Source: Megasphaera sp.
GTDB taxonomy: Bacteria; Bacillota; Negativicutes; Veillonellales; Megasphaeraceae
Reading direction: 5' to 3'
Assembly (NCBI GenBank): GCA_022641375.1
Contig: JALCDF010000011.1
Location: 1 to 40,008 of the forward strand
DNA: 40,008 nucleotides
Of this stretch, positions 1-40,008 are shown piece by piece (position 1 is the stretch's first letter; every line of letters starts with the position of its first letter). Under the pieces are notes generated by a model. That model had not been told where the DNA came from and searched no databases. It saw only the letters and a program-made list of their open reading frames with translations. The position numbers and the translations under genes were made by a program.

Positions 1-83
1 TCTCAAGACCTCGCACTCTGGCGTTTCAATTCAATTCAGTTACATTGTTCAGTTTTCAAAGGTCATCTGCGTCTTGCGACGAC
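1..83 (-). other. Probable leader of a ribosomal RNA operon (continues off left edge)
   Basis: Seen: on the minus strand, just downstream of a near-consensus promoter, positions 46-60 read TTTGAAAACTGAACA. This resembles the boxA-like leader element found before 16S rRNA genes in Firmicutes. No ribosomal RNA sequence itself is inside the window. Inferred: a 16S-23S-5S operon begins just left of position 1, transcribed leftwards. The alternative is another stable RNA with a similar leader. Confidence 0.55.
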
Positions 84-89
84 TTGAAT

Positions 90-118
90 ATCTTACCATG
101 TACTCGCTGTTTTGTCAA
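90..118 (-). promoter_or_regulatory. Sigma-A promoter, proximal (P2) of the putative rRNA operon
   Basis: On the minus strand TTGACA (113-118) and TAAGAT (90-95) are separated by exactly 17 bases. The -35 box is perfect and the -10 box matches 5 of 6. The expected transcript start is near 83, followed by the boxA-like leader. Strong tandem promoters are typical of rRNA operons. Confidence 0.75.
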
Positions 119-158
119 GAAGTTTTTTTTGGTTGTTCGTTGTTATGAAAAAACCTCA

Positions 159-209
159 TTGTTGGTTGTTATAAATGCGGTTCTTCGTTCTTAGTCTAAC
201 AACTAACAA
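159..209. repeat. AACAAC-type palindromic repeat, copy 1
   Basis: Positions 159-171 (TTGTTGGTTGTTA) pair with 197-209 over 13 bases with one G-U pair. The 25-base loop contains GCGGTTCTTCGTT (177-189), which is itself the perfect reverse complement of 415-427. The element lies between the two putative rRNA promoters. On the minus strand the stem is followed after five bases by a T6 run (148-153), so it could act as a weak terminator or pause site for transcripts from the distal promoter. It shares its sequence plan with the copy at 322-405. Confidence 0.7.
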
Positions 210-268
210 CCGCTCTTTCAACAACTGCTCTTCCAACAACTATCTCTTCTCTCTCTGACAGCTTATTC

Positions 269-297
269 ATTATATCCTAAAATACCGTACCCGTCAA
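269..297 (-). promoter_or_regulatory. Sigma-A promoter, distal (P1) of the putative rRNA operon
   Basis: Minus strand TTGACG (292-297), a 17-base spacer and a perfect TATAAT (269-274). It lies about 180 bases upstream of the second promoter at 90-118 and points the same way. Two tandem strong promoters with no open reading frame after them fit a ribosomal RNA operon to the left. Confidence 0.75.
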
Positions 298-314
298 GGG
301 GGAATTGTGAAAAC

Positions 315-405
315 AAAAAAAGCAGTTGTTGGTTGTTTGTTAAAGGCGGTTCTTTGTTCTTGGTCTTAACAACAAAGAACTGCCCTTCCAATAACCAACA
401 ACTGC
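315..405 (-). terminator. Long nested hairpin terminator after the hydrogenase/CBS operon
   Basis: Minus-strand transcripts leaving the CBS gene meet a perfect 13-bp outer stem (393-405 with 322-334) enclosing a second 14-bp stem (371-384 with 345-358, one G-U). A T7 run (315-321) follows at once. This has the form of an intrinsic terminator but is far larger than usual. It is built from the same AACAAC-rich repeat as 159-209, so a repeat seems to have been recruited as terminator. Confidence 0.7.
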
Positions 406-427
406 CCTTTCAACAACGAAGAACCGC
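322..427. repeat. AACAAC-type palindromic repeat, copy 2
   Basis: Nested inverted repeats: 322-334 with 393-405, and 345-358 with 371-384. A further arm at 415-427 is the perfect complement of 177-189 in copy 1. Both copies carry the order TTGTTGGTTGTT, then GCGGTTCTT, then TCTTAACAAC or a near variant. Together they fill most of the 370-base gap between the rRNA promoters and the CBS gene. I see no protein gene in this gap. Confidence 0.7.
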
Positions 428-490
428 TTCACCTAACCTTTTCATCATACCATCATCACGTTATGGGGTAGACGTACCCAATATATCCCA

Positions 491-964
491 TCAATTTGAA
501 TCACCATATTCATGATACAGTTCATCAAGGATATGGTACCGTGAAATAATACCGATAACCCGGTTATTCTCTACGACAGGAATAACTTTTAAGTGTTCTG
601 CCACCATAACACCTGCAATCTGTTCTACCCCGGCATTAGGGGCTGCAAATATCACATCCTTCGTCATCATTTCCTTCGCTGTACAAGCCATTAATTTCTT
701 AAATCCTTTATCGTATTCGCTGATTCCGTTGCAATAGATATCGGCTCCCAAAAGATTGACATAATGTGGTACATGAGGCTTAATTTTCTTGTACAGTAAG
801 TCAGCATCTGTAATGATGCCAATAAGTTTTTCATCATTATCAACAATAGGAATAGCCTTGATTTTATTTTGTACAAACATATCTACCAGATCAAAAACAG
901 AGGTATCGGGACGTGCCGTTACGAAAACTTTCTCCATAATCTGTTCTGCTGTACGTTCTGCCAT
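491..964 (-). CDS. Two-CBS-domain protein
   Basis: A small cytoplasmic protein of 157 residues made of two CBS domains: the first in about residues 5-58 (IMEKVFV...IPIVDNDEKLIGIITDADL) and the second in about 95-152 (EMMTKDVIF...VIPVVENNRVIGIIS). Pairs of CBS domains usually form a Bateman module that binds adenosyl nucleotides; the ligand here is unknown. I place the start at the ATG at 964: the AGGAG at 973-977 is 8 bases from it but only 2 bases from the ATG at 970. The gene lies 114 bases after hydA with only a weak hairpin between them and ends at a strong terminator. It is probably the last gene of the hydrogenase operon, although a weak promoter of its own cannot be excluded. A role in sensing energy state for the hydrogenase is inference. 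Confidence 0.88.
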   Translation of the reverse strand: MAERTAEQIMEKVFVTARPDTSVFDLVDMFVQNKIKAIPIVDNDEKLIGIITDADLLYKKIKPHVPHYVNLLGADIYCNGISEYDKGFKKLMACTAKEMMTKDVIFAAPNAGVEQIAGVMVAEHLKVIPVVENNRVIGIISRYHILDELYHEYGDSN

Positions 965-1078
965 ATCCATCGCTCCTCTTCCGCCTAATTAAGGATTCCT
1001 TTCTATTGCTCCGTCATTCAGCCTTTCAAAACATATACTTCCATTCCGTTTACACTAAACAGGTATTCACTGTTTTTT

Positions 1079-2803
1079 TTATCTCTTCTGTGCTATGTAA
1101 TAGGTATGCAAAAGTTGATGAGCTTTTTCACCCAATGGCTTGCCGAGCCAATCATGATATAGTGCCTGAATACGCGGATTATCATGAGATTTACGCAATT
1201 GGCTCATATCATCAATACGATATAATGCTTCCATTCTCTTTTTCTTGATTTCCATACTGGTAGGAATCGGTTGTCCTCCGCCGCCAATACATCCTCCCGG
1301 ACAAGCCATGATTTCAATAAAATCATATTCTGCAGTTCCATTCCGCACTTTATCCATCATCGTCTGCGCTGCTCCGAGAGAATTGCAGACAGCAATCCGT
1401 ATTTTATGACCGGCAATATTGAGAGTTGCTTCCTTGGTCTGATAGAGGCCACGAACAGCCGTATACACGATATCCTTCAGATTTTCACCAGTAACTACGT
1501 CGGCAACAGTACGTAATGCCGCTTCCATCACACCACCACTGGTACCAAAAATAACACCTGCACCGGATCCTGTACCAAGAGGGTTGTCGAAGTCTGAATC
1601 ACTTAACTGATTAAAGTTTATGCCGTCTTCACGAAGCATTCGTCCTAATTCACGAGTCGTAATAGAAATATCTACGTCCTGATACCCGGAATCACGCAAT
1701 TGCGGACGAACACATTCCGCCTTTTTTGCCGTACAAGGCATAATAGAAACACAGACAATTTTAGCCGGATTCGTATTGGTCATTTCAGCCCAGTACGTCT
1801 TGACAATAGCGCCAAACATGCCTTGGGGAGATTTAGCCGTAGACAAATGTGGCAACTGATCCGGATATTTTAATTCACACATATTGACCCATCCAGGACT
1901 GCATGACGTAATCATTGGCAGAACGCCATGATTTTGAAGGCGATCCAGGAATTCATGTCCTTCTTCCATGATAGTCAGGTCGGCACTAAAATCTGTATCA
2001 AAAACTTTATCAAATCCCAGGCTCTTTAAACCTGCCACGAGTTTACCCGTTACAATACTGCCCGGTTCCATCCCCATTTCTTCACCAAGAGCAACGCGGA
2101 CCGACGGTGCAACCTGGCAAACGACTACTTTTTCGGGATCATGAATAGCATCCCATACCCGTTCCGTATCATCTCGTTCACGTATCGCTGCTGTCGGACA
2201 AAGGCTGGCACACTGACCGCAATATGTGCATGCAACACGGGATAAATCTTCTTCAAAAGCCGGTGCTACCATGGTATGGAAACCACGTTTTATAAAACTA
2301 TACACATTCATCTTTTGTATGTCTCGACAGACCCGGATACACCGACCGCAAAGAATACATTTTTCCTGATCTCGCACAAGACACGGATTGGAATCATCAA
2401 TGGTATGGATTTTCATTTCCCCACCATCAAAGCGTCTTGTCCGTACTCCAAGGGCCGATGCCATAGATTGCAATTCGCAATCACCATTTTTCGGACAAGC
2501 GAGACAGTCCTTCGGATGATTTGCTAACAGAAGCTCCATGACCATCTTACGGGCTTCCCGTACCTTGGTCGTATTCGTCTTCACAACCATACCTTCTGAA
2601 ACGGGATAACAGCAACTGGCCACAAGCCCACGGGCACCACTGGCTTCAACGATACAAAGGCGGCAGGCTCCTTCCGGAACTAAATCCGGATGATAACATA
2701 ATGTAGGAATATAAATACCAGCAGAGCGCGCAGCCTCAAGGATTGTAGAACCTGCTGGGGCGGTTACAGTAAGACCATTAATAGTAAATGTAATAGATTC
2801 CAT
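1079..2803 (-). CDS. hydA: [FeFe] hydrogenase catalytic subunit, trimeric NADH-linked type
   Basis: Makes or oxidises H2 at the H-cluster, as the catalytic part of a HydABC/HndACD-type complex that couples to NADH and, in studied members, ferredoxin. Domains in its 574 residues: an N-terminal [2Fe-2S] domain (C36, C47, C50, C64), a His-Cys [4Fe-4S] site (H96, C100, C103, C109), two ferredoxin-type clusters (C149-C159 and C192-C202), then the H domain. H-cluster motifs are TSCSPGW (299-305), MPCTAKKAE (355-363) and EIMACPGGC (497-505). The first has Ser302 where many family members have a second Cys. Length equals the single-chain clostridial enzyme, and there is no C-terminal [2Fe-2S] extension. 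It starts 15 bases after hydB. Bifurcation is inferred from subunit make-up, not shown. Confidence 0.96.
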   Translation of the reverse strand: MESITFTINGLTVTAPAGSTILEAARSAGIYIPTLCYHPDLVPEGACRLCIVEASGARGLVASCCYPVSEGMVVKTNTTKVREARKMVMELLLANHPKDCLACPKNGDCELQSMASALGVRTRRFDGGEMKIHTIDDSNPCLVRDQEKCILCGRCIRVCRDIQKMNVYSFIKRGFHTMVAPAFEEDLSRVACTYCGQCASLCPTAAIRERDDTERVWDAIHDPEKVVVCQVAPSVRVALGEEMGMEPGSIVTGKLVAGLKSLGFDKVFDTDFSADLTIMEEGHEFLDRLQNHGVLPMITSCSPGWVNMCELKYPDQLPHLSTAKSPQGMFGAIVKTYWAEMTNTNPAKIVCVSIMPCTAKKAECVRPQLRDSGYQDVDISITTRELGRMLREDGINFNQLSDSDFDNPLGTGSGAGVIFGTSGGVMEAALRTVADVVTGENLKDIVYTAVRGLYQTKEATLNIAGHKIRIAVCNSLGAAQTMMDKVRNGTAEYDFIEIMACPGGCIGGGGQPIPTSMEIKKKRMEALYRIDDMSQLRKSHDNPRIQALYHDWLGKPLGEKAHQLLHTYYIAQKR

Positions 2804-2818
2804 AAGTGTTCCACCTCC

Positions 2819-4717
2819 CTATACTTTGGCAACAGCTTTAAATGGACAGATATTCATACATGAACCACACTTAATGCACTGACTCGTATCAATGACGTGA
2901 CGTTCTTTAATGTTACCGCTAATACAGCCGACAGGACAATTTTTAGCACACAAACCGCAGCCCTTACATTTATCAGTAATGAAATAATTAGCAAGTGCCG
3001 TACAAACTCCCGCCGGGCATCGTTTATCTATAATGTGCGCCATGTATTCATCTCGGAAATACCGCATGGTACTCAATACCGGATTCGGCGCCGTCTGTCC
3101 CAGGCCGCACAAAGCAGATAGTTTTATATTTTGAGCCAGATTTTCCAATAGATCCATATCTTCCTTACTTCCAGCTCCTTCAGTCATGCGAATCAGAATT
3201 TCCAACATGCGTTTTGTGCCTTCACGACAAGGTGTACATTTGCCACATGATTCAGACTGTGTAAAGGTAACAAAGAACTTATCAACATCTACCATACAGG
3301 TTGTTTCATCCATAATAACCAGGCCGCCGGACCCCATCATAGCCCCGATATCGGCCAATGAATCAAAATCTACCGGCGTATCCAGCATGGAATCAGGCAG
3401 ACACCCACCGGAAGGCCCGCCGATCTGAACTGCTTTAAAAGCCTTGCCATTAGGAATCCCGCCACCAATATCAAAAACAATTTCCCGCATGGACATTCCC
3501 ATAGGAACTTCGGCCAAACCAGTGTTTTTGATTTTCCCGGTAAGCGCAAAAACTTTCGTCCCTGGCGATTTAGCTGTACCAACACTGCGGAACCAATCCG
3601 CACCTTTTAGAATGATATTAGCAACATTAGCCCATGTTTCTACATTGTTATTATTAGTCGGTTTACCCCAGAGTCCGCTATTAGCTGGAAATGGTGGTCT
3701 TGGATGAGGCATCCCCCGACGCCCTTCAATGGATGCAATGAGTGCAGTTTCTTCCCCGCATACAAATGCACCTGCGCCTTTTTTGATATGAATATCCAGG
3801 TTAAACCCTGTTCCAAGAATGTTTTTACCTAATAATCCCATCTCGTTAGCCTGTTTAATGGCTACCTGCAAACGTCGGATGGCCAAAGGATATTCGGCAC
3901 GACAGTAAATATATGCTTCATCAGCACCAATAGCATATGCACCGATTGCCATCCCTTCCAAAACAGAATGGGGATCTCCTTCAAGAACACTGCGGTCCAT
4001 AAAGGCCCCCGGATCTCCTTCATCAGCATTACAAATGATATATTTTTTATCCCCTTTTGCATTACGGCAGAACTGCCATTTCATACCCGTTTGAAAGCCT
4101 GCGCCGCCACGGCCGCGCAATCCTGACTTCTTGACCTCATCAATGACTTCCTGCGGCTTCATTTTAAAAACCGCTTTTGCCAGCGCCCGATACCCATCGG
4201 TAGCGATGTAATCTTCAATATTTTCAGGATCGATTACCCCGCAACGAACAAGAACCCGACGTACTTGTTTTTTATAAAAAGGCACTTCTGCATTTGTTTC
4301 AACCGTTTTTTGACTAGCTGGGTCCGTATAAAGCAAATGATCCACAAGTTTTCCACCCAACAAATGTTGTTCGATAATTTCTTTAGCATCTTTCGCCTTT
4401 ACCCGGACATAAAAGATGTCTTCTGGGAAAATGGTAACAATGGGGCCGTTTTCACAAAATCCATGACATCCTGTTTGAATAAGTTTCACTTTATTATCTA
4501 ATCCATGAGCTTTTAATTCCTTAGTGAATAACTCTTGAAGCCGTGTTGAATTAGACGCCTTACAAGCCGTACCGCCACAAACGAGGATTGCCTTTTGAAT
4601 CTTATCCTGATCCATATCCACTGCAGATACCGATAATTTATCAACAGTCTGCCTGCGTATCTGCATACTGCTTTGCAGTCTGTCCCGCATCTCCATTAAC
4701 TCTTCTAATGTTTTCAT
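2819..4717 (-). CDS. hydB: NADH-binding flavoprotein subunit of the [FeFe] hydrogenase
   Basis: Diaphorase subunit of the cytoplasmic trimeric hydrogenase, related to NuoF of complex I and to HndC. Its 632 residues show an N-terminal thioredoxin-like [2Fe-2S] domain (C47, C52, C84, C88), the NADH/FMN domain with GRGGAGF (202-208) and NADEGDPGAF (230-239), GAGAFVCGEETAL (314-326), and the NuoF cluster (C491, C494, C497, C537). A C-terminal two-cluster ferredoxin domain follows (C584-C594, C614-C624). The size and domain order match the HydB family (about 600-630 residues). It lies 44 bases after hydC and 15 before hydA, so the three are co-transcribed. In bifurcating relatives this subunit carries the flavin where NADH and ferredoxin electrons meet; that is family knowledge. 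Confidence 0.96.
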   Translation of the reverse strand: MKTLEELMEMRDRLQSSMQIRRQTVDKLSVSAVDMDQDKIQKAILVCGGTACKASNSTRLQELFTKELKAHGLDNKVKLIQTGCHGFCENGPIVTIFPEDIFYVRVKAKDAKEIIEQHLLGGKLVDHLLYTDPASQKTVETNAEVPFYKKQVRRVLVRCGVIDPENIEDYIATDGYRALAKAVFKMKPQEVIDEVKKSGLRGRGGAGFQTGMKWQFCRNAKGDKKYIICNADEGDPGAFMDRSVLEGDPHSVLEGMAIGAYAIGADEAYIYCRAEYPLAIRRLQVAIKQANEMGLLGKNILGTGFNLDIHIKKGAGAFVCGEETALIASIEGRRGMPHPRPPFPANSGLWGKPTNNNNVETWANVANIILKGADWFRSVGTAKSPGTKVFALTGKIKNTGLAEVPMGMSMREIVFDIGGGIPNGKAFKAVQIGGPSGGCLPDSMLDTPVDFDSLADIGAMMGSGGLVIMDETTCMVDVDKFFVTFTQSESCGKCTPCREGTKRMLEILIRMTEGAGSKEDMDLLENLAQNIKLSALCGLGQTAPNPVLSTMRYFRDEYMAHIIDKRCPAGVCTALANYFITDKCKGCGLCAKNCPVGCISGNIKERHVIDTSQCIKCGSCMNICPFKAVAKV

Positions 4718-4761
4718 ACTGAGTCCCTTCCCCTATTATAGTAACAGGATTAATATCATTA

Positions 4762-5244
4762 TTATTTATAATGTTCCAGGATTATCGGTATATCATCCGG
4801 TGTCAATCGTCCATAAGTTTCACCATTAATCTGCATAACCGGTGCCATTCCGCAAGCCCCCAGGCAGGCAATCGTTTCCAGCGTAAACCGTTGATCTTCT
4901 GTCGTATGACCCGTTTTAATCCCCAAGACATCTTCCACTGTCCCCAAAATTCGTTTACCACCACGTACATGACAGGCTGCGCCCTGACAACAACGAATGA
5001 TATTACGGCCGCGCGGATTTAGATGAAATTGAGAATAGAATGTAACTACGCCATATACATCTGAAATCGGTACACCTAACTGATCCGAAATATAAATAAG
5101 TACATATTTCGGTAAATAATTAAACAACTCCTGTGTATCTTGCAGCACAGCAATCAATGAGCCTTCCTGACCTGCATATTTTGTCAGTATCTCATCAATT
5201 TTCGGTTTTTCCCGGTTGAACTCCTCATTGTTTACATTGCCCAT
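4762..5244 (-). CDS. hydC: [2Fe-2S] NuoE-like subunit of the [FeFe] hydrogenase
   Basis: A 160-residue thioredoxin-fold electron-transfer subunit, homologous to NuoE and HndA. The cluster ligands are visible as C86-x4-C91 (CQGAACHVRGG region) and C127-x3-C131 (CLGAC). The N-terminal helical part (residues 10-75, with VYGVVTFYSQFHLNPRG) is typical of the family. It is the first gene of the hydrogenase operon, with a promoter 85 bases upstream and AAGGGG nine bases before the ATG. No ligand is missing and the length is normal. It should pass electrons between HydB and HydA clusters. Confidence 0.95.
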   Translation of the reverse strand: MGNVNNEEFNREKPKIDEILTKYAGQEGSLIAVLQDTQELFNYLPKYVLIYISDQLGVPISDVYGVVTFYSQFHLNPRGRNIIRCCQGAACHVRGGKRILGTVEDVLGIKTGHTTEDQRFTLETIACLGACGMAPVMQINGETYGRLTPDDIPIILEHYK

Positions 5245-5328
5245 ATAGATCAGCCCCTTTTAAATAATACGCTCCTGAAATTTTACAATATTCGATAATA
5301 TTATAAAATTATTTGTTTTTATAAATAA

Positions 5329-5356
5329 ATTATATTGCATTTATTAAAATTGTAAA
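5329..5356 (-). promoter_or_regulatory. Promoter of the hydrogenase operon
   Basis: Minus strand TTTACA (5351-5356), a 16-base spacer and a perfect TATAAT (5329-5334). It sits in the very AT-rich 196-base gap between the PucR gene and hydC, giving a leader of about 78 bases. I looked for a Rex- or FNR-like palindrome nearby and found none that convinces. Confidence 0.7.
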
Positions 5357-5440
5357 CATCTAATGAGGAATCCGGTACTGCTTTTCTTACTAAACAGAAA
5401 ATATGGTACTACCCAGACGATATTTTTCTTATTTCTTCCA

Positions 5441-6589
5441 TTACTTGCATTCCAAAAAATGATGGATATGACATGCTAACATAGCTTGAAATCTGCCCTC
5501 GCCATTAGTTAAATCATATGGCAGCAATTGCTCTATTTTATGCATACGATACGCAACTGTATTTCGATGCGTGTATAGCTCCGCTGCGGCCGCCTGGAGA
5601 CTCCCATCATGACGTAAATAGGCCACTAAGGTCTTATACAAACATCCGTTATGATCCCGATCGTATTGCAAAAGAGCTCCTAATGACTGATTCTGCATAT
5701 AATACATAATATCCGTCTGCTCCTGATAGGACAAAAAAGCATATATTCCCATATCCCCGAAATGGCAATATTTTTTCCCCTGTGTTCTGCCCCATTTTAA
5801 AGCCCATTCCGCCTGTCTATAATTTTCCCGGAGATGCAGCAACTGTCCTGTCGTTAGGCTGCTGCCGGCAAAACAATCTTCTCCTTGTTCCTCCATCCGA
5901 CATAAAAATTGTTCTACAAATTCTTTGATTCGGGAATCATCATATCCTGTAAGGATAATAATCCGTATATGATGATCACAAAAAAAGAAATACGTTGATG
6001 CCATATCATTTAGAATTGTTTTACACACTCCATCATAGGCATTGCCTTCATGCCCTTGGACACTAGTAACCACCACGTTGTACGTTCCCTCTTTATTCCA
6101 TCCTTTTCGCTGCAACAATTCCAAGGCCGGTATTGCCTTCTCTGTAAATAAAAGAGATTTCCAAGCCTCAATCGTTTCATATTCATCATGCGTCGATGAA
6201 AATAATGCATATAGCCAGTCCTGCGTGATATCAGCCAACCTGATTTTCCAAGGCATCGTAAACAACGGAAAACCTTCTTCATCGCATAATTTTTTGACCG
6301 TATCATCAATATCAGTCATATTAATATATTTTCCTATATTGATGACCAGGCCTGCCGCTTTCATCTGTATAAGAGAGGCAATAAATTGTTTCAGCCAATC
6401 CACATTATTCCCTTTTCCAATACCGGTGGTAAATGCCATAACATTCGGTCTCAAAAAAGACGAATAGGAAATGTCTTCGGTTACCTGTACCCAGGATACA
6501 TCATGATTTAGCCCTTTTTGTCCCGCTACAAGAAATAATTCATATGATTGATTATGATTTGTATATAATTGAGATATTGATAATGACAT
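5441..6589 (-). CDS. PucR-family transcriptional regulator
   Basis: A 382-residue DNA-binding regulator. The N-terminal PucR domain (about residues 1-115) is seen in LYTNHNQSYELFLVAG and AAGLVINIGKYI. The middle region is GGDEF-like and poorly conserved. The C-terminal helix-turn-helix of the PucR/CdaR type (about 320-375) contains GSLQAAAAELYTHRNTVAYR. Relatives usually activate catabolic genes for purines, amino acids or GABA. The start is the ATG at 6589, nine bases after GGGAGG; a TTG at 6616 keeps the frame open but lies upstream of this site. It is divergent from the aminotransferase at 6804, and a 29-bp palindrome covers its own promoter, so it probably controls that gene and itself. 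The effector is unknown. Confidence 0.88.
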   Translation of the reverse strand: MSLSISQLYTNHNQSYELFLVAGQKGLNHDVSWVQVTEDISYSSFLRPNVMAFTTGIGKGNNVDWLKQFIASLIQMKAAGLVINIGKYINMTDIDDTVKKLCDEEGFPLFTMPWKIRLADITQDWLYALFSSTHDEYETIEAWKSLLFTEKAIPALELLQRKGWNKEGTYNVVVTSVQGHEGNAYDGVCKTILNDMASTYFFFCDHHIRIIILTGYDDSRIKEFVEQFLCRMEEQGEDCFAGSSLTTGQLLHLRENYRQAEWALKWGRTQGKKYCHFGDMGIYAFLSYQEQTDIMYYMQNQSLGALLQYDRDHNGCLYKTLVAYLRHDGSLQAAAAELYTHRNTVAYRMHKIEQLLPYDLTNGEGRFQAMLACHIHHFLECK

Positions 6590-6630
6590 AGTCCATACCC
6601 TCCCATATTTTGGCAATATTTATGATACCC

Positions 6631-6659
6631 ATTTTACATTATTTATGCTCATAGCACAA
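6631..6659 (-). promoter_or_regulatory. Promoter of the PucR-family gene
   Basis: Minus strand TTGTGC (6654-6659), 17-base spacer, TAAAAT (6631-6636). The boxes coincide with the arms of the inverted repeat 6637-6665, so a protein bound there would block or contact RNA polymerase. The transcript start is expected near 6624. Confidence 0.6.
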
Positions 6660-6665
6660 ATAATG
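6637..6665. promoter_or_regulatory. 29-bp palindrome, candidate PucR operator
   Basis: CATTATTTATGC (6637-6648), five bases, then GCACAAATAATG (6654-6665). The arms pair at 11 of 12 positions. It lies between the -10 and -35 boxes of the regulator gene and 26 bases upstream of the -35 box of the aminotransferase. Inferred: a site for the divergent PucR protein, repressing its own gene and activating the neighbour. A further half-site-like TTTGTGC lies at 6772-6778. Confidence 0.5.
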
Positions 6666-6690
6666 CAGATTTTTCTATTCTTTCTGTCTC

Positions 6691-6719
6691 TTGCCCAAAA
6701 TACTATTTATAAATATAAT
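6691..6719 (+). promoter_or_regulatory. Promoter of the aminotransferase gene
   Basis: TTGCCC (6691-6696), 17-base spacer, perfect TATAAT (6714-6719) on the plus strand. The transcript would start near 6726, leaving a leader of about 77 bases. The imperfect -35 box next to a palindrome suits an activated promoter. Confidence 0.7.
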
Positions 6720-6803
6720 GATATCTATAAATTAAATATTTACACAAAGACGTGATATATCATTTTTCGTTTTTGTGCTTTTTTTATTAAGGAGGTTTTT
6801 TTA

Positions 6804-8156
6804 ATGTTACGAGACTCTTTACCTAAAATTATTACAACCACTGTTCCCGGTCCTAAAGCAGCCGCTGTTTTATCTCGTCGCCGTCAAGCCATTCCTGATG
6901 CTGTCGGCACAACATATCCTACAGTTATCAAACGCGGTGAAGGAGCTATGTTCGAAGATATAGATGGCAACATTTTTCTCGACTGGGTCGGCGGCGTTGG
7001 CGTACTGAATATCGGGTATTCTCATCCGGAAGTCGTCAAGGCCGTACAGGAACAAGCCGGCAAATATTTCCATGCCATGGCCAATATCGTCACCCATGAA
7101 GGCTATGTCTCCCTGGCTGAAAAAATAAATTCTATTGCACCTGTTCGCGGCGACAAAAAGCGGACATTCTTTATTAACAGCGGTGCTGAAGCTGATGAAA
7201 ATGCCGTTAAAGTTGCCAAAGCCTATACAAAACGGCCGAATATCATCGTTTTCTCCGGAGCTTTTCATGGCCGTACACTCATGACCATGGCTATGACCGC
7301 TAAAAAATCATATGCCTTGGGTATGGGACCATTTCCCGATGGCATATATCGTGCTGAATTCCCTTATCTGTACCGTAAACCGGAAGGATTCTCAGATGCG
7401 GAAGCTATCGAATATTACCTGAAATCATTAGAAGAAGTATTCATGTATTCTTCCCCTGCCGAATACGTAGCTGCCATCGTCGTAGAACCACTTCAAGGTG
7501 AAGGCGGTTTTATTCCCGCTCCTATTCCCTGGGTCAAGGCACTCCGCAAAATCTGTGATGATAACGGCATCCTGTTAATCGCTGACGAAGTACAATCAGG
7601 CTGGTGCCGCACAGGTAAAATGCTGGCGACCGATTATTGGAAAGAAGCCGGCTGTGAACCGGATATCATCGCTACCGCTAAATCTCTTGGCGGCGGCATC
7701 CCTCTCGGCGCAGTCGTAGCCCGGGAAGAAATCATGGAAGCTGTCCCCAATGGTATCATCGGCGGCACGTTCGGCGGCAATGCCTTAGCCTGCGCTGCTG
7801 CACTCAAAGTCATCCATATTATGGAACGGGATCATCTGGCCGACCGTGCTAATGAAATTGGCAAACGGGTCTGCGCTCGTTATGCCAAATGGAAAGAAGA
7901 ATTTAACGTCATTGGTGATTATCGAGGCTTGGGCGCTATGATAGGTCTGGAATTTGTTCACGATAAAAAGGGTAAAAAGCCCTATCCCGAACTGGTCCAT
8001 ACAATTATTCAAGAATCTGCACAGCAAGGCCTCATAATGGAAAACTGTGGTGTCTATGACAATGTTATTCGTTTCCTTTGTCCTCTGGTTGTCACAAATG
8101 ACCAAATTGATGCCGGATTAGATATCTTAGAAAACGTAATCAGAAAAAACATATAA
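6804..8156 (+). CDS. GabT-like class III aminotransferase
   Basis: A PLP-dependent omega-amino acid aminotransferase (4-aminobutyrate aminotransferase group), 450 residues, cytoplasmic. Visible fold-type I features are SGAEADENAVK (126-136), FHGRT (154-158), EPLQGEGGF (228-236), the cofactor-contacting DEVQSG (261-266), the Schiff-base Lys293 in TAKSLGGG, and GGTFGGNALAC after it. A near-perfect AAGGAGG stands eight bases before the ATG. It is the only clear plus-strand gene here, monocistronic, with its own terminator and a divergent PucR-family regulator. The substrate cannot be read from the sequence: GABA, beta-alanine, 5-aminovalerate, ornithine-like compounds or another amine are all possible. 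No succinate-semialdehyde dehydrogenase or permease is adjacent. Confidence 0.92.
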   Translation: MLRDSLPKIITTTVPGPKAAAVLSRRRQAIPDAVGTTYPTVIKRGEGAMFEDIDGNIFLDWVGGVGVLNIGYSHPEVVKAVQEQAGKYFHAMANIVTHEGYVSLAEKINSIAPVRGDKKRTFFINSGAEADENAVKVAKAYTKRPNIIVFSGAFHGRTLMTMAMTAKKSYALGMGPFPDGIYRAEFPYLYRKPEGFSDAEAIEYYLKSLEEVFMYSSPAEYVAAIVVEPLQGEGGFIPAPIPWVKALRKICDDNGILLIADEVQSGWCRTGKMLATDYWKEAGCEPDIIATAKSLGGGIPLGAVVAREEIMEAVPNGIIGGTFGGNALACAAALKVIHIMERDHLADRANEIGKRVCARYAKWKEEFNVIGDYRGLGAMIGLEFVHDKKGKKPYPELVHTIIQESAQQGLIMENCGVYDNVIRFLCPLVVTNDQIDAGLDILENVIRKNI

Positions 8157-8173
8157 TACACATACGTATGTTA

Positions 8174-8216
8174 ACCTCCCCCATGTTTCCTGTCAGGCAT
8201 GGGGGAGGTCTTTTCT
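8174..8216 (+). terminator. Terminator of the aminotransferase gene
   Basis: A perfect 12-bp GC-rich stem, ACCTCCCCCATG (8174-8185) with CATGGGGGAGGT (8198-8209), and then CTTTTCTT on the plus strand. It begins 17 bases after the stop codon. Confidence 0.88.
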
Positions 8217-8231
8217 TGTTGGAAAAATATA

Positions 8232-8274
8232 ATATCCCCAAAAGGCGGAGTATCAATCTGCTTTTTGGGGATAT
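8232..8274 (-). terminator. Terminator of the Nudix gene
   Basis: ATATCCCCAAAA (8232-8243) pairs perfectly with 8263-8274. On the minus strand it follows the Nudix stop codon by 17 bases. The following tract (ATTATATTTTT) is U-rich but interrupted. With the stem at 8174-8209 it insulates the two converging genes. Confidence 0.65.
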
Positions 8275-8291
8275 GTCAGAATATAATGTAT

Positions 8292-8792
8292 TTATGTGAT
8301 GTTTTTCTCGATTTCTTTTAATGTTTCTACTTCCGTAATATCAAGGGATTGGACTGTTTCATCATCATCCGCAAAAATAACGGTACCAGTAATTTTTTTA
8401 CCTTGCAAAAGCAATGGAATCCATGTCCTGTCTCCCTGCCACATATGCTGATACGGCATTGCGTTCTTAGGAAACCACTGCGGTTCCATTTCTTCCGTTT
8501 CTGTAATGTTTCCGCTATACGTATACAGAAAATAAACATAGCCGATATGATCTAATTCCGGATGCACAGAAAATTTAAAGTCCAAGAACCCGGCCAGATG
8601 TAATTTTTCCGGCGCTGCTGTAATTCCGGACTCTTCCTTTAATTCTCTTACCGCGCACTGGCGAAATGTTTCTCCCGGCTCCAGCTTACCGCCAAAGCCA
8701 TTCCATTTAGATACACCAAACCCGCGTTTTTTACGGCCCAAAAGGATTTGACCTCGTTCATTCATAAGAAAACAAAGTGTCGTAGGACGCAT
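8292..8792 (-). CDS. MTH1-like Nudix hydrolase
   Basis: A 166-residue pyrophosphohydrolase. The Nudix box is complete: G35-x5-E41-x7-R49-E50-L51-x-E53-E54-x-G56-I57, the magnesium-binding loop-helix. The stretch before it (TLCFLMN...ILLGRKKRGFGVSKWNGFGGK) closely resembles MTH1-type enzymes that clean oxidised purine nucleoside triphosphates such as 8-oxo-dGTP, so a nucleotide-pool cleansing role is likely but not proven. It begins 12 bases after the DUF3783 gene and is probably translated from the same message. The C-terminal 20 residues are acidic and unremarkable. Confidence 0.88.
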   Translation of the reverse strand: MRPTTLCFLMNERGQILLGRKKRGFGVSKWNGFGGKLEPGETFRQCAVRELKEESGITAAPEKLHLAGFLDFKFSVHPELDHIGYVYFLYTYSGNITETEEMEPQWFPKNAMPYQHMWQGDRTWIPLLLQGKKITGTVIFADDDETVQSLDITEVETLKEIEKNIT

Positions 8793-8804
8793 ATCCGTCT
8801 CTCC

Positions 8805-9251
8805 TTATTTCTTACCTTGTTTCATCTTTTTAAAATACTCATGTTCTTTATTTAATTCCTGTAATATTGTCTGAATAGACCAGGAAATATTATTGGGTGT
8901 AATCATGGCTTTCAGGGGAACATTTTTTAATTTGCCACGACGAATACTATCCAACAAAAGATTTAAAGACGTCTTATCAAAGCCACAAAGAACAATCGCT
9001 TCTTTGGTTACAGGCTGCGATTGTTCATCTTCATCAACTTTATCATGAACCTTATCATCTGCCGTCTGTTTCTTTATTGATGCAATTTCTTCTACTTCTT
9101 CCGCTGTCAGCCCCAACAGCGTCCCAACCTTTTCAGTCTTTTCATTTTCTGCTACCGCTTTTACTGAAGCTTTGGTAAGCAACCCCAATAGTTTTAGCTG
9201 CTGCAATCTATCGGCGGTAAAATTAACGGCCAATATCATTTTAAATGCCAT
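8805..9251 (-). CDS. DUF3783-domain protein
   Basis: A 148-residue protein of unknown function. The C-terminal half (about residues 82-140) fits DUF3783, with AIVLCGFDKTSLNLLLD and the AMITPNNISWSIQTILQEL block. An acidic linker (DDKVHDKVDEDEQ) precedes it, and the N-terminal part (FTADRLQQLKLLGLLTKASVKAV) looks helical. The start is the ATG at 9251, six bases after AGGAGG (9258-9263); the frame stays open upstream to 9287 but that part lies in the rplQ terminator. The ribosome binding site directly follows the U-run of that terminator, so expression may depend on read-through from the ribosomal operon. No catalytic motif is visible. Confidence 0.8.
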   Translation of the reverse strand: MAFKMILAVNFTADRLQQLKLLGLLTKASVKAVAENEKTEKVGTLLGLTAEEVEEIASIKKQTADDKVHDKVDEDEQSQPVTKEAIVLCGFDKTSLNLLLDSIRRGKLKNVPLKAMITPNNISWSIQTILQELNKEHEYFKKMKQGKK

Positions 9252-9263
9252 CGTTTTCCTCCT

Positions 9264-9299
9264 AAAAAAAAGCCGCTGTGAAAACACAACGGCTTTTTT
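9264..9299 (-). terminator. Terminator of the S10-spc-alpha operon, next to the DUF3783 start
   Basis: On the minus strand AAAAAAGCCGTTGTG, a TTTT loop and CACAGCGGCTTTTTTTT form a stem of about 15 bp with one mismatch and an eight-U tract. It starts 33 bases after the rplQ stop. The U tract runs straight into the AGGAGG of the next gene. The stem would also work on the plus strand, but no plus gene enters it. Confidence 0.85.
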
Positions 9300-9331
9300 G
9301 ACTACTGATACTACATCAATAGTCCTTATTA

Positions 9332-9670
9332 TTAAACTAATTCGATGATAACCATCGGAGCAGAATCACCCTGGCGTACACCAGTTTTAATAATGCGTGT
9401 ATAACCACCCTGACGATCTTTATATTTTGGTGCAATTTCATCAAACAATTTTTTGACTACATCTTCATCCATCATGTATGCCAATACCTGGCGACGTGCG
9501 TGGAGGTCGCCGCGTTTAGCGAGGGTAAGCATTTTATCAGCAACTTTACGGAGTTCTTTCGCTTTTGCTTCCGTTGTTTCAATGCGTTCATGCTGGAATA
9601 AAGAGGTGACAATGCTGCGCAATAAGGCCTTACGTGCGGAGCTGTCACGTCCCAACTTTCTATAAGCCAT
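9332..9670 (-). CDS. rplQ: 50S ribosomal protein L17
   Basis: A large-subunit protein near the peptide exit tunnel, 112 residues, the normal short bacterial length. It begins [19 protein letters not shown], the L17 signature, and ends in an acidic-hydrophobic strand ([10 protein letters not shown]). AGGAGG precedes the ATG by about seven bases. It is the last gene of the alpha block, 17 bases after rpoA, and is followed by a terminator. No oddity is seen. Confidence 0.98.
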
Positions 9671-9687
9671 CGTTCATCCTCCTCAAA

Positions 9688-10674
9688 TTATTGTTCGTTG
9701 GATTTCAGGTCACACCCATAATCCTTCAATTTTTCAATGATTTCATCTACGGATTTTTTACCTAAATTCCGAATCTTAGACAAATCATCTTCTGTACGTT
9801 CTATCAAATCACCCAATGTGTAAATATTGGCCCGTTTCAAACAGTTCGATGCCCGGACAGATAAATCCAATACATCAATCTTTTCCTGGGACAAATCTGC
9901 TTTATCCTGAGTGCTTTCTTCTACCACGTCGTCACCTTCACCAGAAACGAAAGGCGGCAAGGTTTCATTGACATCCTGGTCAGAAGCAATCGACTGGAAA
10001 TAATTCAAATAGCCGATAATAATAGAAGCCGCTTTTGCTACAGCATTATCTGCCGTAATACTGCGGTCAGTTGTTACTTCAAGGGTCAACGAATCATAGT
10101 CCATTTCGTTGCCGACCCGGATATTGCCCACTTCATAGTTCGTGCGAATAATCGGGGAAAATAAGGAGTCAATAGGAATAACCCCTATCATATCCGTATC
10201 CTTCTTGTTCTTGGTAGAAGGAACATATCCCTTGCCCCGTTCAATATGACACTGCATATGAATGTCAGCGTCTGCATCTAATGTGGCAATATGAAGATCC
10301 GGGTTTAAAATTTCTATGTCTGAGTTTACTTCGAGGTCTTTTGCGGTAAATTCGCGTTCACCTGCCACATCGACGGTAATATCGATTTCATCGACTTCCT
10401 TGTTGTTGAACTTCAACCGAACTTGTTTCAAGTTCAAAATGATTTCGGAAACATCTTCCCGAACACCAGAAATCGTTGAAAATTCATGAAGTACACCATC
10501 AATTTTAATGGAGGTGATTGCTACGCCGTCCAATGAAGACAAGAGGACACGGCGCAAGCTGTTCCCCAATGTGATTCCGTAACCTCTGTCAAGAGGTTCG
10601 CATACGAATTTTCCATAAGTGCCATCATCACTTGTATCAACGGTTTTAACTGTAAACTTGTTGTCATCAATCAT
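9688..10674 (-). CDS. rpoA: RNA polymerase alpha subunit
   Basis: A 328-residue scaffold subunit of RNA polymerase. The N-terminal dimerisation domain (about 1-235) holds GYGITLGNSLRRVLLSSLDG, which contacts beta and beta'. An acidic linker (EGDDVVEESTQDKADL) leads to the C-terminal domain (about 260-325) with LSVRASNCLKRANIYTLGDL and IRNLGKKSVDEI, which binds UP elements and activators. GGGAGG is nine bases before the ATG. It follows rpsK directly; the rpsD gene often found between rpsK and rpoA is absent here. Confidence 0.98.
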   Translation of the reverse strand: MIDDNKFTVKTVDTSDDGTYGKFVCEPLDRGYGITLGNSLRRVLLSSLDGVAITSIKIDGVLHEFSTISGVREDVSEIILNLKQVRLKFNNKEVDEIDITVDVAGEREFTAKDLEVNSDIEILNPDLHIATLDADADIHMQCHIERGKGYVPSTKNKKDTDMIGVIPIDSLFSPIIRTNYEVGNIRVGNEMDYDSLTLEVTTDRSITADNAVAKAASIIIGYLNYFQSIASDQDVNETLPPFVSGEGDDVVEESTQDKADLSQEKIDVLDLSVRASNCLKRANIYTLGDLIERTEDDLSKIRNLGKKSVDEIIEKLKDYGCDLKSNEQ

Positions 10675-10718
10675 TAGGAAAATCCTCCCATTCCAGAATC
10701 AAAACACCTTGGTCGAAA

Positions 10719-11108
10719 TTATACACGACGGCGTTTTGGCGGACGGCAGCCATTATGAGGAATCGGCGTTACATCTTTAATGGAATTTACTTCCAAGCCT
10801 GCTGCCTGCAATGCGCGAATAGCAGCTTCACGACCGGAGCCAGGACCTTTTACAAATACTTCTACCTGACGAAGGCCATGTTCCATAGCGGCTTTAGCAG
10901 CTTGTTCAGCAGCCATCTGTGCTGCAAAAGGAGTACTTTTACGAGAGCCACGGAAACCAAGACCACCGGAGCTTGCCCAAGAAAGAGTGTTGCCTTTAGC
11001 ATCACTAATCGTAACAATTGTATTATTGAAAGTAGAACGAATATGAGCTGCGCCCGATTCTACATGTTTCTTTTCTTTACGTTTTGTATTTCTAACATTC
11101 TTTGCCAA
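10719..11108 (-). CDS. rpsK: 30S ribosomal protein S11
   Basis: A platform protein of the small subunit, 129 residues, matching the usual length. Signature parts are [34 protein letters not shown] and [10 protein letters not shown] at the end. I place the start at the TTG at 11108, giving MAKNVRN..., because GGAGG lies nine bases from it but only three from the upstream TTG at 11114. It is followed after 44 bases by rpoA. Confidence 0.97.
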
Positions 11109-11136
11109 AATCAATTCCCTCCTTACTCAAAAGATA

Positions 11137-11505
11137 TTATTTCTTTTTACCTGAAATTGCTTTACGAGGACCTTTGCGTGTCCGTGCATTCGTCTTTGTA
11201 CGCTGTCCGCGAACAGGAAGACCTGCACGATGACGTTTGCCTCTATAGGAGTTAACTTCGATAAGACGTTTAATATTCAAAGCGCCTTCACGACGAAGTT
11301 CACCTTCTACTTTATAATCAGATCCGATGACTTCACGAATTTTCTGTTCTTCGTCTTCTGTCAAATCACGAACACGTGTGTCCGCATTGACGCCTGCTTT
11401 CTTCAGGATTTCCTGAGAAGAGGAAAGACCAATACCAAAAATGTAAGTCAAACCAACTTCAACTCTTTTATCACGTGGTAAATCCACACCGGCTATACGT
11501 GCCAT
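11137..11505 (-). CDS. rpsM: 30S ribosomal protein S13
   Basis: A small-subunit head protein, 122 residues, that contacts tRNA and forms bridges to the large subunit. It begins [21 protein letters not shown] and has the helix-two-turn-helix and the basic tail ([18 protein letters not shown]). It is 22 bases after rpmJ and 28 before rpsK, the conserved alpha order. Confidence 0.98.
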
Positions 11506-11527
11506 CTATTCATCCACCTCCACTCTA

Positions 11528-11641
11528 TTAACCTTGTTTTTGTTTATGTTTTGGGTTTTCGCAAATAACCATGACACGGCCTTTGCGTTTAATAATTTTG
11601 CATTTTTCGCAAATTCTCTTGACTGACGGTTTTACTTTCAT
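11528..11641 (-). CDS. rpmJ: 50S ribosomal protein L36, zinc-ribbon form
   Basis: A 37-residue protein, [20 protein letters not shown] up to residue 20, ending KHKQKQG. The zinc ligands are C11, C14, C27 and H32, so this is the zinc-containing (C+) form. It sits between infA and rpsM, its usual place. A CAGGAGG site precedes the ATG. The whole gene is only 114 bases long. Confidence 0.97.
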
Positions 11642-11666
11642 AACTAACCTCCTGCATAATCTAATC

Positions 11667-11885
11667 TTACTTAAAGCGATAGGTAATACGACCACGATTT
11701 AAATCATATGGTGTCAATTCCATCGTTACTCTGTCGCCTGGAAGAATACGAATAAAATTCATACGCATTTTCCCGGAAACATGAGCTAATACGATGTGTT
11801 CATTTTCTAACTTCACTTTAAACATAGCGTTAGGCAGTGCTTCAACAACAATACCCTCTACTTCAATGACATCTTCCTTAGACAT
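11667..11885 (-). CDS. infA: Translation initiation factor IF-1
   Basis: A 72-residue OB-fold protein that occupies the A site during initiation. It begins [19 protein letters not shown] and contains [19 protein letters not shown] and the C-terminal RGRITYRFK, all standard. The ATG overlaps the end of the KOW-protein gene by eight bases, so the two are translationally coupled. Confidence 0.98.
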
Positions 11886-12171
11886 GTGTAACCTCCCTGG
11901 TCAATTTTTCACTGGCCCGGTTTAACACGGACCGTATCCATTCATTGCTGATTCGCAGGGGACCAACGCTTCCTATGGATACGCTCGTTCCCATGATCTG
12001 GAGATGCCGGCAGTTCTTTTTCTTCGGCTTATCCAAATTGTATTTTCTACCGTCAGCAATCCATACATATGGATAACCCAACTTACCGACAACGACGTAC
12101 AAGCTATTTCTATTTCCTCCGGCACAGCTCTTGACAAGAGTACCAACAGGAATGTCTATGCGCTCCCTCAT
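11878..12171 (-). CDS. KOW-domain RNA-binding protein (L14e-like)
   Basis: A 97-residue protein found between map and infA in many Clostridia and relatives. The N-terminal half (about 6-45) is a KOW-type fold: [20 protein letters not shown], then [19 protein letters not shown], a basic RNA-binding-like stretch. Related proteins are annotated as L14e-like or KOW-domain proteins; no function is established here. It overlaps map by four bases (ATGA) at its start and infA by eight bases at its end, so it is tightly coupled to both. Confidence 0.85.
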
Positions 12172-12923
12172 TCTTCATCCGGTATGGTAAGAATTTCGGG
12201 ACCATTATCTGTAATAGCTATGGTATGTTCGAAATGAGCTGCCGGCTTGCCATCACGAGTGACGACCGTCCAGCCATTTTTAGTCTGGCTGACTTTTTCC
12301 GTGCCCATATTAATCATCGGTTCTATTGCCAAAACCATCCCTGGTTCCAACAATTCCCCATGACCAGCGAGACCATAATTAGGAACTTCCGGATCTTCAT
12401 GCATATCCGTACCGATTCCGTGGCCCACATAGTCACGAACTACACCATACCCAAACGATTCAGCATAGGCTTGGACAGCATGCCCGATGTCACCCAGGTG
12501 ATTGCCGGCTACGGCCTGTTCAATGCCCTTATAGAGACTTGCTTCTGTTACTTTCATTAATTGAAGCGTGGCTGGATCAACATGACCGACAGGAATCGTG
12601 ACTGTTGAGTCTCCATGATAGCCATCTTTATTTACAACCAAATCAACACTGATTATATCTCCATCTTTTAACTTACGGTGTCCCGGAATGCCATGAACGA
12701 CTTCATCATTCACACTGGCACAAATCGTTGCCGGATACCCATAATAGCCTTTACAGCTTGGAAATGCACCGCAGCTTCGGATGTACTCTTCGCAACGCTG
12801 ATCCAGTTCTCCTGTCGTAATGCCTGGCTTAGCCAGTTTCTTCATCAGAACCAACGCATTGGCTGTGATACGTCCAGCTGCGCGAATATACTCTATTTCC
12901 CGTTTAGATTTTAAAATAATCAT
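12168..12923 (-). CDS. map: Type I methionine aminopeptidase
   Basis: Removes the initiator methionine from new proteins; cytoplasmic metalloenzyme of 251 residues. Typical landmarks are ASVNDEVVHGIPG (first active-site His), DIISVDLVV and GDSTVTIPVG (two metal-binding Asp), DYVGHGIG (His), EPMINMG (Glu) and the last Glu in HFEHTIAI. There is no N-terminal SEC-C zinc extension. It starts three bases after adk with a poor ribosome binding site, which suggests coupling to adk translation, and overlaps the KOW gene by four bases. Confidence 0.97.
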   Translation of the reverse strand: MIILKSKREIEYIRAAGRITANALVLMKKLAKPGITTGELDQRCEEYIRSCGAFPSCKGYYGYPATICASVNDEVVHGIPGHRKLKDGDIISVDLVVNKDGYHGDSTVTIPVGHVDPATLQLMKVTEASLYKGIEQAVAGNHLGDIGHAVQAYAESFGYGVVRDYVGHGIGTDMHEDPEVPNYGLAGHGELLEPGMVLAIEPMINMGTEKVSQTKNGWTVVTRDGKPAAHFEHTIAITDNGPEILTIPDEE

Positions 12924-12926
12924 TTT

Positions 12927-13577
<651 letters not shown>

Positions 13578-13595
13578 TCAAACTACCTCCTTGTA

Positions 13596-14858
13596 TTATT
13601 TCATAAATCCCTGGTACTGTTTATTTAAAACCAAAGATTCCGCCTGTTTCGCTGTATCAATGGCAACACCAACAACGATAAGCAGTGCTGTACCACCGAA
13701 ATACACACCTTCAATACCCGTGATCCAGCCAATAAAATTAGGCAGGATAGCAATAAATGCCAGGAAGAAAGCACCGGCAAGAGTGATTCTTGTCATAATC
13801 TTGTCGATATACATGGCCGTCGGAGCTCCCGGACGAATGCCAGGAATAAAACCGCCATATTTTTGCATGTTTTCCGTAAGCTGTGGTATATTCAGCGAAA
13901 TAGCCGTATAGAAATAGGTGAAAAACATAATCAGAACAGCATATATAACTGTATTAGACGCTGTCCCCCATGCAAACCAGCCTGCAATCATCTGTACCGT
14001 ATCATTCTGCACAAACTGTGCAATCGTAATCGGGAACATAAGAACAGAGGAAGCAAAGATGATGGGAATAACGCCTGCCTGATTGACTTTCAAAGGAATA
14101 TGTGTTGAATGGCCACCATACATTTTGCGGCCTACAACACGTTTTGCATACTGCACAATGACTCGTCGTTGTCCTTGTGTTACTTCGATAACAACAACGA
14201 TCATAAAAAGGGCAATGACAACAAATAACATCGCCTGGAAGATATTAATCGTCCCAGCCTGAATGTACTTATACACTGTCATGCAACCACTTGGGAAACG
14301 CGCAACGATACCGGCAAAGATGATAAGTGAGATACCATTGCCAATACCGCCAGCCGTAATCTGATCGCCAAGCCACATAAGAAAACATGTGCCTGCTGTC
14401 AATATGATGGATACCATAAGGACCATCGCCCAAGAGTTATCTATCAAAGCATTATTGACTTTCAGAGCGTAACTCATAGCAAATGCCTGGATAAAACCGA
14501 GAAGTACCGTGCCATAGCGCGTTACTTTTTGGATTTTATCACGGCCATCCTGATTGTCTTTCGCCCACTGTTCAAAAGTAGGCACAACAGATGTCAGCAA
14601 TTGCATAATAATGGAAGCATTGATGTAAGGCGTAATGGACATTGCCAAAACAGAGAACTTACTAAGAGCACCGCCGGAAAATAAATCCAGCAAGCCAAAT
14701 AAATTGCCGCTGCTAAATAAATTTTCAATGACCGAAGCGTCTACCCCGGGAACCGGAATATGGACGCCAAGGCGAAAAATGATGAACATAATCAAGGTGA
14801 AAACTGCCCGTTTACGGAATTCCGAAACGTTAAGCACATTCTGTATGCTTTCTAACAC
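13596..14858 (-). CDS. secY: Protein translocase subunit SecY
   Basis: The channel of the Sec translocon in the cytoplasmic membrane, 420 residues with ten expected transmembrane segments. It begins with NVSEFRKRAVFTLIMFIIFR, has the plug-region GALSKFSVLAMSITPYINAS, and the cytoplasmic loop QRRVIVQYAKRVVGRKMYGG that contacts the ribosome and SecA. The start is GTG, close after a GAGGTGAT site, and the gap to rplO is one base. Length and motifs are normal. Confidence 0.98.
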   Translation of the reverse strand: MLESIQNVLNVSEFRKRAVFTLIMFIIFRLGVHIPVPGVDASVIENLFSSGNLFGLLDLFSGGALSKFSVLAMSITPYINASIIMQLLTSVVPTFEQWAKDNQDGRDKIQKVTRYGTVLLGFIQAFAMSYALKVNNALIDNSWAMVLMVSIILTAGTCFLMWLGDQITAGGIGNGISLIIFAGIVARFPSGCMTVYKYIQAGTINIFQAMLFVVIALFMIVVVIEVTQGQRRVIVQYAKRVVGRKMYGGHSTHIPLKVNQAGVIPIIFASSVLMFPITIAQFVQNDTVQMIAGWFAWGTASNTVIYAVLIMFFTYFYTAISLNIPQLTENMQKYGGFIPGIRPGAPTAMYIDKIMTRITLAGAFFLAFIAILPNFIGWITGIEGVYFGGTALLIVVGVAIDTAKQAESLVLNKQYQGFMK

Positions 14859-14859
14859 C

Positions 14860-15300
14860 TTAGATCACCTCAATCTTACCACCGGCTGCTTCGATTTTTT
14901 GTTGCGCCGATTTCGTGAATCCCTGAGCGACAACAGTGAGAGATTTTTCTAATTCGCCATTGCCGAGGATACGAACACCGTCGCAAACGTTCTTGAGGAT
15001 TCCTGCTTCAACCAACGCAACGGGATCAACAGTTGTACCATTTTCAAAGCGATTCAACGTCGCAACGTTGACTTCAGCATACTGTTTAGCCCAAATGTTT
15101 GTAAATCCACGTTTTGGAAGCAAACGATATAATGGCATCTGGCCGCCTTCAAAGCCCGGTCGCATACCGCCACCACTACGAGATAACTGGCCTTTCATGC
15201 CTTTGCCAGCGGTTTTTCCGTTACCGGAACCAATACCACGGCCAACACGATTATGTCTTTTTTTTGAGCCAGGAACAATACTCATTTCATGAAGTTTCAA
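14860..15300 (-). CDS. rplO: 50S ribosomal protein L15
   Basis: A large-subunit assembly protein of 146 residues. It begins [20 protein letters not shown], with the glycine-rich basic arm [18 protein letters not shown], and ends with the globular domain ([20 protein letters not shown]). It lies between rpmD and secY, and its stop nearly abuts the secY start, as in most bacteria. Confidence 0.98.
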
Positions 15301-15321
15301 TTCAGCGCACCTCCTTCTCTA

Positions 15322-15501
15322 TTAGATTTCTTCTACTTTTACTAAATGTTCAACCTTATGAAGCATCCCTTTAATCTGCGGGGTAACTTCTTTTACAACG
15401 CTAGAGTTCGTCTTGTGGAGACCAAGAGCAACAACAGTCGCTCTCTGATCACCAGGATAACCTGCCAAGCTGCGAACAAGCGTAACTTTTACTTGAGCCA
15501 T
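15322..15501 (-). CDS. rpmD: 50S ribosomal protein L30
   Basis: A 59-residue protein read directly from the sequence: [20 protein letters not shown], then an [10 protein letters not shown] motif, ending EHLVKVEEI. This is the bacterial short L30. An AGGAGG site lies upstream of the ATG at 15501. It fills the gap between rpsE and rplO, its usual place in the spc block. Confidence 0.97.
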
Positions 15502-15518
15502 TTCGTATATCCTCCTTA

Positions 15519-16019
15519 TTAACCGTAAATTTCTTCTACAGTTTTGCCACGGAGTTCAGCGACTTTATTTACATCCTTCAAACGTCTCAAACCGTTGATG
15601 GTTGCCTGAACCATGTTATTCGGGTTTGAAGAACCAATGGATTTTGTCAGGATGTTACGAACACCAGCCAATTCCAATACGGCACGTACAGGTCCGCCAG
15701 CAATAACGCCAGTACCTTCTGCAGCAGGTTTAAGGAATACCTGGCCTGCTCCAAAAATACCAGTGATTTGATGAGGAATCGTACCATTTTTCAATGAAAT
15801 CGTAATTTTATTTTTCTTAGCGTCTTCAACGCCTTTACGGATAGCTTCCGGAACTTCACCGGCTTTTCCTAATCCCACACCAACAACGCCTTTACCATTA
15901 CCGACGACGACGAGTGCACTGAAGGAAAAACGGCGGCCGCCTTTAACTACCTTAGCTACACGGTTGATGAAAACAACATTTTCTTGAAACTCTTGTTCTG
16001 CATGGTCAACTTTTGCCAT
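15519..16019 (-). CDS. rpsE: 30S ribosomal protein S5
   Basis: A small-subunit protein of 166 residues that acts in decoding fidelity and mRNA unwinding at the entry channel. The double-stranded RNA-binding part contains [20 protein letters not shown], followed by [20 protein letters not shown] and [20 protein letters not shown]. Residues linked to spectinomycin resistance in the loop near VVKGGRR look wild type. Conserved position between rplR and rpmD. Confidence 0.98.
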
Positions 16020-16034
16020 TCGTATTTCCTCCTA

Positions 16035-16397
16035 TTAGAATTTTAAGCCAGCTTCACGAGCAGCTGCTGCTAAAGCGGCAATACGACCGTGATAAATATA
16101 ACCGCCACGGTCAAAAACAACTGTAGTAATCCCTTTTTCGATAGCACGTTTTGCTACGAGAGCGCCGACTAATTTAGCGCCTTCAGCATTACCACCGCTG
16201 ATCTTCTGTCCTTTAATTTCCTGATCCAGAGAGCTGGCGGAAACCAAAGTGACACCCTTCTGATCATCAATGATCTGGGCATAAATATTTGTAAGGCTAC
16301 GGAAAACATTCAAACGTGGACGTTCTGCCGTACCATTAATGTGCTTACGTAAACGCCAATGACGTTTAACACGAATAGCATTTTTACTGGATTTCAA
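16035..16397 (-). CDS. rplR: 50S ribosomal protein L18
   Basis: A 5S rRNA-binding protein of 120 residues. It has [19 protein letters not shown], then [16 protein letters not shown] and the C-terminal [21 protein letters not shown] place the start at the TTG at 16397 ([13 protein letters not shown]...): GGAG is eight bases from it, whereas the GTG at 16406 overlaps that site. Length then matches the family (117-122). Confidence 0.96.
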
Positions 16398-16431
16398 GGA
16401 ATTCACTCCTTTCTATAGGAAACTTAATTTA

Positions 16432-16974
16432 TTATTTCTTTGTGCCAGCTTTACCGGCTTTACGACGGACATGTTCGCCAACATAACGAATACCTTTTCC
16501 CTTATACGGTTCAGGCAGACGATAGCCACGGATTTTCGCAGCGAATTCGCCAACATGTTCATTATTTGCTCCAGAAACAACAATCTGTGTTGCACTCGGG
16601 CATTCAATTGTGATACCTTCTGGGGCATCCAATTCGAGGGGATGAGAGAAGCCAAGAGTCAAGGCAAGTTTTTTGCCTTTCATCTGTGCTCTGTAACCAA
16701 CACCCACGATTTCTAATTCTTTCTTAAAGCCCGTCGATACACCGGTTACCATGTTGGCAATCAGGGCACGCGTCAAGCCGTGCAACGAACGATGTTCTTT
16801 TTCATCAGACGGACGTTCAACAGTAATAACGTTATCTGCAATTGTTACCTTCATATCCGGGTGGAGTGTACGAGTAAGTTCGCCCTTCGGGCCTTTAACC
16901 TTGATGATTTGGCCATCGAGCTTTACGTCTACGCCTGCCGGGATATCAATAGGCATTCTACCAATACGTGACAT
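16432..16974 (-). CDS. rplF: 50S ribosomal protein L6
   Basis: A 180-residue protein with two repeated domains at the base of the L7/L12 stalk. Landmarks are [32 protein letters not shown] and the C-terminal [18 protein letters not shown]. It lies between rpsH and rplR in the conserved spc order, with an 17-base gap to the former. Confidence 0.98.
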
Positions 16975-16991
16975 ATTGACACCTCCAAATT

Positions 16992-17384
16992 CTACCAGAC
17001 GTAAGCGATAACTTCGCCGCCCAAACCGAGTTTACGAGCTTTTTTGTCGCTCATAACACCTTTAGACGTAGAAATTACTGCAATCCCCAAACCACCGAGA
17101 ACTCGCGGAAGTTCTTCTTTACCAGCGTATACACGCAGGCCCGGTTTGGAAATTCTTTTGATGCCGGTAATAACTTTTTCTTTGTTAGACCCATATTTTA
17201 ACGTAACTTTCAGCATTTTGCCTTCATTTACGGTTTCATAATTTTTCACGAAGCCTTCTTCTTTAAGGATGTCGAGCACAGCGGCTTTCATCGTCGAAGC
17301 AGGCATTTCTACTTTATCGTGATATGCCGAATTGGCATTGCGGATACGTGTAAGCATATCAGCAATCGGATCGGTCATTGCCAT
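16992..17384 (-). CDS. rpsH: 30S ribosomal protein S8
   Basis: A 130-residue rRNA-binding protein of the small-subunit body, and in E. coli the repressor of the spc operon. It begins [18 protein letters not shown] and ends with the signature [24 protein letters not shown] lies ten bases before the first ATG. I cannot see the S8 target hairpin of enteric bacteria near rplE, so that control should not be assumed here. Confidence 0.98.
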
Positions 17385-17413
17385 AATCTAAAAACCTCCC
17401 TCCATATAATACG

Positions 17414-17683
17414 TTACCAACTGGCTTTTTTTACGCCAGGAATTTGTCCCTTATATGCCAATTCACGGAACGTGATACGGCTGACGCCGAATTTACGCAT
17501 ATATCCGTGAGGACGACCGGTTACTTTGCAACGATTATGCAAACGTACCGGAGAAGCATTGGCCGGCAACTGAGAAAGTGCTTCATAGTCGCCTTTTGCT
17601 TTTAATTCAGCGCGGAGCTTGGCATAGTGGGCAACCATTTTTTCACGTTTCTTTTCACGTTCAAGCATAGACTTCTTTGCCAT
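17414..17683 (-). CDS. rpsN: 30S ribosomal protein S14, zinc-independent long form
   Basis: An 89-residue S14 of the C-minus type: it begins [20 protein letters not shown], has [20 protein letters not shown], and ends GVKKASW. The CxxC...CxxC zinc ribbon of the 61-residue form is missing; only one Cys is present. Many Firmicutes keep the short zinc form at this position. A second, zinc-type copy may exist elsewhere; it is not in the window. The place between rplE and rpsH is conserved. Confidence 0.97.
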
Positions 17684-17700
17684 GTATGTAATCCTCCTAA

Positions 17701-18240
17701 TTATTTTTCAAAAGGCATGCCCATCAACGTCAGCATGTCACGGCCTTCTTCATCCGTCGCAGCTGTCGTTACAATGGTAATATCCATGCCGCGGGCTTTG
17801 TCTATTTTATCATATTCGATTTCCGGGAAGATGAGCTGTTCTTTCAAGCCCAACGTATAGTTGCCACGGCCATCAAACCCAGTAGCACTTACACCGTGAA
17901 AATCACGGACACGCGGCAATGCCAGGTTCATCAATTTATCAAGAAATTCATACATGCGTTCTGCACGCAATGTAACTTTGCAACCGAGGTTCATGCCTTC
18001 ACGGATTTTGAACGCTGCAATGGATTTCTTTGCTTTGGTAATGATCGGTTTCTGTCCGGAAATGATAGTCATATCATTTACAGCAGCATCCAATGCTTTA
18101 GCATTGGTAACAGCTTCCCCGACAGCCATGTTAATGACAACTTTTGTTACCTTCGGAATCTGCATAACATTTTTATAATTATATTTTTCCTGTAAGCCTT
18201 TGACGACTTCAGAAGTATATTTGTCTTTTAATCTGGACAC
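17701..18240 (-). CDS. rplE: 50S ribosomal protein L5
   Basis: A 5S rRNA-binding protein of the central protuberance, 179 residues. Landmarks are [49 protein letters not shown] and the end MGMPFEK. The start is the GTG at 18240, eight bases after GGAGG; the TTG at 18246 is only three bases from that site. The chosen N-terminus also matches the usual family start. Confidence 0.97.
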
Positions 18241-18261
18241 TCTCAAGGCCCTCCCTTCTTA

Positions 18262-18579
18262 TTAGATAGCTTTACCGCTCTTGACGGCTGTGCGGATTTT
18301 CGTACCATCAGCCTGCTGTACCATTTTGACACGGGTCGGCTTACCACTTTCAGGATCTATGAGCATAACGTTGGAAACATGAATCGGTGCTTCTTTCGTT
18401 ACGATACCGCCTTGAGGATTGTTCTGACTCGGTTTTGTGTGGCGTTTTACCTGATTAAGGCCTTCGACGACGACACGGTCTTCTTTCGGGAATGTAGCAA
18501 TGATTTTGCCTTTCTTTCCTTTTTCCTTACCGGCAATAACGATTACTGTATCACCCTTTTTAACGTGCATTTTACCCAT
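18262..18579 (-). CDS. rplX: 50S ribosomal protein L24
   Basis: An early-assembly protein near the exit tunnel with a KOW domain, 105 residues: [20 protein letters not shown], then [20 protein letters not shown]. The ATG at 18579 has GGAGG eight bases upstream; the frame is open to a GTG at 18588 that overlaps the site. It lies between rplN and rplE. Confidence 0.97.
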
Positions 18580-18597
18580 TGAGAACACCTCCTCTGC

Positions 18598-18966
18598 TTA
18601 TAATACTTCCGGAGCCAGGGAAATAATTTTCATGAAATCTTTTTCACGCAATTCTCTGGCAACCGGCCCAAAAATACGAGTGCCTTTCGGGCTTTTATCA
18701 GTATTGATTACGACTGCTGCATTTTCGTCGAAACGAATATACGAACCGTCAGCACGACGTAATCCTTTTTTAGTGCGAACGATAACTGCTTTTATTACTT
18801 CGCCTTTCTTTACAACGCCACCGGGTGATGCATCTTTAACAGATGCAGTGATGATATCACCAATATTGCCATATTTACGATATGAACCACCCATGACCTG
18901 GATGCACAATATTTTCTTTGCACCCGTGTTATCGGCAACATTCAACACAGTTTCTTGCTGAATCAT
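18598..18966 (-). CDS. rplN: 50S ribosomal protein L14
   Basis: A 122-residue beta-barrel protein that contacts the 30S subunit. It starts [20 protein letters not shown], has [20 protein letters not shown] and the end [12 protein letters not shown]. Standard length. It is the first gene after the S17 gene and follows the conserved order. Confidence 0.98.
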
Positions 18967-18991
18967 GGCTTAACCTCCTAAATAATAGAGC

Positions 18992-19246
18992 TTATTTTGC
19001 TTTTTCAACGATAGTCACAACTCTCCAATGTTTTTGTTTGGACAGGGGACGGGTTTCTTCAATGCGCACGATATCGCCAATATGGCATTCATTGTTTTCA
19101 TCATGTGCCTTGAATTTTACGGTAGAAATAATCGGTTTCTTGTACAGCTTATGCTGTGTTTTATATTCTACAGCAACAACGACAGTTTTATCCATCTTAT
19201 CACTGACAACTTTACCTACACGGATTTTTCGTTCATTTCTTTCCAT
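18992..19246 (-). CDS. rpsQ: 30S ribosomal protein S17
   Basis: A primary 16S rRNA-binding OB-fold protein. Core motifs are [20 protein letters not shown] and [21 protein letters not shown] take the ATG at 19246 (MERNERKIR..., 84 residues, the family length). GGAGG is 12 bases upstream, slightly far. The frame is open to 19276 through a TTG, which would add ten residues, so the start is not certain. Confidence 0.94.
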
Positions 19247-19288
19247 CTGTGCCTTTGACCTCCTTTTAGATTCCAAAATAATGACGAA

Positions 19289-19489
19289 TTACGCCTGCGC
19301 TTTCAGTTCTGCTTCACGCTGTACCGTTTTGATGCGAGCGATGGTCTTTTTGACTTCGCGAATACGCATTGGATTTTCTAATTGGCCGGTCGCATGTTGA
19401 AAACGGAGGTTAAACAATTCTTCTTTCAGGCTAACCACCTTTTCGTCCATTTCGGCAGCGCTCAGAGCACGGATTTCTTTAACCTTCAT
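19289..19489 (-). CDS. rpmC: 50S ribosomal protein L29
   Basis: A 66-residue two-helix protein at the exit tunnel, a docking site for nascent-chain factors. It reads [20 protein letters not shown], then [20 protein letters not shown], the L29 signature. The ATG at 19489 lies eight bases after AGGTG; the GTG codons at 19498-19501 fall inside that site. It almost touches the rplP stop codon, so translation is likely coupled. Confidence 0.96.
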
Positions 19490-19490
19490 T

Positions 19491-19919
19491 TTATTCACCA
19501 CCTAATAATTCGTGACCTTTAACAACAAACTTCGTCTTAATTGGCAATTTATGCCCAGCCAGACGCATAGCTTCACGAGCGATTTCTTCAGTAACGCCGC
19601 CCATTTCGAAGAGTACACGACCCGGTTTAGCGACGGCTACCCAATATTCAGGAGCGCCTTTCCCGGAACCCATACGAGTGCCGATTGGTTTAGCTGTAAC
19701 TGGTTTGTCTGGGAAGATCTTAATCCAAACTTTACCGCCACGTTTAATATAACGAGTCATAGCAATACGGGCTGCTTCGATCTGGCGGTTCGTGATCCAT
19801 GAAGGTTCAAGAGCTACCAAACCGTATTCACCATGAGCAACTTTATTACCACGATGTGCCATGCCCTTCATACGGCCACGAAACTGTTTACGATATTTAA
19901 CACGTTTTGGAATTAACAT
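19491..19919 (-). CDS. rplP: 50S ribosomal protein L16
   Basis: A 142-residue protein near the A-site tRNA elbow. It begins [19 protein letters not shown] and contains the basic loop [20 protein letters not shown]; it ends KGHELLGGE. The start codon shares one base with the rpsC stop (TAATG), a tight coupling. Normal length. Confidence 0.98.
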
Positions 19920-20590
19920 TACGCTTCACTCCTTTCGTGTTTCTTCTGCGGAGCCTTCTTAGCTTCCGGCAAGATTTCGCCTTTGTAAATCCAGCATTTT
20001 ACGCCGATGCAACCGTAGGTTGTATGAGCTGCTGCAAAGCCGTAATCAATGTCTGCACGAAGTGTATGCAGAGGAATAGAACCATCACGAACGCTTTCGC
20101 GACGAGCGATTTCGGCACCGCCAAGACGACCAGAGCACATGATTTTGATACCTTTTGCACCCATGCGCATCGTACGGCCAATGCACTGTTTCATAGCACG
20201 ACGGAAACCAATACGGCGTTCAAGCTGGCTGGCAACATTTTCAGCTACGAGAGTAGCATCCATTTCAGCCTGTTTGATTTCAGCGATATTGACATCAACA
20301 GTCTTGGTTGTAAACCGTTTCAAAGCTTTTTTGATATCTTCGATACCTGCACCGCCACGGCCAATTACCATGCCCGGTTTAGCAGTATGGATGATTAATT
20401 TGATACGTTTTGCAGAACGTTCGATTTCAATGCGAGAAACGCCTGCAATATATAACTGTTTCTTTAAGAATTCACGGATTTTTACGTCTTCATTCAAAAG
20501 TGTTGCATAATCCTTTTCAGCATACCATGTAGCATCCCAAGGTTTTACAACGCCGACACGAAATCCATGGGCATTTACTTTTTGACCCAC
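19919..20590 (-). CDS. rpsC: 30S ribosomal protein S3
   Basis: A 223-residue protein at the mRNA entry tunnel with helicase-like action together with S4 and S5. The KH domain holds [19 protein letters not shown]. The start is [19 protein letters not shown]; the C-terminal domain ([20 protein letters not shown]) and a lysine-rich tail ([13 protein letters not shown]) follow. It overlaps rplP by one base and is preceded by rplV. Confidence 0.98.
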
Positions 20591-20603
20591 TACGTTTCCC
20601 TCC

Positions 20604-20939
20604 TTATGCTCTTTCTTTTACGACTACAGTCACATGACTGGAATGTTTCAGGATTTTGAACGCCTGTCCACGACTACGCGGATGAATACGTTTCATCGTA
20701 GAGTCCTGGTCGACGAATATTTCAGAAACGAATAATTTATCAACATTCATATCGTTATTGTGTTCAGCATTTGCGCAAGCAGAACGCAAGCATTTTTCTA
20801 CGACACGGGAACCCACTTTAGGAGTGAATTTCAAAATAGAAAACGCTTCGCCTACATTTTTACCCCGAACCAAGTCAGCTACGATCCGGATTTTACGGGG
20901 GGCAATGCGGATATGTTTAGCAATTGCTCTTGCTTCCAT
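20604..20939 (-). CDS. rplV: 50S ribosomal protein L22
   Basis: An exit-tunnel protein of 111 residues. It begins [20 protein letters not shown], and the extended loop that lines the tunnel ends in [19 protein letters not shown]. The loop shows no deletion of the sort linked to macrolide resistance. A glutamine-glycine variant (RGQAFKI) in place of the more common RGRA is visible. Between rpsS and rpsC. Confidence 0.98.
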
Positions 20940-20954
20940 CTGTGTTTACCTCCC

Positions 20955-21260
20955 TTATGCTCCAGCTACTGGTGCTGCTCCGACCGCTCCAGTTACTTTT
21001 TCAGCTCTGGCGTGACCTTTAAATGTACGAGTAGGAGCAAATTCGCCTAATTTATGACCTACCATATCTTCAGTAATATAGACAGGTACATGTTTCCGGC
21101 CATCATGAACCGCAATAGTATGACCTACGAAACTTGGCAGGATCATAGAAGCACGGGACCAGGTTTTTATTACTTTTTTTTCATTAGCTTCGTTCATGGC
21201 ATTGATCTTTTTGAGAAGATGCGCTGCCACGAATGGGCCTTTTTTAATGGATCTGGACAC
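20955..21260 (-). CDS. rpsS: 30S ribosomal protein S19
   Basis: A small-subunit head protein, 101 residues, that contacts A-site tRNA and S13. It starts [19 protein letters not shown], has [20 protein letters not shown] and [16 protein letters not shown]. After the usual end at about residue 92 there is a short alanine- and glycine-rich tail ([11 protein letters not shown]), which is longer than in B. subtilis. Confidence 0.98.
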
Positions 21261-21282
21261 TTATTTATCTCCTTTCCACAAC

Positions 21283-22110
21283 TTATTTACGTCTCTTCAC
21301 AATAAATTTATTGGAAGCTTTTTTAGATTCACGAGTCTTGACGCCATAGGCAGGTTTACCCCAAGGAGTAACCGGACGTTTACGGCCAACAGGTGCTTTG
21401 CCTTCGCCGCCGCCATGAGGATGATCACACGGATTCATGACTACACCACGGTTGCCTGGGCGGATACCCATCCAACGGGCACGGCCGGCTTTACCGATTG
21501 TAATGTTTTCATAATCAGTATTGCTGACAACCCCGATGGTTGCACGACATTTAATATGTACCTGACGCAATTCGCCAGACGGAAGACGAAGTAATGCATA
21601 ATTGCCTTCTTTTGCCATAAGCTGAGCAGATTCACCAGCAGAACGTACCATCTGTGCGCCCTTGCCGATTTTAAGTTCAACGTTATGAACGAGCGTGCCA
21701 AGAGGAATATTACCAAGAGGCAGGCAGTTACCTGTCTTGATATCAGATTCTGGTCCGCTATAAATTACATCTCCGACTTTAAGACCATTCGGAGCAATGA
21801 TATATTTCTTTTCGCCATCTGCATAGAACAGAAGAGCTATATTAGCAGAACGGTTCGGATCATATTCGATCGTTGCCACTTTTGCTGGGATATTATCTTT
21901 AATACGTTTGAAATCAATCAAACGATAACGGCGTTTATGAGCGCCGCCCTGATGACGGACAGTCATACGACCGCTATGGTTACGACCACCCTTGTTGTAT
22001 ACTGGTGCCAACAAGGATTTTTCCGGTTTAGACGCCGTAATTTCTTCAAATGTCGAAACAGTGATGAAACGGCGGCTGGCGGAAGTCGGTTTAAATGATT
22101 TAATGGCCAT
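21283..22110 (-). CDS. rplB: 50S ribosomal protein L2
   Basis: A 275-residue core protein of the large subunit, needed for subunit joining and peptidyl transfer. It begins [19 protein letters not shown] and has the conserved [20 protein letters not shown] near the peptidyl-transferase centre. The tail ([13 protein letters not shown]) is standard. Between rplW and rpsS, 22 bases before the latter. Confidence 0.98.
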
Positions 22111-22139
22111 TTTGGTGCCTCCTCCTTATTTCGTTATTC

Positions 22140-22424
22140 TTATGCGCCTTCAAAGAATTCGATGGTTTCGCCTTCTTGAAGCGTTACGATGGCTTTTTTA
22201 TAATCCGGGCGTTTACCAATGTATTTGCCCATGCGTTTAAATTTACCCATCATACGAAGTGTTGTTACGCTTTTGACTTTTACATCAAATACTTGTTCAA
22301 CAGCTTTGCGGATTTCGATTTTATTGGCATTGAGCGGCACCTTGAATGTATACTTACCATCTGACATCATCATTGTCGTTTTTTCAGTGATGACCGGTTT
22401 TAATAAAATATCATGCATATTCAT
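22140..22424 (-). CDS. rplW: 50S ribosomal protein L23
   Basis: A 94-residue exit-tunnel protein where trigger factor and SRP dock. It reads [20 protein letters not shown], then a [20 protein letters not shown] block. The start ATG shares a base with the rplD stop (TAATG), so the two are coupled. Normal length. Confidence 0.98.
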
Positions 22425-23047
22425 TATGCGAGCACCCCCTCAATCTTAGCTACAGCGCTCTTGGTAACAAACAATTTGGTGTAATGAAGCAAGTCGAAGA
22501 TGTTAACATTTTCACTAGCGATAGCTTTAACACCTTTTATATTACGTGCGCAACGAATAGCAACTTCATCATTATCTGTAATGAACAATACTTTTTCGCC
22601 AGCAAATTTGAAATTATTAACGATGTTAGCAATTTCTTTTGTCTTTGGTGCTGCCAAATTCATGTCATCCAGTACAAAAAGTTCATTGGTATTTATTTTA
22701 TCGCTCAAAGCAGATTTAACAGCCAGGCGTCTTGCTTTACGAGGCATTTTTTGTGCATAAGAGCGTGGATGTGGACCCCAGATAGTACCACCACCAACCC
22801 ACAATGGGCTGCGAGTACTGCCTGCACGGGCCCGGCCGGTTCCTTTTTGTTTCCAAGGTTTACGGCCGCCGCCACGAACTACTCCTCGAGTCTTCGTGGA
22901 ATGCGTACCCAAACGTGCATTGGCAAGTTGACGAAGTACCGCTTGTCTCATGACAGCTTCGTTCACTTCAACGCCAAATACGTTATCGTTCAATTCAATT
23001 TCACCGGTTTGTGCACCGGTAATATTATACGTGCTTACTTTTGGCAT
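22424..23047 (-). CDS. rplD: 50S ribosomal protein L4
   Basis: A 207-residue protein with a globular part and a long tunnel loop. The loop contains [20 protein letters not shown] and [15 protein letters not shown], wild type in appearance. In E. coli L4 represses its own S10 operon through the leader RNA; whether the folded leader upstream of rpsJ works this way is not known. Overlaps rplW by one base. Confidence 0.98.
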
Positions 23048-23077
23048 TATATTTATCCTCCTTCCTGTTAACGACTA

Positions 23078-23716
23078 TTAGCGGGGTTTTACCGTATCGC
23101 GAATCATAACCAGACTGCCTTTGGCACCCGGGATACCACCTTTGATCAAGATCAGGTTTTTATCCATATCAACTTTCACAACGGAAAGGTGAAGAACTGT
23201 GGCCTGATTGCCGCCCATTTGTCCAGGAAGTTTTTTACCTTTGACGACTCTACCGCCGCCACCACTAACCATAGGTCCAAGAGAGCCCGGTTCACGATGA
23301 GATTTAGAACCATGAGCCATGGGGCCGCGATGAAAACCATGACGTTTGATAGTGCCAGCAAATCCTTTACCCTTGCTGGTGCCAATTACGTCGACGAGAT
23401 CGCCGCTTGCGAAAATATCAGCTGCCAGAGTTTGGCCTGCTGTATAATCCGGCGTATCAGTCAAACGAAATTCGCGAAGATACTTAACAGGTTTTACGCC
23501 TGCTTTGTCGAATTGACCCTTTACGGGCTTTGTCAAATGCTTTTCTTTGATTTCGCCATAGCCAATCTGAATGGAATTGTATCCGTCTGTATCAACTGTC
23601 TTTACACGGACAACTACATTCGGGGAAGCTTCGACGACTGTTACTGGAACAACTGTACCTTCTTCAGTGAAGATCTGAGTCATCCCTAATTTTTTACCCA
23701 AAATAGCTTTAGACAT
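23078..23716 (-). CDS. rplC: 50S ribosomal protein L3
   Basis: A 212-residue protein with a loop that reaches the peptidyl-transferase centre. It begins MSKAILGKKLGMTQIFTEEG, has KGKGFAGTIKRHGFHRGPMA and HGSKSHREPGSLG, and ends MIRDTVKPR. The central loop looks like that of pleuromutilin- and linezolid-sensitive relatives, though that is not proof. It follows rpsJ by 14 bases. Confidence 0.98.
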   Translation of the reverse strand: MSKAILGKKLGMTQIFTEEGTVVPVTVVEASPNVVVRVKTVDTDGYNSIQIGYGEIKEKHLTKPVKGQFDKAGVKPVKYLREFRLTDTPDYTAGQTLAADIFASGDLVDVIGTSKGKGFAGTIKRHGFHRGPMAHGSKSHREPGSLGPMVSGGGGRVVKGKKLPGQMGGNQATVLHLSVVKVDMDKNLILIKGGIPGAKGSLVMIRDTVKPR

Positions 23717-23730
23717 AATCGCACCTCCTC

Positions 23731-24042
23731 CTATAATTTGATTTCGATGTCTACGCCAGCCGGGAGATCTAATCTCATGAGAGCATCAACCGTTTTGCTG
23801 GATGCTTCCAAGATGTCGATCAGGCGCTTATGCGTACGCAGTTCGAACTGTTCACGAGAATCCTTGTTTACGTGAGGTGAACGCAGAATCGTGAAAATGC
23901 TCTTTTCCGTCGGCAAGGGAATCGGGCCGGATACCATTGCACCGGTACGTTTCGCCGTATCGACGATCTTCGCCGCGCTTTGATCCAGTGTCTTGTGATC
24001 ATACGCTTTAAGGCGAATTCTAATTCTTTCCTGTTTTGCCAT
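23731..24042 (-). CDS. rpsJ: 30S ribosomal protein S10 (NusE)
   Basis: A small-subunit head protein that also serves in transcription antitermination with NusB. Its 103 residues begin [20 protein letters not shown] and include the signature [13 protein letters not shown]. It is the first gene of the S10-spc-alpha operon, with AGGAGG seven bases upstream and a folded leader of about 135 bases before it. Confidence 0.98.
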
Positions 24043-24086
24043 TACTTAATTCCTCCTAACGTCCATTTCAATGAATAGACTGCTCC

Positions 24087-24174
24087 ATAGGAGTTCCCCC
24101 GTTTTCACGGGCAACATCCTATATCATAGTTAGCCGCGTCATACCAGGACAGACAGAGATATCCTGTTGTCGCG
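24087..24174 (-). promoter_or_regulatory. Folded leader of the S10 operon (two hairpins)
   Basis: On the minus strand two hairpins can be drawn between the promoter and rpsJ. The first (24174-24135) pairs an outer CGCG with CGCG and an inner CAGGA with TCCTG. The second (24122-24087) pairs ATAGGA with TCCTAT, then GTT with AAC, then CCCGT with ACGGG around a GAAA tetraloop. There is no U-run after either, so control by terminator is unlikely; translational or protein-binding control is possible. Confidence 0.55.
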
Positions 24175-24183
24175 TACTTTTCT

Positions 24184-24212
24184 ATATTACTACAAAAACA
24201 GCGCATTAGCAA
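24184..24212 (-). promoter_or_regulatory. Promoter of the S10-spc-alpha operon
   Basis: Minus strand TTGCTA (24207-24212), 17-base spacer, TAATAT (24184-24189). Each box matches 4 of 6 bases. It lies just downstream of the tuf terminator, so the operon has its own start. The leader to rpsJ is about 135 bases long. Confidence 0.6.
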
Positions 24213-24282
24213 GTATTTTCCTATATTTTTTATGATTCATTGAATGTATTTTGCATGCTATGTATGCGCGATATTCACTACA

Positions 24283-24312
24283 AAAAGCAGCCTGCATTTG
24301 CAAGCTGCTTTT
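24283..24312 (-). terminator. Terminator after tuf
   Basis: AAAAGCAGCTTGCA and TGCAGGCTGCTTTT form a 14-bp stem with one G-U pair and a two-base central loop, followed by T's on the minus strand (24282-24286). It begins 32 bases after the tuf stop codon and separates the str block from the S10 block. The A/T flanks would allow bidirectional action. Confidence 0.85.
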
Positions 24313-24344
24313 AATAGTCTATATTGTGTTATACGATAATCGTA

Positions 24345-25532
24345 TTAGCCTTCGATTTCAGATACAACACCAGCGCCTACTGTACGGCCGCCTTCGCGGA
24401 TAGCGAAACGGAGACCTGCTTCAATAGCGATTGGTATGATCAAATCGACGTCCATCTTGACGTTATCGCCAGGCATGCACATTTCAGTGCCTTCCGGTAA
24501 CTGGATTACGCCGGTTACGTCTGTCGTACGGAAATAGAACTGCGGACGATAGCCGTTGAAGAACGGTGTATGACGGCCGCCTTCATCTTTTGTCAACACA
24601 TATACCTGTGCTTTGAATTTCGTATGCGGATGAATCGTACCCGGTTTTGCCAGTACCTGACCGCGTTCTACATCTTTACGGTCAACGCCACGGAGCAATG
24701 CACCGATATTGTCGCCTGCTTCTGCAAGGTCCAAAATCTTACGGAACATTTCAACGCCCGTAACAACTGTATCGGTCGGTTTTTCTGCCAGGCCGACGAT
24801 TTCAACTGCGTCGCCTACTTTGATCGTCCCACGTTCTACACGGCCTGTTGCTACAGTGCCACGGCCGGTAATGGTGAATACGTCTTCTACAGGCATCAGG
24901 AACGGTTTATCTGTCGGGCGGTCCGGTGTCGGGATGTAGCTGTCAACAGCATCCATCAAATCGAGGATGGATTTTTCTGCGTCAGCATCGCCTTCGAGAG
25001 CTTTCAGAGCGGAACCTACGATGATAGGTACATCATCGCCAGGATAGTCATAGGAGCTCAGGAGTTCACGGACTTCCATTTCAACGAGTTCAATCAATTC
25101 CGGATCATCAACCTGGTCTGCTTTGTTGAGATATACAACAATAGCCGGTACACCAACCTGACGAGCCAGGAGGATGTGTTCACGAGTCTGCGGCATTGGG
25201 CCGTCAGCTGCGGATACAACGAGGATTGCGCCGTCCATCTGTGCAGCGCCGGTGATCATGTTCTTGACATAGTCAGCATGCCCCGGGCAGTCAACGTGTG
25301 CATAATGGCGTTTTTCTGTTTCATATTCAACGTGTGCCGTGTTGATTGTAATACCACGTTCACGTTCTTCCGGTGCTTTATCGATATCAGCATAGTCTTC
25401 GAATTTAGCGAAGCCTTTTTTAGCCAATACTTTAGTAATAGCAGCCGTTAATGTTGTTTTGCCATGGTCAACGTGACCAATGGTTCCGATGTTAACATGC
25501 GGTTTAGTTCTTTCATAATGTGCTTTTGCCAT
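24345..25532 (-). CDS. tuf: Elongation factor Tu
   Basis: A GTPase of 395 residues that delivers aminoacyl-tRNA to the ribosome. G1 is GHVDHGKT (about 19-26), followed by the G2 region [14 protein letters not shown] (G3) and NKAD (G4). Domains II and III follow with [13 protein letters not shown] and the C-terminal [15 protein letters not shown]. It is 33 bases after fusA and last in the str block. The kirromycin contact region looks normal. A second tuf copy may exist elsewhere. Confidence 0.98.
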
Positions 25533-25565
25533 TGTAATGTTCCTCCAGTATTATTAAGTAAAATA

Positions 25566-27638
25566 TTAGCCTTTGTCACTAATAACTTTTTCAGCTACGT
25601 TCTTAGGAACTTCTTCGTAGTGGTCGAAAGTCATAGTATAAACACCACGGCCCTGCGTCTTAGAACGCAAATCCGTTGCATAGCCAAACATTTCAGCCAG
25701 CGGTACAAATGCATTGATATGTTCTGCGCCAGAACGCATTTCCATACCTTCTACACGACCACGGCGGGAGTTCAAGTCACCGATGACATCGCCCATATAA
25801 TCTTCCGGAACGACGACTTCGACTTTTACGTACGGTTCAAGAAGAACCGGATTTGCTTTTCTGGCACCTTCTTTGAAGCCCATGGAACCAGCAATCTTAA
25901 AGGCCATTTCCGAAGAATCGACATCATGATACGAACCATCATATACAATAACTTTGATATCGACCATAGGGAATCCTGCCAAAACGCCTGTTTCCATAGC
26001 TTCCTTGACACCAGATTCAACAGAACCGATGTATTCTTTAGGAATAGCACCACCGACAACCTTGTTTTCAAATTCAAAACCGGCACCGGCTTCCTGCGGA
26101 ATAAGTTCGAGATAGCAGTCGCCATATTGGCCACGGCCACCGGACTGCCGAACAAAACGGCCTTCCTGCTTAACATCCTTGCGGATTGTTTCACGATATG
26201 CAACCTGTGGTTTGCCAACATTGCAGTCTACTTTGAATTCGCGGGACATACGGTCGACGATAATATCCAAATGAAGTTCGCCCATACCGGAAATAATAGT
26301 CTGCCCTGTTTCAGCATCGGTCTTAACCTTGAATGTTGGATCTTCTTCAGCCAAACGAGCCAAAGCAATACCCATTTTTTCCTGGTCAGCCTTTGTTTTC
26401 GGTTCAACAGCAACAGAAATAACCGGATCCGGAAATTCCATTTTTTCAAGGATAATCGGATTCTTTTCGTCACAAAGTGTGTCGCCTGTCGTCGTATTTT
26501 TCAAACCAACGATAGCTCCGATATCACCACTATAGGCTGTCTGCACTTCTTCACGATGATTAGCATGCATCCGCAGGATTCGGCCAATACGTTCTTTTTT
26601 ACCCTTACTAGAGTTCAAGACATATGTACCAGCCTGCAATGTGCCAGAATATACACGGAAAAATGCAAGTTTACCAACGAAAGGATCAGCCATGATTTTA
26701 AAAGCCAATGCTGCCAGCGGTTCGCTGTCATCTGATTCACGATGAGCTTCTTCGCCTGTATCAGGGTCAGTACCCATAACAGGGGGAATATCGAGAGGAG
26801 ACGGCATATAATCAATAACTGCATCAAGAAGCATCTGAATGCCTTTGTTCTTATAAGCAGACCCACAAAGTACTGGGAACATCTTATTCGTTACTACGGC
26901 AGCACGGATAGCTTTTTTGATTTCATCGATTGGAAGTTCTTCACCATCAAGATATTTCATCATGAGGTCATCATTTGTTTCACAGACGGCTTCAATCAGG
27001 ATCTGATGATATTTCTGAGCTTCTTCCTTCATATCGTCAGGAATGTCAACAACTTCGATTTCCTTGCCCAGGGCATCATCATAAACTTCTGCCTTCATCG
27101 TCAGCAAATCGATAATGCCACTGAAAGTCGTTTCAGCACCAATCGGAAGCTGTACAGCAACTGCATTCGCCTGCAAACGATCTTTCATCATCTGGACACA
27201 ATTCAAGAAATCAGCACCTGTTGTATCCATTTTATTAACAAATGCGATACGTGGTACATGGTATGTTTCTGCCTGGCGCCATACGGTTTCAGACTGCGGT
27301 TCAACGCCGCCTTTAGCTGAGAACACGGCAACAGAGCCATCAAGGACACGGAGAGAACGTTCAACTTCTACTGTGAAGTCAACATGCCCCGGAGTATCAA
27401 TGATATTAATGCGGTATCCTTTCCAATGCGCTGTCGTAGCGGCAGAGGTAATGGTGATACCACGTTCCTGTTCCTGAGCCATCCAGTCCATGGTAGCTGC
27501 GCCATCATGAACTTCACCAATTTTATGGACACGGCCGGTGTAGAACAAGATACGTTCTGTTGTAGTGGTTTTACCAGCATCAATGTGAGCCATGATGCCA
27601 ATATTTCGCGTTTTTTCCAAAGAAAATTCTCTTGGCAC
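25566..27638 (-). CDS. fusA: Elongation factor G
   Basis: A five-domain translocase GTPase, 690 residues. It opens [20 protein letters not shown] with the P-loop [12 protein letters not shown], then [15 protein letters not shown] (G2), DTPGHVD (G3) and NKMD (G4). Domain IV has [15 protein letters not shown] and the C-terminal domain [21 protein letters not shown] chose the GTG at 27638: the earlier GTG at 27650 overlaps the GAGGAG site and would add four residues not usual in the family. It lies between rpsG and tuf. Confidence 0.97.
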
Positions 27639-27671
27639 GGTTTTTTCCACTCCTCAAATAAAAAACGTAAA

Positions 27672-28157
<486 letters not shown>

Positions 28158-28196
28158 TTATATGCATGTCATCATGTTCATTCTGAAAAGCAAACT

Positions 28197-28568
28197 TTAT
28201 TTACCTTTCTTAGCGCCGTATTTAGAACGGGACTGCTGACGATCAGATACGCCAGCTGTATCCAAAGCACCACGAACGATGTGATAACGTACACCAGGAA
28301 GGTCTTTAACACGACCGCCTCTGATTAATACAACACTGTGTTCCTGTAAATTGTGACCAATGCCGGGGATATACGCTGTTACTTCGATAGAATTCGTCAG
28401 GCGTACACGGGCAACTTTACGCAATGCAGAGTTAGGTTTTTTCGGTGTAGCTGTGTACACACGAGTGCAAACTCCACGTTTCTGCGGGCAGTTTTTTAAA
28501 GCCGGTGCATTAGATTTAACGATAGAATCCTGACGTCCTTTACGAACCAATTGGCTGATTGTTGGCAT
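28197..28568 (-). CDS. rpsL: 30S ribosomal protein S12
   Basis: A decoding-centre protein of 123 residues. It begins [19 protein letters not shown]. The two streptomycin-related loops keep their lysines: [15 protein letters not shown] and [12 protein letters not shown]. The Asp in the latter loop is the site that RimO methylthiolates in E. coli. GGAGG is seven bases before the ATG. Wild type in appearance. Confidence 0.98.
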
Positions 28569-28648
28569 ATGGGCACCTCCTCTCCAAACAATTAGATTTA
28601 TAATGTAACCGTCAACGGGACAAGCCCATAAGACGATATTACCGAAAA

Positions 28649-28894
28649 TTATTTGAGCAAACCGACAGCCGCCGCCTTCACTTTAATATGACAGGCCAGG
28701 CCGAGTTCCATCATGGAATATTCTTTATCTGTCGGAATTCCCGCGCCTTCGGCAAATTCAATCAATGGCGCAACAACCTGCAACTCGCTGTCTTTTGCGA
28801 TATACAGGCAGGTGACTTCGTTTCGTTTCATCGCTTTAAGCGTTTGCTTTGCCCCTACTGTCTTGCGGACATTGCTTGCTATTTCCAAGCTCAC
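28649..28894 (-). CDS. L7Ae-family kink-turn RNA-binding protein
   Basis: An 81-residue protein of the L7Ae/L30e family (YbxF-like). It shows [20 protein letters not shown] and the fold's central strand-helix, with a C-terminal [20 protein letters not shown]. In B. subtilis the relatives bind kink-turn RNAs; the biological role is not settled. It starts with GTG, nine bases after AAGGAG, and is the first gene of the str block, 80 bases before rpsL. It is the usual neighbour of rpsL in Firmicutes. Confidence 0.93.
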
Positions 28895-28925
28895 GAAACC
28901 TCACTCCTTACACTTACAAATTGGA

Positions 28926-28943
28926 CGCAGTACAATTACTGCG
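28926..28943 (-). promoter_or_regulatory. Hairpin at the 5' end of the str-block transcript
   Basis: CGCAGTA and TACTGCG pair perfectly over 7 bp around a four-base loop. The stem begins about four bases after the expected transcript start (near 28947). It may stabilise the 5' end of the message; no terminator follows. Confidence 0.5.
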
Positions 28944-28953
28944 ACACTTAGAT

Positions 28954-28982
28954 ATTTTAGCATTACGCTTCCTAGATGTCAA
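28954..28982 (-). promoter_or_regulatory. Promoter of the L7Ae-rpsL-rpsG-fusA-tuf operon
   Basis: Minus strand perfect TTGACA (28977-28982), 17-base spacer, TAAAAT (28954-28959, 5 of 6). It lies in the 263-base gap between rpoC and the L7Ae gene; the remainder of that gap, 28983-29111, is AT-rich and shows nothing further to me. The leader to the GTG start is about 53 bases. Confidence 0.85.
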
Positions 28983-29111
28983 TGGATTTTTCATAAAAGC
29001 TGCGTAACTAAGAGATTTATTATTACACAGTGCCGTGCATATCATTATGTATTCATCCGAAAAAATAAAATGATTTTACGTTTAGCAAGTATATATTTCC
29101 CAAAAAAGAAA

Positions 29112-29150
29112 TTAAAAATTCCGGCAAAACAAAATGTTTTGCCGGAATTT
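29112..29150 (-). terminator. Terminator of the rpoBC operon
   Basis: A perfect 15-bp stem, 29136-29150 with 29116-29130, loop of five bases, then TTAAT-rich sequence with T5 on the minus strand. It lies seven bases after the rpoC stop codon, so it ends the rpoBC message cleanly before the str block. Confidence 0.9.
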
Positions 29151-29157
29151 AGGACTT

Positions 29158-32100
29158 TTAATCCTGATTAGTTTTTAGTACTGTCGTATCTGATTCAGGA
29201 ACTCCACTGGAAGACATGTCAACGGGATTGCCATTTTCATCTTCGCAAGAGATGGATGGTACGCATTTCACAACTTTAACCTTACGATAACGGCTCATAC
29301 CGGTACCTGCAGGAATCAGTTTCCCAATAATAACATTTTCCTTGAGTCCCAAAAGCGGATCCACTTTACCTTTGATAGCCGCATCAGTAAGGACACGAGT
29401 TGTTTCCTGGAAAGAAGCCGCTGATAAGAACGAATCTGTTGCCAACGCTGCTTTTGTAATCCCCAGAAGCATCGGTTTACCGATTGCTGTCTTACGGTGG
29501 TTCGATTTAAGCCGGAGATTGGTATCTTCAAATACATTGACATCTACATAATCACCTGGAAGCATATCCGCATCACCGGCATCTTCAACTTTCATCTTAC
29601 GAAGCATTTGACGAACAATAACTTCGATATGTTTATCGTTAATGCCAACACCTTGTGACTTATAGACCTTCTGTACTTCATACACCAGATACCGCTGCGT
29701 TGCTTCAACGCCAAGGATACGCAGAATATCATGCGGGTTGATAGAACCAGATGTAATACGGGTTCCCTTGGTAATCACATCCCCTTCATGAACAACGAGG
29801 TGCGAACCATACGGAATCGTATAACTTCGTTCTTCCCCGTCGGCGTTCACAACGTGCACGATGTGAATATCATGATGTTCTTCTTTTTCGGTAATAGAAA
29901 CGGTACCATCAATTTCCGTAATAATAGCATTGCCCTTCGGTTTACGTGCTTCAAACAATTCTTCGACACGTGGAAGACCCTGGGTAATATCACCAGCAGA
30001 AGCAACCCCGCCCGTATGGAACGTACGCATTGTCAGCTGTGTGCCAGGTTCACCGATGGACTGTGCTGCAATCGTACCGACGGATTCACCAACATTGACC
30101 TTGCCGCCTGTACCCAGGTCACGGCCATAACATTTTGCACAAACACCATACCGGCTGCGGCAGGTGAGGACAGAACGAATCCGCACTTTCTTATAATATT
30201 TAGCGATTTCTTTAGCCTGATCCGCCATGATTTCTTCATTCAGGGCAACAATGATTTCACCCGTATCCGAATTTACCAGCGTTTCTGCCGCCGTACGACC
30301 TTCAATCCGGTCTTCCAACGGTTCTATGACGCCATTTCCTTCTACGATAGCCGTCACTTCGACGCCACGGATATCATTATTGCGGACTTTGACTTCCGTT
30401 ACATCACTATGCAGTACATGTTCAATGGCATCTTCCGTAAGCGGCGTTCCTGCGGCACATATTTCTATACCATTAGAATCAACTACTGCCGTTTCTATCG
30501 TTTTGCCAAGCATGTTTTCTACCATGGATTTACGGATAGCTTCTCTGAATCCTTCTTCCGGAGCACCTAATGATACAGTTTCAATGACATTGGTATGATT
30601 CATATCATCATTGATATCCATCTGGCTTCCCCGTAAATACAGCTTGGGAATTTCATGTTCGATAACCGTATCCATATCATCATTTGTAAGCAAATGATCT
30701 GCTGGGAAAACGACTTCTCCCGTTTCCGGATCCATGATATCCCGAACCAGGACACGGCCAATCAGTTTGTCTCGCAAGAGATTGACAGCCTGACGGCAGG
30801 AACTGGCCAAACGGGCCCGTTCACGAACGAGATCGATGCCAAAAACATCGCAGTCTTCTTCGCGGACGATTACATCCTGGGAAACGTCGACAAGACGACG
30901 TGTTAAATATCCGGAGTCAGCTGTACGTAATGCCGTATCAGCCAATCCTTTACGAGCCCCGTGACTGGATGTGAAATAGTCCAATACGGACAACCCTTCA
31001 CGGAAGTTAGCCTTAATCGGCAAGTCGATAATACGACCGGATGGATCCGCCATCAAACCACGCATCCCGGCAACCTGACGAATCTGCTGTTTATTACCAC
31101 GAGCACCAGAATCAGCCATCATAAAGATTGAATTGAAAGGATCCATGTTATCCATCATGGCTTCCGTTACTTTATCCGTAGCTTTTTCCCATAATGCACA
31201 GGTCTTACGATACCGTTCGTCTTCAGTAATAATACCACGCTGATACATTTTGGTGACATTCAGTACCTGTTTATCTGCCGCATCCAGTATATCCCATTTT
31301 TCGGACGGAATCTGGATATCGGAAATGGCAATGGACATGCCGGCCTGACGAGCATAATGATAACCGATTGCTTTAATCCGGTCCAGCAATTCTGCCGTCT
31401 TGGTGTTACCGGCAAGATGGAAACAATCATCAACGAGTTTGCCGATCTGTTTCTTGTTCATAAGAACACCAAGGCAATCTACATCGACATATTCCCTGCC
31501 CTTTTTAAATTCAGCCACTTCATCTTTATTGATTTTATGGTTTGGCAGAGGGCGTTTAGCCAATAAATCTACGCCAAACTTTTCTTTTAATGCTGTGAAA
31601 CCATAATCCCTGATTTCGCCATTTTCTCTAATCTTAATGAGATGCGTAGAATCTATGACATTATGTTCATATGCATAAAGCGTATCTTCCGGATTATCAA
31701 ATACCATGATTTTATCCGTATGATATAAACGCAGTGGTTCATACAACTGATAATTATAGAGAAGTTTGCCTGCTGTCGTTTCAATACGGCCATGATCCGG
31801 GATACGAACCTTGATGAGTGCTTCAATATCGATTACCTTGGCATCATATGCCAGCATCACTTCATCATAATCCGAGAAGATTTTTCCTTCTCCTTTTGCT
31901 CCCGGCTTGACCAGTGTCAGGTAGTACGCCCCAAGAACCATATCCTGAGTTGGTACGGCTACTGGTTTCCCATCTTTTGGTGCCAGGATATTATGAGACG
32001 ACAACATGAGGGTACGAGCTTCCGACTGTGCTTCTACGGATAACGGCAGATGACAAGCCATCTGGTCTCCATCGAAGTCAGCATTGAATGCAGTACAGAC

Positions 32101-33423
32101 CAACGGATGCAATTTGATAGCCCGGCCTTCCCAAAGGATAGGTTCAAATGCCTGGATACCCAAACGATGCAATGTAGGTGCACGGTTCAACAATACCGGA
32201 TGTTCCTTGATAACATCTTCGAGGACATCCCATACTTCATTACTTACCCGTTCAACCTTTTTCTTGGCATTTTTAATATTAGTCGCAATGCCTTTTTCGA
32301 CGAGCTTCTTCATGACAAACGGTTTGAAGAGTTCAAGAGCCATTTCTTTCGGCAAGCCGCATTGATGCATCTTTAATTCCGGACCAACAACGATAACGGA
32401 ACGACCAGAATAGTCAACACGTTTGCCGAGCAAGTTCTGACGGAAACGACCTTGTTTCCCTTTAAGCATGTCAGACAAAGACTTCAGCGGGCGATTTCCC
32501 GGACCGGTTACAGGACGACCGCGGCGGCCATTATCAATAAGAGCATCGACAGCTTCCTGCAGCATACGTTTTTCATTGCGGACAATGATATCCGGAGCAC
32601 CCAATTCCAACAGACGGGTCAACCGATTATTACGATTGATGACCCGGCGATATAAATCATTCAAGTCAGATGTTGCAAACCGGCCGCCATCAAGCTGTAC
32701 CATCGGCCGCAATTCCGGCGGAATGACCGGAATGACATCCATGACCATCCATTCCGGCTTATTTCCGGAATGGCGGAATGCTTCTACGACTTCCAAACGA
32801 CGGATAGCGCGAACACGCCGCTGTCCGGAAGAATCTTTAAGTTCTTCCCGTAAATCCTTATCAAGTTTTTCCAAATCCAAGCCCTGAAGGAGCTCTTTTA
32901 CCGCGGCAGCACCCATTCCAACCCGGAATTTATCACCATACATATCCAGGTACTGGCGATATTCCGATTCTGTCAGTAACTGCTGTTTTGCTAAAGGAGT
33001 ATCTCCCGGATCCAATACGATATAGGAAGCAAAATATAATACTTTTTCCAACGAACGCGGCGAAATATCAAGAATCAAGCCCATTCGGCTGGGGATACCT
33101 TTAAAATACCAAATATGAGAAACCGGTGTAGCCAATTTTATATGGCCCATCCGTTCACGACGAACTTTGGCACGTGTAACTTCAACGCCACAACGATCGC
33201 AAACGACGCCTTTATAACGAATGCGTTTATATTTGCCGCAATGACATTCCCAGTCCTTTGTCGGGCCAAAAATGCGTTCGCAGAACAGACCATCCCGTTC
33301 CGGTTTCAATGTACGATAATTGATTGTTTCCGGTTTCTTGACTTCACCATGTGACCATTCCAAAATTTTTTCCGGAGAAGCCAGGCCAATCCGCATGGAA
33401 TCAAATTCGTTCACATCAAGCAC
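29158..33423 (-). CDS. rpoC: RNA polymerase beta' subunit
   Basis: The 1421-residue catalytic clamp subunit of RNA polymerase. The N-terminal zinc site is C60, C62, C75, C78. The active-site magnesium triad is in NADFDGD (about residue 448). The second zinc site is in [13 protein letters not shown] (about 1090), and the trigger loop and bridge helix lie before it. Start is GTG, eight bases after GGGAG. It begins 26 bases after rpoB and ends at a 15-bp terminator. The length is somewhat above B. subtilis RpoC (1199), in keeping with other Negativicutes and clostridial proteins that carry insertions. Confidence 0.98.
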
Positions 33424-33449
33424 AAATACCGCTCCCTTCTATGTATACC

Positions 33450-36400
33450 TTATTCATCTTCGTCTGTAGTTTCAGATGCTTCACTCTTGGTTTTTGCTTC
33501 TGCTAATGCTTCATAGCTCATTTCTTTACTGATAACATCATCTTCACTGCCATTCGGAACGGGCTTTTCTCTCTGTTCCGTATGATTGTCACTGCCTTCA
33601 GCTGCATCATCAGTATCATCAGTATCAGCAGCATCAGTAGTGTCAACCGCTTCCGTTGTTATCGGTTGTGTACCGTCAGAAACATTATCGCCTTCCATTA
33701 CGCGGCGCAATTCATCTTCTTGTTCCGGTTCTACTTCGTCTTCATCATCGAGTTCCTTGATAATGACTTCGTCACCGTCTTCATTCAAGATTTGAACATC
33801 CAAACCGATAGCCTGCAATTCCTTCAAAAGTACCTTAAACGATTCCGGCACTCCCGGTTCAGGAATATTTTCACCTTTAACTATCTTTTCATATGCTTTG
33901 ACACGACCAACCACATCATCAGATTTAACTGTTAACATTTCCTGTAATGTATAGGCTGCACCATAGGCTTCCAACGCCCAAACTTCCATTTCGCCAAAAC
34001 GCTGGCCGCCGAACTGTGCTTTACCACCGAGAGGCTGCTGCGTAACCAAAGAATACGGGCCTGTCGAACGAGCATGGATTTTATCATCTACCAGATGATG
34101 CAATTTCAGGAAGTACGTATACCCTACCGTAACCCGGCGATCCATCGGTTCCCCTGTCCGTCCATCATACAGAACAGATTTGCCGTCTTCCGGAAGACCT
34201 GCTATCTTCAACGCTTCAAAAACATCTTCTGCCTGAGCCCCATCAAATACCGGCGTAGCAATATGGATGCCAGCTCTATCCGGTTTCGGCATGCCATACG
34301 TATCAAAATCATATCCCGCAGCGCGAAGTTTATCTTCCAGCGCCGGGTCTTTATCCTTTATCAAAACGCCGAACTTATGCATAGCCCAGCCTAAATGTGT
34401 TTCCAATATCTGTCCAATGTTCATACGAGACGGTACACCTAATGGATTCAATACGATCTGAACCGGTGTCCCATCAGGCAGGAACGGCATATCTTCCTGA
34501 CGCATAACACGGGAAACAACGCCCTTATTGCCATGACGGCCGGACATCTTATCCCCTTCATGAATCTTCCGCTTCTGTGCAATATACACACGGACAAGGT
34601 GATTTACTCCCGGTGGGAGTTCATCATTATTTTCACGAGAGAAAATACGGACATTCACTATTTTACCTGATTCACCATGAGGTACCCGTAAAGATGTATC
34701 ACGGACTTCCCGTTCCTTATCACCAAAGATTGCTCTCAGAAGCCGTTCTTCCGGTGTGAGTTCCGTTTCACCTTTCGGTGTAACCTTGCCTACCAGGACG
34801 TCCCCGGGGAATACATCGGCACCAATCATGATAATACCTTGTTCATCGAGATTCTTGGTACTGTCTTCACTGACATTCGGGATTTCACGAGTGATTTCTT
34901 CAGACCCTAATTTGGTATCCCGGGCATCGCATTCATATTCTTCAATATGAATAGAAGTATATAAATCATGTTTCGGCAAATCTTCGCTCAACAGCACAGC
35001 ATCTTCATAGTTATAGCCTTCCCATGGCATATAGGCAACGAGGATATTATATCCCAACGCCAATTCACCGCCATCGGTAGCCATACCATCTGCCAGCACT
35101 TCGCCTTCTTCGACATGATCGTGTTTGTAAACAATAGGCCGCTGGTTAATGCAAGTACTTTGGTTCGACCGAACAAATTTTATAAGGTGATACGTATCAA
35201 TGGCACCTGTATCCGCCGTTACTTCAATCGTATCGCCAGTAACGCGGGTTACTTCCCCACTGTGTTTGGCCAAAATACAAACGCCGGAGTCACAAGCTGC
35301 CTTATATTCCATCCCCGTCCCTACAAGCGGAGCCTGGGTACGCAGTAATGGTACTGCCTGACGCTGCATGTTCGCACCCATAAGAGCACGGTTCGCATCA
35401 TCATTTTCCAGGAACGGAATCATAGAAGTACCGACAGAAACAACTTCTTTTGGCGATACGTCCATGTAATCGACACGTTCCGCTCTAAATTCACGGGTAT
35501 CTTCACCATGACGGCAGGCAACACGTTCATGCACAAAATGGCCATCTTCGGTCAACGGTTCATTGGCCTGCGCAATAACATATTGTTCTTCTTCATCAGC
35601 AGTAACATAGTGTACTGTATCCGTAACGATATGAGTTGTCTTATCGACAAGGCGGTATGGTGCTTCGATAAAGCCGAATTCATTTACTTTACCAAAACAT
35701 GCCAGAGAAGAAATCAACCCGATGTTAGGACCTTCCGGCGTTTCTACCGGGCACATACGTCCATAATGTGAATGATGGACGTCACGAACTTCGAACCCTG
35801 CCCGTTCACGGGATAAGCCGCCAGGACCAAGAGCACTCAGGCGACGTTTATGTGTCAATTCAGCCAATGGATTCGTCTGGTCCATAAACTGAGATAACTG
35901 ACTGGACCCAAAGAATTCTTTGATTGCTGCAACAACAGGACGGATATTGATAAGAACCTGCGGCGTAATACTTTCTGTATCCTGAATGGTCATACGTTCA
36001 CGCACTACTCGTTCCATTCGGGTCAGCCCGATACGGAACTGATTCTGAAGCAATTCACCAACACAGCGCAGACGACGGTTCCCCAAATGGTCAATATCAT
36101 CAACAGTGCCAAAACCATCCATGAGATTCAATAAATAATCAATATGGGCAATAATATCTTCTTTTGTAATCGTACGATGTTCATAAGGAAGATTACTGTT
36201 ATTACAAATAATCTTATATACGGAATTATCCGTTTTTTCTACGAACGCAACAGCCAGTCCTTCGCCGCTGAATACGCCGCTTTCTTTTATCCGGGCTACT
36301 TCCGCAGCACCTATTTCCGTATGGGCATCAACAACGACTTCACCCGTTTCAGGGTTCACAATTGGTTCATGCAGTGTCAGTCCAAACAGGCGACGTTCCC

Positions 36401-37235
36401 AGCCGAGTTTCTTGCCGGCTTTATACCGTCCGACACGAGCCATGTCATAGCGGCGCGGATCAAAGAACAACCCTTCAAATAAATTGCGGGCGCTTTCCAC
36501 AGTCGGCGGTTCGCCCGGACGCAGTTTTTTATAGATTTCAACAAGTGCTTCTTCCTGTGATTCTGTCGTATCCTTTTCAAAGGTCGCCTTCAACCGTTTA
36601 TCATCAAAAAACAGATCCAGGATATCGGCATTGCTCGACCAGCCCAGTGCCCGAATGAGTACCGTTACAGGAATCTTGCGGTTGCGGTCTATACGTGCGT
36701 AAACGATATCATTGGCATCGGTTTCCAATTCGATCCAGGCGCCACGGTTCGGTATTACCGTTGAATTATAAAGACGGATACCCATGGGGTCAATATCACG
36801 ACCATAATATACGCCAGGAGAACGAACAAGCTGACTGACAATAACACGTTCCGCCCCATTTATAATGAATGTACCTGTATCCGTAATCAGCGGGAAATCT
36901 CCCATGAATACTTCCTGTTCCTTCAGTTCACCTGTTTCATGATTATCAAGGCGGATTTGAACACGGAGCGGCGCAGCATATGTGGTATCCCGTTCCTTGC
37001 ATTCACGGATGTCATATTTTGGTTCCCCTAATTTAAAACTTTCAAAGGATAAGGACAAATTGCCCGATGCATCTTCAATAGGAGAAATGTCTTTGAATAT
37101 ATCCTTCAGTCCTTTTTCAAGGAACCATTCGTAAGATTTGTTCTGCAAATCCAACAGATGAGGCATCTTCAAGACCTCGTTAATCTTAGCATACGTGTAT
37201 CGTGTCCTTTTACCTACTTGTACAGGTTTGAACAT
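33450..37235 (-). CDS. rpoB: RNA polymerase beta subunit
   Basis: A 1261-residue catalytic subunit of RNA polymerase. The rifampicin region (about 440-475) reads [20 protein letters not shown], then [10 protein letters not shown], the wild-type Firmicutes form, so it suggests rifampicin sensitivity. Other landmarks are [15 protein letters not shown] and the C-terminal [17 protein letters not shown]. The last 101 residues (1161-1261) form an acidic Asp/Glu/Thr-rich tail of low complexity, longer than the tail of B. subtilis RpoB. It has a consensus promoter 184 bases upstream and a hairpin in the leader. rplJL is not upstream. Confidence 0.98.
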
Positions 37236-37304
37236 GCTGATTCTTCACCCCTTATAAAAGTAACCCATTATGATAATGAAGTATAAAGCATTACATAAAG
37301 CGAC

Positions 37305-37342
37305 AAAAAAGCAAGGCTCTCAACCAAACGTGAACCTTGCTT
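37305..37342 (-). terminator. Terminator-like hairpin between tyrS and rpoB (candidate attenuator)
   Basis: On the minus strand AAGCAAGG (37335-37342) pairs with CCTTGCTT (37309-37316), an eight-base perfect stem with an 18-base loop, followed by T6 (37305-37310, overlapping the stem end). It lies about 70 bases downstream of the expected start of the rpoB promoter at 37419-37447 and about 70 bases before rpoB. It can end tyrS transcripts, act as an attenuator for rpoBC, or both. Confidence 0.7.
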
Positions 37343-37418
37343 AATTTTTGCTCTCCGGAAGCTTTCCCCCATATATCCATAATATCAATTATATTAATTG
37401 AACATTTTGCAATAAGTT

Positions 37419-37447
37419 ATTATATCACTATGGGCATGTGATGTCAA
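37419..37447 (-). promoter_or_regulatory. Perfect consensus promoter upstream of rpoB
   Basis: Minus strand TTGACA (37442-37447), 17 bases, TATAAT (37419-37424): all twelve bases match. The transcript would start near 37412, 20 bases beyond the tyrS stop, and run about 177 bases to rpoB through the hairpin 37305-37342. The leader also contains a small GGAAAGCTTCC palindrome near 37363-37373. Confidence 0.88.
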
Positions 37448-37466
37448 TATTTAATTTTATTATTTT

Positions 37467-38720
37467 TTAATGCACCCGGGCTAATGTATACTTTTTCTTC
37501 CCCTTACGGACAATAACATATTTGCCATTCGAGTTTTTATGAGGATGAACGGATTCGTCAACCGATTGGACTTTTATACCGTTGATGGTAACGGCTCCAT
37601 TATTTACATCTTCCCGAGCCTGTCTCTTGGACTTGTAGATACCGGAATCGACAAGCCAGGTAACAACGTCTTTTTCTTCGTTGGATACATCCACCGTAGG
37701 CATCTTCCCAAAAGCCTGTTCCAGTTCATGTTCCGAAAGATCAGCAATACTGCCATGATACAATGCTTCCGTGATATTTTGTGCTTCCTTCAACGCTTCC
37801 GGGCTATGCACGAATCGGGTTACTTCTTCAGCAAGCCGGCGCTGTGCCAAGCGTTTTTCCGGTTCATTCTGGACAGCTTCTGCCAGAGAATTGATTTCTT
37901 CCTGACTCAGGAACGTGAAATATTTCAGATATTTGATAACATCCGCATCGTCCTGATTCAGCCAGAACTGATAAAATTCAAACGGCGATGTCTTTTCCGG
38001 ATCAAGCCATATCGCCCCGCCGGCAGTTTTGCCGAATTTTGTACCATCCGATTTCAGCATGAGAGGAATCGTCAATCCGTATACTTCCACATCACTGCCG
38101 TGCATTTTATGAATCATGTCGATGCCGGAAGTAATATTCCCCCATTGGTCAGCACCACCAATTTGGAGCTGCACATCATGATTCATATAAAGATGTTCAA
38201 AATCGATTGCCTGAAGAATCTGATATGTGAATTCCGTAAAGGAAATACCTGCTTCCAGCCGGCTGGCAACTACTTCCTTCGCCAACATGATATTGATACT
38301 GAACAGCTTGCCATAATTACGTAAAAAGTCAAGCAGGTTGATCTGATTCAGCCAATCATAGTTATTTACAAAAGAAATATTGGTTTCATCGCCAAAAAGA
38401 TGGCGGAACTGGGCTTTTAATTTTTCCGCATTATCATGTATTTTTTCAATCGTCTGCAGCTGCCGTTCCGTTTTCCGTCCGCTGGGATCACCAATGACAC
38501 CTGTCCCGCCGCCAATGACGACATAGGGATGATGACCTGCCATGGCAAATCGCTTTAACATCATGAAAGGAATCAAATGACCAATATGCATACTGTCACC
38601 AGTAGGATCCACGCCGCAATACAACGAAATACTTTTATCTTCTGTCAGTTTGCGCAATCCTTCTTCATCCGTCATCTGATTGACAGCCCCGCGCCAAGAC
38701 AATTCATCTACAATATTCAT
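37467..38720 (-). CDS. tyrS: Tyrosyl-tRNA synthetase
   Basis: Charges tRNA-Tyr; class Ic, cytoplasmic homodimer, 417 residues. The HIGH motif is in MHIGHLIPFMML (about 45-56), the KMSKS-type motif is KFGKT (about 227-231) and the C-terminal S4-like RNA-binding domain is seen in SKRQAREDVNNGAVTING. The KFGKT form marks the TyrS type rather than the TyrZ type. The start is the ATG at 38720, eight bases after AAGGAG; a TTG codon lies just before it. It has its own promoter and no T-box leader. A paralogue could exist elsewhere. Confidence 0.97.
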   Translation of the reverse strand: MNIVDELSWRGAVNQMTDEEGLRKLTEDKSISLYCGVDPTGDSMHIGHLIPFMMLKRFAMAGHHPYVVIGGGTGVIGDPSGRKTERQLQTIEKIHDNAEKLKAQFRHLFGDETNISFVNNYDWLNQINLLDFLRNYGKLFSINIMLAKEVVASRLEAGISFTEFTYQILQAIDFEHLYMNHDVQLQIGGADQWGNITSGIDMIHKMHGSDVEVYGLTIPLMLKSDGTKFGKTAGGAIWLDPEKTSPFEFYQFWLNQDDADVIKYLKYFTFLSQEEINSLAEAVQNEPEKRLAQRRLAEEVTRFVHSPEALKEAQNITEALYHGSIADLSEHELEQAFGKMPTVDVSNEEKDVVTWLVDSGIYKSKRQAREDVNNGAVTINGIKVQSVDESVHPHKNSNGKYVIVRKGKKKYTLARVH

Positions 38721-38764
38721 CAAATCCGCTCCTTTTTATTCATAATATATGATTATGTGTATTT

Positions 38765-38793
38765 ATTATACCTATCAAGCCAAATCCCGTCAA
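38765..38793 (-). promoter_or_regulatory. Promoter of tyrS
   Basis: Minus strand TTGACG (38788-38793), 17-base spacer, perfect TATAAT (38765-38770). The -35 box is only 13 bases past the fbp stop codon. The leader is about 38 bases, far too short for a T-box. No terminator is seen between fbp and this promoter. Confidence 0.85.
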
Positions 38794-38806
38794 CGTGGGA
38801 ATTTAT

Positions 38807-40008
38807 TCATCCTTTGTCTCCATGCCGTTCCATGATGACACCCTTACGATAGGCCTTTAAAAGTGCTTTTAAATCATTAATCATCTGTTTAATCCGCTTG
38901 CCATTATCGGTATCGCCAATCATGACCCGTTTAGGCTCTAATTCGACCTGCGTCGTTTCTGAATCGATATCCGCATTAGTCATCAGGACCTGATATACAT
39001 CCTTGAACGGATAATGGGCTTTAATGCGCATACCATGAGAATTGAATATAAGTGTATAGCCGGCAATCCCTGTCGAATTCTGGTAAGCTTTACAAAATCC
39101 CCCATCGATACAAATTTCTTTCCCTTCCGCACGAATCGGGCTTTCCCCTTTTTTTACTTTGACCGGTGTATGCCCGTTGATGATATGGGACTGTGGAGAA
39201 TCAATCCCGAATTCATGAAGAATTTTAATACATTCTTCCTTGTCCCGGTTCAGTCGGTAATATGAATTCTGTGGTTCCTTCCACGTTTCTTTATCCGTAA
39301 TATAGCTCCGTTCAAAAGTCTTAACGACCCGCCCGGACACCGGTGAATCGACGCCGCACCACATATACCACATATAATCCAGGCTATCCGTATCTCTTCG
39401 GTCGAATGCGTTGCGGGCAACATAATCTGCCATATCCATAAACGCTTTTCCTTTATAAGGCTGTCCATTAAAATAAATTTCTTTGAAACTACCATCCTCA
39501 TTTAAAGGAATTCCTCCATGAAATAAGAGGTTATTATTATAACTGCGATATAATGATCCGTGGCTGTACAGAAAACGCATGTGACGCTGCAATCGTTCAC
39601 TTTCCAGGAATTCCGTCCGGATATCCATCATGATGCGATGTTCCTCTTCCGATAACGTATACGGATCCAAGGGATTGACCGTAGGGAACTCCGTCGTTGT
39701 CAACGCGTATTCTTTGCCGTTCAACGTAATCGTCCCTTTTTTAATATCAATCTTATGAAACAGGAGCCGATCATCCATATTATATTCGGGATGACGAAAA
39801 ATAACCTGTCCTTCCAGCTTTGACAAGATGACATTGATGGCTTTTACCATCGGTTCGATTCCATCGTCTTCATGATACTTTTCCAACGCAAATAATGCCA
39901 AGGGGCGCAAACTGATGCCATACCCGCTTTCCAGTATTTCCATATTATGATACCGGATATTATTACGCAGCACATTCGCAATGCATGCATCACTTCCTGC
40001 AGCAGCTC
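38807..40008 (-). CDS. fbp: Fructose-1,6-bisphosphatase, class III (5' part outside window)
   Basis: C-terminal part, about 400 residues, of the manganese-dependent class III enzyme of gluconeogenesis (about 640-670 residues in full). The frame stays open to position 40008, so the gene starts beyond the right edge. Visible landmarks are LLFHGGIPLNEDGSF, MWCGVDSPVSGR with KTFERSYI, and the metallophosphatase motif INGHTPVK. The stretch at the edge (GSDACIANVLRNNIRYHNME) is in frame. No frameshift is seen. Confidence 0.96.
   Translation of the reverse strand, partial: AAAGSDACIANVLRNNIRYHNMEILESGYGISLRPLALFALEKYHEDDGIEPMVKAINVILSKLEGQVIFRHPEYNMDDRLLFHKIDIKKGTITLNGKEYALTTTEFPTVNPLDPYTLSEEEHRIMMDIRTEFLESERLQRHMRFLYSHGSLYRSYNNNLLFHGGIPLNEDGSFKEIYFNGQPYKGKAFMDMADYVARNAFDRRDTDSLDYMWYMWCGVDSPVSGRVVKTFERSYITDKETWKEPQNSYYRLNRDKEECIKILHEFGIDSPQSHIINGHTPVKVKKGESPIRAEGKEICIDGGFCKAYQNSTGIAGYTLIFNSHGMRIKAHYPFKDVYQVLMTNADIDSETTQVELEPKRVMIGDTDNGKRIKQMINDLKALLKAYRKGVIMERHGDKG

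Follow-up and report, generated by a model that had tools for sequence, protein, structure and literature searches.

A conserved terminator-type hairpin in the rpoB leader of Megasphaera, a probable attenuator of rpoBC

How the amount of RNA polymerase is controlled is a long-standing question that has been studied mainly in E. coli. The rpoBC locus of a Megasphaera sp. raises it in a concrete form, as a terminator-type hairpin stands between a perfect promoter and rpoB. Does this hairpin regulate rpoBC, and if so, by which means? The locus lies in a window of 40,008 nt, i.e. the whole stretch of DNA that was analysed, from a 73-contig draft genome that is 78.8% complete. As rplL is found on another contig (C26, with rpoB on C11) and tyrS is directly upstream of rpoB, rpoBC is located outside the rplKAJL cluster. 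The 231-nt gap between tyrS and rpoB on the minus strand harbours, in this order, the promoter, the predicted start, the small hairpin P1, the terminator-type stem, six Us and a final 69 nt that include a strong ribosome site (Table 1). tyrS is itself preceded by a near-perfect promoter, TTGACG-17-TATAAT (window 38765-38793, minus strand).

Table 1. Positions in the window of the rpoBC genes and of the leader elements upstream of them.
Feature	Positions	Strand	Basis
Sigma-70 type promoter, TTGACA (37447-37442), 17-nt spacer, TATAAT (37424-37419)	37419..37447	minus	exact consensus
Predicted start region, start about 37412, first bases AACTTATTGCAAAATGT	37402..37418	minus	start placed solely by distance from the -10 element
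P1 hairpin GGGGGAAAGCUUCC, 5' of the terminator	37357..37370	minus	folded; GG.GG invariant in alignment A1
Terminator-type hairpin, stem AAGCAAGGUUC / GAGCCUUGCUU, 11 pairs	37309..37342	minus	folding, conservation, profile searches
U-tract UUUUUU	37305..37310	minus	invariant in 17 leaders
GUCGCUUU immediately 3' of the U-tract; GUCGC invariant in the genus	37297..37304	minus	alignment A1
GCUUU, possible partner of the P1 loop AAAGC (37365-37361)	37285..37289	minus	suggestive only
Shine-Dalgarno AAGGGG of rpoB	37248..37253	minus	sequence; invariant in alignment A1
rpoB, RNA polymerase beta subunit, 1261 aa	33450..37235	minus	beta subunit confirmed by Pfam
rpoC, beta-prime subunit, directly 3' of rpoB	29158..33423	minus	named from its sequence

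An earlier note on this DNA had described a perfect TTGACA-17-TATAAT promoter, an intrinsic-terminator-like hairpin behind it, about 70 bases from there to rpoB and, in between, only a weak promoter candidate, and this description proved accurate throughout. The promoter is the sole exact match to the consensus in the window; with up to one mismatch there are five matches versus 0.41 expected, a number reached in 0 of 100 shuffles. We then compared 17 Megasphaera-type leaders (alignment A1), from the 15 genus genomes searched, the present one included, and from loci L097 and L176. The main promoter scores 11-12 of 12 in all 17, and the start region ACT.ATTGC (ACU.AUUGC in the RNA) is invariant. 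Widely in rpoB leaders of Negativicutes and Clostridia the first transcribed bases (AUUGC, AAUGC, AAUGGCAU) look conserved. In the Veillonella-type leaders L109, L110, L111, L113 and L115 the promoter TTGACA lies within the 3' arm of the terminator hairpin of the upstream gene (GUCAACCCUUUUGGUUGACAG), so that terminator and promoter have bases in common about 255 nt upstream of rpoB.

The weak candidate behind the hairpin, TTGTCG-15-TATACT, scores 9 of 12 and is not kept in the other Megasphaera leaders. A second conserved rpoB promoter is absent from the 17 leaders, where the best candidates behind the hairpin reach 7-10 of 12, at shifting positions. Set against the main promoter, these scattered scores weaken the second of two readings offered in the earlier note, in which the promoter makes a separate RNA of ~105 nt and rpoB is started elsewhere. 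The related explanation that a stand-alone ~105-nt RNA acts in trans, with read-through into rpoB incidental, can draw on its own promoter and terminator, the right size and the conserved 5' bases and P1. We consider it distinctly improbable, as besides the missing second promoter the element remains beside rpoB and the sequence past the terminator is conserved or covarying.

The terminator-type hairpin has a predicted free energy of -15.9 kcal/mol, and when the 177-nt leader is shuffled with its dinucleotides preserved, an equally good one arises 4 times in 1000. It ranks best among the upstream regions of 30 ORFs tested in the window; a simple terminator scan with a loop limit of 8 did not list it. 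The leader as a whole folds somewhat better than shuffles (z -2.1, and -2.8 for the part up to the hairpin). A GC-containing stem is directly followed by the U-tract, as in an intrinsic terminator, and, as in an attenuator, the terminator comes after the promoter and before its gene, rpoB. In A1 the stem, U-tract and GUCGC tail are near-invariant, and little or no change is seen in the AAGCAAGGUUC block, the GAGCCUUGCUUUUUUGUCGC block, the start and the ribosome site, while the loop, the flanks and the stretch after GUCGCUUU vary.

To which gene does the hairpin belong? Its place downstream of tyrS would suit an insulator that only ends transcripts from tyrS and so shields rpoB. Yet tyrS is separated from the hairpin by the perfect promoter, and the hairpin is retained where the upstream sequence is other than tyrS (L085, L094 and L095), which assigns the element to rpoB and leaves pure insulation barely probable.

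This assignment raises the question of how far the hairpin is conserved with rpoB. Most of the Negativicutes examined have a GCAAGG/CCUUGC hairpin before rpoB; a strict pattern finds it in 86 of the 117 distinct loci (L081-L204; L131, which has no apparent rpoB start, was counted as a miss). The leaders of this class sample mostly show the same order of promoter, leader, hairpin, U-tract, about 50-260 nt and rpoB, with six to eight Us in the U-tract. Loci outside the strict pattern have ACAAGG forms, a different terminator-type hairpin before rpoB (L184, 60 nt; L192, 96 nt; L129, 60 nt) or none that was found. A profile trained mostly on class sequences (R1) gave some match at E<=0.1 in 175 of 200 class genomes. 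Among the matches listed at E<=1e-6, 24 of 26 lie just upstream of rpoB, as judged by comparing positions by eye, and the two others are G107:C11 and G069:C12.

The search for covariation in the hairpin proposed in the earlier note gave a divided answer. From 96 diverse cores we used 93 (alignment A2), as the stem finder had taken the wrong arm in L077, L165 and L204. The helix is paired in 89.7% of cells versus 86.5 in shuffles, and slid versions reach 60.1% at most. Doubly changed cells number 45 versus 21.6, with 0 of 500 shuffles as high. Two further measures, on which relatedness has less influence, stay at shuffle level for the 93 cores, with 5 versus 4.4 pairs showing double changes (207/500) and 18 versus 17.3 pair types (206/500).

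The element can also be followed into the rest of the phylum. In many Clostridia-type genomes AAGCGAGGUU..AACCUUGCUUUU occupies the same place in the leader. As GCGAGG/CCUUGC with about four Us, the core was found by pattern in 43 of 108 Bacillota loci, the base of the count, with leaders coming from a part of the 119 genomes; 50 shuffled sets averaged 0.14 and never exceeded 2, the antisense strand gave 2, and the pattern is absent from the other 65 loci. A profile built from pattern-picked Clostridia-type rows (R2) yields 30 matches at E<=1e-6 in 30 of the 119 genomes, and each of the 30, as compared by eye, is placed immediately upstream of rpoB in the same orientation; since most of these are training sequences, the informative part is that nowhere else in the 119 genomes scores as high. 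At E<=1e-3 a match beside rpoB is present in 44 of 119 genomes, again by eye, and matches weaker than 1e-6 include other sites as well, e.g. G304:C1:3217187, G312 and G285. R1 places a match next to rpoB in only 6 of 119 phylum genomes (five via tblastn, G209 via coordinates), and most of its other matches there are ordinary terminator-like sites elsewhere. The narrow distribution that this count suggested was dropped after the phylum leader sequences had been read. About 105 nt before rpoB, Paenibacillus leaders often carry another terminator-type hairpin, GCUCUU..AAGGGC-UUUUCUUU.

Promoter, hairpin and U-tract thus recur in one order and are conserved with rpoB. As judged from its sequence, the feature in the window exemplifies a leader element of rpoB that is widespread and apparently old, and that accompanies this gene in Negativicutes and many Clostridia. 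We conclude that the hairpin is probably an intrinsic terminator inside the rpoBC leader, i.e. a promoter-proximal attenuator of rpoBC. Of the two readings in the earlier note attenuation is the better one, and it is supported in part: the position of the terminator speaks for it, and the hairpin is deeply conserved together with rpoB and not with the gene upstream.

Does the hairpin serve termination at all? It might mainly be a processing or stability element in the read-through mRNA, such as an RNase III-type site or a 5' stabiliser, with little termination. Several observations are consistent with this. In many Clostridia the U-tract has only about four Us and would make a weak terminator. 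The stem, moreover, is conserved past the need for pairing. In 48 phylum rows picked by pattern (alignment A6), a choice that inflates letter conservation, pairing is 97.3% versus 96.6 in shuffles, covariation is 0.151 versus 0.137 (9/500), and a G.U pair within the stem is kept in 44 of the 48 rows. The stem letters, and not pairing alone, appear to be held across these rows and to be conserved beyond what a terminator needs, an effect that the choice of rows enlarges. In several Clostridia (L233, L239, L069 and L032) the minimum-energy fold extends the helix beyond the U-tract, and the title of a 1980 paper couples attenuation and processing at E. coli rplJL-rpoBC. The U6-U8 tracts of the Negativicutes and the replacement of the hairpin by other terminator-type hairpins in some lineages, however, favour termination, and we regard a mainly processing role as unlikely. 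The lengthened hairpin is seen in L039 as well as in the four loci above (e.g. CAUAAA..UUUAUG), and the near-continuous helix predicted for these five could be an RNase III substrate.

The same explanation gains from a structure that reaches past the terminator in one family (f16, 14 distinct leaders, Acidaminococcaceae-like at a guess). Here the P1 loop pairs with a stretch about 20 nt past the U-tract in a covarying 7-bp pseudoknot. It is paired in 95.8% of cells versus 85.1 in shuffles, slid versions reach 53.7% at most, and there are 14 doubly changed cells versus 4.5 (0/500); pairs with double changes number 4 versus 2.1 (31/500) and pair types 10 versus 9.2 (161/500). Binding is also stronger between a loop and its own partner (-9.07 kcal/mol) than after partners have been swapped (-6.70 kcal/mol), with 0 of 5000 permutations as strong. 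As this pairing needs post-terminator sequence, it cannot decide termination and must matter in the read-through RNA, which on this evidence appears to be structured itself. A pseudoknot around the terminator could there steer processing, stability or translation after read-through. For the 15 distinct Megasphaera leaders the corresponding pairing is not significant (own -6.21 versus swapped -5.62 kcal/mol, p 0.094; p 0.149 without the GUCGCUUU part), and for Sporomusaceae, where a crude pattern cut the loop, the values are -1.06 versus -1.37 kcal/mol (p 0.90). The f16 leaders (e.g. L160) further contain a second covarying hairpin upstream of P1, with a conserved CAGUGGUUG-type loop (columns 34-57 of alignment A3).

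On the attenuation reading, transcription would start near 37412 at the perfect promoter, some polymerases would stop at about 37305 and free an RNA of about 105-108 nt, and the remaining ones would read through into rpoB and rpoC. Termination would then be partial, and its efficiency would respond to some signal. The earlier note had found no clear antiterminator, and our search agrees. Duplex searches of the leader against both terminator arms gave weak, species-specific pairings only; the best with the 3' arm range from -5 to -12 kcal/mol and involve segments that differ by species. A helix scan of four clade alignments revealed nothing else strong in Megasphaera. As no common alternative pairing that would form a mutually exclusive antiterminator was found in Megasphaera, we do not class the element as a switch-type attenuator (riboswitch, T-box or leader peptide).

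A leader peptide that couples translation to the hairpin is brought to mind by some relatives. In the Pectinatus leaders L010, L011 and L014 and in several Selenomonas-type leaders a short ORF, judged by eye, ends with its stop in the hairpin loop. No such ORF is kept in A1, again by eye; the frames differ among species, and L007 has no stop in the loop, so that this coupling seems very improbable. The Selenomonas-type leaders concerned are L015, L017, L019, L117, L118 and L120; the stop-in-loop ORFs of both groups (e.g. MKYYEIKRARCEK, MRKRKGTGSKV) cross the 5' arm of the hairpin and resemble leader-peptide attenuation.

As we see neither an antiterminator nor a riboswitch or leader peptide in Megasphaera, the likeliest signal for the attenuator would be polymerase itself, by analogy with E. 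coli, acting via the rate of transcription through the leader or via elongation factors such as NusA and NusG. Control by the level of polymerase may be proposed on the same analogy. Its most direct form, in which the leader RNA senses RNA polymerase, the conserved hairpin contacting the enzyme or a Nus factor and free enzyme setting termination, would amount to autogenous control of rpoBC; we rate this as decidedly unlikely.

Known systems offer several parallels (PMC2864571, PMC7724050, PMC13236596, PMC2659441, PMC6181997 and PMC1242208). In E. coli, a partial terminator just before rpoBC limits transcription of beta and beta-prime, and both the frequency of transcription and rifampicin are reported to affect it. 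Both elements lie shortly before rpoBC, with partial termination presumed here. The E. coli terminator follows rplL within the ribosomal operon, as the earlier note had correctly stated, whereas in Megasphaera a dedicated promoter precedes the leader that contains the hairpin, and rplL and rpoB do not share an operon. That the Megasphaera attenuator works like that of E. coli is the best reading, and the same probably holds for the closer parallel that the earlier note had missed, the Lacto-rpoB motif (RF01709) of Lactobacillales, mentioned once, in a table, in the paper that names it. For cyanobacteria, a conserved element before rpoBC (cluster 245) is predicted computationally, and its authors regard it as the equivalent of the E. 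coli attenuator; it is likened to ours by description, not by sequence. The mycobacterial rpoB leader likewise controls rpoBC from its own leader region, with a two-promoter mechanism instead: promoter I acts on promoter II through a conserved inter-promoter stretch, and the authors report no evidence of upstream read-through. Our literature search, with subscription papers mostly outside its scope, recognised no paper on the rpoB leader in Negativicutes or Clostridia, and the word 'rpoB' is absent from the main text of a Sporomusa Term-seq paper (PMC12456013).

The leader hairpin, conserved alongside rpoB in much of the phylum, offers a defined element for mutation and testing. Since in E. 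coli rifampicin reportedly alters read-through into rpoBC, the element could also matter for the drug response of anaerobic gut bacteria.

The Lacto-rpoB leader looks like the same arrangement in other letters. It lies just after the promoter, the motif beginning about 10 nt after TATAAT in L335, and a terminator-type hairpin, CAGCAGUUAAAUC..GAUUUARCUGCUCUUUUUGUG, comes directly behind the motif in the three loci that we read (L333, L335 and L336). Sequence and hairpin differ from ours, which stays below the curated cut-off of RF01709: the leader in the window gives no match at E<=10, and none of 60 genomes of the order matches at E<=0.001, while 12 of 200 genomes from the class to which G226 belongs contain the motif. 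The element is filed under rpoBC attenuation and is not a member of RF01709. Rfam at gathering and permissive thresholds returned nothing relevant for the window, 20 class leaders and 12 phylum loci; the sole match in these 12 loci is an ordinary L10 leader (RF00557) at L250:3359-3499 on the minus strand.
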